64,000 nt of DNA, from positions 62,001 through 126,000 of the forward strand of contig NZ_JYNS01000012.1 of assembly GCF_000934725.1 (NCBI RefSeq), in the 5' to 3' direction. The stretch comes from Methyloterricola oryzae (GTDB taxonomy: Bacteria; Pseudomonadota; Gammaproteobacteria; Methylococcales; Methylococcaceae). Of this stretch, positions 1-64,000 are shown piece after piece (within the stretch, counting starts at the first letter, position 1; every line of letters starts with the position of its first letter). Made by a program: the position numbers and the translations under genes. Below the pieces are notes generated by a model. That model searched no databases and was not told where the DNA came from. It saw only the letters and a program-made list of their open reading frames with translations.

Positions 1-2301
1 GGCGTTGTCCTCGTGCTGCGTATTATGGCAGTGCTCCACGTAGGTGCCGATGAAGTCGCGGACCCGGATCGCCACGTCGATCTGGCGGGAGGAATTCACC
101 TCGGAACCGATACGGTAGACGTCCTTGCGGGCATACTGCTCCCACAGGGGCGGCTTCTTGCCGTCGCGGTAAAGGATGCGGCCTTCCTCGAAGTGGATGT
201 GGGCCGGGTGGCTCCAGCCGCCGCCGGAACCGTTGATCAGATGCCAGATCTCCACGCCGCCCATCTGCGGAGCCGCCGACACCAAGTGCGAGTCCGCCGA
301 CACCGGGGTGTCGCGGTCGACCTTGATGGTCCAGGGCTTGCCGTCGGTGCCGCCGCCGGACTTGCCGAATTCGAAGCTGCGGTGCTTGGCAGAATTCAAT
401 TCCGTCGTGGTGAACTTCGGCAGGGGTACCATTTTCAGTTTGCCGGGCTCGTAGTCCGCCGGCTTCATGCTGTAGTCCGCCTGGCCCGAGGGCAGGGCAT
501 GCACGCGGAACTCCATGAACTTGCCCACCACCGGGTCGCCATTCAGTCCATCGGCCCTGTATTTGCCGCTGAGCACGTCGGCCAGGGGGATTTCCCCGTT
601 GGGGCGGATGCCCGAGGTGTGCTCCATCAGGTTGACGAAATAGAGTTTCTTGCCCACATAGTTCTTGAAATCGACAACGATGTCATAGCGCTCGGCGATG
701 GCCTGGGTGGGCAGGTCCTGGGACTGGCTGTTGGGGAAGGGGATGGCGTGTTGCATGATGTTGCCGTCGTTGGCGATCATGTGGAAGGGCACGCGCTTGC
801 CGGCGCTGTCCACCAGGGCGATCTTCACATAGCGCGAAACGCTGCCATTGAGAATGCGGAAGCGGTAGCGGCGGGCGCGCACATCCACGAAGGGCTTGTA
901 CTGCCAGTTGACGGTCATCTGGTCGCCCAGGAACCCGTCGGTGTTGAAGGGGTTGAAGAAGAGCTGGCCGTTCGCGCTCCAGGCCTTGTCGGCCACCACC
1001 AGGTTCATGTCGTAATCGCGGTTGCCCCAGTCCAGATTGCTGCCGCTGGGCAGGCACAGGTTGATGTTGTTGGGGTCGGTCGGCTTCGCGTAATGGCAGC
1101 GGTAGCCCGGCTTTCCGCCGCCGTCCAGCGCTTCGTTCGTCGACTTGGGCTCGCGGCCGCGGTCGACGGAACTGTAATAGTTCATCATCGCCGCGTTGCC
1201 CTTGTAGACGTTCTGGGCGGTGTGGTCTTCCATATGGTCGTGGAACCAGTGGCTGCTCATCACCTCGCCCGGATCGCCCGGAATATTCGTGATTCCGCCA
1301 TTGCCATCGGGCGCGCCGGCGCGGGGATCGGTGGCGGCGGTGTTGATGGAATCATGGCCAGCCAGGATCATGGGCCAGCGGTAATCGTAATACTGGCCGG
1401 GATAGGAATAGGCGTGCAGGAAGCCGTCGCTCTCGCCCGGGTTGTGGCCGTTGTGCTCGTGGGTGGTGATGGTGTGGATGCCGAAGCCGTTGTTGGCCGC
1501 ATCGGAAATGGGCAGCGCATTGTGGTGGCGGAACAGGATGGTCTCCCCGTAACGCGCCATCAGCAGCTTGGGCGGCAGGGTGCCGTCGAAGGTCCAGACC
1601 GACTTGGGGTCCTGCTCCGGCATGGAGGGATGGATGCGGATGCCAATGCCCTTGGTGGTGCCGTCGAAGGCGTGATTCAGCTTTGGGTCGTTGAAGGAAT
1701 AGACGGTGTTGTAATACAGGCCGCCCGGGCCGAACTCGCCCGCGTTATAGTGGTGTCTTTGCCACTGATCGCGCAGGCCACCGTTGCCGCGCGAGCCGGA
1801 CATGGCGCTCTGGAAGAAGATCTCCGGCTTGAATTCGTCCCAGCGCTGATGGCCGAACCACTCACCCGGTGGACGTGCATCCATGACCGTGTTGACCACG
1901 CCGGGCAGACAATCCTTCACCTGAGCGTCCCACGGATTGGCGTGATTGCCGTAATCGGAAAATTCGGCCGGCATCGGGTACAGGGACTTGGCCAGGAAGG
2001 TATCGAGGGCTGCGCCGCTGGGCGTGGTCGTGCAGCCTTTGGGATCGCCAGCAGTTTTCACAGGGGCCGGCATCAGCGTATCAGGACTGGCCTCGCTGGT
2101 CGGCATGGGGCGCGTGCCGAACTCCTCGAACTGCAGCAATTTCTGGCTGAAGGCGGTAGCGCCGAACAGCGGGCTGCGCGGGGCGTCGGTCGGAATGTTG
2201 AAAGCCGCCAACGCGGAATCCATGCATTGGCCCATCAGGCCAAATACAGCGAGCGTCACGGCCTTTGCCACGCGATCGCGGTGACGGTGAATCTGGTTCA
2301 T
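1..2301 (-). CDS. Multicopper oxidase family protein, C-terminus beyond the window
   Basis: An open frame runs without a stop from an ATG at 2301 to the left edge, giving 767 residues. All four copper-binding regions of multicopper oxidases are visible in order: HHNALP near the first third, HWFHDHMEDH, then HPAHIHFEEG and finally EHCHNTQHEDNA at the very edge, where the HCHxxxH signature carries the type 1 Cys. The N-terminus has a hydrophobic stretch ending near ALA that suggests export to the periplasm. A purine-rich GAAGAGG lies upstream of the start. The protein is longer than common laccases (about 500 residues). The family oxidises phenols or metals (Cu, Mn, Fe) and reduces oxygen to water; the substrate cannot be read from this sequence. 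Copper handling would fit the copper monooxygenase genes at the other end of the window, but that link is only inference. Confidence 0.9.
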   Translation of the reverse strand, partial: MNQIHRHRDRVAKAVTLAVFGLMGQCMDSALAAFNIPTDAPRSPLFGATAFSQKLLQFEEFGTRPMPTSEASPDTLMPAPVKTAGDPKGCTTTPSGAALDTFLAKSLYPMPAEFSDYGNHANPWDAQVKDCLPGVVNTVMDARPPGEWFGHQRWDEFKPEIFFQSAMSGSRGNGGLRDQWQRHHYNAGEFGPGGLYYNTVYSFNDPKLNHAFDGTTKGIGIRIHPSMPEQDPKSVWTFDGTLPPKLLMARYGETILFRHHNALPISDAANNGFGIHTITTHEHNGHNPGESDGFLHAYSYPGQYYDYRWPMILAGHDSINTAATDPRAGAPDGNGGITNIPGDPGEVMSSHWFHDHMEDHTAQNVYKGNAAMMNYYSSVDRGREPKSTNEALDGGGKPGYRCHYAKPTDPNNINLCLPSGSNLDWGNRDYDMNLVVADKAWSANGQLFFNPFNTDGFLGDQMTVNWQYKPFVDVRARRYRFRILNGSVSRYVKIALVDSAGKRVPFHMIANDGNIMQHAIPFPNSQSQDLPTQAIAERYDIVVDFKNYVGKKLYFVNLMEHTSGIRPNGEIPLADVLSGKYRADGLNGDPVVGKFMEFRVHALPSGQADYSMKPADYEPGKLKMVPLPKFTTTELNSAKHRSFEFGKSGGGTDGKPWTIKVDRDTPVSADSHLVSAAPQMGGVEIWHLINGSGGGWSHPAHIHFEEGRILYRDGKKPPLWEQYARKDVYRIGSEVNSSRQIDVAIRVRDFIGTYVEHCHNTQHEDNA

Positions 2302-2837
2302 AAGCTGTTGCCTCTTCAATGTTTATGTTTGGTAAGGGTCGCTTTGCAAGGCACGGGATTCCGGAACACTTGCGCTTCTGCCCATGCGGAGTAGGAATAA
2401 ATCTCCGACCCCGAATGGCCTTACGACATTTGTATTTTTAGCGTCGTGCTTACACGACAGCACAAGGCGTGCCAGCTCGATTTATACTGATCAATCAATC
2501 GCTTAAGATTGGTAAAATTCCCATACGGACTTTATGTAAAAAGTTATGACTGGGTAATAGCCGCAAGAAGGCTTTGCTGGAAGGCGTGACGCCAGGAACA
2601 GCGCGGCTTCACAACAGTGATGGCATTTAAAACAAGGTGATATGGATTTGTGACACTTCAGACCGTTGGTCCGCTACCTGGTGTCGCAGTGACTCAGGCA
2701 CCGGGTTGATTTCTGTGGGAAGGGCCTAGCGGCGGGGCTTCTGCGGGATATCTGACTCAGTGCCCGCGGCAGCGAGCACCGCGTATCCGTAAAGTGCCGT
2801 ATACGGGTAAATCTCCTTACTTGACCACGGACTCATA

Positions 2838-3159
2838 CTCCCACGCAGGGCATGGGAGGGAGCACTATCTTTCTGATTCTGATGCTCCACGCGGAAACCC
2901 CTTGCGGGAGCTCCGCGTCCACGCTAGCGCCGGGCTTGCCGCTCCCACGCCGAGCCTGGGAGCGAGGCTCGTTCGATGAAAGCACCAGGCAAGAAATAAG
3001 GCGGTGCAACCGGTTTCGATTGCACCGCCCAAGGGGTGTTGGTCAGGGCAAGGCCAGATGGCCTTGTCAAGCGCATGGAGGGTCGATTTACAGCGTGCCG
3101 GTGCGGGAACCGCGTCCACCGCTGGAGGTGGTGCAGCCCACGACCATGCTCTGCGTGGG
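2838..3159. repeat. Three degenerate copies of a CCCACGC/GCGTGGG-type palindrome
   Basis: Dyads built on the same word occur at 2838-2858 (CTCCCA / TGGGAG), 2941-2963 (GCTCCCA / TGGGAGC) and 3137-3159 (CCCACG / CGTGGG). Similar words (TCCCACGC, GCGTGGGAA, AGAGCGTG) fill the spaces between. This resembles the extragenic palindromic repeats with a GTTCCCACGC core seen in many gammaproteobacteria. The copies are diverged and the outer boundaries of the array are uncertain. Confidence 0.5.
2990..3029 (-). terminator. Rho-independent terminator
   Basis: A perfect 10-bp stem (3000-3009 with 3020-3029, GGCGGTGCAA / TTGCACCGCC) encloses a 10-base loop. Read on the minus strand it is followed by TTATTTCTT, a U-rich tail. 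It would end the transcript of the lipoprotein and secreted-protein pair at 3185-4981. Confidence 0.75.
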
Positions 3160-3184
3160 AACCAGAGCGTGTAAGGGATAGGAC

Positions 3185-3739
3185 CTAAGGCTCTCCGCAG
3201 GCCCGCGCGTGGCTGGTTTCCAAGGTCTTGTCGTTCTGGATGATGGTCAGTTCAACCGTCTGGCACTGGCCGGCGTCGGGCTTGCCCACGGCCTCGCCGT
3301 AGACCTCGAAATCCGCGTAGACCGCCTGCGCCTCTCCCAGCTTCCAGGCTCCTTGTACCACACCACGGCGCACGCTCTTGAACTCCTCGTTCTTTGGCAG
3401 GACGCCGGCTTCTCCGCTCGCCCGCCGGATACGCCCTTCCCCACAGGCTTCCCAGGTTTCCGAATAGCTCAGGTTCTGGTAGGTCACCAGCAGGGTCGCG
3501 CAGGCGCCACTTTCACCGGGGCTGTAGTCCACAACCACCGCCTCGCCGTTGAAATTGCCGGCGACAGGCGCCTCGGGCTTGTCCTCCGCCACCTTGGCCA
3601 GCAAAACCTGGGATGCCGTGAGGGCGTAATCGTCCGGCGGCGATTGCTGCGGCGCGCGAAACACCAGGGGCTCGCAACCCGCCGCCAGCAAAGCCAGCAG
3701 AAAACACCCTCTCCGCAGTGTCCATTTCAGGCGACCCAT
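3185..3739 (-). CDS. Lipoprotein of unknown function
   Basis: This 184-residue protein starts with a short charged segment, a hydrophobic stretch and the lipobox LLAAGC, so it should be a lipid-anchored envelope protein. I chose the ATG at 3739 because GGAGGA stands nine to ten bases before it; an upstream in-frame ATG would place the signal sequence too far inside. Beyond the lipobox the protein is rich in beta-type residues, with several Cys (ACATLL, EACGEG, AGQCQT, RACGEP) that could form disulfides. I do not recognise a family. It lies 66 bases after the secreted protein 3806-4981 on the same strand, probably one transcript ending at the 2990-3029 terminator. Confidence 0.85.
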   Translation of the reverse strand: MGRLKWTLRRGCFLLALLAAGCEPLVFRAPQQSPPDDYALTASQVLLAKVAEDKPEAPVAGNFNGEAVVVDYSPGESGACATLLVTYQNLSYSETWEACGEGRIRRASGEAGVLPKNEEFKSVRRGVVQGAWKLGEAQAVYADFEVYGEAVGKPDAGQCQTVELTIIQNDKTLETSHARACGEP

Positions 3740-3805
3740 CGTTTCAACTTCCTCCATTCGGCAAGATCTTCGTTCACCCGCTTTCCCAGGTTCCGCCACA
3801 AGAAT

Positions 3806-4981
3806 TCACTGGCTATCCGCCAGCACCTGCGTCAAGTCCACCTGATGGGGCCTGCCCAACAACTTCTTCAGGTACTCAATCACCACGATGGATTCCAGAT
3901 CGCCCCGCTGCGTACCCTTACCGGACTGATCCGCGCCGAGCAGGGCATCCGTCTCAACCGCGTTCAACAGCCCGCGCTGTCGCGCCTGCTTGCCAAGTTG
4001 CGTCAGGTAGTCGGCGGCGATCTGCTTCAGGCGCGGCTCGGGCAGCGACTGGATCGCCTTGAGATGGCGCTCGACGCCTTGCAGGTCGGTCAGCTTGGGA
4101 TGTTCGACGATCTGCTTGAAGGTCGCGCCATAGCGGGCCAGCCCCGCGTGAATATGTTCCGTCTTCACCATGTTGATGCCGCTCCAACCCGCGCTCAGCC
4201 ACTTGAACACACCCAGGCGGACCCGCCGTTGGGGCGTCGGGGATTCCAGATAGAGGGCCACCGAGCAGGAGTCGTACATATAGGTCTTGGCCCAGCCGAT
4301 GCCGAAGTGATTGAGCCCGGTTTCTCCCGTATAGAGATAATCCCAGCGTTCGTCCGGCCCCACGATCAAGCCCTTCCTGCCCACGCCGGACACACCAGTC
4401 TGCTTGGACAGGCTCAGCAGCAGGGGCCGGCCCTGATAGCGGGTCAGGATCACGGTTCGGGCCAGGTCGTAGTCGTAGTAGGCGCCGGTGGTCTGGTCCG
4501 GGGTATTGACCAGATGCTCCACCCCGGTGAAATGGGCCGGGGCCTCCGGAGTCCCGCGCCTCTCCCAGAGCCTCGGGAGTTTGCCGCCATCGGCCTCCAC
4601 CCGGGTCCAGTCGGCGCGGCGCAGCGTCGAAGGTGCGGTGAAGACCTCAGGCACGTCCGGGCTGTAGGTGAGCCTCAGCAGATGCTCCATGTCGCGCCCG
4701 ACGTCCGTTTCGTAATAGGCGGAGACCAGGCCCTTGGGATTTTCCGGGTGAAAGAGGGCCTTGCCCGCCTTGGCTTGTTCCAGGAAACCGATCAGCCCAT
4801 GAAGGCGCTCCACGCTGAGACTCGCCGGGTTTTCCCTGTCAGGCCCGACAAAGCGCAGGGCATAGGCGAGTTCGCTGTTCACCTGGGCGGGAACGGCCGT
4901 CTCGGTCATCGCTTGAACTGGGGTGACCCAGAGCAGGGAGAATATGAAGCTGAGTGTTAAATGGCTAAGTCCTGGTTTCAT
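3806..4981 (-). CDS. Secreted protein of unknown function
   Basis: The 391-residue product begins with a Sec signal peptide (hydrophobic core followed by VQAM) and is otherwise soluble. It contains a YYETDVGRDMEHLLRL segment, an EHLVNTPDQTTGAYYDYDLA segment and two aromatic-rich stretches around HFGIGWAKTYMYDS. I cannot assign a family. The gene is divergent from aguA (125 bases between starts) and precedes the lipoprotein gene 3185-3739, so the two exported proteins may act together in the envelope; that is inference from position only. The start has no strong ribosome site, but the signal peptide fits it. Confidence 0.8.
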   Translation of the reverse strand: MKPGLSHLTLSFIFSLLWVTPVQAMTETAVPAQVNSELAYALRFVGPDRENPASLSVERLHGLIGFLEQAKAGKALFHPENPKGLVSAYYETDVGRDMEHLLRLTYSPDVPEVFTAPSTLRRADWTRVEADGGKLPRLWERRGTPEAPAHFTGVEHLVNTPDQTTGAYYDYDLARTVILTRYQGRPLLLSLSKQTGVSGVGRKGLIVGPDERWDYLYTGETGLNHFGIGWAKTYMYDSCSVALYLESPTPQRRVRLGVFKWLSAGWSGINMVKTEHIHAGLARYGATFKQIVEHPKLTDLQGVERHLKAIQSLPEPRLKQIAADYLTQLGKQARQRGLLNAVETDALLGADQSGKGTQRGDLESIVVIEYLKKLLGRPHQVDLTQVLADSQ

Positions 4982-5078
4982 GGCGCTGAGGCACGATCAC
5001 GGTAGCGAAGCATAGGCCCAGGCGAAGCACAGGGCAACCCGCTGCGACCTGACTGCGCCTCGATCGGCGAAAATCCGG

Positions 5079-5084
5079 TACAAT
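5079..5084 (+). promoter_or_regulatory. Possible -10 element of the agu operon
   Basis: TACAAT lies 22 bases before the aguA start inside otherwise GC-rich sequence. No good -35 is visible at the right distance, so this is tentative. Confidence 0.3.
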
Positions 5085-5106
5085 CGCGCGCTTCCTTCCA
5101 TTCCCG

Positions 5107-6171
5107 GTGATTGCCTTGAACGAATTCAGTAGCTTGCACTTTCCGCCCGAATGGGCGCCGCAGTCGGCGGTGCTCATCGCCTGGCCTTATGCCGAGGGCG
5201 ATTTCAGCCACTGGCTGCCCGCCGTGGAGGAAACCTACAGCCTGATCGCCCAGGCGGTGGCGGCGCGGCAAATCCTCATCGTCGCCTGCCGCGACGCGGC
5301 CCACGCGAAGCACATCGAAACCCGCTTGACGGCAAAGGGCGTAGACCTTGCCGCGGTGCGCCTGGTGACTATGCCCTACAACGATGTCTGGGTGCGCGAC
5401 ACCGCGCCGCTGACCATCGAGACGGACCAAGGCCCGAGACTGCTGGATTTCCGCTTCAACGGCTGGGGCAACAAGTACGAACATGGGTCTGACGCCGCGC
5501 TCGCCCGGCGCCTGCACGAGAGCGGCGTGCTGGGTCAAACGCCCCGAATCCCTGTGGATTTCGTGCTGGAGGGCGGGAGCCTTGAGACCGACGGCGCCGG
5601 TACCCTGCTGACCACGGCCCGCTGCCTGCTGAATCCCAATCGCAACCCGCAGTGCAGCCACGAGCAGATCGAGGCCCAGCTCAAGCAGTCTTTCGGTCTG
5701 GGACGCATCCTCTGGCTGCATCACGGCCATGCCGAAGGCGATGACACCGACGCCCATGTGGACACCTTGGCGCGCTTCTGCGACGCGAAGACCATCGCCT
5801 ACACTGCCTGCGACGACCCGGCGGACCCGCTCTACCCGGACCTGCAGGCCATGGCCGAGGAACTGGCGGCCCTGCGTCGGGCCAATGGCGAACCCTACCG
5901 CCTGGTGCCCCTGCCGATCCCGGCGCGCATCGACAGCGAGCACGGCGAGCGTTTGCCGGCCACCTACGCCAACTTCCTCGTCATCAACGGCGCGGTGCTG
6001 CTGCCGGTCTATGGCGACCCGGCCGACGGGGCGGCCGCCGAACGTCTGGCTGCCTGCTTCCCCGGGCGGGAGATCGTCGCCATTCCCTCCACGCCGCTGA
6101 TCCGGCAATATGGCAGCATCCATTGCATGAGCATGCAGTTTCCAAAATCCATAGCAATCGCAGCGAAATGA
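5107..6171 (+). CDS. aguA: Agmatine deiminase
   Basis: The 354-residue protein belongs to the agmatine deiminase (porphyromonas-type peptidyl-arginine deiminase) family and should hydrolyse agmatine to N-carbamoylputrescine and ammonia in the cytoplasm. Family landmarks are NDVWVRDTAPL, FRFNGWGNKY, LEGGSLETDGAG, the HGHAEGDDTDAHVD segment with acidic substrate ligands, and the nucleophilic Cys340 in GSIHCMSMQ. Length is normal for the family. The start is a GTG with no strong ribosome site; a TTG three codons further in is an alternative. The stop overlaps the aguB start in ATGA, so the two proteins are translationally coupled and form the arginine decarboxylase route to putrescine. Confidence 0.95.
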   Translation: MIALNEFSSLHFPPEWAPQSAVLIAWPYAEGDFSHWLPAVEETYSLIAQAVAARQILIVACRDAAHAKHIETRLTAKGVDLAAVRLVTMPYNDVWVRDTAPLTIETDQGPRLLDFRFNGWGNKYEHGSDAALARRLHESGVLGQTPRIPVDFVLEGGSLETDGAGTLLTTARCLLNPNRNPQCSHEQIEAQLKQSFGLGRILWLHHGHAEGDDTDAHVDTLARFCDAKTIAYTACDDPADPLYPDLQAMAEELAALRRANGEPYRLVPLPIPARIDSEHGERLPATYANFLVINGAVLLPVYGDPADGAAAERLAACFPGREIVAIPSTPLIRQYGSIHCMSMQFPKSIAIAAK

Positions 6172-7058
6172 TGAACGACACCCTGACCGTCGCCCTGGTG
6201 CAGCAGGCCTGCGGCGCCACCCGCGAGGAGAACCTGGCCGAGTCCATCGAAGCCATCCGCGAGGCCGTCGACAATGGCGCCGAACTGGTACTGTTGCCGG
6301 AACTGCACCTGGGGCCTTATTTCTGCCAGGTGGAGGACACCGACAACTTCGACCAGGCGGAACCCATACCGGGGCCCACCAGCGAAACCCTGGGGCACCT
6401 GGCGCGGGAACTGGGGGTGGTCATCGTCGCTTCCCTGTTCGAGCGGCGCGCGCCGGGGCTGTACCACAACACCGCGGTGGTGCTGGAGAAGGACGGAACG
6501 CTCGCGGGAAAATATCGCAAGATGCACATCCCCGACGATCCCGGCTACTACGAGAAGTTCTATTTCACCCCCGGCGACATCGGCTTCAAGCCCATTCAGA
6601 CCTCGGTAGGCAAGCTCGGCATCCTGGTCTGCTGGGACCAGTGGTATCCGGAAGCGGCGCGCTTGATGGCCCTGGCCGGTGCGGACCTGTTGCTCTACCC
6701 CACCGCCATCGGCTGGAACCCGGACGACCCGGAAGATGAGCGCCTGCGCCAGCTCAATGCCTGGATTACGGTGCAACGCGGCCATGCCGTGGCCAACGGC
6801 CTGCCGGTGCTGTCCTGCAACCGCATCGGCCACGAGCCCGACCCCAGCCCGAACAGCCGCGGCATCCGCTTCTGGGGGAACAGTTTCGTGGCGGGACCTC
6901 AGGGCGAATTCCTGGCCCAGGCCAACGCCGAGGAACGGCGGGTGATGATCGTGGAGATCGACCGCGCCCGCTCTGAGGCGGTGCGGCGCATCTGGCCCTT
7001 CCTGCGCGACCGCCGCATCGACGAATACGGCGGACTGGTCAGACGCTTTCTGGATTAG
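6168..7058 (+). CDS. aguB: N-carbamoylputrescine amidase
   Basis: A 296-residue nitrilase-superfamily amidase that should split N-carbamoylputrescine into putrescine, CO2 and ammonia, the step after AguA. The catalytic triad is Glu45 (LLPELHLG), Lys118 (YRKMHIPDD) and Cys155 (LVCWDQWYPE). The segments HNTAVVLEKDG and WGNSFVAGPQGE are typical of the plant and bacterial AguB branch. I start at the ATG at 6168, which overlaps the aguA stop (ATGA); a second ATG follows directly at 6171 and could also serve. Putrescine made here would supply polyamines. Confidence 0.95.
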   Translation: MMNDTLTVALVQQACGATREENLAESIEAIREAVDNGAELVLLPELHLGPYFCQVEDTDNFDQAEPIPGPTSETLGHLARELGVVIVASLFERRAPGLYHNTAVVLEKDGTLAGKYRKMHIPDDPGYYEKFYFTPGDIGFKPIQTSVGKLGILVCWDQWYPEAARLMALAGADLLLYPTAIGWNPDDPEDERLRQLNAWITVQRGHAVANGLPVLSCNRIGHEPDPSPNSRGIRFWGNSFVAGPQGEFLAQANAEERRVMIVEIDRARSEAVRRIWPFLRDRRIDEYGGLVRRFLD

Positions 7059-7096
7059 CGCCGAAGACTCCTTCGCGGCGTTTCAGGCAGCTCCCC

Positions 7097-7468
7097 TTAT
7101 TTGGGCGAGGTCAGCTCAACGATGAGCAATTCCGCCTCGCCCTGTCCCACGTTCTCGATGGTCATCCACGTCCCCGTCTCCCAGAACACCTCGCCCGGTC
7201 CATAGACGTGGGCCTCGCCGCCCTCTTCCATGCGCACCTGCCCCTTCAGCACGTAGCGCGGCCCTGGCCCTTCGTGGGTGTGCAGCGGGGTCTTGTAGCC
7301 CTGGGCCAGAGTCACCCGCAGCAAATTGGTCTTGAGCCGGTTCGTAGGCAGTTCGATCTGCCGCTCCAGCAGGGGCGCGCGCGTCAGACCCTCGGGGGCA
7401 GGTTCGTCGGCCAGGAGGGCCGGCGCGGCAACAGCCAGGCAGATGCTAAGAACACAGGCACGCTTCAT
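7097..7468 (-). CDS. Exported cupin-fold protein
   Basis: The 123-residue product has a signal peptide (MKRACVLSICLAVAAPALLA) and one cupin barrel with the pattern PLHTHEGPGPRYVLKGQV and, further on, YGPGEVFWETG. The two His and the Glu of the first cupin motif are present, so metal binding is likely. I chose the ATG at 7468 because GGAGAC stands just upstream and the signal peptide begins there. It is convergent with aguB (38 bases apart). The substrate is unknown; small secreted cupins of this kind are usually annotated only by fold. Confidence 0.85.
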   Translation of the reverse strand: MKRACVLSICLAVAAPALLADEPAPEGLTRAPLLERQIELPTNRLKTNLLRVTLAQGYKTPLHTHEGPGPRYVLKGQVRMEEGGEAHVYGPGEVFWETGTWMTIENVGQGEAELLIVELTSPK

Positions 7469-7755
7469 CCACTGTCTCCAGGAAATACGGGGAATGCGCG
7501 GCGGCGCGGAGGTCTGGTCCGGCCCGCGCCAGCCGCTGTTCAATTTGACTCGATCGGTGGTCTATTATCCGGCGGGAGACGCAGCCCTGCCAACTGAGCG
7601 AGACCGCCAGGTTGAAAATCGACTTGGCAACTTACGGCGTGACCTATTAAACTCAGGAACTTGCGAATTGCCCCCGCGCACAGGCACCGCCTGGAAATGC
7701 GCAAAAACGGCCAGCACCAAACACCCGCCCGATCCCTCAACTCCCTTGCACCGTT

Positions 7756-8724
7756 ATGCGCCGATCCACATCCCTGTTGACCCTGCTCTTAGCGTTCTCC
7801 GTCAGCCGAGTCGCTTTTACGGCCTCCTACATCGACCCCGTGGGTCTTTGGGAAATCAACGGCACGTCCACCCTGCGCGCCAGCTTCTCAGGGCTGACCC
7901 TGCCTTCCAGCGTGGAAATCGGCGACACGCTTCAGTTCCATGAAGACGGGCGCATCAACTCCCAGTTGCTGTCCACCCTGGGTGACGGCCAGTGGCTCAC
8001 GCCCAGGAAGAACGCTTACCGCATCCACTACGACGTGAGCAAATTCAGCGAATCTGACATCCCCAGCCTGTTGTTCCGTGTCGCCAACCTTTTCTCCGAA
8101 GCGGTGCTCAAGAACTTCGGCACCACCTTCATCGTCGAGGACATCAAGGTCAAGTCCTACCGCGACACCGGGAAGCTACTCGACAAAGGGCTGGCGATGA
8201 AAGGGAGCGTGAACATCAAGGCCAACCTCAAGTTCAAGACCGCGGAAGACCAAAAGACCGTCATCGCCAAGCTGGACTTCAGGACGCGCTATAAAGGCGA
8301 GCGCTACAGCGCGCCTTCCTCCTGCTGCAGCAGCGACGACGCCGCACAGAACCTCGCCGATAGTCAGGCTTTCCTGGCGGAGAACGCCACCCTGCCGAAA
8401 GTGCAGCGGACGGCCAGCGGCCTGCAATACCGCGTGATCGAGGAGGGGACCGGCATCCGGCCGGGCCCCACCGAAACCGTCACCGTGAACTACCGCGGCA
8501 TCCTGCCCTCGGGTGAGCGTTTCGACAGCAATTCCAACGTGTCCTTTGCACTGGATCAGGTGATTCCCGGTTGGACCGAGGGACTGCAGCTCATGCAGGA
8601 AGGCGCCTATTACCGCTTTTACATCCCGCCGGAACTGGCCTATGGCGAAACCGGCAGCGGCTCCGGCATCAAGCCCAACACCGCCTTGATCTTCGACGTG
8701 CAGTTGCTGAAGGTCGGCGGCTGA
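7756..8724 (+). CDS. Exported FKBP-type prolyl isomerase with an unrecognised N-terminal domain
   Basis: The 322-residue protein has a signal peptide (about residues 1-22), a domain of about 170 residues that I do not recognise, a short linker with a Cys pair (SSCCSSDD near 195) and an FKBP domain at about 210-322. The FKBP part has the usual order: TASGLQYRVIEEGTG, VTVNYRGILPSGERFDS, VIPGWTEGLQLM, the FYIPPELAYGE active-site segment and LIFDVQLLKV. It should catalyse cis-trans isomerisation of prolyl bonds in periplasmic proteins. The N-terminal domain (GLWEINGTSTLRASFSGL onward) looks like a beta-rich binding domain and replaces the dimerisation domain found in Mip/FkpA. Only two bases separate the stop from the end of the convergent gene 8727-9749. 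Confidence 0.9.
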   Translation: MRRSTSLLTLLLAFSVSRVAFTASYIDPVGLWEINGTSTLRASFSGLTLPSSVEIGDTLQFHEDGRINSQLLSTLGDGQWLTPRKNAYRIHYDVSKFSESDIPSLLFRVANLFSEAVLKNFGTTFIVEDIKVKSYRDTGKLLDKGLAMKGSVNIKANLKFKTAEDQKTVIAKLDFRTRYKGERYSAPSSCCSSDDAAQNLADSQAFLAENATLPKVQRTASGLQYRVIEEGTGIRPGPTETVTVNYRGILPSGERFDSNSNVSFALDQVIPGWTEGLQLMQEGAYYRFYIPPELAYGETGSGSGIKPNTALIFDVQLLKVGG

Positions 8725-8726
8725 AA

Positions 8727-9749
8727 TCAGGCCTTAAGCCGCGCGGCGCCCAGCCCGCAGGGCACCAGTTGCGCCAGGAATGACCGGGCGCTGGACGCCC
8801 AGCTGAAGCCGAGGGCATAGCGCCGACAGTCATCCGGATTCAGTGCCAGGGCCCCAAGGGCGGCCGCCTTCAGGTCCTCGTCCAATATCCCCACCTTTCC
8901 ACTGCGGACCACATCCAGCGGCCCTGGCACCGGCAGGGCCGCCACCGGGACGCCGCAGGCCAGGGCCTCCAGCATGGCCAGCCCGAAGGTGTCGGTGCGG
9001 CTGGGGAAGACCAGCACATCGGCAGCCGCCATGCAGCGCGCCAATTCCGCACCGCGCCGATAGCCCTGATACTGCGCTCCGGGAAAGCGTGCCTGCAATT
9101 CAGCGCGCTGCGGGCCATCGCCCACCACGAGCTTGCTGCCGGGCAGGTCCAGCCGCAGGAATCCCTCCACGTTCTTCTCCACCGCCAGCCGGCCCACGTA
9201 AAGGAAGACCGGGCGGGGCAAGCTCAACCAGGTCTTGTCGCCCGGCTTGAAAAGTTCCGTGTCAACGCCCAGGAGCCATAGGGCCGTACGCCGGAATCCG
9301 CGCGATTGCAGGATCTTGGCGAGAGACTCGCAGCCAACCAGAACCCGGGCGCTGCGCCGGTGGAACCAGCGCAGATAGGTGCGGCTGATCCATAGCGGAA
9401 AGCCTATGCGCAGTTTCAGATACTCGTCGAAGAAACTGTGGAACGAGCTGGTATAGGCCAAGCCGCGATGGCGGCAATAGCGCCGCGCCGCATAACCCAC
9501 CGGCCCTTCCGTCGCGATGTGGATGGCGTCGGGCCGGAAGGCTTCCAGCAGTGGACGCAGCCTCGGCCCGCACAGGAAGGACAGGCCTACGTCCGGGTAT
9601 CCGGGACAGGGCCAGGTGCGAAAGCGGTCCGGGCCGAAGATCTCCACCGCATGGCCCAGGCCTTCTAGCGCCTTCGCCAGGCTGGCCAGCGTCGTGACGA
9701 TGCCGTTCACCTGCGGGTGCCAGGCGTCGGTGATCAGGGCGATTCTCAT
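8727..9749 (-). CDS. Glycosyltransferase family 4 protein
   Basis: The 340-residue protein has the two Rossmann halves of GT-B enzymes. The N-terminal half starts MRIALITDAWHPQVNGIV, typical of GDP-mannose-dependent or sulfoquinovosyl-type GT4 enzymes, and includes HIATEGPVGYAAR and YTSSFHSFFDEY. The C-terminal half has FLYVGRLAVEKN, the donor-binding segment FPSRTDTFGLAMLEALACG with the E-x7-E pair, and a truncated tail. The likely job is transfer of a hexose to a lipid or glycan at the cytoplasmic face of the inner membrane; the donor is not certain. Its start is only 28 bases from the divergent transporter start. Confidence 0.9.
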   Translation of the reverse strand: MRIALITDAWHPQVNGIVTTLASLAKALEGLGHAVEIFGPDRFRTWPCPGYPDVGLSFLCGPRLRPLLEAFRPDAIHIATEGPVGYAARRYCRHRGLAYTSSFHSFFDEYLKLRIGFPLWISRTYLRWFHRRSARVLVGCESLAKILQSRGFRRTALWLLGVDTELFKPGDKTWLSLPRPVFLYVGRLAVEKNVEGFLRLDLPGSKLVVGDGPQRAELQARFPGAQYQGYRRGAELARCMAAADVLVFPSRTDTFGLAMLEALACGVPVAALPVPGPLDVVRSGKVGILDEDLKAAALGALALNPDDCRRYALGFSWASSARSFLAQLVPCGLGAARLKA

Positions 9750-9777
9750 GGGGTCCGACCTAGTTCAAAATGCCGCT

Positions 9778-11115
9778 ATGGAAAGACACCCCCTGCCCCG
9801 TGGCCTGATCATCGCCTACGCCCTGCCCCATCTGACTCATGCCGTCATCACCCTGCCCATGGCTTTGTTCATTCCGGCATTTTACGCCGAAGACATGGCC
9901 TTGCCCCTGGCGGGCGTGGGCGCCGCCATCGCCGCCTCGCGTGTGCTGGATCTGTTCGTCGATCCCATCATGGGCGTGCTCAGCGACCGCCTGCGCACAC
10001 GCTGGGGCCGGCGCAAGCCCTGGATCGCCCTGGGCACGCCACTGATGATGCTGGCCACCTGGGCGCTGTTCGTGCCGCCGCCGCAGGTGTCGCTGATCTA
10101 CGTGCTGGCCTGGTCCACCCTGCTGTTCCTGTCCTTCACCCTGGTGGACCTGCCCCACAAATCCTGGGGCGCGGAGTTGTCCACCGATTACCTGGAGCGG
10201 ACGCGGGTGGCAGCCTGGCGCGAGGGCTTCGGCGCCCTGGGGCAGGTGATCTTCCTCAGCGTCCTGTCGGTGATGAGTCTGCTGGGTCATGGCGGCAACC
10301 GGGAGCAATTGTGGGCGGTCGCCTGCTTGATCGTGTTCAGCCTGCCGCCACTGGTCAGCCTGTGCCTGGCCAAGGTGCCGGAATTTCCCGCCGAGGAACT
10401 GCCCCAGCCCGGCGTCTCGGGCTGGGAGGCGCTCAAGCTGGTGCTGCATAACCGGGCCTTCCTGCGCACCCTGGGCACCCTGATGTTGTTGGGTTCGGCG
10501 GTGATGATCCAGGCGACCTTGCACAAGCTGGTGCTGACCCATGTGGTGGGACGCGCGGACCTGTTTGCCCCGATGATCCTGCTGGAGCATCTAGCCTCCC
10601 TGGCGGCAGTGCCGGTCTGGCTGGCCATCGCGCGGCGCATCAACAAGCACCGCGCCGTGCTGCTGGCGGCCCTGTGGGTGGGGCTGTGGAGCCTGGGATT
10701 TCCCCTTGTAGGGTCGGGAGACGCAGCGTTCTACGTGACACTGATCATCCTGCGCGGCAGCAGTTTTGCCGCCATCTTCATGCTCTCCAACTCCATCGCG
10801 GCGGACGTGCTGGATCAGGACATCCTCGCCTCGGGCCGCCAGCGCACGGGGATGTTCTTCGCCCTCTGGGGCATCGCCGTCAAGCTGGCCGTAGCTCTGG
10901 GCGTGGTGCTGGCCACGGCCCTCCCCGCCGCCTTCGGCTTCGATCCCACCGCCGCCAGCCAGCCGCCGGAGGCCATCATCTGGCTGCTGCGCGTCTACGG
11001 TTGGCTGCCCTGCCTGGTTATCGCACTGGGCGTGCCTCTGATGTGGAACTTCCCCATCGACCACGCGCGCCAGCGCCAGTTGCGCGCCGAAATCGCCGCG
11101 CGGCGCAAGGGCTGA
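9778..11115 (+). CDS. MFS transporter of the glycoside-pentoside-hexuronide symporter type
   Basis: A 445-residue membrane protein with about 12 hydrophobic segments. The loop RTRWGRRKPWIALG after the second to third segment and the ELSTDYLERTRVAAWRE segment mark the GPH (MelB-like) family, sugar:cation symporters. An in-frame ATG at 9748 would add ten residues and would overlap the start codon of the divergent glycosyltransferase; neither start has a strong ribosome site, and I prefer 9778 because MERHPLPRGLIIAY resembles the usual N-terminus. Pairing with a divergent GT4 gene hints at sugar or glycoconjugate movement, but the substrate cannot be read. Confidence 0.88.
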   Translation: MERHPLPRGLIIAYALPHLTHAVITLPMALFIPAFYAEDMALPLAGVGAAIAASRVLDLFVDPIMGVLSDRLRTRWGRRKPWIALGTPLMMLATWALFVPPPQVSLIYVLAWSTLLFLSFTLVDLPHKSWGAELSTDYLERTRVAAWREGFGALGQVIFLSVLSVMSLLGHGGNREQLWAVACLIVFSLPPLVSLCLAKVPEFPAEELPQPGVSGWEALKLVLHNRAFLRTLGTLMLLGSAVMIQATLHKLVLTHVVGRADLFAPMILLEHLASLAAVPVWLAIARRINKHRAVLLAALWVGLWSLGFPLVGSGDAAFYVTLIILRGSSFAAIFMLSNSIAADVLDQDILASGRQRTGMFFALWGIAVKLAVALGVVLATALPAAFGFDPTAASQPPEAIIWLLRVYGWLPCLVIALGVPLMWNFPIDHARQRQLRAEIAARRKG

Positions 11116-11120
11116 GCGCC

Positions 11121-13253
11121 TCAGCGGGTCAAGGCCCGCACCGTGAAACGCACCTGGTCCTGGGGCTTGCCGCCGTCATCCAGCAGTTCCAGGGTGTGAG
11201 CGCCGGGGCGCGGCTGCCATTTGAAGACCGCTTGAGCGTCGGCCAGGCGCTGGCCGTCGAGTTGGAATGACCAGCCAGGCCGCCTCGGGCTGGCTGACAG
11301 CAGCAGCGCTTGATGCTCAACCGGAATATCCGGGTCCAGCGCGATAAGCACGCCGTCGGCCGGCGCCTCGATGCGGGCGCGGCGGGTGGCCGGGTCCGTC
11401 AGGCGCACCGTGGCGGTTTCCGTGCCGGCCAGGAACCATTCCTGGCGCGGCGGCTCCAGAGCCGGCTCGAAGCGCAGCACCTGGCGCTGCAGCCCGTCCG
11501 GTATAGCCGGTCCCTCGCCCGCGGCGCCGTCGTCGAGCGCCGCCATGATTTCCGCCCAGGCGGGCGCCGCGCCGCTGACGCCGGACACCTCGCGCATGGA
11601 ATCGCCCTCGAAGTTGCCCACCCAGACGCCCACGGTGTAGCGGCGGTTGAAGCCGATGCACCAGTTGTCGCGCATGTCCTTGCTGGTGCCGGTTTTGACA
11701 GCGGCCCAGAAGCGCCCGGCCAGCGGATTGGCCAGGCCGAAGGTCAGGGCGCGGCTGCTGCGGTCGGCCAGGATGTCCGCGATGATGTAGGCCGCCGCCG
11801 GGTCGAGGACCCTCCGGCCAGGCTCCTCCGCCTCGTCCGGAAGCACCCGTAGCGGCCTGAGCATGCCCTCCAGGGCCAGCGATCGGTAGGCCTGCACCTG
11901 CTCCCAGAGGCTCACCTCCGCCGAACCCAGCGCCAGAGAGTAACCGTAATACTCGCCGCTGCGCTGGATGCCCGCGTAACCGTGTTCCCGCAACCGCTCG
12001 CGGAAGCGCTCCACGCCCACTAGCATCAGGGTGCGCACGGCAGGAATGTTCAGCGAACCGGCCAGGGCACTGCGCACGCTCACCAGCCCCTTGAACTCCC
12101 GGTCGTAGTTCTGCGGGATGTACAGCCCCGAAGCGGTTTTGAGATTGAGGGGCGCGTCATCCAGCAGGGAAGCCGCGGTGAGATAGCGCTTCTCCAGCGC
12201 CAGGCCGTAGAGAAACGGCTTGAGGGTGGAGCCCGCCTGGCGCGGTGCGCGCACGCCGTCCACCTGGGAGCGGGATGCGGAACCCGCCGAACCCACATAG
12301 ACGAGAACGTCGCCGGTGGCGTTGTCCACCACCAGAGCCGCGCCGTCGCGCACATTGCTGTTCGCCAAGCCCTGCAACTGCCCGCGCAGGATCTGCAGCA
12401 CACGCCGCTGCAGCCCCCCATCCATGGTGCTCTGCACCGACTGCCCCGGTTCGCGCAGCAGGCGGCGGGCCAGGTGGGGCGCGAGATGAGGAGATGGAGC
12501 GGCCAGGGCTTCGCGCTCCAGGGCCCCGGCCGCCTTCTGCGTCAGCGCGGCGCAGTCCGGCGACTGGCCCAAGGCATGGCCCAGGGCGCAGGCGCGCCGC
12601 GCCAGCGCGGGCGCGGCGGCGTTGGGTGCCCGTAGCATGGCGGCCAGCAGCAAACCCTGATCCGGCCCCAGGCCGGAGGGATGGGTGGCGAACAGCGCCG
12701 CCGAAGCGGCGGCGACACCCTGCAATTCGCCCCGAAACCCCGCCAGATTCAGGTAGGCTTCGAAGATCTGGTCCTTGCCCCAACGCTGCTCCAGTTCCAG
12801 CGCCGCCTGGATCTGGCGCCATTTCTGCGCCAGGCTGCGGCGCCCGGATGCGGGCCTGAGGGCCGGGTCGAGCAGGGATGCCAGTTGCATGCTGAGGGTG
12901 CTGGCGCCGCGCAATCGTCCTTCCCCGGCTCCGCCCAACACCGCACTGGCCAAGGCCCGCCAGTCCACGCCCCGATGCTGGTAGAAGCGCCGGTCCTCCG
13001 CCGACACCACAGCCTGCCTCAAGGCCTGCGAGACTCCGGACAGCGGCGTCCAGGCCAGCCGCCGCACGCTGAAATCCATGCGCTGCGCCTGCAAGGGCTC
13101 ACCGCTGCGATCCAGCAGGGTGGCATCGGAAGGACGCCAGCCCTGCTTCACCGCCTGGAAATCCGGCAGGCTGCTCGCCGCCGCGCTGAACCCGAGCAGG
13201 GTGAGCGACAGCAGCCAGCACTGCAATCGGCCCGAGGCCGCGGTGAAACTCAA
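11121..13253 (-). CDS. pbpC: Penicillin-binding protein 1C
   Basis: A bifunctional peptidoglycan synthase of 710 residues. After an N-terminal hydrophobic anchor come the GT51 transglycosylase domain (catalytic Glu near 83 in SAEDRRFYQHRG, then RGASTLSMQLASLL), the transpeptidase domain with GSTLKPF (active Ser near 340), SLN in AGSLNIPAVR and KTG in AVKTGTSKD (near 519), and the C-terminal BiPBP_C domain. I place the start at a TTG (13253) that overlaps the stop of the alpha-2-macroglobulin gene as TTGA, because the hydrophobic anchor begins just after it; no ATG is available. The pairing with a bacterial alpha-2-macroglobulin is a well-known conserved unit, thought to join wall repair to protease defence. 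Confidence 0.93.
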   Translation of the reverse strand: MSFTAASGRLQCWLLSLTLLGFSAAASSLPDFQAVKQGWRPSDATLLDRSGEPLQAQRMDFSVRRLAWTPLSGVSQALRQAVVSAEDRRFYQHRGVDWRALASAVLGGAGEGRLRGASTLSMQLASLLDPALRPASGRRSLAQKWRQIQAALELEQRWGKDQIFEAYLNLAGFRGELQGVAAASAALFATHPSGLGPDQGLLLAAMLRAPNAAAPALARRACALGHALGQSPDCAALTQKAAGALEREALAAPSPHLAPHLARRLLREPGQSVQSTMDGGLQRRVLQILRGQLQGLANSNVRDGAALVVDNATGDVLVYVGSAGSASRSQVDGVRAPRQAGSTLKPFLYGLALEKRYLTAASLLDDAPLNLKTASGLYIPQNYDREFKGLVSVRSALAGSLNIPAVRTLMLVGVERFRERLREHGYAGIQRSGEYYGYSLALGSAEVSLWEQVQAYRSLALEGMLRPLRVLPDEAEEPGRRVLDPAAAYIIADILADRSSRALTFGLANPLAGRFWAAVKTGTSKDMRDNWCIGFNRRYTVGVWVGNFEGDSMREVSGVSGAAPAWAEIMAALDDGAAGEGPAIPDGLQRQVLRFEPALEPPRQEWFLAGTETATVRLTDPATRRARIEAPADGVLIALDPDIPVEHQALLLSASPRRPGWSFQLDGQRLADAQAVFKWQPRPGAHTLELLDDGGKPQDQVRFTVRALTR

Positions 13254-16200
13254 GGCGCGTCCCCGATCTCCAGCGCGGCGTTGGGCAGTTCCCCGAACAT
13301 TTCCGGCGCGTACAAGGCTTCCACCCGGGTAGGCGGCAGTTCGAAGCGGCCGGGGTTGTTGAAGCGCACGGTGTATTCCAGCGTCCACTTCCCTTTCGGC
13401 ACAAAGTCGTAATAGGCCCGCAGCGCATCGAAGCGCCTCTCCTGGAACACCGGCGACACCCAGCCTTCCTGGCGCTCGCCCGCCGTCAGCAGGCTGGAAT
13501 CGCCTCCCAGCCCGGAACCCAGGATGCTGGCCCCGGCCGGGATGGGATCGTCCACCACCACCCAGGTCATGTCCGTCTGCGCATCCAGTTCCAGCCGCAC
13601 GCGGGCCACATCGCCCCGGCTCCACACTCCGGGCTGGGCCTGTTCCACCCGGGTCACGCTGCGCTGGATGCTGTAACCGGTGAACAGCGGCTGCTTGAGG
13701 GGAATGGCCGCCCGCGACTGGATCAGCGCCCAGGGCTTGCCGGCGCCGTTGTGGGTCAGCTTGAGCTCCCCCGCTCCCGTCTCTGGCCACGGCAGGTTCA
13801 AGGCCGAATGCTGCGCGGTCTCGCTCCATTCCATCCCCTTGCTCGCTTCGCCGAGGCTGGCTTCCGTGTACCCGGTTACCTCCTGGGCTTCGAAGCGGCG
13901 GCTGAACTGATTCAGCGCAACCGTACCCCAGGCATTGGCCGGCGTGGTGAGCCAGTGGCCGGCCTGTTGCCGGCCGATGGCGCCAGTCACCAGGCGCGGC
14001 AGATCCTCGCGCCAGGACGGCAGATCCAGCAGGGTCAGGATGGCGCGGACGGCATTCTCGTCCGCGGAGACCATCAGCCACCATAGGGCGTCGCTGGCCT
14101 CGCTGGAGAAACCCAGGGTGGTGCCCTGCAGGTTGAGGCGGGACCTGAGCAGTTGCTGCGCCTCCTGCAGGCGCGCCGCCGATTGCGGCAATGCCGGCAG
14201 GTGCTGGAGTATCTCGATCCAGTCCAACAGGGCGGAAGTCGGCCAGTTCTGCGGATCCAGATTCAGGGAAGCCAGCATCTCGGCCTTGGCCTCCCCGTAG
14301 AGGGCCAGGGTCCGAACCGCCGCCAGCTTGCGCAGAACCAGGTCCGCCACGGGCAAGGCGGATGGGCGCAGCAGCTGGCCGCCAACGAAGCTCCGCAACC
14401 CGTCCAGCGCCTGGCGCTGCAGTTCAGACGGCAGTTCCCGACCGGACGCCTTGGCGATGGCCAAGACATAGGCCGTAAGCACGTCGCTGCCCTGCAGCTT
14501 GTCGCTGGCGAAATAGCGGAACAGGCCATCGCGGTCGACATAGGCCGGCAATTCGCGCTGGATACCCGACCACAGGCCGTCGTCGCCCAGGGCGACGGCG
14601 CGCGATACCCGCTGCTCCAGGCAGGCATAGGGGTAGCGGGTCATGTACTCGATCACCCCACCCAAACCGTCTCCCAAGCGGGCGCGCAGGGACACCCGCA
14701 CGTCACCGCGTCCCGGCACGGCATCCTGAGGCCTGGCCACCGGCACATCGACCAGCTTGTCCACCTGCTGCAGGGTGGCCTGGAACACCCGCGTTGGCAC
14801 GGCCGCGATTACCTCCTGACTGGATTTCATGCGGTCGCGGGCTGAACCGTCGCTGGCTTCCGCCGACACATCCCACTCCAGCCGCCGGGCTTCGGCCGGC
14901 ACGTCGATGTCCCAGGCCAGGTCCCGCGCCTGCCCGGCCTCCAGTTCCAGTTGCAGGGGCGGCAGCTCACGGCCTGCCGCAGCGTTGCCCGACTCCGGGG
15001 CCTGCGACGCCGTGGGCGACGCCTCAAGACCCGCGACATGCGCGCCCACCTTCAGGGCCAGCTTGCGTTGGGAGGCGTTGCGCAGGGTGAAGATGGCCTT
15101 GAAGCGGTCGCCTTCCCGCACAACCGGCGGCAGTCCGGCATGCAGCATGAGGTCCTGGGTGCTGCGGATACTGGCCTCGCCGCGCCCGAAATGGTCGAGC
15201 CCGGCACTGGCGACCGCCGCCAGACGGAAGCTGCTCAGGGAATCGTTGAGCGGCACCTCCAACTCCGCCTCGCCATTGGCGTCCAGTGGCAGGCGGCCAC
15301 GCCACAACAGCAAGGTGTCGAACAGCTCGCGCGCCGCCTGATGTCCGCCGCCGCCGCCATGGGGTATGGCCTTGCGCCCGTAATGGCGCTTGCCCACCAC
15401 CTGCATCTGCGCCGTGGCGGTGTGCACCTCGATGCCGCGCTGCCCCATCATATGCTCCAGTAGCCGCCAGGACTCGTTGGGCTTCAGTTCCAGCAGCCCT
15501 TCATCCACCGCGGCCACCGCCACTTCGGCCTCCGGCGGCAGCGGCTGCCCGTTGGCCGCCTTTACAGAGAGCCTGACCTTGGCTTTGTCGCGCACCTTGT
15601 AGACCTCCCGGTCCGGATGCACCTGCACGTCCAGCCGGTAGGGCGACCAGCCGACATCGATACCCGCCAGGCCCAACCGGTAGGCCGGTTTGTTGAGGTC
15701 CACCAGGGCGGTTTCCGATACCCGGCGCTCCGCCAGCCCAAGCCGCTCGGCCAATGCCCGAAACCAGCCGAGGTGTTCCTCCACCCGGCCGCGCAGGGCC
15801 AGCACCGAGACATAGACGTTGGGTGCGTAATAGTCCTTGATGGGCAGCCGCAGCACCGGCTGCTTGCCGGAAAGGCGGGTCACGAAGGCATCCAGCACCC
15901 CTTCCCGCTCCACCGTGACCAGGGCCGTCGCCTCGCGAAAGGGCATGCGCACTTGAAACTGCGCCTCGGCGCCCGGTTCGTAGGCTTTCTGCTCGGGCAG
16001 CAGGTCCATGCGGTCGCTGGGCCCGCCGCTGAACCACCACTCGTCCCCACCCGCCACCCAAACTTCCTGGGTCGCGATGGCGGTGTTTCCCTGGGCATCC
16101 CGGGTTGCGGCGCGCAGCACCACCTCGCCGGAAATGCCGGGCTTGATATCGCAGGCGACGATGCCGTGGGCGTCCGTATTGCCGCGGCAGGATTGCGGCA

Positions 16201-19015
16201 GGCGCTTGATCTCGGTCTTGTCCTCATAGGCGTAAAAGCCACCGATCAAGCGCTTGCGATAGGAATAGGTGATCTTCTGGAACAGTTCCACCTGGACCGC
16301 CTGGGCCTGCAGCGGCTGGCCGCTGAGGTCCAGGGCCGCCACCTGGAAGCGCAGCTGCTCGGCGTTGGCCACCCAGCCATCGGGCTTCAACCCCAAGCTA
16401 AGGCTGGCGGGCCACAGCGGGATGCGCTGCGCCACGGTCATGCGCTCGCCGTTGGCATCCTGGAATTCCAGCTCCGCCAATAACTCGCGGGCCCCGTCCG
16501 GTACCGGCAGGTCCTTGACGGTGTAACGGGCCGCCCCCGCCTTGTCCAGGGTGAGCGCCACGGTCTGCACGGGGCTGCGTCCCGAGTCGTCGCGCTCTTC
16601 CTGAAATCCCTCGTGAACTTCCGCGCCGCCGAAACTGAAATCCTCATAGCCCTTGAAACTCAGGGTTTTGGGCTCCGTCTGGGTGCGCAGTTTGACAGGC
16701 GCGCCGCTGGCACCGCCGCCGCTGAGATAGCTCACGAACAGGTCCAACGTCGCGTCGCGGGCATTGACCAGGAAGGGCTGTGAGGGCTGGATCACCCCTT
16801 TCATGCTGGGCACGCGGAACTGCTCGACCCGGAAGCCGCCACCTTCCCCCCACCAGTTCTCGCCCCGGTACCAGCTCACCTCGTAGGTTCCCAGCTTGGC
16901 CTCGCGCGGTATGGCCCAGCTCGATTCGGCGATGCCGCGGGCATCGAAGGCCAGGGGCAGTTCGTACTTGTCACCGCTGCCGCTGTGGCGCACTTCCAAT
17001 CGATCCGGCAGGGCTTCGGCGGGCAGGGCGAAACCCGACCCGGTACGCTGGCGGGCATAGTGCTTCATGGACACGGTTTCCCCGGCGCGGAACAGGGTGC
17101 GGTCGAACACGGTATGCGCCACCTTGGCCTGATAGGCGCTGCCCTCGCTCAGCTTGAAATCGCCGGGCTGCAGGCCCTTGTTCCAGGCCGAGACGGTAAA
17201 GCCCAGATCGCCGGCTTTGCGCGCGCTGACGAACAGCGGGTGAGCGTCGTTCCAGTCGGCGCACTCTTGCGAGCCGTTGGGTGCCGGCAGATTGCCGCCT
17301 TCAATTCGGGCGAGGCCGTCGGCATCGGTCTGGCCCCGCCAGACCTCCGCGCCGCTGCAGAAATCGCTGACGCGAATCTCGGCCTGCGCCACCGGCTGTG
17401 CCTGGTCCAGGGTGCTCACCCAGATGAGGGAGGATTCGCGGCCCCATTTCAGATGCACCGCCATATTGGTGACCAGAGCCGAGGTGGCCACATAACGCGG
17501 CCGGGTCTCGCCCAACAGCGCCGCGCCCAGTTTGGGACTGGCCAGTTCCACCACATAGAAGCCGGGATCCTTCAGGGGAATCCCGACCACTTCGAATTCC
17601 TTCCCGCCACCAGGCTTGGGCACCTCGATGGTCTGCGCCGGATCGCCGGCGGCAAACACCGATTCGCTGCCCGTCAGGTTGCGCCAGCGCAAGTCGCCAT
17701 TGGGCAGCGTCTCGGACTCCATGCGCGTCTTGCCCGCCTCGGCCACTTTTTTCATCCAGCGCATGATGTCCTGGTCGTCCTGATCCTGGCGCTGAACCTT
17801 GCCGGGAATGGCCGGCCCAGAAGCCGGGGCCTGCTTACCCGCCACCGGCGCCTCCAGATTGCGCAAGGTGACCGGCAGCACGCCGCCTTCCTTCAGTTCC
17901 AGAATGCCGAACTCGCCGGAAAACTTGGCCAGCGGCGGCAACTCGTCGGTCTCCACCGCCAGCGGGAAGCTGGAGGCATTTTCCAGGGGCCGGCCGGCAT
18001 CGTCGGTCAGACCCTCGGGAATGACGATGGTAAAGCGCTCTTTCTCCGGGAATGGCCCCTTGAAGGTGATGCGGTCCACCACCGGCGTCTTGCTGGAATC
18101 CACCGGCTCGGCGGGATAATCCTTGCCCTGGGTGCCGGCCAGATGGATGGTCCAGGCCTTGTCGGCCGGGATCGGGGCGCTGAAGCGCAGCGTCATGGGC
18201 AGCAAGGGCACGCACTGGGCATTGGCGTTGACGCGTTCGCACTGGAAACTGGCGGTGAAGGCGGGGCGGGTCTTGAAGCTCAACACCTGATCATTGTCGG
18301 TGACGATGCCGGCGGCCGAAGCGATACCTGCGCCCCACACCAGCCGGACCTCGGTGTCCGGCGGAAAATTACGGCGGCAGCGCAGGGCCAGCAAGCGGTC
18401 CTCGCCCCCGGCCTCATCGAAGAACCAGTCGTTATCCTGACGAAACTGCGCCGACAGCAAGGCGGCGCGCGCATCGCCCAGCAGGGGTTCCACCTCGATG
18501 CGCTCGGCGATCCCTTCCACCTCGCAGCGCGCTCCGCGCCGCACCGATTCCGGATCCGGCGGCGCGTCCAGCCGCAGCACGAAGGCCTGGGCCTCGTCGA
18601 TGCCGCTGGCGCCCTCCGAAGGCAGGCTACCTAGGATCGATGGCCCGCCGGTGTCAAAAAGGTAGGGCCCCGGATCGCTGACGGGATGGCCCGCCAGATC
18701 CCTGAGACCGGGCTGCAAGAGGAACTCGCAGCGCAAGCCCGCCGGCAGGTCGGCGGCGAAATCGAAGACCCAGCTGCGTTCGTCCACCCAGCGTCCGCTG
18801 CCTGACGCGGGGCACCGGCGGCTGAAGGGGTCGGTCAGGCGCGGATCGCCAAAACGCACCATGGCCTCGCTGAACCGCGCCTGCACCTGGCGCACGCCCT
18901 TGACGCTGCCTTGCGGCGTGAACAGCTCCACTTTGGTCGTCGCGCTGGGCGGGGCGGTCTTGGCCTCGGCCGCGGTGAATAGCATGAAGGTTAGGAAATA
19001 CAGCAGGAAGCGCAT
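13250..19015 (-). CDS. Bacterial alpha-2-macroglobulin with intact thioester
   Basis: A 1921-residue periplasmic protease trap. The N-terminus is a Sec signal peptide (MRFLLYFLTFMLFTAAEA) with no lipobox Cys, unlike the lipid-anchored E. coli YfhM. The MG-type beta domains follow, then the thioester motif CLEQ near residue 1463 inside YPYACLEQRVSRA, the helical thioester domain and a C-terminal receptor-like domain. A peptidase cutting the bait region would expose the thioester and become covalently trapped. The protein is somewhat longer than E. coli ECAM (about 1650). AAGGA precedes the ATG. It is translated together with PBP1C through a 4-base overlap, so both should be made in fixed proportion and act at the cell wall. 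Confidence 0.95.
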   Translation of the reverse strand: MRFLLYFLTFMLFTAAEAKTAPPSATTKVELFTPQGSVKGVRQVQARFSEAMVRFGDPRLTDPFSRRCPASGSGRWVDERSWVFDFAADLPAGLRCEFLLQPGLRDLAGHPVSDPGPYLFDTGGPSILGSLPSEGASGIDEAQAFVLRLDAPPDPESVRRGARCEVEGIAERIEVEPLLGDARAALLSAQFRQDNDWFFDEAGGEDRLLALRCRRNFPPDTEVRLVWGAGIASAAGIVTDNDQVLSFKTRPAFTASFQCERVNANAQCVPLLPMTLRFSAPIPADKAWTIHLAGTQGKDYPAEPVDSSKTPVVDRITFKGPFPEKERFTIVIPEGLTDDAGRPLENASSFPLAVETDELPPLAKFSGEFGILELKEGGVLPVTLRNLEAPVAGKQAPASGPAIPGKVQRQDQDDQDIMRWMKKVAEAGKTRMESETLPNGDLRWRNLTGSESVFAAGDPAQTIEVPKPGGGKEFEVVGIPLKDPGFYVVELASPKLGAALLGETRPRYVATSALVTNMAVHLKWGRESSLIWVSTLDQAQPVAQAEIRVSDFCSGAEVWRGQTDADGLARIEGGNLPAPNGSQECADWNDAHPLFVSARKAGDLGFTVSAWNKGLQPGDFKLSEGSAYQAKVAHTVFDRTLFRAGETVSMKHYARQRTGSGFALPAEALPDRLEVRHSGSGDKYELPLAFDARGIAESSWAIPREAKLGTYEVSWYRGENWWGEGGGFRVEQFRVPSMKGVIQPSQPFLVNARDATLDLFVSYLSGGGASGAPVKLRTQTEPKTLSFKGYEDFSFGGAEVHEGFQEERDDSGRSPVQTVALTLDKAGAARYTVKDLPVPDGARELLAELEFQDANGERMTVAQRIPLWPASLSLGLKPDGWVANAEQLRFQVAALDLSGQPLQAQAVQVELFQKITYSYRKRLIGGFYAYEDKTEIKRLPQSCRGNTDAHGIVACDIKPGISGEVVLRAATRDAQGNTAIATQEVWVAGGDEWWFSGGPSDRMDLLPEQKAYEPGAEAQFQVRMPFREATALVTVEREGVLDAFVTRLSGKQPVLRLPIKDYYAPNVYVSVLALRGRVEEHLGWFRALAERLGLAERRVSETALVDLNKPAYRLGLAGIDVGWSPYRLDVQVHPDREVYKVRDKAKVRLSVKAANGQPLPPEAEVAVAAVDEGLLELKPNESWRLLEHMMGQRGIEVHTATAQMQVVGKRHYGRKAIPHGGGGGHQAARELFDTLLLWRGRLPLDANGEAELEVPLNDSLSSFRLAAVASAGLDHFGRGEASIRSTQDLMLHAGLPPVVREGDRFKAIFTLRNASQRKLALKVGAHVAGLEASPTASQAPESGNAAAGRELPPLQLELEAGQARDLAWDIDVPAEARRLEWDVSAEASDGSARDRMKSSQEVIAAVPTRVFQATLQQVDKLVDVPVARPQDAVPGRGDVRVSLRARLGDGLGGVIEYMTRYPYACLEQRVSRAVALGDDGLWSGIQRELPAYVDRDGLFRYFASDKLQGSDVLTAYVLAIAKASGRELPSELQRQALDGLRSFVGGQLLRPSALPVADLVLRKLAAVRTLALYGEAKAEMLASLNLDPQNWPTSALLDWIEILQHLPALPQSAARLQEAQQLLRSRLNLQGTTLGFSSEASDALWWLMVSADENAVRAILTLLDLPSWREDLPRLVTGAIGRQQAGHWLTTPANAWGTVALNQFSRRFEAQEVTGYTEASLGEASKGMEWSETAQHSALNLPWPETGAGELKLTHNGAGKPWALIQSRAAIPLKQPLFTGYSIQRSVTRVEQAQPGVWSRGDVARVRLELDAQTDMTWVVVDDPIPAGASILGSGLGGDSSLLTAGERQEGWVSPVFQERRFDALRAYYDFVPKGKWTLEYTVRFNNPGRFELPPTRVEALYAPEMFGELPNAALEIGDAP

Positions 19016-19058
19016 GGGGTCCTTGACTCCGTGTTGAATGGCCTGCCTGGGTCGCAGC

Positions 19059-19928
19059 TCACGCCGCCGCGGGCAGCCGGTCGATCAGTTCTATGTCACC
19101 GGGCTCCAGGGCTAGTTCGGTGGCAGCCAGGCTGTCGCGAATGCTCGCCACCCGGCTGGCGCCGGGTATGGGCAGCACATGTCCGCCCATGGCCAGGAAC
19201 CAGGCCAGCACCAATTGGTAGGGGCTGGCCTGGTATTTTGCCGCCAGCCGCTTCAGCGGCTCGCAGCGCTGCAGGCGCACGTGGCCGTGATGGCCGCCCA
19301 CCGGGCTGTGAGGAATATAGCTGATGGCGTGCTCGGCGCAGAAATCCAGCAATCCGTTGTCCAGATCGTCCCGCTCGAAGGGATTGCAACGGTTCTGCAC
19401 GCTGGCGATGGGGGTCAGTGCGAGCGCCTGACGCAGCTGCGCCAGCGTGACGTTCGACAGGCCGATGTGGCGGATCTTGCCTTCCTTGCGCAGTTCGACC
19501 AGGGTTTCCAGGCTGGCCAGCAGGCCGACCCGCGTATCCACCGCATGCAACTGATACAACTCGATGCACTGCCGGCCGAGGGCCTTGAGGCTTTGCTCGC
19601 AGGAGGTGCGCAGCCATCCCGGACTGGCGTCTACCACCCAATCGCCCTTGGGCCGGCGCAATCCGCCCTTGGAGGCCACCACCACATCCTGGCTCCGCCC
19701 CAGCCGCTGCAGAGCCTGCGCGATAAGCCGTTCGTTGTGGCCCAGGTCGCCGTCGTCCAAGCAGTAGACATTGGCTGTGTCGATGAAACTGCCGCCCCCG
19801 TCCAGATAGGCCTGGATGACCGCGAACGCCTGATCCGGCTCAGGGCGCCCGGCGATGGAAAGCGGCATGGCGCCAAGGCCGATGCCGGAAACCTGAATAC
19901 CGGTACTGCCGATTTCACGCAGGATCAT
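19059..19928 (-). CDS. Aldo/keto reductase
   Basis: A 289-residue TIM-barrel NADPH oxidoreductase. The AKR catalytic tetrad is visible as Asp and Tyr in FIDTANVYCLDD, Lys in VVASKGG and His in YQLHAVD. The NADPH-binding end has PIPGASRVASIRDSL. I use the ATG at 19928, nine residues inside the longest frame, because AAGG lies just upstream of it; the longer version would begin at a TTG. The substrate is not predictable. It lies 43 bases after the alpha-2-macroglobulin start on the same strand but there is no clear sign of shared function. Confidence 0.9.
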   Translation of the reverse strand: MILREIGSTGIQVSGIGLGAMPLSIAGRPEPDQAFAVIQAYLDGGGSFIDTANVYCLDDGDLGHNERLIAQALQRLGRSQDVVVASKGGLRRPKGDWVVDASPGWLRTSCEQSLKALGRQCIELYQLHAVDTRVGLLASLETLVELRKEGKIRHIGLSNVTLAQLRQALALTPIASVQNRCNPFERDDLDNGLLDFCAEHAISYIPHSPVGGHHGHVRLQRCEPLKRLAAKYQASPYQLVLAWFLAMGGHVLPIPGASRVASIRDSLAATELALEPGDIELIDRLPAAA

Positions 19929-20015
19929 GCTCTGCCTTGGCGTAGTCGTGGACAATAGCCCATGAAAGCATATTCAGGCCCGGGATGCGAACCCCTGCCG
20001 CGTGCGTCTGCCGGT

Positions 20016-23000
20016 TCAGGCAAACAGCTTCTCGAACTCCTCGGCGGGTATCGGGGGGCTGCGCAGATAGCCCTGGAACAGATCGCAGCCCTTCTCCCGC
20101 AGGAACGCGAGCTGGTCAAGCGTCTCGACACCTTCCGCCACTACCCGCAGCCGTAGGATGTGCCCAAGGGCAATGATGGCCGCGGCTATCTCCATGTCGC
20201 CCGTGTGCACGGGTATGTCCTCGATGAAACTCTTGTCGATCTTGAGCACGTTAAGGGGAAAGCGCTTCAGATAGGCCAGCGAGGAGTAACCAGTACCGAA
20301 GTCGTCGATGGCCAGGCGGACGTTCAAGGCGCGCAGTCCCTGCAGCAGTTCCACTACGTCGCTCTCGCGGTCCATGAGGGCGCTTTCGGTCAGCTCCAGT
20401 TCCAGATACGCGGCGGGAAATCGGGTCTCCGCAAGGACAGCGGCGACGGTATGGCGGATGTCACCGTAGCGAAACTGATGCATGGACAGGTTTACCGCCA
20501 GGTTCAGGGGCGGTAGTCCGGAATCGAGCCAGGCACGCCCCTGGCGGCAGGTCTCGCGCAGCACCCACTCCCCGATCTCGCCGATCAAGCCCGTCTGTTC
20601 GGCCACGGAAATGAAACTGCTCGGCGGAATGCGGCCTTCTTCCGGGTCGGTCCAGCGCAACAAGGCCTCCGCGCCGACGATGGCGCCGCTGGCGATGTCA
20701 TATTGCGGCTGATAGTGGACCGACAGATTCTGCTGCCGGATCGCCCGACGCAGCATGGATTCCAGGCTGATTCGGCGCCGCGCGGCCTGGGTCAGCTCGT
20801 CCGAGAAATACTTGAAGTTCCCGCGTCCCTCGTCCTTGGCACGGTAAAGCGCCGCGTCCGCGTGTTGCAGCAGGTCTTCCGAGGTGCTCCCATGTTCTGG
20901 GTACAAGGCGATGCCGACACTGGTGCCGACCCGCACTTCCAAGCCATTGGACAGCCGCCAGGGTTCGTTCATGGCGCCGATGATATCCCAGGCCACGTGG
21001 GCGGCATCCTGGGGCTGGGCGAGATCTTCCAGCAACACGGTGAACTCGTCCCCACCCAGGCGGGTCACCGTGTCGGCACCGCGCAGGCGCTTGGCCAGCC
21101 GCTCCGCCACCTGACGCAGCAGTTCGTCGCCGGCCACATGGCCGAAGCTGTCGTTGACATCCTTGAAGCGGTCCAGATCCAGCATCAAAAGCGCCAGCCG
21201 CTTGCGTTCGCGCTTGGCGGCACTGAGGCTGTGCTGCAGCCGGCTGGTCAATACCAGACGGTTGGGCAGGCCGGTAAGGGGGTCGTGGTGGGCCAGGAAG
21301 TCCAGTTTATCCACCGCGTCCTTGATCTGGGATATGTCAGAGAAAATCCCCACGAATTGCTTCACTGCGCCGCTTTCATCCTTCACCGTGCTGATGCTGA
21401 CCAGTTCTGGAAATACCTCGCCGCTCTTGCGCCGGTTCCAGATTTCCCCCTGCCAATGCCCGGTCTGCAACAAGTCCTGCCACAGCCGGTCGTAAAAGCT
21501 GCGGTCGTGTCGGCCGGACTTCAGGAACCTGGGGGTTAACCCCATGGATTCCTCCATCGTGTACCCCGTCATTTCAGTGAAAGCCCGGTTCATCAGGACG
21601 ATGCGCTCCTCGGCGTCCGTAACCAGGATGCCTTCCCGGGAATTCTCGAACACCACCAGCGCCTGCCTGAGGCGCTCCTGCTGCAGTTTCAGCTCGGTGA
21701 TGTCGGTGACGGTGCCCAGAATACCGGTGATCTGGCCAGCCGCGTCGCGCTCCGCCTCGGCGCGGCCGGCCACCCAGATCAAGTCCCGCGTGGAAGCGCG
21801 CAGGCGGAAATCCTGGCGAAACGACCGCCCATTCTGCAGGCACTCACCCCATGCCCTGGACACCTGCGGCAAATCCTCCTCGGCCACAAGCTCGAGCCAG
21901 GTCTCGCCGCACACGGTCCCGCTGGCAAGGCCGGTCAGATCGCGCCAGGTCTGATTGACGAAGATGCAACGACCCGCCCGATCCGCCCGGAAGATGCCCA
22001 CCGGCGCCGAAAGGGCCAGGGTGTGAAACAGGTTTTGGCTCTTGCGCAGTTCATCCTCTACCCGTTGGCGTTCTCTCTCTGACTTGAAGTTGTCCAGCGC
22101 AAAACTGATATCCGTGGCCATCTCCTCGAACAGGCCGCGCACGTCGGGGTCGAACGTATCCATTTCTCGGGCATACAGCGAAAAGATGCCAACCACCTCG
22201 CCGCCTTGCCGGACCGGTAAGGCGGCCACGGCGTTCCAGCTGTGCCGCCCGGCCCGCTCGTGCCAGGGCAAGGTCCTGGCGTCCTTGAGAAAATTATCGA
22301 ACCAACAGGCCTGCCCAGTGCGGATGGCGATGCCGCCGGGGCCCCGCCCCAAGGCGCTCCCTTCGTCGGCAGTGATCTCAAGGTCACGCAGGTATTCCTC
22401 GCCCTCGCCATACCAGGCGACGGGCACGACCCTGGAACTGCCAGCCTCCAGCAGGCCTACCCAGGCCAGTTCCACCCCCACATGCTGCACCGCGCTCCGG
22501 CAGACCTGCGCAAACAACTCGGCCTCGTCCAGGCAACGCACGATGGCCTGATTGCACTCGCTGAGTGCGGCGTAGACGCGCGACAAGCGCTCGATCTTGG
22601 TTTCCGCCTGCTTGCGCTCGCTGATATCGGCGGCGATGCCACATACCGCGTAGATCTCGCCGGACAACCGGCGGACGGGAAACTTGATGGACAGATAGGT
22701 ATGGACGCCGTCATCGTGAGGCAGTCTTTCCTCGAACTGCAGCGGCTGTTGTGACTCCAGCACCTTTCGGTCGTTGCGTGCGAACGCATCGGCAAAAGTT
22801 TCTGGGAACAGGTCGCGGTCGAGCTTTCCCAGGAGTTGCTGCTCGGCAATATGGAACGCCTCCTGGTAATTCCGGTTGATCAGCAGATACCTGCCCTCGG
22901 GGTCCTTCATGAAGATGGTCAGGGGCGCGTTGTCGACGATGGCCCGCAGCTTGGCTTCGCTTTCGGCCACGGCACCCGCCGCATGGGCGGCCATTTCCCA

Positions 23001-24212
23001 TTGATGCGACCTCTGGCGCTGCTGCCAGAGCATCAGCAGGGCCATGCTGGTGAAGGCCACCGTGAAAAAAGCGAAGAGGCTGACCCATACCACCAGTTCC
23101 AGCACCGGCGCCAGCACCTCGTCCCGATCCACTTTGGCCAACAGGCGCCAGTTGGTGCCCTGCACCGGCCGGAATGCCGCCAACACGGCATTGCCCCGGT
23201 AGTCGATGCCGCGCATCACACCGCTGCCGTCGGTCGCTATCGCGCGCGCCGCTGGCAGTTGAAGATCAAGCGGCAAACGCAGACTCAAAGGCGGGTCGTC
23301 GCGATGGCGCAATTTGTTGATAAACAGAACAAAGTTTCCATCCCTTCGCACCAGGAGCGACTCGCCGCTCCCACTCACCGTGGGCCAGGTCTGGATCAGG
23401 GGGAACAGATACCGCTCCGGCTCCACATGAAGTACCACAGTGCCGGCCAGGGGCATGCCGGGGGCATCGCGAAACACGATGGGCACGATCCAGTCCAGAT
23501 GCAGCGTGCCGTCTTCATCCCGGTCAATCTCGGTGCGTGTAACGGTGCGCGAAGCCTGCGCCCTTTGCATGAATTCTTTGATCGCGGCAGGCATGACGCC
23601 GCGCTCGCCCGCGACCGCCAGTGTCCGCCCTTCGGGGCTGAACACCGATATCTGGTCGTACGCATACGCTGTGCGTAGATTTTCCAGGCGTTCTAAAAGC
23701 CGGTTGACCGATCCCGGGTCATCCGGATGCATGGCACCGGCCTGGACCAGATCGGCAAACCCGCGACTGGTTGCCAGTGCGAAGCCGTCGCCATCCCGCT
23801 CCGCCAGCCAGCCTTCAATTTCCTCCACCTTGAGGCGGGCAATGGCGGTGAGATTGGACAGGGCCTCCCGTTCTACCTGCGGACTGTGCACCCTGTAGAT
23901 GCCATAGCCGAGCAGGGGGGCACCCAGGGCCAGACCAAGGAAGGTAAGGATGAAATAGCGCTGGCCCCGCTGATAGGAAAACGTCCCTGTGGGCGAAGGC
24001 GAATCGGGAGGGGCCAATTTGGCCTTCAGCAGGAAATACAACAAGCCCGCTGTGAACAGGACGAACCCAAAGCCCTTGACCGTGCTGATGCGGACCAGCA
24101 AGGCCGGACTGTCGACGATCAGGCTCAGCAGGCGGTCGGACACCGCAATCCAGAGCACACCAAAAGCCGCGTAGGCAACGGCCACCGCACTGGGCGAAAA
24201 GCGTCGGCTCAT
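20016..24212 (-). CDS. Membrane sensor with PAS, GAF, GGDEF and EAL domains
   Basis: A 1398-residue cyclic-di-GMP enzyme. N-terminal membrane segments lie near 10-30, 44-62 and 85-107, followed by a periplasmic sensing region of about 260 residues (double-CACHE-like) and another membrane segment near 375-400. The cytoplasmic part has PAS (about 425-540), GAF (about 560-710), two further PAS domains, GGDEF (motif RLGGDEF near 1052) and EAL (GAEALLRW near 1180). The inhibitory RxxD site (RGAD) stands five residues before GGDEF. The EAL part keeps FGTGYSSLAYLKRFP and the catalytic DDFGTG. Both cyclase and phosphodiesterase sites therefore look intact. Three intracellular sensor domains plus an external one suggest several inputs are combined. 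Confidence 0.93.
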   Translation of the reverse strand: MSRRFSPSAVAVAYAAFGVLWIAVSDRLLSLIVDSPALLVRISTVKGFGFVLFTAGLLYFLLKAKLAPPDSPSPTGTFSYQRGQRYFILTFLGLALGAPLLGYGIYRVHSPQVEREALSNLTAIARLKVEEIEGWLAERDGDGFALATSRGFADLVQAGAMHPDDPGSVNRLLERLENLRTAYAYDQISVFSPEGRTLAVAGERGVMPAAIKEFMQRAQASRTVTRTEIDRDEDGTLHLDWIVPIVFRDAPGMPLAGTVVLHVEPERYLFPLIQTWPTVSGSGESLLVRRDGNFVLFINKLRHRDDPPLSLRLPLDLQLPAARAIATDGSGVMRGIDYRGNAVLAAFRPVQGTNWRLLAKVDRDEVLAPVLELVVWVSLFAFFTVAFTSMALLMLWQQRQRSHQWEMAAHAAGAVAESEAKLRAIVDNAPLTIFMKDPEGRYLLINRNYQEAFHIAEQQLLGKLDRDLFPETFADAFARNDRKVLESQQPLQFEERLPHDDGVHTYLSIKFPVRRLSGEIYAVCGIAADISERKQAETKIERLSRVYAALSECNQAIVRCLDEAELFAQVCRSAVQHVGVELAWVGLLEAGSSRVVPVAWYGEGEEYLRDLEITADEGSALGRGPGGIAIRTGQACWFDNFLKDARTLPWHERAGRHSWNAVAALPVRQGGEVVGIFSLYAREMDTFDPDVRGLFEEMATDISFALDNFKSERERQRVEDELRKSQNLFHTLALSAPVGIFRADRAGRCIFVNQTWRDLTGLASGTVCGETWLELVAEEDLPQVSRAWGECLQNGRSFRQDFRLRASTRDLIWVAGRAEAERDAAGQITGILGTVTDITELKLQQERLRQALVVFENSREGILVTDAEERIVLMNRAFTEMTGYTMEESMGLTPRFLKSGRHDRSFYDRLWQDLLQTGHWQGEIWNRRKSGEVFPELVSISTVKDESGAVKQFVGIFSDISQIKDAVDKLDFLAHHDPLTGLPNRLVLTSRLQHSLSAAKRERKRLALLMLDLDRFKDVNDSFGHVAGDELLRQVAERLAKRLRGADTVTRLGGDEFTVLLEDLAQPQDAAHVAWDIIGAMNEPWRLSNGLEVRVGTSVGIALYPEHGSTSEDLLQHADAALYRAKDEGRGNFKYFSDELTQAARRRISLESMLRRAIRQQNLSVHYQPQYDIASGAIVGAEALLRWTDPEEGRIPPSSFISVAEQTGLIGEIGEWVLRETCRQGRAWLDSGLPPLNLAVNLSMHQFRYGDIRHTVAAVLAETRFPAAYLELELTESALMDRESDVVELLQGLRALNVRLAIDDFGTGYSSLAYLKRFPLNVLKIDKSFIEDIPVHTGDMEIAAAIIALGHILRLRVVAEGVETLDQLAFLREKGCDLFQGYLRSPPIPAEEFEKLFA

Positions 24213-24704
24213 AACGGCTCGGACATGGTATGGCTCCCTTGCGCACCCAGCGTGCTGCCGGACCGAAATGCGCTGACTCGCGAAATACTAGTGCATTGTG
24301 CAGAAGATCGGGCGCCTTGTAACGGCTGCTTGGGGAACGTGGTGATTCTACTGAGGCCGAGAACGCAGGCCAGGCGGCGAAGACTTGATGTGCACGCGGC
24401 AAGCCTTATGAGCAGGATGTGATGGAAAATGGGCCTTTGGCTTCTCCTTCAGACCTGATAAAAAGATAAGGCAACTTTCTTTAGCGGGTATAAAACGAGC
24501 CAGATACCTTCCTGGATATCTGGCTCGCTTGTCCGGCACCTTGCGCGCCGGAGTTTTGCCGATTCGCAATCGGTTCCTGCGAATCGATTGCGAGTGGTAT
24601 CTCAACCCATCGCCCCCAGGTTTTAGCCTGGCCGCCTGCCTCCTCTGGCTGCGCCGCGCGTCCTAGCCATGGGTGGACTTCCCATTCACACGACGGAGAT
24701 CCTG
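24213..24704. other. Intergenic region between the cyclic-di-GMP sensor and a small membrane gene
   Basis: Apart from the terminator listed separately I see one more dyad, a 9-bp perfect inverted repeat TCGCAATCG / CGATTGCGA at 24564-24593, of unknown role. The stretch 24213-24350 probably carries the promoter of the sensor gene. No gene is evident. Confidence 0.5.
24490..24527 (-). terminator. Rho-independent terminator of the small membrane gene
   Basis: A perfect 11-bp stem (24496-24506 with 24517-24527, CGAGCCAGATA / TATCTGGCTCG) with a 10-base loop is followed on the minus strand by TTTTATA. It lies about 180 bases after the stop of the gene 24705-24887. Confidence 0.8.
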
Positions 24705-24887
24705 CTACTTCCCGATCCCATAGTGGGCGGTATCGCGATAAGCGGAATTGGAAGAGTCTTCCGCGATGGCCTTGGAGGCCGTTGCATATTTTTCATGCTC
24801 GGAACTCTTCACCATAAAGAGTACTGAACCGGCAATCAGTACCACGCCGCCGATGTAGACCCAGAAGTAATCTTTTTGCTGCTCCAT
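24705..24887 (-). CDS. Small single-span membrane protein
   Basis: A 60-residue protein: MEQQKDYFWVYIGG, one hydrophobic helix (about residues 9-27, VYIGGVVLIAGSVLFMV), then a charged tail with EHEKYATASKAIAEDSS. The ATG at 24887 is preceded by AGGAG at ideal distance, which is the main support for it being real, together with a strong terminator downstream. I do not recognise a family. The N-terminus would probably face the cytoplasm or periplasm with one pass. It stands alone between two unrelated units. Confidence 0.75.
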   Translation of the reverse strand: MEQQKDYFWVYIGGVVLIAGSVLFMVKSSEHEKYATASKAIAEDSSNSAYRDTAHYGIGK

Positions 24888-25016
24888 AGTATCTCCTCGC
24901 ATTTTTGGTTGTTTGAGGCGGTCAAGCTTGACGCGCAGGCAAACATTACCTTAACCGAAGTATGGTTATTTGATCCAACTCAACTTTCTGGCATTCTCCA
25001 TTTTCGTACAGCTTAC

Positions 25017-25706
25017 TCAAACCCGCGGAGCCGGCTTTTTCGCCACGTCGTCGCGCAGGTAAACCGGTTGCGCAAATTCAGCGGCAACGCACGCCCCCCC
25101 GAGAACGATACTGCTGCCCAAGCGCGCGACGTGGCCGGCGCGCGGGAATCGGCCCTCAATCACCCCACGCAACTGGGCGCCGCCCACCCGTTGTCTGAGG
25201 GTGTCCCCATACGGCCCCCAACCCGAGCCGATGCCGATTCCCGCCAGTTCTGCCGGGACGGCGACGGAATCGGCGGGCCCCACCGATTCCATCAGCATCG
25301 ACTCCACCCCTTCGGGCGTCCGCGCGTAGACGCCCCAATACACCTCCCCCATGCGCGCATCCATGCAGGTGAAGGCATGGCCGTCTTCGGCCTCGTCGAA
25401 GGCCTGCAGTGCCAAGGCCGCGAGGGTCGACACCGGCGCCACGGGCAAATCCTTGGCAAAGGCCAGCCCCTGGATCACGCCGGTGGCGATGCGCACACCG
25501 GTAAACGAGCCCGGCCCCCGTCCGAAGGCCAGCGCATCAAGCTGAGCAAGGCCCAGGCCGGCCTCCGCCAGAATGGAATCAAGCATGGGAATGATCAGGT
25601 GATTATGCTGCTGCGGAGCGAGTTCATAGCGCTCCAGCACTGCACCATCCACGTACAAGGCGGCGGAGCAGGCTTCCGTAGCGGTTTCAACGGCCAGAAT
25701 CTTCAT
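25017..25706 (-). CDS. tsaB: tRNA threonylcarbamoyladenosine biosynthesis protein TsaB
   Basis: A 229-residue ASKHA-fold protein that starts MKILAVETATEACSAAL and has LAFGRGPGSFTGVRIA, the hallmark of TsaB (YeaZ). With TsaD and TsaE it makes the t6A37 modification of ANN-decoding tRNAs in the cytoplasm. Length matches E. coli TsaB (231). The start at 25706 overlaps the stop of the upstream helicase gene as ATGA, so it is translationally coupled to it; an apparently longer frame upstream is just read-through of the helicase end. Confidence 0.95.
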   Translation of the reverse strand: MKILAVETATEACSAALYVDGAVLERYELAPQQHNHLIIPMLDSILAEAGLGLAQLDALAFGRGPGSFTGVRIATGVIQGLAFAKDLPVAPVSTLAALALQAFDEAEDGHAFTCMDARMGEVYWGVYARTPEGVESMLMESVGPADSVAVPAELAGIGIGSGWGPYGDTLRQRVGGAQLRGVIEGRFPRAGHVARLGSSIVLGGACVAAEFAQPVYLRDDVAKKPAPRV

Positions 25707-27646
25707 GGGTCGTTCGGCGGGATTCCCGCCGCCTCCTCGGCGAAAAAAGCCTGTACCCGACCCAGTAGGCGGGTCCGCCGCATAGGCGGCAGGCTGTTGA
25801 GAAAAACCTTGCCGTAAGGCCGGCTGACGATCCTGGGATCGCACAACATGAGCACGCCACGGTCATCGCTGGAACGGATCAGACGCCCCACCCCTTGTTT
25901 GAGCGCGATCACCGCCGCAGGCAACTGATACCCGGCAAAAGGGCTCTGGCCGCGGGCTTTCAGGGCCTCCAGGCGGGCGTTCAAAACCGGGTCGCTGGGC
26001 GCGGCGAAAGGTAGTTTGTCGATGATGACGCAGGACAGGGCCGGTCCGCGCACATCCACCCCCTCCCAGAAGCTGGCGGTGCCGAGCAATACGCCGTCTC
26101 CCGCCGCCCGGAAGGCATCCACCAGGGCTGCCTTGGGCAAGGTGCCTTGCAGGAACAGCGGATAGGGCAGTTGATCCCTCAACACGTTCGCGGCGGTCTG
26201 CATAGCCTGGTAGCTGGTAAACAAAAAGAATGCCCTGCCCCGACTGGCCTGCAGCACCGGAACGGCGGCCTGCACCACGCTAGCGGTGTAATCCGGCGCA
26301 GACGGGTCGGGCAGATCCATGGGCACATACAGCAGCGACTGACGCGGATAATCAAAGGGACTGTCCCAGGCGCGGGCGTCGGCATCGCGCAGACCTAAGG
26401 CCTGGGTAAAATGCTCGAATCGCCTGGACACGCTCAAGGTGGCCGAAGTGAAGATCCAGGCCGCCTCCGACGCCTGGTGAAAACGGGAAAATTCATCCCC
26501 GACCTCCAGCGGCGTTCGGCTCAGGGAGAATCCGCGCTTTTGGGTCTCGAACCAGCGCACCGCATCGCTTTCGCGCTCTTCGAGAAATGCTGCCAGCCGA
26601 CCCTGCAGTTCCTCGCAACGCTTCCAGCAGGCCTCCAGGCCCTTGCCCCGCACCGCCGCCTGCCGCAATTCCAGGCCTAGGTCTTCAAGCTGCCGCTGCA
26701 GCGCTTGCAAGCTCTCGCGCACCCGCTCGTCGTGGCTGACCGCTGCCCAGGCGTCCCGCCTCATCTCCGCACCGAGCGAAAGGCGCAGCTCGGCGGCCCG
26801 GTTTTCCAGGTCTTCGGCGCTTTTGGAAAGCTCAGGCTGGTCCGGCGCGTCCTTGACCTGCTCGGTCACCACGTCGTCGGCGAGTTCGTTGATCTGCCGC
26901 GATGTGATCGTCAGGCTCAGAAAGTTTGCCGCCGTCTCGGCAAACTGGTGCGCCTCGTCGATAACGACTACCTCGGCTTTCGGTAACAATTCGCCGAAAC
27001 CATCGGTCTTCAAGGCCCAGTCGGCCCATACCAGATGGTGATTGACCACCAGCACCTCGGCTTCCTGGGCCGTGCGCCGGGCTTTCACCAGGAAGCAGTC
27101 CGCCAGCTTGGGACATTCCTGCCCCAGGCAGTTGTCGGCGGTGGAGGTGACCTGTATCCACAAGGGCGAGGCTTCCGCCACCCCGGTCATCTCCGAGGTA
27201 TCCCCGGAACGGGTGGTGCGGGACCAGTGCGACAGCATTTCCAGCATCGCCGTCTCGTCCCGCGCATGCCCCTTCCGGTAGGCCAGGGCGTTTTCCATGC
27301 GATACAGGCAGAGATAGTTGTTGCGACCCTTGAGCAACGCGGCGCGAAATGGCACGCCCAAGGCGTCGCGCACCACCGGAAGGTCTTTGCGGAACAACTG
27401 GTCTTGCAGGTTCTTGGTGCCGGTGGAAATGACGCTGCGGCGGCCCGACAGAATGGCCGGAACTAGATAGGCGTAGGTCTTGCCCGTGCCGGTGCCCGCT
27501 TCGGCGATGAGGGTACGGCCCGATCCAATGGCAGTTTGTACCGCCTTGGCCATGTCCAACTGACCTTGCCGAGGCACATAGCCCGGAACCGTTCTAGCCA
27601 GCAGGCCCTCGGGCCCAAAAACCGCCTCCAGGCTGATGGACGTCAC
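25703..27646 (-). CDS. yoaA: DinG-family ATP-dependent helicase, YoaA type
   Basis: A 647-residue superfamily 2 iron-sulfur helicase (XPD/DinG group). Motif I is AEAGTGTGKTYAYLVP, the Walker B box is VVIDEAHQF, motif VI is KQGVGRLIRSSDDRG. Four Cys for the 4Fe-4S cluster are present: one in NYLCLYRM and three in DNCLGQECPKLADC. It should unwind damaged or structured DNA; YoaA works with a DNA polymerase III subunit in E. coli. The start is a GTG at 27646 overlapping the upstream stop as GTGA; length then matches YoaA (636). It forms a closely packed set with the upstream TPR lipoprotein gene and downstream tsaB, an arrangement common in gammaproteobacteria for yoaA-tsaB. Confidence 0.94.
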   Translation of the reverse strand: MTSISLEAVFGPEGLLARTVPGYVPRQGQLDMAKAVQTAIGSGRTLIAEAGTGTGKTYAYLVPAILSGRRSVISTGTKNLQDQLFRKDLPVVRDALGVPFRAALLKGRNNYLCLYRMENALAYRKGHARDETAMLEMLSHWSRTTRSGDTSEMTGVAEASPLWIQVTSTADNCLGQECPKLADCFLVKARRTAQEAEVLVVNHHLVWADWALKTDGFGELLPKAEVVVIDEAHQFAETAANFLSLTITSRQINELADDVVTEQVKDAPDQPELSKSAEDLENRAAELRLSLGAEMRRDAWAAVSHDERVRESLQALQRQLEDLGLELRQAAVRGKGLEACWKRCEELQGRLAAFLEERESDAVRWFETQKRGFSLSRTPLEVGDEFSRFHQASEAAWIFTSATLSVSRRFEHFTQALGLRDADARAWDSPFDYPRQSLLYVPMDLPDPSAPDYTASVVQAAVPVLQASRGRAFFLFTSYQAMQTAANVLRDQLPYPLFLQGTLPKAALVDAFRAAGDGVLLGTASFWEGVDVRGPALSCVIIDKLPFAAPSDPVLNARLEALKARGQSPFAGYQLPAAVIALKQGVGRLIRSSDDRGVLMLCDPRIVSRPYGKVFLNSLPPMRRTRLLGRVQAFFAEEAAGIPPNDP

Positions 27647-28161
27647 CGCCCTGCCCTGGCTTCCGCTTCCGCGGCGCCGGAACTGTCGCCCGCGTTGCGC
27701 CGAGCCTGTGCGATCAAGGCCCAGTTTCTCTGGATCAGGCTGCGGTTGCCCTTGGCCAGCACGTTGGACTTCTTCGCCAGGTTTTCGGCGACAGTCGGCT
27801 GGTTCTGCTCCAGCCGCAGCCCGGCCATGCGCGTCCACAATTCCGGATTGCGCGGCTGAATGCGGATAGCGCGCTCCAGAGACGAAGCGGCCTTGTCCAG
27901 ATCGCCGCGGCTGCGGCTAAGCTCCGCATCCCGGACCAGGGCCGCCACAGCAGGCGTAGCGGGCACCGACGGCTCGGTTGGGCGGCGCAGACGCTCGACT
28001 CTGCGCGGTTGCTCCACCGGCGCCTCCAGCACGGATTCGGGCTGCGCGGGCGCGACGTCCGATGGCGCCTTCGGTGCCCGAGGCGCGACCTCGGGACCTG
28101 AAACCGAAGCGCACCCGGAGACGAGGAGCATGAGGCAAAAAGCCTGCAACAAACGATTCAT
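27643..28161 (-). CDS. TPR-containing lipoprotein
   Basis: A 172-residue protein beginning MNRLLQAFCLMLLVSGCASV, with lipobox VSGC, a Pro/Ala/Glu-rich linker (about 25-75) and a C-terminal helical part with tetratricopeptide-type repeats (AELSRSRGDLDKAASSLERA and EQNQPTVAENLAKK). It should be anchored in the envelope and mediate protein contacts. I chose the ATG at 28161 because it puts the lipobox at residue 17; the frame is open further upstream but without signal. The stop overlaps the helicase start. Confidence 0.85.
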   Translation of the reverse strand: MNRLLQAFCLMLLVSGCASVSGPEVAPRAPKAPSDVAPAQPESVLEAPVEQPRRVERLRRPTEPSVPATPAVAALVRDAELSRSRGDLDKAASSLERAIRIQPRNPELWTRMAGLRLEQNQPTVAENLAKKSNVLAKGNRSLIQRNWALIAQARRNAGDSSGAAEAEARAGR

Positions 28162-28211
28162 GACATGGTCAAGACACGGGGTAGAACTGGTGGACGGGTT
28201 TCTGGCCAGCG

Positions 28212-28622
28212 CTACCAAAAAATCAAAAGGCCTGCATTGCTGCAAGCCCTCACCCCGAGGCGCGCCATGCAGGCATCGCGCGTGACGCGCCGGGGCCATA
28301 GCATAGCAAGATTGGCCTTGAGCGCGAAACCGCGTCCGCGATGTGAAACAGCCGGCTCGAGCCGGGCGATTCGTTCAGCCAGGTCGGTCGTACCGGGGGC
28401 CGGATAACGAAATTGGTAGAGTTCTTTCGGAAAGCCACGGAAGTCGCAAGCTGTCGCCGGTGTCGCCTTCACTGGCGTTCCGCAGGTCTCCCAGTGCGCG
28501 AAAGCGCAGAGGATGGCCTCGGGACGCGGAAGCGAAGCGCCCAAAGCGGTCCAGGCATGGCTGAACCGATTGTCTTCGATCGCGTTCATGGGACTTCCAT
28601 GTCCCATGAAGATGACCGGCAT
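28212..28622 (-). pseudogene. Truncated extradiol dioxygenase of the DODA/YgiD type
   Basis: The first 85 residues match the start of class III extradiol dioxygenases such as 4,5-DOPA dioxygenase: MPVIFMGHGSPMNAIED, FAHWETCGTPV, DFRGFPKELYQF and YPAPGTTDLAERI. The family should run to about 260 residues and include a GLDHG segment after this point. Here the similarity stops near LAERIARLEPAV; the remaining 50 residues (up to the stop at 28212) do not resemble the family, and no continuation appears in the other frames. The gene therefore lost its C-terminal two thirds, probably by deletion. It is the last gene of the azoR-yceI-pirin set. Confidence 0.8.
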
Positions 28623-28656
28623 CCTTGGGACGCTCTTCCGAGCTTGCCCCTACGCC

Positions 28657-29553
28657 TCAGCCATTGCGGCTTCTCCGCTGCTCCGGCCCGCTGCCGGCTG
28701 GAGCCGTCAGGGTCCCATCCCGGTAATCCGCGAGGGCCTGCTCGATTTCTTGCCGTGTGTTCATCACAAACGGCCCATACTGAACCACGGGCTCGCCCAA
28801 GGGCTTACCCGCCAGCAGAAGAAAACGCGCCCCCACCTGCGAGGTATCCACCCGCACCTGCTCACCTGCCGAGAGCAGCCCCGCCGCGCGCATTGGTAGT
28901 TCCCGCCGGTCGTCACCAACCCATGCCTCGCCTTCATACAGATAGATGAAGGCATTGTGCTCCGGCTCCACCGGCGCCATGAACTGCCCGCCTGCGGGCA
29001 GGACGACGTCGAGGTACAGGGGATTGGTGCTGCCGCCCGAAATCGGGCCTTCCGCTATTCGCCCTTCTTGCATCAGTGTCCCTGCGATAACGCGCACCTT
29101 GCCGCCGCACTCGAGAGTCACTACGGGCACCTCACGGGCGGCGATATCGCGGTAGGCCGGCGGCCTCATCTTCTCCTTCGCCGGCAGGTTGATCCAGAGT
29201 TGAAAGCCACGCATACGGCCTTCCGTCTGCTGGGGCATTTCCGAATGCACGATGCCCCGTCCGGCCGTCATCCATTGCACGTCGCCAGGTCCCAGGTCGC
29301 CCCGGTGGCCCAGGTGGTCTTCGTGCCGCATATGTCCGTCGAGCATGTAGGTGACAGTCTCGAAGCCGCGGTGCGGATGGGCCGGAAAACCCCGCAGATA
29401 GTCCTGCGGGTCATCCGAGTAGAACTCGTCCAGCATCAGGAAGGGATCATGCCGCAGTGTCTGGGCATTGCCGAGACTGCGGCGCAGCTTGACGCCGGCG
29501 CCATCAGAGGCGGCAACGGAAGGGATGATCCGAGCAAGGGTACGTGTATTCAT
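28657..29553 (-). CDS. Pirin family protein
   Basis: A 298-residue bicupin. The metal site is visible as FPAHPHRGFETVTYMLDG and HEDHLGH in the first barrel with Glu in VHSEMPQ. PGDVQWMTAGRGIVHSE is the pirin signature. Bacterial pirins are either redox-linked regulators or quercetin 2,3-dioxygenases; the sequence does not decide. GGGAGAG precedes the ATG. It lies between yceI and the broken dioxygenase in the unit transcribed divergently from the LysR gene at 30893. Confidence 0.93.
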   Translation of the reverse strand: MNTRTLARIIPSVAASDGAGVKLRRSLGNAQTLRHDPFLMLDEFYSDDPQDYLRGFPAHPHRGFETVTYMLDGHMRHEDHLGHRGDLGPGDVQWMTAGRGIVHSEMPQQTEGRMRGFQLWINLPAKEKMRPPAYRDIAAREVPVVTLECGGKVRVIAGTLMQEGRIAEGPISGGSTNPLYLDVVLPAGGQFMAPVEPEHNAFIYLYEGEAWVGDDRRELPMRAAGLLSAGEQVRVDTSQVGARFLLLAGKPLGEPVVQYGPFVMNTRQEIEQALADYRDGTLTAPAGSGPEQRRSRNG

Positions 29554-29582
29554 GGCACTCTCCCAAGGTCCAAGGACCCTTT

Positions 29583-30143
29583 TCAGTCTTTATAGGCTTC
29601 CACCGGGACCAGCACCCGCACCGCGTCGCTGACGCCGGGTAGGTACTTGGACATGCCGAATTCGGAGCGTTTCAGCGTTGCCTCGATATCAGCCGCGCAC
29701 AACTCCTTGTGATTGATCGGGTGCGTGCCACAGGTGAAACGGAGGATCGAGACTTTCACCGGCCGAGCCACGCCGAGCAAGGTCAGCTCGCCCTCGGCGG
29801 ACACCGGGGTGTCGCCTTGGAATTGCAGACGCTCGGCGCGGTAGGTGATGGTCGGGAAGGACGCGACGTTGAAGAAATCTGGCGACTTCAAGTGCTCGTT
29901 CCATTTGGCCTGCCCCATGTCGATGGAATCCGCCTGGATGGTCCAGGTGACGGAACCGGTCCTTTTTTCCCAGTCCAAGTGAATGGTCCCGGCCGTCTGC
30001 TCAAAGCGGCCGCGTTGGGTCGAGAAACCCAGATGCCCGACCTCGAATACCGGAAGGGTATGATTGGGATCAATGGTATAGGTGTCGCCCCAGGCGGAAC
30101 CGGCGGCGAGCAGCAAAAAGGCGAAGCCAGCGACGACTTTCAT
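29583..30143 (-). CDS. YceI family periplasmic protein
   Basis: A 186-residue protein with a signal peptide (MKVVAGFAFLLLAAGSAWG) and the YceI lipocalin-like barrel: YTIDPNHTLPVFEVGHLGFS, SIDMGQAKWNEHLKSPDFF, FPTITYRAERL and a C-terminal RSEFGMSKYLPGVSDAV. YceI proteins bind polyprenoid lipids or quinones in the periplasm. GGAGTACATC precedes the ATG. It sits between azoR and the pirin gene, a grouping common in proteobacteria and usually linked to quinone or electrophile stress. Confidence 0.94.
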   Translation of the reverse strand: MKVVAGFAFLLLAAGSAWGDTYTIDPNHTLPVFEVGHLGFSTQRGRFEQTAGTIHLDWEKRTGSVTWTIQADSIDMGQAKWNEHLKSPDFFNVASFPTITYRAERLQFQGDTPVSAEGELTLLGVARPVKVSILRFTCGTHPINHKELCAADIEATLKRSEFGMSKYLPGVSDAVRVLVPVEAYKD

Positions 30144-30189
30144 GATGTACTCCGGGTTGGGTTGGTCAATCTGTGTAACAGCGATGCGC

Positions 30190-30792
30190 TCACGCGGCGA
30201 TCCTGGCGATCTCCGCCTCCGCCGCGGCCAGAGCGGCCTGCTGGGTGTCCGGACTCCGATTCAAGCCCTCGGCATAGATGAAATGGATATCGCGAAGGCC
30301 GATGAATCCCAGGAAGTCCCGCACATAGGCAGTCTGGGTATCCTTGTCGGTTCCTCGGTAGGCGCCGCCACGAGTCGCCAGCACGTGGACCGGCTTATTT
30401 CGCAGCAGCCCGACCGGGCCGTTTTCCGTATACCGGAACGTGATGCCGGCCCGCGCCACATGATCGAAATAAGCCTTCAGGATCGAAGACACGCCGAAGT
30501 TGTACATGGGCAGCCCGAGCACGATGTGGTCAGCGCGCTCCAACTCCTCGATCAGCGCATCGGAAAACGCGGCGATGGACTGCTGTTCCGCGCTGCGCGA
30601 TTCCGCCGGCGTCAACAGGGCCTGGAATCGCTCCGCCGTCAGATGGGGCACCGGTTTGCGGGCCAGATCGCGCAGAATGACCTGGCCTTGGGGATGCGTA
30701 CGGCGCCAGGCATCGACGAAACTTTGCGCCAGGAGCGAGGAATGGCCTTGTTCCGAAAACAGGCTGGTGTTGATTTGTAGCAGGGTTTGCAT
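30190..30792 (-). CDS. azoR: FMN-dependent NADH:quinone/azo reductase
   Basis: A 200-residue flavodoxin-like enzyme. FMN-binding and active-site segments LGLPMYNFGVSSILKAYFDH, TFRYTENGPVGLL and VLATRGGAYRGT are typical of AzoR, which reduces quinones and azo compounds by two electrons with NADH. GGAGGTTCATC before the ATG is a strong ribosome site. It is the first gene of the azoR-yceI-pirin-dioxygenase remnant unit and is divergent from the LysR gene across 100 bases, so it is the likely main target of that regulator. Confidence 0.94.
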   Translation of the reverse strand: MQTLLQINTSLFSEQGHSSLLAQSFVDAWRRTHPQGQVILRDLARKPVPHLTAERFQALLTPAESRSAEQQSIAAFSDALIEELERADHIVLGLPMYNFGVSSILKAYFDHVARAGITFRYTENGPVGLLRNKPVHVLATRGGAYRGTDKDTQTAYVRDFLGFIGLRDIHFIYAEGLNRSPDTQQAALAAAEAEIARIAA

Positions 30793-30892
30793 GATGAACC
30801 TCCGGGGTGTGTCGGTGGCAACATTTGACTATTGATTGGTTCGATAAAAAAGCAGAAACTTTCGTCTTATTAAATCTAATTCTTCGATCTTT
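30793..30892. promoter_or_regulatory. Divergent control region of azoR and the LysR gene
   Basis: This 100-base AT-rich gap carries both promoters. LysR regulators usually bind here; I can see AT-rich words such as TTTGACTATTGATTGG but no dyad clear enough to name as the operator. Confidence 0.5.
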
Positions 30893-31843
30893 ATGCAGAC
30901 CCTGCCCAAGATCACCCTGGACCAATGGCGCAGTCTCATCGCCGTCGTGGATGCCGGCGGATACGCCCAGGCTGCCGAGACCTTGCACAAAAGCCAGTCG
31001 ACGCTGACCTACGCGGTCCAGAAACTGGAAAGACTACTGGGTATCCAGGTCTTCCGGATACAGGGCCGGCGCGCGGTCCTCACGGAGGAAGGCCAGGTCC
31101 TATACCGACGGGGCAAGATCCTGCTGGATGAGGCGCTGCGCCTGGAGCGCACTGCCGCCAGCCTCTCCGCCGGCTGGGAGCCGGAGCTGCGCCTGGCGGT
31201 GGAAAACGTGTTCCCCACCTGGCTGCTGCTGGACTGTTTCGCCCGCTTTGCCGAGGAGCATTCCGATATTCGCATCGAACTGATCGAATCCGTGCTAGGC
31301 GGCACCGACGAAGCCCTGCTGGAAGGCCAGGTGGACCTTGCCATCGGCACCTCGGTGCCACCCGGCTTCGTCGGTGACGCGCTGATGCAGATGCGCTTCA
31401 TCGCGGCGGCCCATCCCGGGCATCCGCTGCATCGTCTGGGTCGCCCCCTGACCCTCGACGACCTGCGCCAGCACCGTCACCTGGTGGTCCGCGACACCGG
31501 CCGGGAACGCACGCGCACACCCGGCTGGCTCAACGAGCAACGCTTGACCGTGAGCCACAAAGCCACATCCATCCGCGCGGCCTGCATGGGTCTGGGCTTT
31601 GCCTGGTATGCGGAGGACAGCATTCGCGAGGAGATCGAAGCGGGCACATTGCGGCCCCTCCCCTTGCGTGAAGGCGCCGAGCGCTGGGCCAGCCTCTACC
31701 TGATCTTTGCCGACCGCGACAGCGCGGGTCCCGGCACTTTAACCCTGGCTCAGATCATCCGTGACGAGACGGAGAGGCGCTGCGGCGGCCCATCCAGGAC
31801 AGACGCAACGGAACCCCAAGCCGCATCTCGCGAAGCCGGATGA
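30893..31843 (+). CDS. LysR family transcriptional regulator
   Basis: A 316-residue regulator with an N-terminal winged helix-turn-helix (LDQWRSLIAVVDAGGYAQAAETLHKSQSTLTYAVQKLE) and a periplasmic-binding-type effector domain from about residue 90. It is divergent from azoR-yceI-pirin, the usual position for the regulator of that set; quinones or electrophilic aromatics are likely effectors by analogy. The start has no strong ribosome site. The last 25 residues (after ETERRCGG) look non-conserved. Confidence 0.92.
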   Translation: MQTLPKITLDQWRSLIAVVDAGGYAQAAETLHKSQSTLTYAVQKLERLLGIQVFRIQGRRAVLTEEGQVLYRRGKILLDEALRLERTAASLSAGWEPELRLAVENVFPTWLLLDCFARFAEEHSDIRIELIESVLGGTDEALLEGQVDLAIGTSVPPGFVGDALMQMRFIAAAHPGHPLHRLGRPLTLDDLRQHRHLVVRDTGRERTRTPGWLNEQRLTVSHKATSIRAACMGLGFAWYAEDSIREEIEAGTLRPLPLREGAERWASLYLIFADRDSAGPGTLTLAQIIRDETERRCGGPSRTDATEPQAASREAG

Positions 31844-31870
31844 GCACGTGCCGTGCGCCTCAGTAACGGA

Positions 31871-31919
31871 CGGAAAAAAACGCCCGGCAATCAAGGCTGC
31901 ATGCGATTGCCGAGCGTTT
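31871..31919 (-). terminator. Strong hairpin with a seven-U tail on the minus strand
   Basis: Stem 31878-31892 with 31905-31919 (AAACGC and CGGCAATC pair with their complements, one mismatch), loop 12 bases. On the minus strand it is followed directly by a run of T's (GCGTTTTTTTCC), a textbook terminator. On the plus strand, after the LysR gene, it has only TTTC, so it may end both directions but is stronger on the minus strand, where no protein gene lies upstream. Confidence 0.75.
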
Positions 31920-32100
31920 CAGCGACGATAGTGTCATCGTCAGAGGAGGAAACTGGTTTGCGGACCGGCTCGGCGGGGCTCTCCCCGCCGGTCGGCTCAG
32001 GTGCGGATTTACAGGTTCGGTTCCGCACGGACCATCTGTTTACGTTATCGCCTGGTGGCGCCCATCCTTGAGTTTCTCAGGCGCTTACCCTGTCTTTAGA
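31920..32100 (-). ncRNA. Candidate structured RNA ending at the 31871-31919 terminator
   Basis: Between the LysR stop and the tpm start the minus strand can fold into several perfect hairpins: GTGCGGA/TCCGCAC (32001-32007 with 32022-32028), CGGCGGGG/CCCCGCCG with a 4-base loop (31971-31978 with 31983-31990, alternative pairing GACCGGC/GCCGGTC) and GACGAT/ATCGTC (31924-31929 with 31936-31941). A strong minus-strand terminator follows. No convincing gene lies on this strand; a frame of about 60 codons exists but lacks a good start. I do not recognise a known RNA family. The structures could equally form on the plus strand as a leader of tpm. Confidence 0.35.
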
Positions 32101-32282
32101 CACTTTTTACCGTAATGACACAGCTTGCGCTGTAGCCAATTACCCGACCATTCATTTAACACTTCACTGCGGCGCGCCGGTTTCATCGGCCATACAATGG
32201 ACCAATTGCCGCGGACTGCAGGCCGCTATATGGCCGTCAGTTGATTTGGCAAATTCAATGATTAAAGTCGCACAGAATTCTC

Positions 32283-32942
32283 ATGGATCCTCAATTCTGG
32301 CTTGAATGCTGGAAACTTCACGAAATCGGCTTTCACCAGCCCCGATACAACGCCCTGCTGGTGGAACATTGGCCAAACCTTACCCGAGCAACTCCGCCGC
32401 GTCAGGTATTCGTGCCCCTGTGCGGCAAGACACTGGACATGCTCTGGCTGCGCGATCAAGGCGTCGGTGTGGTGGGTGTCGAACTCAGTTCTATCGCGGT
32501 TACCGATTTCTTTCAGGAGCAGGCGATTGCCTTCGAGATCGACCAGATGGCTGGACTACTGAGTTATCACAGTCATGGCCTTCAATTGCTGTGTGGTGAC
32601 TTCTTCCAGGTACAGCCGGATCATTTGCCCGAAGTGGACGCCGTGTACGACCGTGCGGCCCTGATTGCCCTGCCTTCAGACTTGCAGCAGCGCTATGTCG
32701 ACCACTTGCGCAAGATCGCGCCCGAACATGCTCCGATTCTGCTGATCACCCTGGAATACGACCCTGCCACCATGGAAGGTCCGCCGTTTTCCACGCCGGA
32801 AGCGAGGGTCAGGGAGTTGTTCGAAAGGACCCATGAAGTCACGCGGATCGCCACCCGCGACGTCCTGCCCGAGCATCCGGGCCTCGCGGCGAGAGGGCTT
32901 GCCATGCTGAATGAAAGTGCCTATGCGATACACCCCAAATGA
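32283..32942 (+). CDS. tpm: Thiopurine S-methyltransferase family protein
   Basis: A 219-residue SAM-dependent methyltransferase. The N-terminal WLECWKLHEIGFHQP, the motif I region VFVPLCGKTLDMLWLRDQG, VDAVYDRAALIALP and LLITLEYDP are diagnostic of bacterial TPMT. In bacteria these enzymes methylate selenium and tellurium compounds and confer tellurite tolerance. Length matches P. syringae TPMT (218). The gene stands alone between the candidate RNA region and the tRNA-Lys locus. Confidence 0.95.
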   Translation: MDPQFWLECWKLHEIGFHQPRYNALLVEHWPNLTRATPPRQVFVPLCGKTLDMLWLRDQGVGVVGVELSSIAVTDFFQEQAIAFEIDQMAGLLSYHSHGLQLLCGDFFQVQPDHLPEVDAVYDRAALIALPSDLQQRYVDHLRKIAPEHAPILLITLEYDPATMEGPPFSTPEARVRELFERTHEVTRIATRDVLPEHPGLAARGLAMLNESAYAIHPK

Positions 32943-33233
32943 CGCGAAACGGAGACGTGTTCAGCCACGGGCATTCCAGGCCGTGGATCCCTGTGGGCAG
33001 GACCACGAGGGGCTGAGCAGCGGATCAGAGCATGACGGAGGCACTGCCGGCTTGCGCGAAGCAAGCCCGCAGCGGCAACGGAAGCCCGTCAGTTTGCGTT
33101 GACGGGCATGGAGAAGTCCCGTTTGGATTTTTTTCCGCGTTTCCCTACCGGAATCAGAGTGGTAAGCAATGCATTGGGGCAAATGACCGGCTAAGAAATA
33201 GCATTCCGGAAGCAGTGAGTTAGCGCTTTTGGC
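32943..33233. other. Intergenic region after tpm
   Basis: Two hairpins lie here: CTTGC/GCAAG near 33051-33065 and GCCCGTCA/TGACGGGC at 33084-33091 with 33100-33107. A T-rich stretch occurs about 20 bases after the second, so it may end the tpm transcript, though not as a textbook terminator. No gene is seen. Confidence 0.4.
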
Positions 33234-33262
33234 TTGCGGTAACCCAGGAGTTTAATTATGAT
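33234..33262 (+). promoter_or_regulatory. Promoter of tRNA-Lys
   Basis: TTGCGG (33234-33239) and TATGAT (33257-33262) are 17 bases apart, a good sigma-70 pair, ending 10 bases before the mature tRNA 5' end. Confidence 0.7.
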
Positions 33263-33272
33263 TACGGGTCTG

Positions 33273-33348
33273 GGGTCGTTAGCTCAGTCGGTAGAGCACC
33301 GCACTTTTAATGCGATGGTCGTGCGTTCGAGTCGCACACGACCCACCA
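33273..33348 (+). tRNA. tRNA-Lys (anticodon TTT) with encoded CCA
   Basis: A 76-base cloverleaf. The acceptor stem GGGTCGT pairs with ACGACCC, the D loop has AGCTCAGTCGGTAGAGC, the anticodon loop CTTTTAA places TTT as anticodon, and the T arm has GTGCG-TTCGAGT-CGCAC. CCA is encoded at 33346-33348. A decayed integrase gene lies directly downstream. Confidence 0.97.
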
Positions 33349-33373
33349 TGATTTCAAACACTTAATCTCCATT

Positions 33374-33950
33374 CTACTCTCCTAAGCCTTCTGACCGTAG
33401 CCGATTCGTAGCCACGGACCTAAGGCCTTCCGTCATGCTCCTGGCGTATCCCGAGAGGTGTTCGCCGCTCATATGCGCGTAGCGCCTAACCATTTCGTCG
33501 AATTCCCATCAGCCAAGCTCCTGCAATACGTTAGGAGGCGTTCCGGCCTGTCCGTGCCATGAAGGCCAGGTATGCCTCAAATCGTATCAGCGGAAGTCCT
33601 GAATGCCCACCCGCTTCAATGCTTGCCGCCAAGCCATGGTGTTCCACCGTAAACGGCTTTCGCTTATATCTGAGAACGTGCATCTGACACTTGCCAAACT
33701 GACTACGGATGACGAATACACCCTTCACAGCGATGGCTTTACGGGCTTTCGCTTGATCTGGATGAATCCATACACAACGCCTCATCACATCAACCTGTGT
33801 CCATTCAAGGTACATCACATTCGCCCACCGAAGTCCTGGCTCCAGACTGAACCGAGCCATATCCGCCAGATGCAGTGGAAACTCGGCAAGGAGCCGTTCC
33901 GCCCCACCATGAGTTAGGAACCGAATACGCCGCTTGGGTACAGGTAGCAT
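33374..33950 (-). pseudogene. Decayed tyrosine recombinase (phage/island integrase)
   Basis: Read on the minus strand the sequence matches the catalytic half of tyrosine integrases: RFLTHGGAERLLAEFPLHLADMA, then a catalytic-Arg region (GLRWANVMYLEWTQVD, where family members have TGLR), HPDQAKARKAIAV, and after a frame break YDLRHTWPSWHGQAGTPP (the HxxR-type box, with a stop where Trp-His is expected), then VLQELG, a stop, and EMVRRYAHMSGEHL (the Tyr box). In-frame stops and at least one frameshift, plus loss of the middle, show it is dead. Its 3' end lies 26 bases from tRNA-Lys, the usual place for an integrase that inserted at the tRNA 3' end. Confidence 0.88.
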
Positions 33951-34148
33951 CCGCCCCCGGGGAGCCTGATCCAGTCAACCCCATTCCAGGGCCGCTCGAC
34001 TAAGAATCATCGGCGACGTAGCCGCGGTCTATCTGGCCAACCAGATTGCTTGAGGCGATCAGCATCTCGTCAGGTCTAGCTGGTCATTTCCCAAAATCCT
34101 TCGGCGCGCAGCGCCTCCGAAACCGCTCGGGAGCGTGGGCAGTTCGAT

Positions 34149-35564
34149 TCAGGCAAACAAGCGCATGAGGCGCCTGCGAAGCCAGGCGACGGGGTTTTCC
34201 GGCTCGTCCGATTCCAGCAAACCCTGTTCCCTTAGTCCCTGCTGACAGACCTGGATACGTTCCTGCCGCTTCATAACTTCCTCCGCTATTTCGCGCTCCA
34301 ACCCCGGATAGGTCTGCAGTAGTTTGTTGAATCCCTGACGTCCGATGACGAACAGCACGGTTTCACCAACCGCCCGCATCGTTGTCGGGTAAGGGATATT
34401 CAGCAATAAGGGGAGCTCGCCGAAGTAATCGCCCACCCCAAACGTGAAAAGGCGGCGGCTGATGCGTGCGTTTTCGAAGATGGCATCGACCGATCCCGCC
34501 AGCACAAGGCAAAACGCGTGTTCCATCGAGCCCTGCCTCACCAAGATTTCGCCCTGCGCCAGCGTTTTGCGATAGCCCAGTTCGATGAACTGGCGCAACT
34601 GCAGCTCATCAAACGACTGACAATAGGGCAATTCCTTGAGACGATGGAGCAGGCCACGCTCGCCACCGGCAGAATCCGGGAACCGAGTGTCAGCCCCGGT
34701 ATTCCCTGCTCTGGATAAACCAGCCGTCTGCCCTTGCAGCGATATACCGCTCTGGCGAAAGCCGTACTCGATGCTGAAGTTGAGTGAGCTCTTGATAGCG
34801 GCGGCCTGGTCGATGCCATCGACCCAAACTTGCAATTGGAACTCCAGCAAATCGGCGCCAAAGCGATCCAGCAACACCTTGGGCGCAGGCTCCGCGAGCA
34901 CATGCCTTTCGCGGTACGCAATATCCAGAAGCACTTCGGTCACCCAAACCGGATTGACGTCAGCCCGCACCTGAACGGGAAGATCGATCCTCCCCTGGCG
35001 ATTGGTGTAGCTCCAGTTCTCCATCAAGGCGTTCGTCAATTCGGAATTGGGCACAATGAGCTCCGAGCCGCGCAAGGTGCGGATCACCGTGGATCGAATC
35101 GCGATTTCCTGAATGAAGCCGATCTTGCCGTTGAATTCGACCAAGTCGCCCACCTTGAGCTTGCGTTCGCCAAGCAACATGATTCCGCTGATCAGATTCT
35201 TGGTCAGATCCTGCAGACCGAAACCAACCCCGACGCCCAGCCCGCCCAGAACCAGGGCCAGGCTGTCCAGATTGAGCCCGAGAGCCTGCAGCAGAAGTCC
35301 GCCTCCCAGCAAGCCGATGGCGAAGCCCATGAGGCTCGAAAGAACTTCGCGATTGCCCTCGCTCATTCCGAAGCGGGTCAGGATGCGGCGCTGCATGACC
35401 CGCTTTGAGGATTTCGCGGCCAAAACGACCACCGCAAACAGCAGGATCACTTCGAAAAGCCACGCCAGGCTCACAGCCTGAGATCCGAGCGTAAAGATCG
35501 GGTGCCTCACCCCGGCCACCAGGACGTGCCAAAGGGCTGAATTTTCTATGGTATTTACTTCCAT
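34149..35564 (-). CDS. MscS-type mechanosensitive channel with C-terminal cyclic-nucleotide-binding domain
   Basis: A 471-residue protein. Three membrane segments lie near 33-52, 74-95 and 99-131; the last is the pore helix with the Gly/Ala pattern LVLGGLGVGVGFGLQDLTKN followed by FNGKIGFIQEIAIRSTVI and IVPNSELTN of the MscS beta domain. From about 315 to 430 comes a cNMP-binding fold with the phosphate cassette DYFGELPLLLNIPYPTTMRA. It should be an inner-membrane channel opened by membrane tension and possibly tuned by a cyclic nucleotide. The GEL...TTMRA cassette keeps the Glu but has Met before the Arg region, so ligand binding should be tested. Nothing nearby hints at the signal. Confidence 0.9.
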   Translation of the reverse strand: MEVNTIENSALWHVLVAGVRHPIFTLGSQAVSLAWLFEVILLFAVVVLAAKSSKRVMQRRILTRFGMSEGNREVLSSLMGFAIGLLGGGLLLQALGLNLDSLALVLGGLGVGVGFGLQDLTKNLISGIMLLGERKLKVGDLVEFNGKIGFIQEIAIRSTVIRTLRGSELIVPNSELTNALMENWSYTNRQGRIDLPVQVRADVNPVWVTEVLLDIAYRERHVLAEPAPKVLLDRFGADLLEFQLQVWVDGIDQAAAIKSSLNFSIEYGFRQSGISLQGQTAGLSRAGNTGADTRFPDSAGGERGLLHRLKELPYCQSFDELQLRQFIELGYRKTLAQGEILVRQGSMEHAFCLVLAGSVDAIFENARISRRLFTFGVGDYFGELPLLLNIPYPTTMRAVGETVLFVIGRQGFNKLLQTYPGLEREIAEEVMKRQERIQVCQQGLREQGLLESDEPENPVAWLRRRLMRLFA

Positions 35565-35741
35565 TTGGCCGCATGATCCGCTGCAGGTCGTGAGGCGTCA
35601 AGCCATTCACGGCTCATCCGCCAAGCGTCCACCGAACTTTCCTGTAGCGCATCCTCAGGCAGATCGAATCCGGTGTCGAATTGGCCCAACTCCATTCGAC
35701 TAATGAGCAGATGGCAACCCGAACACAGTGTGGAGAACCCG

Positions 35742-36098
35742 ATGAAATATCTGTGTCTCGTCTACAGCGAAGAGGAAAAATTGCACACCCTGCCGGAAAG
35801 CCCTCAAGACATTGAATGTCTTGCCTATGCGCAATCCTTGCGTGAGAGCGGGCACTTGATCGGCGGTGAGGCCCTGGAGTCGGTACAAACGGCAACGACG
35901 GTGAGGCTCAGGAGTGGCAAGTTGTCCATCAACGATGGCCCCTTTGCCGAAACCAAGGAACAGTTGGCCGGATTCTATCTGATCGAAGCCCTCGATCTGG
36001 ACGAAGCCATCCGAATTGCCGCCGGGATTCCCCCAGCCCGTGTGGGCTGCGTTGAAATAAGGCCGGTACGCCGATTGAACGCCCCGAGCGAAGGATAA
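35742..36098 (+). CDS. DGPF (YCII-related) domain protein
   Basis: A 118-residue protein starting MKYLCLVYSEEEK with the family motif NDGPFAETKEQLAGFYLIEA and IEIRPV-type end (VEIRPVRRLN). The fold is a dimeric alpha/beta barrel of YciI type; the biochemical role is unknown, but these proteins are the usual companions of ECF42 sigma factors. The ATG at 35742 follows TGGAGAA. It opens a run of genes on the plus strand that ends with the ECF42-type sigma factor at 38200. Confidence 0.9.
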   Translation: MKYLCLVYSEEEKLHTLPESPQDIECLAYAQSLRESGHLIGGEALESVQTATTVRLRSGKLSINDGPFAETKEQLAGFYLIEALDLDEAIRIAAGIPPARVGCVEIRPVRRLNAPSEG

Positions 36099-36208
36099 GG
36101 TCGAACGCAATGCGTCCCAGCTGTCGATTTGGCTGGCGGTAAATCGACTACTTGTCGCGCGGCGCCGAGCCGCACACCATGACAACACGCAAATGCGAGG
36201 TTACTGCC

Positions 36209-36649
36209 ATGCGATTCATGATTCTGATCAAGGCCGATGAAAACACCGAAGCCGGGGTGATGCCAAGCGAGGCCATGCTGACGGAGATGGGCCGTTTCAA
36301 CGAGGAACTGGCAAAAGCCGGCATCATGCTCGGAGGCGACGGGCTTACACCCAGCAGCCGGGGCGCTCGCGTGTTGTTTACCGGCGACGGGCAAACCGTG
36401 GTTCCCGGGCCCTTTCGCGAAACCCGCCAATTGGTGTGCGGCTTCTGGCTCTGGGAGTGTCGGTCGCTTGAGGAAGCCATCGCTTGGGTCCGACGCTGTC
36501 CCAAGCCCTTGCTGGGTGATGCGGAAATCGAAATTCGTCCACTGTTCGAGATGGAGGATTTCGGCTCCGAACTTACGCCAGAACTTCGGGAACAAGAAGC
36601 GCGGCTGCGCGTCGCGGCGGAAGACCGGGCCAGGTCCCGGGGAAACTGA
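36209..36649 (+). CDS. DGPF (YCII-related) domain protein, second paralogue
   Basis: A 146-residue relative of the previous gene: MRFMILIKADENTEAG, LGGDGLTPSSRGARVLF, PGPFRETRQLVCGFWLW and IEIRPLFEMEDFG. The motif is PGPF instead of DGPF. The C-terminal tail after EDFG is charged and probably helical. I start at 36209, where MRFMILIK matches the family; the frame is open further upstream but without similarity. Confidence 0.88.
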   Translation: MRFMILIKADENTEAGVMPSEAMLTEMGRFNEELAKAGIMLGGDGLTPSSRGARVLFTGDGQTVVPGPFRETRQLVCGFWLWECRSLEEAIAWVRRCPKPLLGDAEIEIRPLFEMEDFGSELTPELREQEARLRVAAEDRARSRGN

Positions 36650-36758
36650 ATACCCAACTCAAAACTGCAGGAGGAATCTTATTGCATACCGGTTTCCGCT
36701 TCGGCGTGACGAAGCCTGAAAACCGTAAGCCAATCGAAACTGATAAGGGAGCAAACCC

Positions 36759-37286
36759 ATGATCGAATTTATGTCCATCCTCGCAATAGCCCTCGCCACC
36801 TTGCTCATCTATGCGGCCACCAAGCCCGACAGCTTCCGCATCGAACGCAGCACCCGGATAAAGGCGCCGGCCGATCGGATCTACGATCTGGTCAACGACC
36901 TCCACGCCTGGAGCCATTGGTCGCCCTGGGAAAAAAAGGATCCGGCCATGAAGCGAACATTCAGCCATGTCGCCAGCGGCATAGGTGCCAGCTATGCCTG
37001 GGAAGGTAATAAGCAGGTCGGCATGGGCCGCATGGAAATCATAGAGAGCTCGCGACCGACCAAGATCGCGATCCAACTGGACTTCTTCAAACCCATGAAA
37101 GCTCGCAACACGTCAGAATTCAGCTTCGACGAACAAGCCGGAGAGACTCGCGTCGTCTGGGCCATGTTCGGTCCCATGCCTTACCTTTCAAAAGTGATGA
37201 CCACCTTCTTCAGCATGGACAAGATGTGCGGAAAGGACTTCGAGGCGGGACTGGCGCAACTCAAATCCGTCGCCGAAATGCCATGA
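36759..37286 (+). CDS. SRPBCC (START-like) family protein
   Basis: A 175-residue protein with an N-terminal hydrophobic helix (about residues 1-20) and a helix-grip domain beginning IERSTRIKAPADRIYDLVNDLHAWSHW, the polyketide-cyclase-2 type start. Such domains bind hydrophobic ligands. AAGGGAGC precedes the ATG. It lies inside the DGPF/ECF42 cluster, where SRPBCC proteins often occur; the job is unknown. Confidence 0.9.
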   Translation: MIEFMSILAIALATLLIYAATKPDSFRIERSTRIKAPADRIYDLVNDLHAWSHWSPWEKKDPAMKRTFSHVASGIGASYAWEGNKQVGMGRMEIIESSRPTKIAIQLDFFKPMKARNTSEFSFDEQAGETRVVWAMFGPMPYLSKVMTTFFSMDKMCGKDFEAGLAQLKSVAEMP

Positions 37287-37298
37287 GGGAGCGATGAG

Positions 37299-37706
37299 AT
37301 GAAATATTTATGCCTGGCGTACGAATCGGAAGCCACCCTCGATGCTCTGAATCCCGAAGAATGGGATGCCTTGCGCCGTGAAACGCTGGATTACGTGGAA
37401 ACACTCCGCGGCAATGGCCGCCTGATTGCGGCAAACGCCCTTCAAAGCGTCCGAACCGCGGCGACGGCGCGGGTCCGGAATGGCAAAGCCATGATAACGG
37501 ACGGCCCGTTCGCAGAAACCAAAGAGACTTTGGGCGGCTTCTTTTTGATCGAGGCAACCGATATGAACGACGCGATCCAGATGGCATTGAAATGGCCCTC
37601 GGCGCGTATCGGCAGCATTGAGGTACGCCCCATCGAGGAAACACTCCGGCTGGAGAGCCGCTATGGCGGAATTCAGGGATCAAGCCACCGGAGTTCCACC
37701 TCATGA
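37299..37706 (+). CDS. DGPF (YCII-related) domain protein, third paralogue
   Basis: A 135-residue protein close to the first DGPF gene: MKYLCLAYESEATLDAL, ITDGPFAETKETLGGFFLIEA, IEVRPIEETLRL. GGGAGCGATGAG precedes the ATG. Its stop overlaps the start of the next gene (ATGA), so it is coupled to the VOC protein. The last 15 residues are not conserved. Confidence 0.9.
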   Translation: MKYLCLAYESEATLDALNPEEWDALRRETLDYVETLRGNGRLIAANALQSVRTAATARVRNGKAMITDGPFAETKETLGGFFLIEATDMNDAIQMALKWPSARIGSIEVRPIEETLRLESRYGGIQGSSHRSSTS

Positions 37707-38179
37707 CGCAAAGAATCACGCCCTTTCTCTGGTTCGACACCCAGGCCGAGGAAGCCATGCACTTCTATGTCTCGGTATTCAAGAACTCGCGCGTAGGCTC
37801 CATCACACGCTACGGGGCTGCCGGTCCAGGACCTGAAGGTTCGGTCATGACCTGCACCTTCGAACTCGAAGACCAGGAGTTCGTCGCCCTCAACGGCGGC
37901 CCCCATTACGCGTTCAGCCCCGCCATTTCCTTTGTTGTCAATTGCGCCACACAGGACGAGGTGGACGAACTCTGGGAAAAGCTCTCCGCCGGCGGCAAGC
38001 CTGTCCAATGCGGTTGGCTGACCGACCGCTTCGGTGTGTCCTGGCAGATCGTGCCATCGGTGCTAGGCCATCTGTTGAACGACCCGGACTCGGCCAAATC
38101 ACAACGCGTCATGCGAGCCATGTTGGGCATGACCAAACTGGACATCGCCGCATTGCAATATGCCTGCGAGCGGCCCTAG
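37703..38179 (+). CDS. VOC superfamily (PhnB-like) protein
   Basis: A 158-residue protein starting TQRITPFLWFDTQAEEAMHFYVSVFKNSRV with ALNGGPHYAFSPAISFVVNC and DRFGVSWQIVPSVLG, the pattern of PhnB-like VOC proteins often labelled 3-demethylubiquinone-9 methyltransferase domain. It is probably a small metal-binding or ligand-binding dimer, not a methyltransferase. It lies between the third DGPF gene and the sigma factor, as in many ECF42 loci. Confidence 0.9.
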   Translation: MTQRITPFLWFDTQAEEAMHFYVSVFKNSRVGSITRYGAAGPGPEGSVMTCTFELEDQEFVALNGGPHYAFSPAISFVVNCATQDEVDELWEKLSAGGKPVQCGWLTDRFGVSWQIVPSVLGHLLNDPDSAKSQRVMRAMLGMTKLDIAALQYACERP

Positions 38180-38199
38180 CCAGCCATAGCGAGCTTTCC

Positions 38200-39468
38200 A
38201 TGGAACAAAAAGGGAAGCAGGATATCGCGGAGGTGGTAGCCGCCATCTACCGGACAGAATCTCGCCGCGTCTTCGCTACCCTGGTCCGGTTGCTGGGCTA
38301 TTTCGACCTGGCCGAGGAAGCCCTGCATGACGCCTTCCGCGCAGCATTGGAGCAATGGCCCAGTCAGGGGATCCCCTGCCAGCCTCGGGCCTGGCTGGTC
38401 TCGACGGGTCGGTTCAAAGCCATCGATGCCCTGCGACGCCGGGCCCGATTTGAGCCATTGGATGATGCAGCCGACACTATCGATCCACGCAGCGAGCAGG
38501 AGACTGCGTGGATGGATAACGATGTGGAAGACGACCGACTGCGTCTGATCTTTACTTGCTGCCACCCTGCCCTGGCGCCCGACGCTCGCATCGCCCTCAC
38601 CTTGCGTGAAGTGTGCGGACTTACCACCGAAGAGATCGCCCGCGCCTACCTCGCGGCAGTGCCAACCATGGCCCAGCGCATCGTGCGCGCCAAGGCCAAA
38701 ATCCGCGACGCGCGCATTCCCTATCAGGTCCCGGCTCGGGAGGAACTGCCCGAGCGGCTGGATGCGGTTCTGCGCGTGGTGTATCTGGTCTATAACGAAG
38801 GCTATTCCGCCTCATTTGGAAACTCCTTGACCCGAGGCGATCTTTCCGATGAAGCGATTCGGCTCGGCCGCTTGATCGTCCAACTCATGCCGGAAGCGGA
38901 AGTCTTGGGTTTGCTGGCGCTGATGCTGCTGCATGAATCCCGTCGTCAGGCCCGGACTGCGCCTAACGGTGAACTGATCCTTTTGGAACGGCAGGATCGC
39001 CTCCTATGGGACTCCGCCAAAATTGCCGAAGGCATCGCTTTGCTGGAACAAGCACTGAACTCACCCCGCTTCGGGCCTTACACGCTTCAAGCCGCCATCG
39101 CCGCCGTGCACGCGGAAGCGCCAAGCAGCGGCGATACCGATTGGCCCCAAATCGTAGGTTTATATGACGTACTGATGCGAATCGACCCTTCGCCGATCAT
39201 CGCGTTGAACAGGGCGGTGGCGTTGGCAATGCGCGACGGCCCCGCAATCGGCCTTACTCATGTCGACGACCTCCTGGCACAGGGCGAATTGGCAAACTAT
39301 CACCTCGCTCACGCCGCCAGGGCCGACCTATGCCGGCGACTGGGCAGAATTGCCGCCGCGCGTGAGGCCTACGAGCGTGCCCTCGAACTCGCCAGGCAGG
39401 AACCGGAGCGACGGTTTCTGCTCAGTCGGTTGCAGGAGTTGGCAAGGCATCCCGGCGGTGAGCGGTAA
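38200..39468 (+). CDS. RNA polymerase sigma factor of the ECF42 type
   Basis: A 422-residue sigma factor. Region 2 is RTESRRVFATLVRLLGYFDLAEEALHDAFRAAL and QPRAWLVSTGRFKAIDALRRR; region 4 is LTLREVCGLTTEEIARAYLAAVPTMAQRIVRAKAKI. It continues with the long C-terminal extension of this group (VYLVYNEGYSASFG, LLALMLLHESRRQAR, helical repeats to the end), thought to replace an anti-sigma factor. ECF42 genes are known to sit beside DGPF genes, as here, where three of them precede it. I use the ATG at 38200, 20 bases after the VOC stop; the frame is open further upstream but only as an overlap. Confidence 0.93.
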   Translation: MEQKGKQDIAEVVAAIYRTESRRVFATLVRLLGYFDLAEEALHDAFRAALEQWPSQGIPCQPRAWLVSTGRFKAIDALRRRARFEPLDDAADTIDPRSEQETAWMDNDVEDDRLRLIFTCCHPALAPDARIALTLREVCGLTTEEIARAYLAAVPTMAQRIVRAKAKIRDARIPYQVPAREELPERLDAVLRVVYLVYNEGYSASFGNSLTRGDLSDEAIRLGRLIVQLMPEAEVLGLLALMLLHESRRQARTAPNGELILLERQDRLLWDSAKIAEGIALLEQALNSPRFGPYTLQAAIAAVHAEAPSSGDTDWPQIVGLYDVLMRIDPSPIIALNRAVALAMRDGPAIGLTHVDDLLAQGELANYHLAHAARADLCRRLGRIAAAREAYERALELARQEPERRFLLSRLQELARHPGGER

Positions 39469-39520
39469 GCGTGTGACGGAGAAAAGGCTGCATCGAAGCC
39501 CTTTCTCCGGATTTCCCCGC

Positions 39521-40723
39521 TCAGAGCGAAAACAGCTCACGCAGCAATTTCAAGAATTTGGGCCCGACGCCTTTGACCTTCGAGACATCTTCAAACGTCG
39601 AAAACGGCCTTGCGGCGATGATGCTTTCTGCTGTCTTTCTGGGCACGCCTTTCAAGGATGCCAATTCATCCAGTGTCACTTGATTGATGGACGCACCAGT
39701 GACCGTGCTGGCGCTTTCCACCGGGCTGGGCTCGCTGACTTGGGCCGGTGACCTTTTGCCGTCCCCGAAATTGACTGTGATGACATTGTCCTGATCGCCG
39801 CGCACCGCAATGCCCTTCTGCTTCACGACATAAGGGGCAGCAAAGTTGATGGCATCCTGCGTAATGTAAGCACTACCGTCCCACTCACGCAGCATCAGGC
39901 TTAGATACCAGGTACCCTCGGGAGCTTCGTGAAAATCTGCCTGAACGTTAAGATCCTGCACGAACTGCTGACCGTGAACCTGCCCGATGCTAACCCCAGC
40001 CAAGGCAAAGCCCTCAAAGTAGCCACCTTGATAGGGCTGATGAAGGGCCCACAATTCCAATGACAAGGTTCCACTGATATTGCCCGACTGACGTCGGCTG
40101 ACAATTTCGCCAACATTCATGGAAATTCGGTTGTTCTGCAGGTCATAGCCACAGTTGCCTTGCAGAAGCAAGTCACCCGGCACAGGTCTGGTGCCATGGG
40201 ACTGAATGAGGGACTCGTTGCTGATCCAATGTCCCGTTTGGGCGTCAAAGTTGGCGGACTTCGTCTGCTCCACGAAGCTGACATGGGTCACCGCCTGATT
40301 GCCGTATACCGCTTGCCCAGGGCGAGAATCGGTTCTGTAGGGGAGCGCGAAATTCACAAAGTCGCGGGTCTCAAAAGCGCTTCCGTTCCATTCCCGCAGC
40401 ATCAAGGTGAGCTGCCAGGAACCTGCGGGTGGTTCCTGGAATGCCAGGTCCCACGTGCTTGGGCCAATGACGTGCTGGCCCCGCAATTCGCCGATGGCTA
40501 TTCCCGCCAAGGGGATTCCGCAAAAATCCAAGCCCCGATAGGGTTCATTCAAGGCCCAAAGCTCGAGGGACAGGGTCCCGCTGAGATTTCCCGATGGGCG
40601 ATTACTGAAAATTTCCCCAGTATTCAAGATAAGACGATTATTTGTAATTGTATAACCGCTCGTGCCATTAAACCCCAACTCTATCGATTGGGGATAGGTA
40701 ACCAGATTTTGGATTGCATGCAT
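39521..40723 (-). CDS. Protein with two tandem beta-rich repeats and a helix-hairpin-helix tail
   Basis: A 400-residue protein with no signal peptide. Residues about 1-128 and 180-300 are two copies of one domain; conserved in both are NxGEI.S.RxSGNxSGTLSLELWAL, then PY.G, LAG..IG...GQ, and TLMLREWNGSAF versus SLMLREWDGSAY, ending NFA.PY. After a Ser/Pro-rich linker (about 315-340) comes a ComEA-like helix-hairpin-helix pair: INQVTLDELASLKGVPRK and STFEDVSKVKGVGPK. The tail suggests DNA or protein binding by two HhH motifs, while the repeats look like a beta-sandwich. I know no family with this arrangement. It is convergent with the sigma factor gene and has no strong ribosome site. Confidence 0.85.
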   Translation of the reverse strand: MHAIQNLVTYPQSIELGFNGTSGYTITNNRLILNTGEIFSNRPSGNLSGTLSLELWALNEPYRGLDFCGIPLAGIAIGELRGQHVIGPSTWDLAFQEPPAGSWQLTLMLREWNGSAFETRDFVNFALPYRTDSRPGQAVYGNQAVTHVSFVEQTKSANFDAQTGHWISNESLIQSHGTRPVPGDLLLQGNCGYDLQNNRISMNVGEIVSRRQSGNISGTLSLELWALHQPYQGGYFEGFALAGVSIGQVHGQQFVQDLNVQADFHEAPEGTWYLSLMLREWDGSAYITQDAINFAAPYVVKQKGIAVRGDQDNVITVNFGDGKRSPAQVSEPSPVESASTVTGASINQVTLDELASLKGVPRKTAESIIAARPFSTFEDVSKVKGVGPKFLKLLRELFSL

Positions 40724-41108
40724 TGAAATGACTCAGTTATTGAGGAGGCGCCATTGTAGGGGAATAACGGAGCAATTCAAACCCACACTCAATTAGAATC
40801 TGAGACGCCCCCTAATAGTGCGCCATGCAACCTAATAGTGCAATTATGTAAGCATCTGCTGACTCGGTTTCAGAGCCTCGATCGGCTTTCTGGTAACCAT
40901 ACGGAGGATATGGCAGACATTCGGAGCCAGGGAGCTGCCATCGGGCAATTTGTGAATACTTCACAACTTTGATGGTGAATAGGATACGGAAGATCGGTTA
41001 CCGACCATGGAGACTATACCCAACCCCGATGCGATTCTGATGAATTGAATTACGAGTTGCCTTCGGGACATAAGGTCGAATCGAACACACACTGGAAGGA
41101 GAAGGTTC
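40724..41108. other. Intergenic region with a spaced direct repeat
   Basis: This 385-base gap lies between two divergent genes, 39521-40723 and 41109-41405, so it should hold both promoters. The clearest element is the direct repeat listed separately. No gene is seen. Confidence 0.5.
40811..40841. repeat. Direct repeat CCTAATAGTGC, two copies 20 bases apart
   Basis: CCTAATAGTGC occurs at 40811-40821 and again at 40831-40841. The 20-base period is close to two helical turns, which suits a dimeric DNA-binding protein. It lies about 90 bases upstream of the gene 39521-40723. Confidence 0.55.
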
Positions 41109-41405
41109 ATGGCAACTTGTAATGGTCGTACCGTTCTTGTCTCGATTATCACTGCTTGCGCACTGCTGGCGCCGTTGAGTGCCGCCCAGGCCCAAGGGAA
41201 ATCCGGCGCGAACAGCGTTGCTTTGGATGCTCAAAGTCCTGCCATCAAGAACCTTTCCGCCCGCGGAAGCATCGCGAAGGTGCCGGGAACCGTGCAGCAA
41301 ACCCGCAATCTTTCCGCCAGGGGCAGTCTGGCGCAGGTGACGCCGACTCAGAAGAACGAGCCGAAGGCGACCTTGAATGCCGCAGCCGATATGGCTGGTC
41401 TTTAG
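41109..41405 (+). CDS. Small exported protein with an internal repeat
   Basis: A 98-residue protein: signal peptide (ISIITA-type core to AAQAQ), then a short mature part in which NLSARGSIAKV is repeated as NLSARGSLAQV about 20 residues apart, ending ADMAGL. GGAAGGAG before the ATG is a strong ribosome site. The mature chain is polar and has no Cys. I do not recognise a family. Confidence 0.78.
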   Translation: MATCNGRTVLVSIITACALLAPLSAAQAQGKSGANSVALDAQSPAIKNLSARGSIAKVPGTVQQTRNLSARGSLAQVTPTQKNEPKATLNAAADMAGL

Positions 41406-41776
41406 GCGCACGCTCCATCGAATCGGGCGCTTCCCAGCCGCAACTCAGCGCCGGATTTAGAACTCGTTCTTGAACACGCTTCGTCCAGGGAAGGACGACC
41501 CTCAAGCGAGCTTTGATTTCAAACGGGGGAAACGGGCAATCAATCCCCGGCTCTCCGCGTCGCCCTCAGGCAGACTCCAGATTTCACTTCTTCAATTTTT
41601 CGATCTCGCCTACATGCGTGAGACCCTCAGTCCGAGTTCGGCAGCCAGCTCGATCCGATCTGCTGGCAGAGGAATGGTCGCAAGTCTGTCTCGCGCTACA
41701 AACTTCAACCCCCGCCATGTTAAGGTTTCAGACTGCCCCGAGGACTTTCCCCCTCCACCAAATCCGCAGTGTGCCC
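41406..41776. other. Intergenic region before the threonine aldolase
   Basis: No clear gene. On the minus strand a short stretch around 41620-41720 reads as protein-like (DRLATIPLPADRIELAAE), interrupted by stops on both sides, and could be a small remnant; support is weak. No clear promoter or terminator was found. Confidence 0.35.
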
Positions 41777-42817
41777 ATGAATCAAGGCCCCCAATTTGCG
41801 AGCGATAACTGGTCCGGGCTATGTCCGGAAGCCATGGAATTTTTCGTCCGGGCCAATGCCGGCAGCGCGCCCGCATACGGGAATGACGAGTGGACTTCGC
41901 GCGCCGCGGACGCCATTCGCGAACTATTCGAGCACGATGCGGAGATTTTCTTCGCCTTCAATGGCACGGCGGCGAACAGCATGGCGCTGGCGCATTTGTG
42001 CCGGCCCTATCAAGCCGTCATCTGCCATGCCTGGTCACATATAGAGACCGATGAATGCGGAGCTCCTGGATTCTTCACGCAAGGCGCGCGCCTGCTGCTC
42101 GCCAGGAGCCAGTCCGGCAAGCTGACACCGGACGCCGTCGAGCAACTCGCAAGCCATGATGGTGACTTCCGCTTTCCCAAGCCAGCGGTCTTAAGCCTCA
42201 CCCAGTCCACCGAGGTCGGCACCATCTACACGCCATGTGAGATCGCCCTGCTCGCCCAGCTAGCCCAGGAGCGGAACATGAAAGTCCATATGGATGGTGC
42301 GCGCCTGATGAACGCGGTCGCGGCGCTCGCTACGAGTCCCGCCGAGGCAACTTGGAAAGCCGGTGTGGACGTCTTGAGTCTGGGCGCTTCCAAAAATGGC
42401 GGCGGAATCGGTGATACGGTCGTCTTCTTCGACCGAGAATTGGCGCGTGACTTTGAGTTTCGCTGCAAGCAAAGCGGCCAGATGGCCGCCAAGATGCGCC
42501 TGATCGCTGCGCCCTTGCTGGGCCTGATCGAGAGCGGCGCATGGCTCCGCAACGCCCGCCATGCCAACGAATGCGCAGCTTACCTTGCAAAGCGATTGAG
42601 CCAGGTGGGCGTCGAGCCGAGGTTTCCGCCAGAGGCCAATGCAGTTTTCGTTCAATTGCCGGAGCGCGCAGTGGATGAACTCCGCCATCGCGGCTGGCCA
42701 CTTCATGTCAGCGCTTGCCACGGGGCGGCGCGCTTCATGTGCGGATGGGATACGACCCGGGAGCAAATCGATCTTTTGCTCAACGATCTCGAGCAATCCC
42801 TCCGCAATCAATCTTGA
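41777..42817 (+). CDS. ltaE: Low-specificity L-threonine aldolase family protein
   Basis: A 346-residue PLP enzyme of the beta-eliminating lyase fold. It starts NQGPQFASDNWSGLCPEAM, has AYGNDEWTSRAADAIRELF, ALAHLCRPYQAVICHAWSHI, MKVHMDGARLMNA and the PLP-Lys206 in LGASKNGGGIGD. It should split threonine or allo-threonine to glycine and acetaldehyde. Length is normal. I start at the ATG at 41777, where the family similarity begins; an upstream extension of the frame has no similarity and no signal. Confidence 0.93.
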   Translation: MNQGPQFASDNWSGLCPEAMEFFVRANAGSAPAYGNDEWTSRAADAIRELFEHDAEIFFAFNGTAANSMALAHLCRPYQAVICHAWSHIETDECGAPGFFTQGARLLLARSQSGKLTPDAVEQLASHDGDFRFPKPAVLSLTQSTEVGTIYTPCEIALLAQLAQERNMKVHMDGARLMNAVAALATSPAEATWKAGVDVLSLGASKNGGGIGDTVVFFDRELARDFEFRCKQSGQMAAKMRLIAAPLLGLIESGAWLRNARHANECAAYLAKRLSQVGVEPRFPPEANAVFVQLPERAVDELRHRGWPLHVSACHGAARFMCGWDTTREQIDLLLNDLEQSLRNQS

Positions 42818-42999
42818 CTGGTTAAGATCACTGCCCCCCCTTGCATTGCGCCCGACTGTTGAAGACTCGGATCGAGGCGCCAACCGAACCTGCCTTGCTT
42901 CGGCGGCACGCATGCGTGAATCCGCAACTTCGGACAAGTGGTATTCCTCTTTCGGGCTTAACGGGACTGAATGCGCTCAGGTCATGCTCGCCCGCGCTT

Positions 43000-43455
43000 T
43001 TACAGGCGCCCCAACTCCTCCGCATCCGGCAACACGATGATATGGATTTGGGGTTTTACCCGAACAGGATTTCCACTGGAATCGAATCCGAAAAGAAATG
43101 TCTCCACCTCGACGAAATCATCGATGCCAGGCGTCAGTTTGTGAGTGATTTCGGCGTAAATTTCCTCGGCAACCCGCTGCGCGGCCTCATTCCGGGTATG
43201 GAATACATCAGCGATTTCCCAATCGGCCCCATTCTTGGCAGCGGCATGAATCACCTCAACCTCGGGCACAAGATAGCCTTCGCCGAATTCGGTGACAAGC
43301 GCACACGACTTGAAAGCCTTAGCGACTTCCCATACCGTCCTGCCCGCCCGCAACAGCTCGGGAATTGCGATATAAGGGTCGCGGCGTAAGCGCTCCCCAA
43401 TCCGCCTCAGCGCCGGTGTATCCCAAAGTTGATCGAAGAACTCATCGTCGGACAT
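43000..43455 (-). CDS. Hypothetical protein
   Basis: A 151-residue soluble protein starting MSDDEFFDQLWDTPALRRI. It contains RTVWEVAKAFKSCALVTEFGEGYL, DVFHTRNEAAQRVAEEIYAEI and VRVKPQIHIIVLPDAEELG. I do not recognise the family. The ATG at 43455 follows GAGA. The longer frame adds 24 residues with no signal. It is convergent with the threonine aldolase gene. Confidence 0.75.
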   Translation of the reverse strand: MSDDEFFDQLWDTPALRRIGERLRRDPYIAIPELLRAGRTVWEVAKAFKSCALVTEFGEGYLVPEVEVIHAAAKNGADWEIADVFHTRNEAAQRVAEEIYAEITHKLTPGIDDFVEVETFLFGFDSSGNPVRVKPQIHIIVLPDAEELGRL

Positions 43456-43645
43456 TCTCGTTTTCCGCGCGCTTGCTGCCGGTCTTGGGACAGGAGCATA
43501 CCGGAATGGCCGTGTCTCTGAATGCATTCACGCCCACCGATAGCACCGAATGGACTATTGAATCAATCGGCGCAACGATGGCCCGAGAATCCAAAGCCCC
43601 TATGGTAAGATCAGCCGAAACCCTGGATCATGCGGAGAATTTGAC

Positions 43646-43837
43646 GTGAGTGAGTGGCAACCCATCGCATCGGCACCCAAGGATGGCACCGAAATTCTGG
43701 TCTGCAAGGCGGGGTCAGAGGAGCTGGCGGAATTGATTTCTTGGAACCAGGTTTTGCTGCGCTGGCTGGACCGTAACGCCGAACCCTACTTCGGCGCTAC
43801 CCATTGGATGGCAATACCGCCATTTCCCGGGCACTGA
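43646..43837 (+). CDS. DUF551-like small protein
   Basis: A 63-residue protein starting SEWQPIASAPKDGTEILVCKAG and ending THWMAIPPFPGH. The W-PI-x-SAP-KDG-T pattern and the terminal HWM.LP.PP are those of short DUF551-type proteins common in prophages and bacterial genomes. The start is a GTG preceded by GGAGAATTT. Its job is unknown. Confidence 0.8.
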   Translation: MSEWQPIASAPKDGTEILVCKAGSEELAELISWNQVLLRWLDRNAEPYFGATHWMAIPPFPGH

Positions 43838-44098
43838 GCTTTGCAAGATTCCGCAGCGGCAACGACGCGCTTGCTGGAATCGGCCGGATCAGGTGCCATT
43901 CCGTGCGCTGTTGCTTCCACCCGGCGCAATCGGATACGCCGACGACTTCAGGCGCGACGGTACAGGTGTGTCCATTTTTCCACTGGCATCACAGCTACCA
44001 CGGCGCTGCGACATGCGCAGATTGCGATGCCGCAATTCCTGCAATGCGATAGGCCCGACTCAGCCATTACGGCGCAGGCAACGACAGCTTCCAAGTCA

Positions 44099-44338
44099 AT
44101 GAACGATAGAAATGAGCCTTTGGGCGAAATCGAAGCCATCCATTTACTGCGGACGGAGCTACGCCGGCTGACGGAGGCACTGGAAACCCTCATGGCAGAC
44201 GGATTCCCGATGCGACCCATGTCTGGCAGCCGCAATGGCGTCGAGGAGTGGGAACGATGGCACCTGGACATGGAGAAGCGTATCGCCGACGCTCAAAAGG
44301 CGCTGACCCGGACCGAGTTGTTGAGTCGCGACAGCTGA
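44099..44338 (+). CDS. Small hypothetical protein, probably helical
   Basis: A 79-residue charged protein: MNDRNEPLGEIEAIHLLRTELRRLTEALETLMADG and, after a Pro/Met patch, EEWERWHLDMEKRIADAQKAL. Two helices separated by a loop are likely. The frame is open upstream, but that part has no coding look. The ribosome site is weak and I do not recognise a family. Confidence 0.55.
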   Translation: MNDRNEPLGEIEAIHLLRTELRRLTEALETLMADGFPMRPMSGSRNGVEEWERWHLDMEKRIADAQKALTRTELLSRDS

Positions 44339-44411
44339 AGCAAAAAAGGCTTGCTTCAACCCATTCTCTACAAGATCCTGTCCAGCCCGCTGGCCAACAC
44401 CCGACAGACGC

Positions 44412-44870
44412 ATGAAATCAATCGCCGCCCTCAGCCTTCTAGCGCCGCTCTTGTTCACCGGTTGCAGTTCCATCAACTCGGAAATCAAGGATTCCGAAAA
44501 CCGCATCGAAGAACAACATCTGCTGGATGCCGGATTCAAGATCGTGATCGCGGACACCAAGGAGACTCAGGACATGATGAATACGCTGGCTCCTGAAGCT
44601 ATCACCCGGATAGAGCGGCCTGAGGGCGTTTTCTACATCTACGCCGATCCGGATACCTGCGCCTGCCTCTATGTGGGTCGCGATATTGAATTTCAGAAGT
44701 TGCAGCAACTGGCCGTTGATCGCCAACTATCCGATCAGGCGATGATCGCCCACGAGTTGAGTGAAGACCAGCAGTCCGGTTGGGGAACCATGACGCCGTG
44801 GGGATATTGGGGAGGGCCCGATGCATGGAACAATAATCCAAATGGCACGCCGGCATGGGATCCGCATTAA
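44412..44870 (+). CDS. Lipoprotein of unknown function
   Basis: A 152-residue protein with signal peptide and lipobox LLFTGC at residues 13-18. The middle has FKIVIADTKETQDMMNTL and GVFYIYADPDTCACLYVG, the end is rich in Trp, Gly, Pro and Asn (WGTMTPWGYWGGPDAWNN). Such tails occur in short secreted proteins annotated only as hypothetical. Its function is unknown. It is followed at once by the ISL3 remnant, whose end begins within 5 bases of the stop. Confidence 0.82.
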   Translation: MKSIAALSLLAPLLFTGCSSINSEIKDSENRIEEQHLLDAGFKIVIADTKETQDMMNTLAPEAITRIERPEGVFYIYADPDTCACLYVGRDIEFQKLQQLAVDRQLSDQAMIAHELSEDQQSGWGTMTPWGYWGGPDAWNNNPNGTPAWDPH

Positions 44871-44873
44871 ACT

Positions 44874-45183
44874 GGGGTCTACGCCAATTGGTGTGGAATC
44901 GGGTTTCATGTTGGTGGTGTTGCCGGGACATAGGGTGAAGCGAGCAAATGGGCGAGTTTGCCGACATCGGGGTAAATCACATTCAGCAGGTTTTCCAGAT
45001 TGCGATAGCCTCGAGCGCGGGCAATGGCCGCTTAAATCTGGCTGTTGATCGACTCAGCGGCGGCATTGGAAATACCCTGCTTGTAAGCGTTGATGATCAC
45101 CTGAAAGTGCTCACGAAAGGTCTTTGCGGGGCTTTTAAAGGCGCCAAGCCACAACGCCGGGCTCATGAGATCCTAGCTGTGTA
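44874..45183 (-). pseudogene. Remnant of an ISL3-family transposase with the element end
   Basis: On the minus strand the sequence reads as the end of an ISL3-type DDE transposase: TFREHFQVIINAYKQGISNA, AAESINSQI followed by a stop, then ARARGYRNLENLLNVIY. Other ISL3 proteins have NSKIQ at the stop position. After the end of the reading frame comes GGGGTCTACGCCAATTGGTG (44874-44893 on the plus strand), resembling a terminal inverted repeat. The N-terminal two thirds of the transposase are missing. Confidence 0.8.
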
Positions 45184-45245
45184 AAGCTGTCCGCGACCTG
45201 GAGCATTACGGCCATTCCGCGCCGGGACGGCCGGTGAAGTTCGCA

Positions 45246-45434
45246 TTACTGCCGTCCTTGCTGAATACGCCGCTGCATCGACCTTAGCCGCTGTTCGGCA
45301 GTCCCGATATGCAGACATTCACCGTGAACCTCGAATTGTTCCGCTAACTCGGTCAGGGTCTTGTCGCTTTTGATCGTCGCCAGGGCCACCTTGGCCTTGA
45401 AGGCCGCCGAGCGATTCCTTCTCTTTCGTTTCAT
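45246..45434 (-). pseudogene. Remnant of an IS3-family transposase subunit A
   Basis: The first 36 residues, MKRKRRNRSAAFKAKVALAT with IKSDKTLTELAEQFEVH, match the start of OrfA of IS3-group elements. The similarity then stops and the frame ends 26 residues later with unrelated sequence, so the gene is cut. Upstream, at 45501-45525, TGTCCGATTTTTCGGGGCCG resembles an IS3-type terminal repeat. OrfB is absent. Confidence 0.8.
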
Positions 45435-45606
45435 CTTCTGGGCTCAGGATCTGCCCTCTCGCGGGGGCGGTGATTAGAACAGAGACTTCACTTCAGCGGC
45501 TGTCCGATTTTTCGGGGCCGGTTCTGTTTGGACCTACAAGCTGGTTAGGGCATGTACGCGTCATCCGAATTTTGGGAGAGCAGACGTTCGTGAGTTGCTG
45601 GGGCAG

Positions 45607-45860
45607 TTAGGATCGAAGGCGCGAACTCGGAAGGTTGCCTTTATCAGGGATTACTGACCAGTCTTGCAAGCTGAGCCCAGTTACCCGCTGAAACTCGCGG
45701 GTGTTTTTGGTCACCAGAACTGCGCGTAATCCGAGCGCGTGGGCGGCGATGAGGAAACTTCGTCGGTCCAATGGGCGTGCCCTGCGCTTGTAACGTCGCC
45801 CTAAATGGGCCATAGGGGCGGGCGGACTCCCGGTCGAAAGGTCTGTGTCGCTGAAACGAG
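45607..45860 (-). pseudogene. Broken VapC-type PIN toxin
   Basis: The 3' part reads LIAAHALGLRAVLVTKNT and REFQRVTGLSLQDW, the C-terminal acidic site of VapC RNases. In a different frame just upstream the same strand gives RESARPYGPFRATLQAQG and TPIGPTKF, which is the preceding part of the same domain, so one frameshift lies at about 45760. The beginning of the gene with the first Asp is not found, and no antitoxin gene is seen next to it. Confidence 0.8.
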
Positions 45861-45899
45861 AGCCCGTCAGATGGACCTTGTCTCGCAACACCTCATTCA

Positions 45900-46313
45900 A
45901 AACCTTTCCTACTGCAGGTGAAAGTTATCCCGGGCGAAGGCGACTTAAGTGGGTAGCCGCTCTTCAACCCGATACAGCGCCGTATGCCGGCGAATTTGCC
46001 ACAGGGGTTGCTCCAGTTCGGTCGAGCGGAACAGGCGTCACTGGTCATGCGTAGCACGTTGGGCAGTCCCCGGCGTCGGAATAAAGCCCCGATCCGCATA
46101 TTTCTCCGCCAGCTATAGGCAGATAGCGACAGACGCCGACAACACCAAATCGCCATCGACCAGCACTGGGACGCGTCCATAAGGATTCAGTTTCAGGAAG
46201 CGTGTGTCGCCCTGGGAGAGTCTCACGGGTATCGCTTCGAAGTGCACTCCTAGCTCCTGCAATACCCATCGGCAACGAGCCGACCGTGTGCGCGGCGTCG
46301 AATACAGTTTCAT
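45900..46313 (-). pseudogene. Broken glutathione S-transferase
   Basis: The 5' part starts MKLYSTPRTRSARCRWVLQE and continues with FLKLNPYGRVPVLVDGD, the glutathione-binding thioredoxin-like domain. A stop follows VLSASVAICL, where family members have Tyr-Leu-Ala. Behind the stop the same frame continues LAEKYADRGFIPTPG, then another stop, then TELEQPLWQIRRHTALY and further similarity to the helical domain. With several stops it is not functional. It lies next to the other remnants of this region. Confidence 0.8.
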
Positions 46314-46401
46314 GGACAAGCTCGCCAACCTCACCGCCCAGGGGTGGAAGGTCAACGGAATCGGCGCCCCACGGCAATTCGGGGCAGCCATGGCCGTACC
46401 T

Positions 46402-47676
46402 TCAGTCCTGCCAGCGCCGGAAGACGAGACTGGCGTTCACCCCGCCGAAGCCGAAGCCGTTGGATAAGGCATGCTCGATGGCCTTGGGTCTGGCCGCACC
46501 ACTGACGAGGTCCACGCCGTTGCCGGCCGGATCGGGATTTTTCAGATTCAGCGTGGCGGGCACGATCTGGTCGCGCAGGGCCAGCACCGTAAAAATGGCC
46601 TCGATGCCACCGGCCGCACCCAGCAGATGGCCAGTGGCCGACTTGGTCGAACTCACCGCGATGCGCCCTTCCCGGCCAAACAGGCCCTTGATGGCCTCCA
46701 GTTCCCCGCGGTCACCCAGCGGCGTGGAGGTGGCATGGGCGTTCAGATGCTGCACATCCGCTGCGGCGAGGCCCGCCTGTTCCAAGGCGGTCTGCATGGC
46801 ACGCCGCGCGCCGCTGCCATCCTCGGGACCGGCGGTCAGGTGATAGGCATCGGCACTGGTGCCGTAGCCCAGGATTTCGGCAATAGGCTTGGCTCCTCGT
46901 GCACGTGCGTGCTCCAGCGCCTCGATCACCAGCAGACCGGCACCTTCCCCCATCACGAATCCGTCGCGCGCACTGTCGAATGGCCGGGATGCTTGTTCCG
47001 GCTCGTCGTTGAAGGCGGTGGACAGCGCTCGGGCGGCCGCAAATCCACCCAGGCTGACCTTGTCGATGCAGGCTTCCGCGCCGCCGCACAAGGCGATGTC
47101 CGCTTCGCCGCAGCGAATCAACCGCGCGGCGTCGCCGACGGCTTGTACGCCCGCCGCGCAGGCGGTCACCGGAGCTCCCAGAGGCCCCTTTAAGCCATGG
47201 CGAATGGACACATGGCCGGCGGCCATGTTGACGAGAAAAGACGGGATCGTGAAAGGCGACAGGCGCTGCACGCCGCGTGAGTCCGTAGTGCGCACGGCGT
47301 TGACAATGGCCGGGAAGCCGCCAATGCCGGAGGCGATGATGGTGGCGGTTCGTTCGCGCGCAAGGGCATCGACGGGCCGCCAGCCCGCCTGGGTGATGGC
47401 TTCTTCCGCCGCCGCCAAGGCAAACAGGATGAAACGGTCCATCTTGCGTTGATCCTTGGGCGCGGCGGCGACATCGGGATCAAAGCCTGCCTCCGGGTCT
47501 TCCGCCTGGGTCGGCACCACGCCCCCCACCTTGGCGGGCAGATCGGCGACCATTTCATCGGGAAGGACCCTGAGACCAGACCGCCCGGCGATCAGGCGCG
47601 ACCAGACGATGTCCACCCCGCAGCCCAAGGGTGAAACCAGGCCCAACCCAGTGACCACGATACGGCGCGGCTTCAT
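46402..47676 (-). CDS. fabF: Beta-ketoacyl-ACP synthase II
   Basis: A 424-residue condensing enzyme. The catalytic Cys173 is in APVTACAAGVQAVGD, His314 in LNAHATSTPLGD, and Lys345 and His350 in SSTKSATGHLLGAAGG. It should extend acyl-ACP with malonyl-ACP in fatty acid synthesis. No acyl-carrier protein gene, fabD or fabG is beside it, so it is a stand-alone copy, perhaps for a special lipid. The start overlaps the stop of the HxlR gene (ATGA), so regulator and enzyme are co-translated. Confidence 0.93.
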   Translation of the reverse strand: MKPRRIVVTGLGLVSPLGCGVDIVWSRLIAGRSGLRVLPDEMVADLPAKVGGVVPTQAEDPEAGFDPDVAAAPKDQRKMDRFILFALAAAEEAITQAGWRPVDALARERTATIIASGIGGFPAIVNAVRTTDSRGVQRLSPFTIPSFLVNMAAGHVSIRHGLKGPLGAPVTACAAGVQAVGDAARLIRCGEADIALCGGAEACIDKVSLGGFAAARALSTAFNDEPEQASRPFDSARDGFVMGEGAGLLVIEALEHARARGAKPIAEILGYGTSADAYHLTAGPEDGSGARRAMQTALEQAGLAAADVQHLNAHATSTPLGDRGELEAIKGLFGREGRIAVSSTKSATGHLLGAAGGIEAIFTVLALRDQIVPATLNLKNPDPAGNGVDLVSGAARPKAIEHALSNGFGFGGVNASLVFRRWQD

Positions 47677-48200
47677 GATTCCTTCTCCTCATCCGGCAAA
47701 GATGCGCGGGCGTAGCGCCCATGGATGCGCGCCGCCCGAGCGTGGACCTGAGCGCTGGCCGCCGGCCCCGGATGCAGCCTTACGTTGTCCGGCGTGATCG
47801 GCCTTCCGGTGCTCCGGTCGACCAGAATCGGTTCCAGCACTTGACCTGAGTCTCGATCCGCCAGCTGCACCGAAATGCCCTCTGGGGTCAGATGCCGGTT
47901 TCCCCAGGCGAGCAGCGCCGCCAGCACTGGAAAAAAGTCGCGGCCCTGGGCCGTCAGCCTGTATTCGTAGCGCGGCGGGCGTTCGTTGTACCGGAGGCGT
48001 TCGAGCAAACCGTTTTCGGTCAAATGCTTCAGCCGACGCGTCAGGATGTTTGGCGCGATGCCAAGGCTCGCCTGGAATTCGTCGAAGCGCGAAAGGCCAT
48101 GGAAGGCATCCCGGAGGATCAGGATGCTCCACCATTCACCGACGCGTTCCAGCGCCCGGGCGGCCGGACATTCCATGTCTTTAAAACTAGTTCGTTGCAT
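47673..48200 (-). CDS. HxlR family transcriptional regulator
   Basis: A 175-residue winged helix protein: MQRTSFKDMECPAARALERVG, EWWSILILRDAFHGLSRFDEFQ, IAPNILTRRLKHLTENGLLER and YRLTAQGRDFFPVL are characteristic of HxlR regulators. The start at 48200 gives the usual N-terminus; a TTG 13 codons upstream is possible but less likely. A 14-base inverted repeat surrounds the start codon (listed separately), suggesting autoregulation. The gene is coupled to fabF. Confidence 0.92.
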   Translation of the reverse strand: MQRTSFKDMECPAARALERVGEWWSILILRDAFHGLSRFDEFQASLGIAPNILTRRLKHLTENGLLERLRYNERPPRYEYRLTAQGRDFFPVLAALLAWGNRHLTPEGISVQLADRDSGQVLEPILVDRSTGRPITPDNVRLHPGPAASAQVHARAARIHGRYARASLPDEEKES

Positions 48201-48239
48201 TGTGAAAGTAACGTTATCAGCACAGCTTTCATAATGCAA
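48195..48239. promoter_or_regulatory. Inverted repeat at the HxlR start, candidate operator
   Basis: TTGCATTGTGAAAG (48195-48208) and CTTTCATAATGCAA (48226-48239) are inverted copies matching at 13 of 14 positions, with a 17-base spacer. The left arm covers the HxlR start codon. The length and symmetry suit binding by a dimeric regulator, most simply the HxlR protein itself. Confidence 0.7.
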
Positions 48240-48559
48240 GTCTGTGGGTATTTCATGATCAGCTTGTTTTACCCCCAGTGTGTTGGCCTCGTTGAATTGT
48301 CAGCGGTCAAACGTCTGACAACTGTGCGGCGTGACATGGAGGCTGCCTTGTCCTTCATCAAAAAGGCGTTCCAGCAGCAAGGCTTTCCGGAGAAGGACTA
48401 GCTCCGCCTTTGAGGCGCTTCAGGAGGAGACCGGGGCCGTGATTGAAGTCCAATAAGCTCAGATGTTTGAAGCGTCGGGTGAGACTCGCCAACGCCGGAC
48501 AATTACCCGGGGAGGCTCGGATGAGTGCAAACGATCACACATAGCCCTTTTCGAAATCT
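48240..48559. other. Intergenic region between the HxlR and TetR genes
   Basis: This stretch separates the HxlR start from the end of the TetR gene. I see no gene, repeat or terminator that I can support. The promoter of the HxlR-fabF unit should lie in its first 80 bases. Confidence 0.45.
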
Positions 48560-49189
48560 TCAGTCTCTTCCGTAAGCCCTCATGAACATGTCCACGTTCC
48601 GCTCCAAGAGATGCTCGTCCTCTTCGGGCGTCGGCTTGCCAAGCCCCAGCATGGCCTTAATGTGAGCGGCGCCGAGAAACAATGAGAGGAACTGGTCTGC
48701 TCCGGTCTCGGTATCGTGGGCCTGCAGGCTACCAGCCGCCACGGCGCCGTCCAGGAAGTCCCGCACGCGGGCGACGATGTTGAGCGGTCCCTGATGGAAG
48801 AAGGCGCCGCAGGCGTCAGGCTGCACGCCGGCCTCTGCAAAGAGGACGCGCTGCTTGCGGATGACGTCCTCAGCCCGAATCAGCGCCAGGAAATGGCGGC
48901 CGACGAGGGTCAATGCTTTGCGTGGCTCGCCACAGGGCAGGCTTACATCGCTCCCGAAATCGAACGCGGCATCGATACGCTTGCCAATCGTGGCCTCGAA
49001 CAGCGCCTTCTTGGTGGGGAAGTAGGAGTAGATCGTCATCTTCGACACCCCCGACGCCTTGGCAATCGCTTCCACGCTGGTCCGCTCGAATCCCTGTTCC
49101 AGAAAGAGTTGCTCCGCCACCTCGAGGACCCGACGCATGCGCTCCGGATCACGGGGCCGACCCTGCTTGGGTTGTGATGAATTGTTCAT
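48560..49189 (-). CDS. TetR/AcrR family repressor
   Basis: A 209-residue regulator with an N-terminal helix-turn-helix: GRPRDPERMRRVLEVAEQLF, TSVEAIAKASGVSKMTIYSYF. The C-terminal part (about 120-209) follows the AcrR type with LSLFLGAAHIKAMLGLG. It is divergent from a three-gene RND efflux operon and two palindromes lie in the 69-base gap, so it should repress that operon and itself; the inducing drug is not known. Confidence 0.94.
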   Translation of the reverse strand: MNNSSQPKQGRPRDPERMRRVLEVAEQLFLEQGFERTSVEAIAKASGVSKMTIYSYFPTKKALFEATIGKRIDAAFDFGSDVSLPCGEPRKALTLVGRHFLALIRAEDVIRKQRVLFAEAGVQPDACGAFFHQGPLNIVARVRDFLDGAVAAGSLQAHDTETGADQFLSLFLGAAHIKAMLGLGKPTPEEDEHLLERNVDMFMRAYGRD

Positions 49190-49193
49190 AAAT

Positions 49194-49241
49194 TACTTGA
49201 CCGTCCAGTAAAGTTATGTAGACTTACTTTACGGTCCAGTA
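49194..49241. promoter_or_regulatory. Two TetR-type operators between the repressor and the efflux operon
   Basis: TACTTGACCGTCCAGTA (49194-49210) is a near-palindrome (7 of 8 pairs match). TACTTTACGGTCCAGTA (49225-49241) is a weaker one (6 of 8). Their centres are 31 bases apart, three helical turns, and both share GTCCAGTA. TATAGT (49240-49245) is a likely -10 of the efflux operon and overlaps the second operator, so repressor binding would block it. Confidence 0.75.
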
Positions 49242-49258
49242 TAGTTAATGGTGTCGCC

Positions 49259-50380
49259 ATGATCAAATCCAATTCCACTCCCCGCCCGGCACGGACGTTC
49301 CGGTACTCATCTATTCCCATCCTCTTGGGAATCCTGGGGCTGGCCGGCTGCTCGACGCCGCCAGAAAACCCTGCCCCGCCCCGCCCGGTGCGCGTCATCC
49401 GCGTGGGGGAAGCCGCTGCCCACCCCACAGCCGGCTTCGCAGGTGAGGTCACCGCCCGCAGGGAAACCGCGCTGGCGTTCCGCGTTGCCGGGAAAGTGGT
49501 CACCCGGCTTGTGGAGGTGGGCGACCGGGTCCGCAAGGGGCAAGTCATCGCCCGCCTGGACGCCAATGATTACCGGCTGGCCACTCAGAACCTGAAGGCC
49601 CAACTCACCGCCGCCAGGGCCGAATGCGAGTTCTCTCGTGCCGATCTGGCTCGTTACCGGGAATTGCTGGACCAGAACATCATCGCCCCGCCGGAATTCG
49701 ACCGGCGCCAGACCGCCTACACCGGCGCGAAGGAGCGTGTGGCTGCCCTGTCAGCACAGCTGGAGCAGACCGCGAACCAGCTTCGTTATTCCGAGTTGAC
49801 AGCCGAACGCGATGGTGTCATCTCCGGTTTCAGCGTCGAGGCGGGCGACGTGATCGCTGCGGGGCAGTCGGTGGCGCGGCTGGCCCAACTCGATGAAAAG
49901 GAAGTGACTGTCCATGTCCCCGAGCAGAGTATCGGCGATGTCACGCCGGGTCAGGCGGTCGAGGTTTCGCTGTGGTCCCAGGGCGAGCGGCGATTTCGCG
50001 GGAGCGTCCGCGAAGTGGCGCCCGCCGCCGATCCCGCGACGCGCACGTACCGCGTGAAAGCGGCACTGCTGGATGGCCGTGATCAGGCGCTGCTGGGCAT
50101 GACGGCCACGGTCTGGCTGACGACCACCGAGCCCACTGTTCCGGTCATTCCTCGCTCGGCCGTCTTCACCACCCATCAAGATCCGAAGCAGCCCAAGATC
50201 TGGCTGCTCGATGCCGACACCGTCAGATCCGTTCCCGTGACGCTGGGGCGGGCCTTGGATGGCGAACACATCGAGGTGGCCGGCGTCGCGCCCGGCCAAA
50301 CCATCGTCAGCGCGGGTGTGCAGCGGCTCATCGAAGGCCAGGCCGTGCGGGTACTCGCTGCCGAAGGAGGGCGGCCATGA
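49259..50380 (+). CDS. RND efflux periplasmic adaptor lipoprotein
   Basis: A 373-residue membrane fusion protein. The lipobox is GLAGC near residue 31. The barrel-sandwich part starts GFAGEVTARRETALAFRVAGKV with VRKGQVIARLDANDY, the helical hairpin runs about 110-185, the second lipoyl half has ERDGVISGFSVEAGDVIAAGQSV, then the beta-barrel and membrane-proximal domains. It links the inner-membrane pump to the outer-membrane channel. It is the first gene of the efflux operon and overlaps the pump start by four bases (ATGA). Confidence 0.94.
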   Translation: MIKSNSTPRPARTFRYSSIPILLGILGLAGCSTPPENPAPPRPVRVIRVGEAAAHPTAGFAGEVTARRETALAFRVAGKVVTRLVEVGDRVRKGQVIARLDANDYRLATQNLKAQLTAARAECEFSRADLARYRELLDQNIIAPPEFDRRQTAYTGAKERVAALSAQLEQTANQLRYSELTAERDGVISGFSVEAGDVIAAGQSVARLAQLDEKEVTVHVPEQSIGDVTPGQAVEVSLWSQGERRFRGSVREVAPAADPATRTYRVKAALLDGRDQALLGMTATVWLTTTEPTVPVIPRSAVFTTHQDPKQPKIWLLDADTVRSVPVTLGRALDGEHIEVAGVAPGQTIVSAGVQRLIEGQAVRVLAAEGGRP

Positions 50381-53300
50381 ACGGTTTCAATCTCACCGCC
50401 TGGGCGCTGCGGCACCGCGCCTTCACCGGAATGCTGATGGTCCTGCTCGTCCTCGGTGGCGTCGTGGCCTATTTCCTCATCGGCCAGGGCGAAGATCCCC
50501 AGTTCACCTTCCGCGTCATGGTGGTCAAGACCCTTTATCCCGGAGCCACCGCCGCCGAGGTGGAGGAGCAGATCACCGACCGCTTGGAGAAGAAGCTGCA
50601 GGAACTGCCGGATCTGGATTACCTGCGCAGCTATTCCAAGCCGGGCGAATCGGTGATCTTCATCAATGCCCGCGAGGACATTCCGGCCGATGAAATCCCG
50701 GATCTCTGGTATCAGGCGCGGAAAAAGGTCGGCGATATCGGCCTTAGGCTACCGCCGGGCGTCATCGGACCCTTCTTCAACGACGAATTCGGCGACACCT
50801 ACAGCGTCATCTATGCCTTTTCCGGCGAAGGTTTCGGCTACGCCGAGCTGAAGGACTTGGCGGAATCGGCCCGCCAGCGCTTCCTCCGGGTACCGGATGT
50901 GGAAAAAGTCGATCTCATAGGCACTCAGGACGAGAAGATCTTCGTGGAATTCTCCGACAAGAAGCTCGCCAAGCTGGGCTTCAGCACCGCGCAGATCGGC
51001 GAGGCCTTGCGCGGCCAAAACACCCTGGCATCCACGGGCCAAGTGGAGGAACCCAGACGCAACCTGCCCATCCGGATCACCGGAAGTCTGGCCTCGGTGG
51101 ACGAGGTGGCAAACCTGGCCGTCCGGGTCAACGGCACGTCCATCAGGATTGCTGATGTGGCGACGGTGCGGCGGGGTTATGAAGAGCCGGCAGAATTCAA
51201 GATGCGCTTCAATGGCAAGGACGTGGTCGGGCTGGGCATCACCATGGACAAGACCGGCGACGTGCTGGCCATGGGCAAGGCGCTCCAGGCGGAGATGGAC
51301 CGCATCCAGGCCGAACTGCCGGTTGGCGCCACCATCGAGCAGGTGGCTGACCAACCCAAGGTGGTGAAGCTGGCCATCGGCGAGTTCCTGCAGACCTTCT
51401 TCGAGGCCCTGGGAACGGTGCTGCTGGTGAGCTTCCTGAGTCTCGGCTGGCGGGCCGGCTCCGTGGTGGCACTGACCGTGCCCCTGGTGCTGGCGGGAAC
51501 CCTGCTGTGCATGCTGGTCTTCGGTATCAATCTGCACCGAATCTCCCTGGGTGCCCTGATCCTTGCGCTGGGGCTGTTGGTGGACGATGCCATGATCGCC
51601 ATCGAAATGATGGCCCGCAAGCTGGACGAAGGTTGGGACCGCGTCCGGGCCGCCACCTACGCCTATGGCGCCACCGCCTTTCCCATGCTGACCGGCACCC
51701 TCATCACCATCGCCGGCTTCCTGCCGGTGGGGCTGGCCCGCTCGTCGGCGGGCGAGTACACGGTGGCGATCTTTCAGGTAGTGGGCATCTCGCTGCTGCT
51801 GTCGTGGGTCGGTGCGGTGATCTTCACACCTTATCTGGGCTACTGGATGCTCAAGGGTCAAGCGGATGGTGAAGCGAGCGGCGAGCATTTCGACACGCCC
51901 TTCTACAGGCGGCTGCGGCGCTCGGTGCGCTGGTGTGTCGATCACCGCAGCGCGGTAATCGCCCTGACGGTCGCGCTCTTCGGTCTCGGTATCGTCGCCA
52001 TGAGCCGGGTGCCTCAGCAGTTCTTTCCGCTGTCGAGCCGGCCGGAACTCATGGTGGACCTGTGGCTGCCGGAAGGCAGTTCCTTCGCCGAAACCGAGGC
52101 CGCCGCCCGTGATCTGGAAGCCGTCCTCGCCAAGGACGACGATGTGGTCCACTACGCCACCTATGTGGGCGGCGGTAGCCCGCGCTTCTTCCTGCTAATC
52201 ACGCAGCAGTTGAATCATTCCAACCTGGCCCAGACCATGGTCATGACCCGCGACAAAGCCGCGCGCGAACGGGTGCTGCACCGCTTGCGGGAGTTGTTCC
52301 AGACGGATTTTCCACAACTGCGTGGCCGCGTCATGCGCCTGGACGTAGGCCCGCCCCAGGAATACCCGGTGCTGTTCCGGGTGCTAGGCGAAAAACCTGC
52401 CGAGGTGCGGCGGATTGCCGATCGGGTCAAGGGTGTTGTCCGGGCCAATCCGCACACGGTGGACGTGAACGATGACTGGGACGAACGCCTGCCATCACTG
52501 CGTCTGAAGCTGGATCAGGACAAGGCGCGGGCACTGGGGGTCAGTTCCTTGAGTCTGGCTCAGGCCCTGCGCGGCCATTATTCGGGGCTACCGGTAGGGC
52601 AGTTCCGGGAGGGCAACGAGATCATCGACATCGTCTGGCGCTCGCAGCCGCAGCAACGCGCCTCGGCGGCCGAGTTGCCCGATGTTTCGATTCAGACCGG
52701 CAACGGCAGAGCCGTGCCGCTCTCCCAGTTGGCCCAACTGGAAACGATGTTCGAGGACGGCATCCGCTGGCGGCGCGACCGCTATCCGGCCATCTCAATA
52801 CGGGCTGACATCGTCGACGGCGTGCAGGCACCGGATGTGGCGAGCGAGATCATTCCACAGTTGGCAGCCCTTCAGGCCGAACTGCCGCCCGGCTATTTCA
52901 TGGAGACCGGTGCCGCCAAGGAAGACGCCTGGACCGCACAGAAATCCATATTCGTCTGGATTCCCCTGGTACTGGTCGCGACCTTCGTGCTGCTGATGCT
53001 GCAGTTGCAGAACCTGGCCCAGGCCTTCCTGGTATTCCTCACCGCGCCCTTGGGTGTGATCGGCGCCGCCTTCGCCCTGCTGCTGTTTGGCGCGCCCTTC
53101 GGCTTCGTGGCCCTGCTGGGCATCCTCGCCCTGGCGGGCATGATCATGCGCAATTCGGTCATTCTGGTGGACCAGATCCAGCAGGACGAGAAAGCGGGAC
53201 TCAGCACCTACGAGGCGATCGTCGAATCCACTGTGCGCCGCTTCCGGCCCATCCTGCTTACGGCCGCCGCCGCGGTACTGGCGATGATACCCCTGTCGCG

Positions 53301-53493
53301 CAATGACTTCTTCGGTCCCCAGGCCATCACCATCATGGGCGGGCTCATCGTCGCCACGGCCCTGACCGTGTTCTTCCTGCCGGCGCTGTACGCGGCTTGG
53401 TTCAAGGTGGAGCGGGTCGGCTCGCAAGGTTCGAGGCCTGAAGATGGCGGCGCGGAATCGGCCCTTCATCACGCCAACGGAGGTATCCAATGA
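50377..53493 (+). CDS. RND efflux pump inner-membrane transporter
   Basis: A 1038-residue protein with the twelve-helix RND plan and two large periplasmic loops. The proton-relay Asp pair is present in LGLLVDDAMIAIEMMARK (near residues 402-403). FGAPFGFVALLGILALAGM and MRNSVILVDQ mark the second half. It should expel hydrophobic compounds using the proton gradient as a trimer. The stop overlaps the next start (ATGA). The sequence is of the HAE1 type, so organic drugs are the likely substrates, not metals. Confidence 0.95.
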   Translation: MNGFNLTAWALRHRAFTGMLMVLLVLGGVVAYFLIGQGEDPQFTFRVMVVKTLYPGATAAEVEEQITDRLEKKLQELPDLDYLRSYSKPGESVIFINAREDIPADEIPDLWYQARKKVGDIGLRLPPGVIGPFFNDEFGDTYSVIYAFSGEGFGYAELKDLAESARQRFLRVPDVEKVDLIGTQDEKIFVEFSDKKLAKLGFSTAQIGEALRGQNTLASTGQVEEPRRNLPIRITGSLASVDEVANLAVRVNGTSIRIADVATVRRGYEEPAEFKMRFNGKDVVGLGITMDKTGDVLAMGKALQAEMDRIQAELPVGATIEQVADQPKVVKLAIGEFLQTFFEALGTVLLVSFLSLGWRAGSVVALTVPLVLAGTLLCMLVFGINLHRISLGALILALGLLVDDAMIAIEMMARKLDEGWDRVRAATYAYGATAFPMLTGTLITIAGFLPVGLARSSAGEYTVAIFQVVGISLLLSWVGAVIFTPYLGYWMLKGQADGEASGEHFDTPFYRRLRRSVRWCVDHRSAVIALTVALFGLGIVAMSRVPQQFFPLSSRPELMVDLWLPEGSSFAETEAAARDLEAVLAKDDDVVHYATYVGGGSPRFFLLITQQLNHSNLAQTMVMTRDKAARERVLHRLRELFQTDFPQLRGRVMRLDVGPPQEYPVLFRVLGEKPAEVRRIADRVKGVVRANPHTVDVNDDWDERLPSLRLKLDQDKARALGVSSLSLAQALRGHYSGLPVGQFREGNEIIDIVWRSQPQQRASAAELPDVSIQTGNGRAVPLSQLAQLETMFEDGIRWRRDRYPAISIRADIVDGVQAPDVASEIIPQLAALQAELPPGYFMETGAAKEDAWTAQKSIFVWIPLVLVATFVLLMLQLQNLAQAFLVFLTAPLGVIGAAFALLLFGAPFGFVALLGILALAGMIMRNSVILVDQIQQDEKAGLSTYEAIVESTVRRFRPILLTAAAAVLAMIPLSRNDFFGPQAITIMGGLIVATALTVFFLPALYAAWFKVERVGSQGSRPEDGGAESALHHANGGIQ

Positions 53494-54947
53494 ATACGGC
53501 ATTTTTCAGTCTTATCACGATCGCAATGCTCAGCCTCGCGGCTTGCACGCCGACCCGAGTCGATCCGAATCTGCAGCTGCCCAGCGTAGCCGATTGGCAG
53601 CATGGCGACGCTGAAAGCGGCGTTACTGATCGGGCCGAACTGGAGTCCTGGTGGCAAGGTTTCCGCGATCCGATGCTGGATCAACTGATTGCCGGCGCGA
53701 TCGCCGCCAACCAGGATCTCCGCATCGCCAAGGCCCGGGTACGGGAGGCCCAGCAGATGGTCACGGTGGCCGAGTCGGTGCTTTACCCGACTCTGGATTT
53801 CAACGCCGCCGGCGGGCGCTCGCAAAGCATGGACCGGGTCTTTGCCGCGCCGGGGCCCAAGGGCATCGAACTGATCGCCCCGGCCGGGAATGCCTTTACG
53901 GGGGGGCTTGCGGCGCGCTGGGAGATAGACGTGTTCGGCAGCCGCCATCTGGAAGCGGAGGCGGCCGCTGCTCAGGCGTTAGGAGCCCGCGAAGGCGAAC
54001 GGGCTGTGCTGGTGGGACTGCTCGCCCAAGTGGCGACGAACTATCTCGAACTTCGCGGCGTGCAGGCCAGAACGCAGGTCCTGCAGGACCAGATCGCCAA
54101 CGAGACCGAGCGGCTGCGGGTTGTTCGCGCCCTGCACAAGACCGGGCTGGCCCGCGACTTCGACGTGGCGCGCCAGGAAACCCAGTTGCACGCCACCGAG
54201 GCTGGATTACCTCCGCTTGCTGCCGCCGCGGAAAACCTGATCCACCGGCTCGGGGTGTTGTCAGGCAAGCCGCCGGCAAGCTTCAGCGCCAGCCTCGCCC
54301 CGCAAGCACCTTTGCCGACAGCGGCTCCGCAGTTGCCCAAGCTCTTGCCGGCATCGCTGCTGGACCAGCGGCCGGACCTACGACTTGCCAAGGCGCGGGT
54401 AGACGCGGCGGCAGCCGACCTCGGCGCGGCGCGGGCCGACCTCTATCCGAAGCTGGTGCTCTCGGTCAGCGGCGGCTTCGGCACGCTGGCGACCGGCGGA
54501 TACGCCGCCTTGGCCGAAGGCGTCTACGCCCTGGGCTCGGGCATCTCCGCACCCATCTTCAACGCCGGCCGCATCCGGGCGCAGATCACCGCGGCGGATG
54601 CGCGTCTGGAACAGACGGCGGTCGACTACGAAAAGACTTTCCTGACAGCGCTCGAAGATGCGGAGAACGCCTATGTCCAACACCGCTCCATAAACGCCCG
54701 TCGCAACCGACTCATCCAGGCGGAAGCCACTGCGGAGCTGTCCCGCCGGGAAGCAGGCACTCTGTTTCGGCAAGGGGCGACCGATCTGCTGGGGGTGCTC
54801 GATGCCGAGCGCAGCAAATTGCAAATCAGCGACCAAAGAATCGGCGCAGAGACCGGAATAGCGGTGGCGCTGGTATCGCTCTACAGAGCATTCGGAGGCG
54901 GATGGTCGGAAGATCTCCGACATAAGGAAGTCGCGAATGTTGACTGA
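53490..54947 (+). CDS. Outer-membrane efflux channel lipoprotein, NodT family
   Basis: A 485-residue TolC-like protein with lipobox LSLAAC at residues 14-19. Typical segments are ELESWWQGFRDPMLDQLIAGAI, LAARWEIDVFGSRHLEAEAA, LGARADLYPKLVLSVSGGFG and GISAPIFNAGRIRAQI. It forms the outer-membrane exit of the pump. It is the last gene of the operon; all three overlaps are ATGA, so the three proteins are made together. Confidence 0.94.
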   Translation: MNTAFFSLITIAMLSLAACTPTRVDPNLQLPSVADWQHGDAESGVTDRAELESWWQGFRDPMLDQLIAGAIAANQDLRIAKARVREAQQMVTVAESVLYPTLDFNAAGGRSQSMDRVFAAPGPKGIELIAPAGNAFTGGLAARWEIDVFGSRHLEAEAAAAQALGAREGERAVLVGLLAQVATNYLELRGVQARTQVLQDQIANETERLRVVRALHKTGLARDFDVARQETQLHATEAGLPPLAAAAENLIHRLGVLSGKPPASFSASLAPQAPLPTAAPQLPKLLPASLLDQRPDLRLAKARVDAAAADLGAARADLYPKLVLSVSGGFGTLATGGYAALAEGVYALGSGISAPIFNAGRIRAQITAADARLEQTAVDYEKTFLTALEDAENAYVQHRSINARRNRLIQAEATAELSRREAGTLFRQGATDLLGVLDAERSKLQISDQRIGAETGIAVALVSLYRAFGGGWSEDLRHKEVANVD

Positions 54948-55097
54948 GAGTTGGGTCCTCCGGGGAGTAGCCCTGCAATGGAATGAAATAAAGGGGCGTA
55001 GTGCTCTCCTTGAGGAACCCCGAGCCTTACCTGGCAACGTAAGCATTCGAAGCGATATACATCGAGTTAATCTTCTACAAAATCCTAAGAGGACGTC

Positions 55098-56078
55098 ATG
55101 TTAAATACCGTAGTTTTTAGCCTCGTCTGGCTGGTCGCCGTTGGCACCGCCGTCGTGCTCATTTCATTCTTCATCGAGGCGATGCGGCCTATCCCCGCAA
55201 CTCCCGATCGGCTGTCCTGGGCTCCGGATATCCCGATCCAATATGTCACCGTCAATGGCATTCGCCTTCGCTATATCACCGCAGGTGAAGGTCCAATATT
55301 GGTTCTCTTGCACACGCTGAGGACGCAACTTGATCTATTCGAGAAAGTTATCCCCGAGCTCGACAAGAGTTTCACTGTCTATGCGGTCGACTACCCCGGT
55401 CATGGCTATTCCGACATACCGGCCGCCAAGTACGACGCCGAGTTTTTCGCCGATACGGTCGAGGGTTTTCTGGACGCACTGGATTTGCACAATGTCACCC
55501 TTGCCGGAGTCTCCATCGGAGGCTCGATTTCGCTCATGCTCGCGGCTCGAAATAATCTGCGGGTTGAGCGTATTGTGGCGATCAACCCCTACGATTACGC
55601 GAAGGGACGCGGAATTGCACGTAGTTCTTTTCTGGCTCGGCTCGTCGTTGCAGTGGCGGATATACCCATATTTGGCGAAACGGTCATGCGATTGCGCCAA
55701 TTCCTCGTGATGAAATCGATACTGGACGGCGGTGTAGCCGAGTCTGATCACATTCCGCAAGAGTTGCTGATGGAGATGTATCTGCTCGGTAACCGACGCG
55801 GCCATTATCGTGCCTTCCTCAGCCTACTTCGCAACGCCGAAAGTTGGGAAACGGCCAGAAAGGATTATTCGAACATCAAGATTCCCGTGCTCCTGCTCTG
55901 GGGCGATCGCGATTGGTCGCGGCCCGACGAACGAGAACAGTATCGGAAGATGGTGCCAGACGCTGAAATGGCAACCGTTGAGAAAGGCGGGCATTTCCTA
56001 CCCCTCGATAGACCCGATGCGGTCATCGAATATCTGCTTGCCTTTCAAGTTTCTGCAGGGCTTCACGCCATAACGTAA
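55098..56078 (+). CDS. Membrane-anchored alpha/beta hydrolase
   Basis: A 326-residue protein with an N-terminal membrane segment (about residues 5-27) and an alpha/beta hydrolase fold. The nucleophilic Ser is in LAGVSIGGSISLML; the Asp in LLWGDRDWSRPDE and the His in EKGGHFLPLDRP complete the triad. VYAVDYPGHGYSD is the oxyanion-side strand. AAGAGGACG precedes the ATG. Its substrate is unknown. It is 150 bases after the efflux operon and probably separate. Confidence 0.9.
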   Translation: MLNTVVFSLVWLVAVGTAVVLISFFIEAMRPIPATPDRLSWAPDIPIQYVTVNGIRLRYITAGEGPILVLLHTLRTQLDLFEKVIPELDKSFTVYAVDYPGHGYSDIPAAKYDAEFFADTVEGFLDALDLHNVTLAGVSIGGSISLMLAARNNLRVERIVAINPYDYAKGRGIARSSFLARLVVAVADIPIFGETVMRLRQFLVMKSILDGGVAESDHIPQELLMEMYLLGNRRGHYRAFLSLLRNAESWETARKDYSNIKIPVLLLWGDRDWSRPDEREQYRKMVPDAEMATVEKGGHFLPLDRPDAVIEYLLAFQVSAGLHAIT

Positions 56079-56682
56079 GCATGCGGCTACGGGAAAAAGG
56101 CGCCTGTCCAAACGTTGCGGCGCCTATACTGTTGCGCTGGCCTTAGCGCCCTACCCTCATTCTGCCCTCAGCTATGCATCCGCATTGCATACGCTTCCGG
56201 ACCGTTCCTAACCGCCATGTGCGACCACCCGCCGAACGACTACCGGCCTCGCTGACCCTCATCGGCAAGGCTCCAGCCTAAGTGCAACTGCACCCGGCGC
56301 TAGCCCCGTTCCAGGTGGCGGGCCTGATGCGGCGTCACTGAATGAAGAGACAGGGATGCGCCGCCGCTAAGACTCCACGTCGCGCCGTATCGAGCTTCGC
56401 AGGCCCTGTTTAAGCAATCAGGACCCCGCCAGCGCTTGACCGACCAGCCACCGCTCAAGTCGTCTGAAGTCGGGTTTGTTCGATTCACACAGCAGCGTCG
56501 TGCATGTCTATGGAGACCGAAGCGGTGAAAGCCGATCTACCCTGCCTTTCGGATCGTCGATCAATCGAGTGCTGGTTCATGAACTGCGTTGATGCCGGCA
56601 TGAAAAGAAGTCATTTAACGCGGAGCTTCTCGTGAGGTTACCGTTAGCTTGAAAAAATTCACTCGCCTGATCGGAAACTCTC
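56079..56682. other. Intergenic region before the MRJP-like gene
   Basis: A hairpin AGGCGCC/GGCGCCT (56098-56104 with 56119-56125) soon after the hydrolase stop may end its transcript, though no U-run follows. The LysR-type box at 56600-56614 is listed separately. The central 400 bases hold no gene I can support. Confidence 0.45.
56600..56614. promoter_or_regulatory. LysR-type box upstream of the MRJP-like gene
   Basis: ATGA-N7-TCAT, a T-N11-A dyad, 68 bases before the start of the MRJP-like gene. The surrounding bases (CATGAAAA, GTCATTT, CGG) are nearly the same as at 58818-58832 upstream of pxmA. Confidence 0.55.
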
Positions 56683-57780
56683 ATGACGAAACGTATAGTT
56701 GGATTGATCTTACTAGCCGCCTTGGCTGGCAACGCCATGGCCGCAGAAAGCGGAAACTACGACATTGTTGCCAAGCTGATGCAAGGCCCGGGAAATGTCA
56801 CTGCGACCGACTCCGGGCGAATAATCATGAGTCAGCATCAGTTCTACGATCCGCAGTATTCGGTGGTCGAATTCCAGGGGAACGACTCGGTCGTACCTTT
56901 TCCCAATAAGGCCCTGAACGACCGAAGCGGACATGCGGATCTGACACTGGATTCCGTTCTGGGTATTCGGACGGACAACCAGGGCATCGTCTGGATGCTG
57001 GACAACGGCATGCGCAGTGGCATCACGCCAAAGCTCGTTGGCTGGGACACCAAGAACGACAAGCTTCACCGCGTCATCTATCTGCCGCCGCCGGTCGCGC
57101 CCAAGGACGCCTTCGTCAATGACTTTGCGATCGACGGCGGACGTAAGCGGATTTTCATCAGTGACCCGGCAGGAGGCGGCAACGCGGCGCTCATCGTGGT
57201 CAATCTGGAAACCGGCGCCGCCCGGCGTGTCCTGGAGGGGCATGTCGGCGTGGTACCGGAAAATGTCGATCTGATCATCGACGGCCACCCCGTTCAGGTC
57301 AAAGGCGCCGCCGGCCATCTGGTACGGCCCCATATCGGGGTGAACCCCATCACGGAAGACCTGAAGAACGAATGGGTCTATTTCGGCCCCATGCACGGCC
57401 TGAGTCTGTATCGCATCAAGGCGGCTGACTTGGCTGACGATAGCCTGGATTCAAAGACGCTGGCCCAGCGCGTGGAACGCTATAGCGCCAAACCCATTTC
57501 GGACGGCATCAGCATCGATCGGGACGACAACATCTACCTGGGCGAGTTGGCAGAAAACGCCATTGGCGTGATCAAGCCGGATCGAAGCTATCAGCGGCTC
57601 AGCCAGTGCCCCAATCTGTCCTGGGTGGACTCATTCAGCTTCGGCCCCGAAGGCAAACTCTACGGCGTGGTGAATCGCCTGCATCAATCCGCGACGCTCA
57701 ATGGTGGGGAGCCGCTCTCCAGGCCGCCCTATTTTCTGATCCAGGTCAAAGCCCTGGCTCCGGGCCTGCCAGGGCGATAA
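56683..57780 (+). CDS. Exported major royal jelly protein family (MRJP-like) protein
   Basis: A 365-residue protein with a signal peptide (MTKRIVGLILLAALAGNAMA) and a six-bladed propeller of the MRJP/yellow type: VWMLDNGMRSGITPKLVGWD, VNDFAIDGGRKRIFISDPAGG, DGISIDRDDNIYLGELAENA and WVDSFSFGPEGKLY. Bacterial members are sometimes called L-dopachrome tautomerase-related. They may bind small ligands or act as lactonases; no activity can be assigned. The gene is convergent with the LysR gene (2 bases apart) and carries upstream a box shared with pxmA. Confidence 0.9.
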   Translation: MTKRIVGLILLAALAGNAMAAESGNYDIVAKLMQGPGNVTATDSGRIIMSQHQFYDPQYSVVEFQGNDSVVPFPNKALNDRSGHADLTLDSVLGIRTDNQGIVWMLDNGMRSGITPKLVGWDTKNDKLHRVIYLPPPVAPKDAFVNDFAIDGGRKRIFISDPAGGGNAALIVVNLETGAARRVLEGHVGVVPENVDLIIDGHPVQVKGAAGHLVRPHIGVNPITEDLKNEWVYFGPMHGLSLYRIKAADLADDSLDSKTLAQRVERYSAKPISDGISIDRDDNIYLGELAENAIGVIKPDRSYQRLSQCPNLSWVDSFSFGPEGKLYGVVNRLHQSATLNGGEPLSRPPYFLIQVKALAPGLPGR

Positions 57781-57782
57781 GG

Positions 57783-58718
57783 TCAGGTCGAGTTCGTTTG
57801 TTGGTTCAGATCTTGGCAGACGTCCCAGATCTGTTCCCGCAACCAGCGGTGCGCCGGGTCACTCTCGCGTAACGGATGCCAGATCATCACCAGATCATAG
57901 CTGGGCAGTTCGATGGGTACCGGCACCACCCGCAACGGCGCCAAACGGACGAACTGCTCGGCGATTCTCAACGGCAAGGACAACAGCATGTCGGTGTTGG
58001 CCACGATGAACGGTGCGGAGAGAAAGTGGGGCACGATCAGCGCGATGCGCCGCTCCAACCCACGTTCGGCCAGCCAATCGTCGATCACCCCGGTCCGGGT
58101 TCCGGTTCGCGATATCAGCATGTGCTTCAGGCCGACATAGTCCTCCAGTGACACGGTATCGCCCTGAATGCTGGGGTGTTCCTGACGGAGTAAACAGGTC
58201 ATCCGATCTTCAAACAATTTCCGGCCATTCAGATAAGCAGCCGGTTTCAATATCGCCTCGAATCCGACCACGATATCCAACTCACCGGCTTCCAGCTCCT
58301 TCTCCGGAAATGGCAGATCCGTTCGTTTGACGTGGATATCGATGCCGGGCGCTTCCCTGGCAATGCGTTCGATCAAGGGCGGGATGAGCAGGAAATCCAT
58401 ATAGTCCGTCGCCGCCATGACAAAGCGGCGTTGACTCCTAGCGGGGTCGAACACCTCCGGTTGTCGGATCAGGAATTCAACCTCACGCAGAACAGCCCGG
58501 ACCGGCTCGATGAGCGCCAATGCCCGTTCGGTGGGTTTCATGCCGGACGGCGTCTTCACCAGCAAGGGATCGTCCAGTTGCTGACGAAGCCGTTGCAGCG
58601 TATGGCTCATGGCTGATTGCGTTACAAACATGCGTTCCGCCGCGCGGGATACGCTTTGCTCCTGCATCAGCCAATCGAAAGCTACCAGCAGATTCAAGTC
58701 GAACTGGCGTAATTCCAT
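57783..58718 (-). CDS. LysR family regulator, divergent from pxmABC
   Basis: A 311-residue regulator of the NodD/PcaQ-like size: helix-turn-helix MELRQFDLNLLVAFDWLM, QSVSRAAERMFVTQSAMSH and a C-terminal effector domain. I choose the ATG at 58718; a GTG one codon upstream is possible. GGAGACTGAG precedes it. It stands between an MRJP-like gene (convergent) and pxmABC (divergent), and both of those have a matching T-N11-A box upstream, so it is the best candidate for their regulator. The inducer is unknown. Confidence 0.92.
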   Translation of the reverse strand: MELRQFDLNLLVAFDWLMQEQSVSRAAERMFVTQSAMSHTLQRLRQQLDDPLLVKTPSGMKPTERALALIEPVRAVLREVEFLIRQPEVFDPARSQRRFVMAATDYMDFLLIPPLIERIAREAPGIDIHVKRTDLPFPEKELEAGELDIVVGFEAILKPAAYLNGRKLFEDRMTCLLRQEHPSIQGDTVSLEDYVGLKHMLISRTGTRTGVIDDWLAERGLERRIALIVPHFLSAPFIVANTDMLLSLPLRIAEQFVRLAPLRVVPVPIELPSYDLVMIWHPLRESDPAHRWLREQIWDVCQDLNQQTNST

Positions 58719-58817
58719 CACTCAGTCTCCAAAGTTACAGCAGTCTTTTCGCGCCATCGTATTGAGCCTTGCCTGTCCGTCACAACCGCGAGGCCCGTGA
58801 TTTTTATTCATACGGCC

Positions 58818-58832
58818 ATGAAAACTCGTCAT
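58818..58832. promoter_or_regulatory. LysR-type box in the pxmA/LysR divergent region
   Basis: ATGA-N7-TCAT, a T-N11-A dyad, 140 bases before pxmA and 100 bases before the LysR start. The flanking sequence is shared with 56600-56614. Confidence 0.55.
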
Positions 58833-58971
58833 TTCACACGGTGTGATGCAACGCGTAGTTTGTCGCCATCGTATCGCTCACAGGCTGGATACCAGGCCTC
58901 CCTCAACGTAGCCAGGTGATGCAGTGAGCGGTACGGCCCACTATCAACTTGAATCGTAGAGAGGATGCACC

Positions 58972-59724
58972 ATGGCGACTCACATACTCGATATTCCACC
59001 TCAACCCTATGCCGGTGAGAAAGCCAGGCTTGCCCGCGCCTATGACTATCTCATCCTGGTATTGGCCATCTTCCTGTTTATCGGCTCCTTTCATCTGCAC
59101 GTCGCACTGACCGTGGGTGACTGGGATTTCTGGCTGGACTGGAAGGATCGTCAGTGGTGGCCTTTGGTCACCCCGTTGATGGCGATTACTTTCCCGGCTG
59201 CCGTTCAGTCGGTCTTATGGACGAATTTCCGCCTGCCCCTCGGAGCCACCTTGTGTGTCGTTTGCCTGTTGATCGGCACCTGGATCACTCGGGTGTTCGC
59301 CTACCACTTTTGGAACTATTTCCCCATCAACTCGGTGCTGCCAGCGACCTTGTTGCCCAGTGCGCTGGTTCTCGACGTCATCCTGATGCTGAGCAACAGC
59401 CTGACCATAACCAGCATCTTCGGAGGAATGGCCTTCGCATTGCTGTTCTATCCCAGTAACTGGCCCATCTTCGCCATGTTCCATGTGCCGGTGGAATACG
59501 GCAATGCCCAATTAACCCTCGCCGACGTCTTCGGTTTTCAGTACATCCGCGCCGGCATGCCGGAATACCTGCGCTTGATCGAACGCGGGACCCTCAGAAC
59601 CTATGGCCAATACGCAACGCCACTCTCGGCCTTCTGTTCGGCCCTGTTGTGCACGCTGATGTATCCCCTCTGGTGGTACCTGGGGCAGTGGTTCGCCACG
59701 GTCCGCTTCGTAAAAAAGATCTGA
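58972..59724 (+). CDS. pxmA: Copper membrane monooxygenase subunit A (pXMO-type PmoA/AmoA relative)
   Basis: A 250-residue protein with seven hydrophobic segments. Strong PmoA/AmoA landmarks are LTVGDWDFWLDWKDRQWWP, VTPLMAITFPAAVQSVLW, FYPSNWPIFAMFHVPVEYG and IERGTLRTYGQYATPLSAF. It is the membrane subunit that packs beside PxmC in the trimeric enzyme, which uses copper and O2 to hydroxylate methane, ammonia or short alkanes; the true substrate of pXMO enzymes is not settled. The gene comes first in an A-B-C operon. A purine-rich AGAGAGGATG precedes the ATG. Confidence 0.92.
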   Translation: MATHILDIPPQPYAGEKARLARAYDYLILVLAIFLFIGSFHLHVALTVGDWDFWLDWKDRQWWPLVTPLMAITFPAAVQSVLWTNFRLPLGATLCVVCLLIGTWITRVFAYHFWNYFPINSVLPATLLPSALVLDVILMLSNSLTITSIFGGMAFALLFYPSNWPIFAMFHVPVEYGNAQLTLADVFGFQYIRAGMPEYLRLIERGTLRTYGQYATPLSAFCSALLCTLMYPLWWYLGQWFATVRFVKKI

Positions 59725-59739
59725 GTGGAGAATCCCGTC

Positions 59740-60972
59740 ATGCTGAAGATCAAAAAGCTGATTGCCGTCACCCTGTGGGCAGTGACCTGCCTGTTGGCCT
59801 CTCAAAGCAGCGTCTACGCCCATGGCGAAAAGGCGCTGGAGCCTTTCATCCGCATGCGCACCATTCAATGGTACGACGTACGCTGGTCGCAAGAACAACT
59901 CAAGATCAACGATGAAGTGGTCATCACCGGGAAATTCCACGTTGCCGAGGACTGGCCACGCAGTGTGCCAAAACCGGATGCCACCTATCTCAATGTGTCG
60001 ACGCCGGGCCCCGTTTTCATCCGCACGGAACGCTATTTGAACGGCCAGCCCTGGGTCAGTTCAACCGCATTGAAACTGGGCGGCGACTACGACTTCAAGA
60101 TCGTTCTCAAGGCCAGGCTGCCGGGGCGTTTCCACATCCACCCATTCTTCAACCTGCATGACGCAGGCTCGGTCATGGGACCTGGCCACTGGCTCGAAAT
60201 CAGCGGCGATCCGGCCGCATTCAGCAACCCGGTCAAGACCCTCAGTGGTGATGTGGTCGACATGGAATCCTACGGCTTTGCCAACGCGGTTTCCTGGCAC
60301 GTGTTCTGGATGGTGCTCGGCGCCACCTGGCTGCTGTGGTGGGTCAGACGGCCGCTGTTCATTCCCCGCTACAAGATGCTCCAGGCAGGCGATGAAAGCG
60401 CCTTGATCACGTCCCTGGACAAGACCATCGCCAAAGCCATACTGGTCGTCGTGCCGCTGTTCGTCTTCGGCGCGTATGCCGTGACGGACAGCCAGTATCC
60501 GAATGCCATTCCGCTGCAGGCCGCCCTCGATCAGATCGAGCCTTTGACTCCGGAGGTCAACAACGGCCTGATCCAGGTCAAGGTGAAACGGAGCGAATAC
60601 CACGTGCCGGGACGGGCGATGGTCATGACGGCGCAAATCCACAACCTCTCCGACCAACCCGTCCGGGTGGGCGAGTTTGCCAGCGGCAATTTGCGGTTCA
60701 TCAACTCCACGGTCGGAATGGCATACCAGGATCATGGCGATCCCCTGGTCGCGCAGACGGGTTTGAAGGTGGACTCCCCTGAGCCTATCCAGCCCGGGGA
60801 AACCCGCACCGTACAGATCGAAGCCGCAGACGCCCTGTGGGAGACGGAACAGTTGGACGGTTTATTCCGCGATGCCGACAGCCGTCTGGGCGGTTTGCTG
60901 TTCCTTTACGACGCAACGGGCAAGCGCTACGCGGCGAGCGTGGCCACCGCCGTCATTCCGCAGTTCAACTGA
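59740..60972 (+). CDS. pxmB: Copper membrane monooxygenase subunit B (pXMO-type PmoB relative)
   Basis: A 410-residue periplasmic copper subunit with two membrane helices. After the signal peptide ends in VYA the mature chain begins with His28 (HGEKALEPF). His132 and His134 (FHIHPFFN) complete the CuB site exactly at the spacing of His33, His137 and His139 of M. capsulatus PmoB. Of the separate bis-His site, His67 (KFHVAEDWP) is kept but the position of His48 is Gln43 (TIQWYD), so that site is changed. I use the ATG at 59740 because TGGAG precedes it and the signal peptide begins there; a GTG at 59725 is the alternative. It follows pxmA by 15 bases. Confidence 0.93.
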   Translation: MLKIKKLIAVTLWAVTCLLASQSSVYAHGEKALEPFIRMRTIQWYDVRWSQEQLKINDEVVITGKFHVAEDWPRSVPKPDATYLNVSTPGPVFIRTERYLNGQPWVSSTALKLGGDYDFKIVLKARLPGRFHIHPFFNLHDAGSVMGPGHWLEISGDPAAFSNPVKTLSGDVVDMESYGFANAVSWHVFWMVLGATWLLWWVRRPLFIPRYKMLQAGDESALITSLDKTIAKAILVVVPLFVFGAYAVTDSQYPNAIPLQAALDQIEPLTPEVNNGLIQVKVKRSEYHVPGRAMVMTAQIHNLSDQPVRVGEFASGNLRFINSTVGMAYQDHGDPLVAQTGLKVDSPEPIQPGETRTVQIEAADALWETEQLDGLFRDADSRLGGLLFLYDATGKRYAASVATAVIPQFN

Positions 60973-61027
60973 ATTCAAGTGACCGAACTGGACAACCAAC
61001 AACCGAAACTACTACGAGGAGAACATC

Positions 61028-61807
61028 ATGGCCGTTACATCACCAGAAATTCTGCCCATCCCCAGGGGGCAGCAAAAAACCTCGCTACCATGGTACAACC
61101 GGGATTTACATAAATACTTAGCCACCTTTGCCGGCCTTGCGGTGATGTATGTCGGCCTCAGGCTATATCAGGGCGCTTATGGCGTCCTGGCGGGGTTGGA
61201 TTCGACGGAGCCGGCCTTCGCGACCCATTGGATGCGCCTGTTCCATATCGAACTGGGCGTGCTGGCCCTGGTCTTCCCGGGGCTTTGGGGCTATCTCTGG
61301 TTTACCCGCGACCAAAATATGGATGCCATGACACCCAAGGAGGAAATCCGGAGGTACTTCACGCTGACCATGTGGATCAGCATTTACACCTTCGCCGTTT
61401 ACTGGGCGGGGAGCTATTTCGCCGAGCAGGATAATTCCTGGCACCAGGTCTCCATCCGCGACACGCCGTTCACCGCCAACCACATCATCGAGTTCTACTT
61501 CAACTTCCCCCTCTACGTCTTGCTGGGGGGATCGGCCTGGATCTACGCCAGAACCCGCCTGCCGCTTTACGCCAAGGGCATCTCCCTGCCACTGACTCTG
61601 GCGGTCATCGGTCCTTTCATGATTCTGGTCAGCGTGGGATTCAATGAGTGGGGACATACCTTCTGGTTTCGCGAGGAGTTTTTCGCCGCACCGATCCATT
61701 GGGGCTTCGTCATCGGCGTCTGGTTTGCGCTCGGTGTCGGTGGCATTTTGCTGCAACAAGTGATCCGTCTGGTCGAATTGCTGGATCAAATCGAAGACGT
61801 TCCCTAG
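61028..61807 (+). CDS. pxmC: Copper membrane monooxygenase subunit C (pXMO-type PmoC relative)
   Basis: A 259-residue membrane protein with about six helices. The ligands of the CuC site are all present at family spacing: Asp135 and His139 in AEQDNSWHQ and His152 in FTANHIIEFY. The ligands of the CuD site are also present: Asn206 and His210 in FNEWGHTFWF and His224 in AAPIHWGF. The enzyme core therefore looks intact. ACGAGGAGAAC precedes the ATG. It is last in the operon, 55 bases after pxmB, which is the reverse of canonical pmoCAB. Confidence 0.93.
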   Translation: MAVTSPEILPIPRGQQKTSLPWYNRDLHKYLATFAGLAVMYVGLRLYQGAYGVLAGLDSTEPAFATHWMRLFHIELGVLALVFPGLWGYLWFTRDQNMDAMTPKEEIRRYFTLTMWISIYTFAVYWAGSYFAEQDNSWHQVSIRDTPFTANHIIEFYFNFPLYVLLGGSAWIYARTRLPLYAKGISLPLTLAVIGPFMILVSVGFNEWGHTFWFREEFFAAPIHWGFVIGVWFALGVGGILLQQVIRLVELLDQIEDVP

Positions 61808-61828
61808 CGCCCGCGCCCTTGAACGCCT

Positions 61829-61869
61829 GTTCTCCATCCGGCCCATAACAACGCGGCCGGTTGGAGAAC
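61829..61869 (+). terminator. Long hairpin between pxmC and the MFS gene
   Basis: Arms 61829-61843 and 61855-61869 (GTTCTCCATCCGGCC with its complement, 14 of 15 pairs), loop 11 bases. No U-run follows, so it may be a Rho-assisted terminator or an mRNA-stabilising hairpin at the 3' end of the pxm transcript instead of a classical terminator. Confidence 0.6.
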
Positions 61870-61910
61870 CTCAGGCCGCTTCCGGTAACTCCACTTTATG
61901 AAACAACTTA

Positions 61911-63158
61911 ATGGGCAACGGTAAATCATCCCCACGCGCTGTGCATTACGCCTGGATCGTTCTCGCGGTTACTTTCGTGACTTTGTTGGCGACGGCTGGC
62001 TTGCGCTCTGTTCCGGGCATCATCATCCCTTCTCTGGAACGGGAGTTCGGTTGGTCACGGGAATCCATCACCTTCGCGGTGTCAGTCAATCTGTTGCTGT
62101 TCGGTCTGGCCGGCCCTTTTCTCGGTCGGTGGATGGACCTCTACGGCCCGAGGGTGGTGATGCTGACAACGGCCGGACTCACCAGCCTGGGCGCCTTGGC
62201 GACCTTGTTCATGCACGCCACCTGGCAGATGACACTGTGTTGGGGCGTCATCATGGGCGCAGGTTCCGCAGGGTGCTCCATGGTCATGGGCTCGGCGGTG
62301 GTAAGCCGCTGGTTCATCGCCAGGCGCGGCCTGGCACTGGGCATTCTGGGTGCGGCGATGTCCGCCGGGCAGCTGATCTTTACGCCCATCCTGATGCACC
62401 TGGATATGACCTATGGATGGCGGTCGACGACCTTGTTCGTTGCCCTGATGACCGGCGTCGTGGCCTTACCCCTTATCTTGCTGTTGATGCGGGACACCCC
62501 TGCGAGCCTGGGACTCGGGCCGCTGGGTGACGAACCAAGTGCGGAGAAACTGCCAAAACCGGATCGTCATCCGATGAAACATGCGTTGCGCACGCGCGAA
62601 TTCTGGCTCCTGGCGTCGAGCTTCGGCATTTGCGGATTGACCACCTCCGGCCTGCTGCAAACGCACCTGATCCCCCATGGACTGGAACACGGCTTCTCCG
62701 AAATGACAATGGCGGCTTCGCTGGGAATGATGGGGGCCGCCGACATCATTGGCACGATCGGATCCGGCTGGATTTGCGACCGATTCGGAAAGCGCGGGCC
62801 ACTGGCGATTTATTACCTGCTGCGCGGCGCCTCATTGCTCCTTCTGCCTTTCATCGAGCAGTCGGAAATGCTCATGGCGTTTTCAGTGTTCTACGGGTTG
62901 AACTGGCTGTCCACAGTCCCGGCGACTTCGGCACTGACCGCGGATTTTTTCGGCAAACAAAACGTCGGTGTCGTGTTCGGATGGATCTTCTGCGCACATC
63001 AGGTAGGCGCAGCAATCGCGGCTTACGGAGCAAGCTTCATTCACACCTGGATGGGGAATTACTCGCCGGTTTTTATGGCTGCGGGGGCCTTCGCAATAAT
63101 CGCCACCGGATTGGTTTGGGGGATTCCCAGGAAATCTTTGAGCTTGGTTCGAGCCTAG
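61911..63158 (+). CDS. MFS transporter, monocarboxylate/oxalate-formate type
   Basis: A 415-residue membrane protein with about twelve hydrophobic segments; WIVLAVTFVTLLATAGLRSVPGIIIPSLEREFGWSRESITFAVS is the start of the family, shown here in part as SREFGWSR-type text, with GRWMDLYGPRVVM as the MFS loop signature and RWFIARRGLALGI. Such proteins carry small organic acids. It lies 103 bases after pxmC on the same strand behind a hairpin; co-transcription is possible but not sure. If it belongs to the pxm locus, it may move a product or substrate acid. Confidence 0.88.
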   Translation: MGNGKSSPRAVHYAWIVLAVTFVTLLATAGLRSVPGIIIPSLEREFGWSRESITFAVSVNLLLFGLAGPFLGRWMDLYGPRVVMLTTAGLTSLGALATLFMHATWQMTLCWGVIMGAGSAGCSMVMGSAVVSRWFIARRGLALGILGAAMSAGQLIFTPILMHLDMTYGWRSTTLFVALMTGVVALPLILLLMRDTPASLGLGPLGDEPSAEKLPKPDRHPMKHALRTREFWLLASSFGICGLTTSGLLQTHLIPHGLEHGFSEMTMAASLGMMGAADIIGTIGSGWICDRFGKRGPLAIYYLLRGASLLLLPFIEQSEMLMAFSVFYGLNWLSTVPATSALTADFFGKQNVGVVFGWIFCAHQVGAAIAAYGASFIHTWMGNYSPVFMAAGAFAIIATGLVWGIPRKSLSLVRA

Positions 63159-63660
63159 GAGAAAAATTATGCCGTTGGTCAGACGTTAAGTTAGGCTCTG
63201 TCGACGTTAAACGTCGGTTCGCACAGTCAGACGAGTGCCTCCATGTCCTGTCCGGAGGGGTTGGCGCGGGTGAAGCCTATCGGCTGCTGAAGTCTGAATC
63301 GCGCTGGGCAACAGCGCTACGTAGGCACCCTCTCTTGCCAAAACGGGTTGCCAGTCGCGAAATGCCCGCCAGGTCTTCAAATTGCCAGGGGCGGATGAAT
63401 CTCGACCCATTGAATGACGATGTGCAGCGTCCCAGGACAAGAAACGACGAAAACATCGACTCGAACGTGAAAACTATCGCTGATTGATCAGCAAAGATTT
63501 GTAGATTTCGCGAAGAAACGCTGTTCCAAATCCGCAATCTTGGGGAGCGGAGTTTTTCAACACACTCAGACACGCGGTGGCTATTCGCTTTACAATCAGG
63601 TCACCCTTACCCTCACGCTCTGATTCGTATTCGGGTCGCTATGATAAAATCAAATTAATG
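63159..63660. other. Intergenic region before the lipoprotein at the right edge
   Basis: A short dyad CGACGT/ACGTCG lies near 63200-63215. TATGAT at 63640-63645 could be a -10 element for the next gene, without a good -35. Reading frames in this stretch lack family resemblance and ribosome sites. I see no gene I can support. Confidence 0.4.
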
Positions 63661-63661
63661 C

Positions 63662-64000
63662 CTATTCGCGCTTGCTAGCGTGTTGACTGGCTGCTCGCGC
63701 CCCTTTCCGGAGATTCCCTGGCTTCCCCGAGAGCAGCAGCATCTTTCCGAGTTACAAGGCAAGGCGAACTTTAGCAGCCGTCTCGAGCTTGCGCGCCTCT
63801 ATTTTCAGCATAACCGCATAGATGACGCCGGTGACATTCTAGATTCGCTGGTCGGCGAACAGCCCAATAACGTAGAATCAAAAGCCTGGCACGCCGCTAA
63901 CCGCTGTAAACTGGCGGAACGCAGAGGGCCTTGGCTGCTCAGCAGCGACAAGATGATGCTGCTTTGGAGTGGTATGACCGAGCTCGAACGCGCCGGGCAT
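63662..64000 (+). CDS. Lipoprotein with helical repeats, start unclear, 3' end beyond the window
   Basis: The frame gives LFALASVLTGC, a clear lipoprotein signal with lipobox LTGC, followed by SRPFPEIPWLPREQQ and a helical region RLELARLYFQHNRIDDAGD and ILDSLVGEQPNNVESKAW that resembles a tetratricopeptide repeat. There is a stop (TAA, 63656-63658) just upstream and no in-frame ATG before the signal; the nearest ATG (63658) is one base out of frame. Either a frameshift lies between 63660 and 63671, or translation starts at an unusual codon; GTG at 63680 would cut off most of the signal. The gene is open to the right edge. Confidence 0.65.

Follow-up and report, generated by a model that had tools for sequence, protein, structure and literature searches.

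The pxmABC operon of Methyloterricola oryzae shares a conserved gene neighbourhood and a LysR-type box with a secreted beta-propeller protein

Introduction

A copper membrane monooxygenase operon with the subunit order A-B-C raises two questions: which enzyme does it encode, and do the genes around it belong to its function? The operon considered here lies in a 64,000-nucleotide stretch of the Methyloterricola oryzae genome (contig NZ_JYNS01000012.1, positions 62,001 to 126,000), which is referred to as the window and provides the coordinates used below. Tavormina et al. reportedly described pXMO of gammaproteobacterial methanotrophs in 2011, and its function has been debated since that year. 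The pmoCAB and pxmABC of M. oryzae 73aT were reported in 2017 (PMC5604758), and the operon as such is most probably a member of a known family that is already on record for this species. The new part, found in no paper of the literature within our reach, is a conserved and putatively self-regulated unit that includes a secreted propeller. The earlier pXMO publications that we found name pxmABC alone, without LysR, propeller, or box, and in the openly accessible literature no publication was found that connects pxm to a LysR regulator or to royal-jelly or dopachrome-tautomerase proteins.

Results

The operon is formed by three open reading frames on the plus strand. The pxmA gene (58972..59724) encodes the 250-residue subunit A of pXMO, which matches the profile PF02461 with 397 bits. 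The pxmB gene (59740..60972; PF04744, 531 bits) encodes subunit B with a signal peptide and the CuB ligands, and the 259-residue product of pxmC (61028..61807; PF04896, 312 bits), subunit C, contains the CuC and CuD ligands. The profile matches are far above the threshold, and the PmoA/AmoA-, PmoB-, and PmoC-like character of the products, their coordinates, and their A-B-C order agree with an earlier note made from the DNA sequence. The best start codon of pxmB is the ATG at 59740, which is preceded by a GGAG motif, and the GTG at 59725 is also in frame. PxmB residues are numbered here from the GTG; counting from the ATG lowers the numbers by 5 and reproduces those of the earlier note. Relatives of PxmB in the PDB include 9pxf and 3rgb.

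The copper ligands that had been proposed for the operon proteins are all present. PxmB contains the CuB ligands His33, His137, and His139 (His28, His132, and His134 from the ATG at 59740), and PxmC contains the CuC and CuD ligands Asp135, His139, and His152, and Asn206, His210, and His224. The ligands are invariant in the aligned pXMO, pMMO, and AMO homologues (47–55 per subunit), the sole exception being PxmC His224, the last of the CuD ligands, at which a single row of the alignment is truncated. The alteration of the bis-His site was also read correctly, as Gln48 (Gln43 from the ATG) replaces one of the histidines, but it is a family-wide property and not peculiar to this PxmB. In the alignment, Gln occupies the position in 22 of 22 pXMO-type sequences and 7 of 11 AmoB, and the alphaproteobacterial and NC10 PmoB carry Asn or Thr there.

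Trees of the A, B, and C subunits place the operon proteins within the pXMO clade with supports of 98 (starred), 98 (starred), and 89, respectively, next to those of Methylobacter tundripaludum and Methylocystis rosea. The clade is separate from the pMMO of gammaproteobacteria, alphaproteobacteria, and NC10 bacteria and from the AMO of betaproteobacteria and Nitrospira, and the operon proteins lie outside both canonical groups. A placement in one of these groups had been named as a refutation in the earlier note, and the trees instead support its reading. In the A-subunit tree, hydrocarbon monooxygenases lie far outside pXMO, with actinobacterial Hmo as the outgroup; this position and an identity of 40%, both for the A subunit, led to the rejection of HmoCAB as a candidate. 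The nearest relatives of PxmA, at 80–90% identity, include the proteins of two named pxm carriers, M. tundripaludum SV96 and Methylocystis rosea SV97, as well as proteins from MAGs. Identities to PxmA among 301 genomes of the order are separated by gaps, with the main clade at 78–90%, side groups at 69–71% and 61–62%, and canonical PmoA at 55% or less.

The genome that was searched (4,902,375 bases in 73 contigs, with the operon on contig C12) also contains canonical pmo genes, a search for which the earlier note had proposed. Two canonical pmoA/pmoB copies are 44–50% identical to the operon copy. Another four genes of the PmoC type are partial and lie for the most part at contig ends. The pXMO of M. 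album BG8, M. denitrificans FJG1, and M. tundripaludum belongs to the same clade in all three subunits, has the same A-B-C order, and is likewise encoded beside pmoCAB; there is no difference in kind from the operon of M. oryzae. The claim that the A-B-C order marks gammaproteobacterial pXMO holds for pXMO, canonical loci being ordered C-A-B, but not for the restriction to gammaproteobacteria, because such operons also occur in Methylocystis and Methylocapsa (PMC6215863). The pMMO is composed of the same protein families with the same CuB, CuC, and CuD ligands, but differs from pXMO in its sequence (41–56% identity), gene order, separate clade, and the bis-His ligand that is replaced by Gln in pXMO. 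Bacterial AMO shares the families, the ligands, and, in most AmoB, the Gln, and differs in its separate clade, C-A-B order, and nitrifier hosts. On this evidence the operon is pxmABC. It encodes pXMO, a copper membrane monooxygenase of three subunits that differs from both pMMO and AMO.

A true ammonia monooxygenase as the product of the operon, which the NCBIfam/PGAP names AmoA/B/C_BACT imply, is highly improbable. The operon proteins pass the cut-offs of the equivalog models NF041557, NF041640, and NF041641, RefSeq names the M. ishizawai copies amoABC, and pXMO and AMO are on the same side of a starred branch in the A tree, but this identity is rejected on the distinct, well supported AMO and pXMO clades in all three trees and on the gene order, and it is further opposed by the carriers of pXMO, which are methanotrophs with canonical pmo, and by the mere 47–51% identity of PxmA to betaproteobacterial and Nitrospira AmoA. 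The RefSeq-style label "ammonia monooxygenase" on pXMO operons will mislead surveys of nitrifiers.

The pxmABC genes are part of a six-gene arrangement that recurs in relatives: propeller (plus strand), LysR (minus strand), pxmA, pxmB, pxmC, and MFS. The first gene (56683..57780, plus strand; PF03022) encodes a secreted six-bladed beta-propeller of the MRJP/2QE8 family, annotated as "L-dopachrome tautomerase-related". The gene of the LysR-type regulator (57783..58721, minus strand; PF00126 and PF03466) is divergent from pxmA. An MFS transporter gene (61911..63158, plus strand), identified by profile matches as monocarboxylate/oxalate-formate-like, is located 3' of pxmC. The earlier note had named these three neighbours, and their linkage to the operon is upheld. 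Two of them, the LysR and MRJP-like genes, are more than incidental: both recur with the operon in other genomes and have a control site in common with it.

Among the 301 genomes, the propeller gene (at least 64% identity) is present in 55 of 58 genomes of the pXMO main clade and in 8 of 243 others, and the LysR gene in 56 of 58 and 2 of 243, respectively. The Fisher p value for co-occurrence is below 1e-46, which overstates independence because genomes of one order are kin. LysR adjoins pxmA in 53 of 59 clade copies. The distance between the propeller gene and pxmA is no more than 8 kb in 52 of 59, several of the misses being on short contigs. The MFS gene follows pxmC in the gammaproteobacterial loci L012, L020–L023, and L232–L237, and none was found at alphaproteobacterial pXMO loci. 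No conserved neighbours beyond the six genes of the unit were found among unrelated loci. The loci of M. tundripaludum SV96 and of the genome that matches published BG8 primers have the same arrangement and boxes as that of M. oryzae.

The trees of the propeller, LysR, and PxmA are congruent, with the alphaproteobacterial copies placed beside the M. oryzae lineage (supports of 92, 96 (starred), and 93), which fits a transfer of the whole unit to alphaproteobacteria. In M. ishizawai (Methylomagnum) the unit is carried by the 274-kb plasmid pRS11DPr1; it appears to move between bacterial classes and onto plasmids. Some genomes that lack PxmA retain broken or partial propeller genes, as would fit a loss of the unit. 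In the XMO61 operons (the 61% group; L027 and L028), the propeller gene stands first, ahead of A-B-C and in the same orientation, which provides independent support for a functional tie between the propeller and the monooxygenase.

A LysR-type box, ATGAAAACTCGTCATTTCACACGG, is located upstream of pxmA (58818..58841, plus strand) and begins 154 bp before the start codon. A second box, ATGAAAAGAAGTCATTTAACGCGG, precedes the propeller gene (56600..56623, plus strand) and begins 83 bp before its start codon. The pattern ATGA-N7-TCATTTnACnCGG occurs both in the intergenic region of pxmA and LysR and upstream of the propeller gene. The box contains a T-N11-A dyad, which is typical of LysR sites, and the divergent LysR gene lies beside the same intergenic region. 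Each box is accompanied by a weaker half-site 21 bp upstream: GTGATTTTTATTCAT at the pxmA box (58797..58811, plus strand) and ATGAACTGCGTTGAT at the propeller-gene box (56579..56593, plus strand). A half-site is found 21 or 23 bp from the pxmA box in 26 of 45 homologous promoters, and the one at 21 bp in the propeller promoter is not conserved in other genomes.

In other genomes, all 44 distinct pxmA promoters and 26 of the 33 propeller promoters contain the pattern ATGAA-N7-CATTTNAC with no more than one mismatch, as compared with 0.28% and 0.15%, respectively, of Markov-shuffled controls. Three of the 33 propeller promoters, from Methylocystis, have no recognisable box at up to three mismatches. 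Conservation is maximal over the box, at about 1.3–1.6 bits per column against 0.1–0.8 around it. A matrix built from the pxmA promoters of other genomes ranks the two M. oryzae boxes first and second in the whole window, and a matrix from propeller promoters selects the same two in reversed order. The occurrence of the box in two non-homologous promoters is not explained by common descent of the intergenic DNA.

The extended box pattern has exact matches in the 4.9-Mb genome only at the pxmA and propeller-gene boxes. With one mismatch allowed, further sites in the genome lie close to genes for a serine-glyoxylate aminotransferase (L164) and a nucleotide-sugar epimerase-like protein (L165). 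In 18 other carrier genomes, 23 of 32 exact matches are inside the unit, and the reversed pattern has one match. The nine matches off the unit are mostly at start codons or in gene interiors, and at least six are on gene starts: five on that of an RhlB-type helicase and one on that of an argF-like gene. At up to two mismatches, the box is missing from all 42 control promoters (pmoC, pxmB, MFS, and pXMO paralogues without LysR; a few are duplicates). The MFS gene has no box of its own, and a scan for sigma-70 promoters and terminators gave nothing above chance.

It could be argued that the propeller and LysR genes are carried along with the operon by mere hitch-hiking, and that some other regulator of global reach acts on the motif they share. 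The pXMO-type operons L024, L025, and L214 (70%) and L027 and L028 (61%) have no adjacent LysR gene or box, and a single horizontal founding event could preserve gene order without function. However, the gene order persists where the proteins have diverged by 20 to 40%, both in two bacterial classes and on a plasmid, and unrelated loci have no further neighbour in common. The propeller also recurs with XMO61 in another arrangement. The motif is essentially confined to the unit, contrary to what a global regulator would lead one to expect, and it tracks LysR, being present alongside the gene and missing from the pXMO-type paralogues without it. We therefore regard hitch-hiking as unlikely. From the co-occurrence of box and gene, we infer that the LysR of the unit is the protein that would bind the box.

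Discussion

The observed subunits, ligands, phylogeny, gene order, linkage, and shared genome-specific box lead us to consider it likely that pXMO is the output of a self-contained propeller-LysR-pxmABC-MFS unit in which the LysR box co-controls pxmA and the propeller gene. The regulator is predicted to bind the box before pxmA, which is also before lysR itself, and the second box before the propeller gene, and could thus switch pxmABC and the propeller gene on together. Since the MFS gene is without its own box, it would be read through from pxmC, probably in the same transcript. In the membrane, pXMO may oxidise a small substrate, most likely methane, with O2, and the exported propeller would work beside it in the periplasm. 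The dedicated regulator with a genome-specific box offers a concrete experimental handle on the debated function, and the putatively co-regulated exported partner a second simple route to it.

Published transcript data from one carrier of the unit make nitrite or NO together with low oxygen the most likely inducing signal. In M. album BG8, nitrite raised pxmA 19.8-fold at 72 h, for which hypoxia by itself did not suffice (PMC4594100). The qPCR primers of that study match genome G094, which contains the complete unit with both boxes; the regulator therefore probably responds to a signal linked to nitrite or NO. For M. tundripaludum 21/22, a joint change of "PxmABC; genes 3483 to 3486" was reported (PMC6977074), and four genes fit pxmABC and one neighbour. 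A gene for NirS was not found in the M. oryzae genome searched, whereas it is present in 17 of 18 sampled pXMO genomes, a sample made up of pXMO carriers only, and the nirK-like gene of M. oryzae appears frameshifted. The denitrification signal is thus not secure for this strain.

The unit could also work as proposed with a pXMO substrate other than methane, such as a short-chain alkane, ketone, or nitrogen compound, which, or the product of which, would be handled by LysR and the MFS transporter. LysR regulators commonly sense a metabolite of their pathway, and the transporter resembles monocarboxylate/oxalate-formate carriers. A CuMMO homologue of Methylacidiphilum, PMO3, was reported as an acetone monooxygenase (PMC8630023), and pXMO has private residues, such as Asn136 directly after the CuC ligand Asp135, where pMMO contains Gly and AMO Ala. 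The residues that discriminate between pMMO and AMO leave the substrate undecided, as pXMO is like pMMO at 13, like AMO at 13, and like neither at 15. Against a different substrate, the named main-clade carriers that we found are methanotrophs, which makes methane the default, and the data on M. denitrificans were interpreted in terms of an alternative enzyme for methane oxidation at low oxygen (PMC6215863). For one MAG from Lake Kinneret, pxmABC was reported as the sole such operon (PMC11218250), although assembly loss may explain this, and the absence of the MFS gene from the alphaproteobacterial units found also speaks against such a role. We consider a substrate other than methane possible but rather doubtful, and retain methane in the proposed mechanism.

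A further extension, which we put forward tentatively and consider less likely than not, is that pXMO is a four-protein system. The propeller would be an obligatory periplasmic partner, the ligand of the one dedicated LysR sensor would reveal the true, possibly non-methane, substrate or signal, and the whole unit would be a mobile cassette that passed from gammaproteobacterial to alphaproteobacterial methanotrophs.

The propeller protein matches PF03022 with 54 bits (cut-off 19.8), has a propeller fold, and contains a signal peptide that was read from the sequence. Its closest structural relative is 2QE8 (Ava_4197, a "putative hydrolase" of Anabaena variabilis), with 52% identity and TM scores of 0.85/0.92, followed by the royal-jelly proteins (MRJP), dopachrome conversion enzyme, and SMP-30/DRP35 lactonases. 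The protein is probably a metal-dependent hydrolase/lactonase-like or ligand-binding partner of pXMO in the periplasm. The residues invariant between the propeller and 2QE8 include Asn146-Asp147 and Asp274-Gly275, which would be in keeping with a metal-binding or active site without pointing to a nameable reaction. The function of 2QE8 is itself putative, and few polar residues that are private to the pXMO-linked propellers set them apart from it.

Further pXMO-type operons and their annotation

Methyloglobulus and its relatives carry a second, distant pXMO-type operon, the PxmA of which has an identity of 61% (extracted loci L027, positions 2683–5473; L028, 6582–9384; and L215). This operon opens with a beta-propeller gene on the same strand and lacks the LysR box. 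Some genomes contain an extra pXMO-type operon with approximately 70% identity (L025; L214, G173:C1:719505; and G205:C1:2904243), which is accompanied by neither LysR, box, nor propeller gene; a TAA is present in the copy of genome G205.

The pXMO proteins encoded at 58972–61807 of the window pass the curated NCBIfam equivalog models AmoA/B/C_BACT (NF041557, NF041640, NF041641). Because these models accept pXMO proteins, pxmABC operons are labelled ammonia monooxygenase in RefSeq, as in the plasmid-borne unit of Methylomagnum ishizawai (L237; NZ_AP019784.1, 106382–109193). On the same plasmid, CopC- and NlpE-type copper genes (L237 5629–5988 and 20587–21105) are located within approximately 9 kb of the pXMO unit.

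Remnants of the unit and related genes

Propeller genes that are partial or contain stops persist in genomes without the PxmA clade (G143, G179, G100, G117, G129, and G188), and are apparently leftovers of a lost unit. In G143, LysR is retained alongside the damaged propeller gene (G143:C1:2134402–2136401). The genomes of genus g25 encode a second LysR paralogue with 58–59% identity, located apart from the unit (G115:C1:1102730, G066:C1:4912998, G076:C50:94462, and others), which in several of them contains an in-frame TAA.

The Methyloterricola oryzae genome (G000) has a nirK-like gene that includes a cytochrome-type domain at the C-terminal end and is divided between two overlapping frames (L244 658–2164, contig C31). 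nirS was not found in this genome, whereas it is present in 17 of the 18 sampled pXMO carriers. A box copy with one mismatch is positioned approximately 100 bp upstream of a serine-glyoxylate aminotransferase gene in G000 (L164 2453–2476, corresponding to G000:C2:422952–422975, minus strand), and represents either a chance occurrence or a further target.
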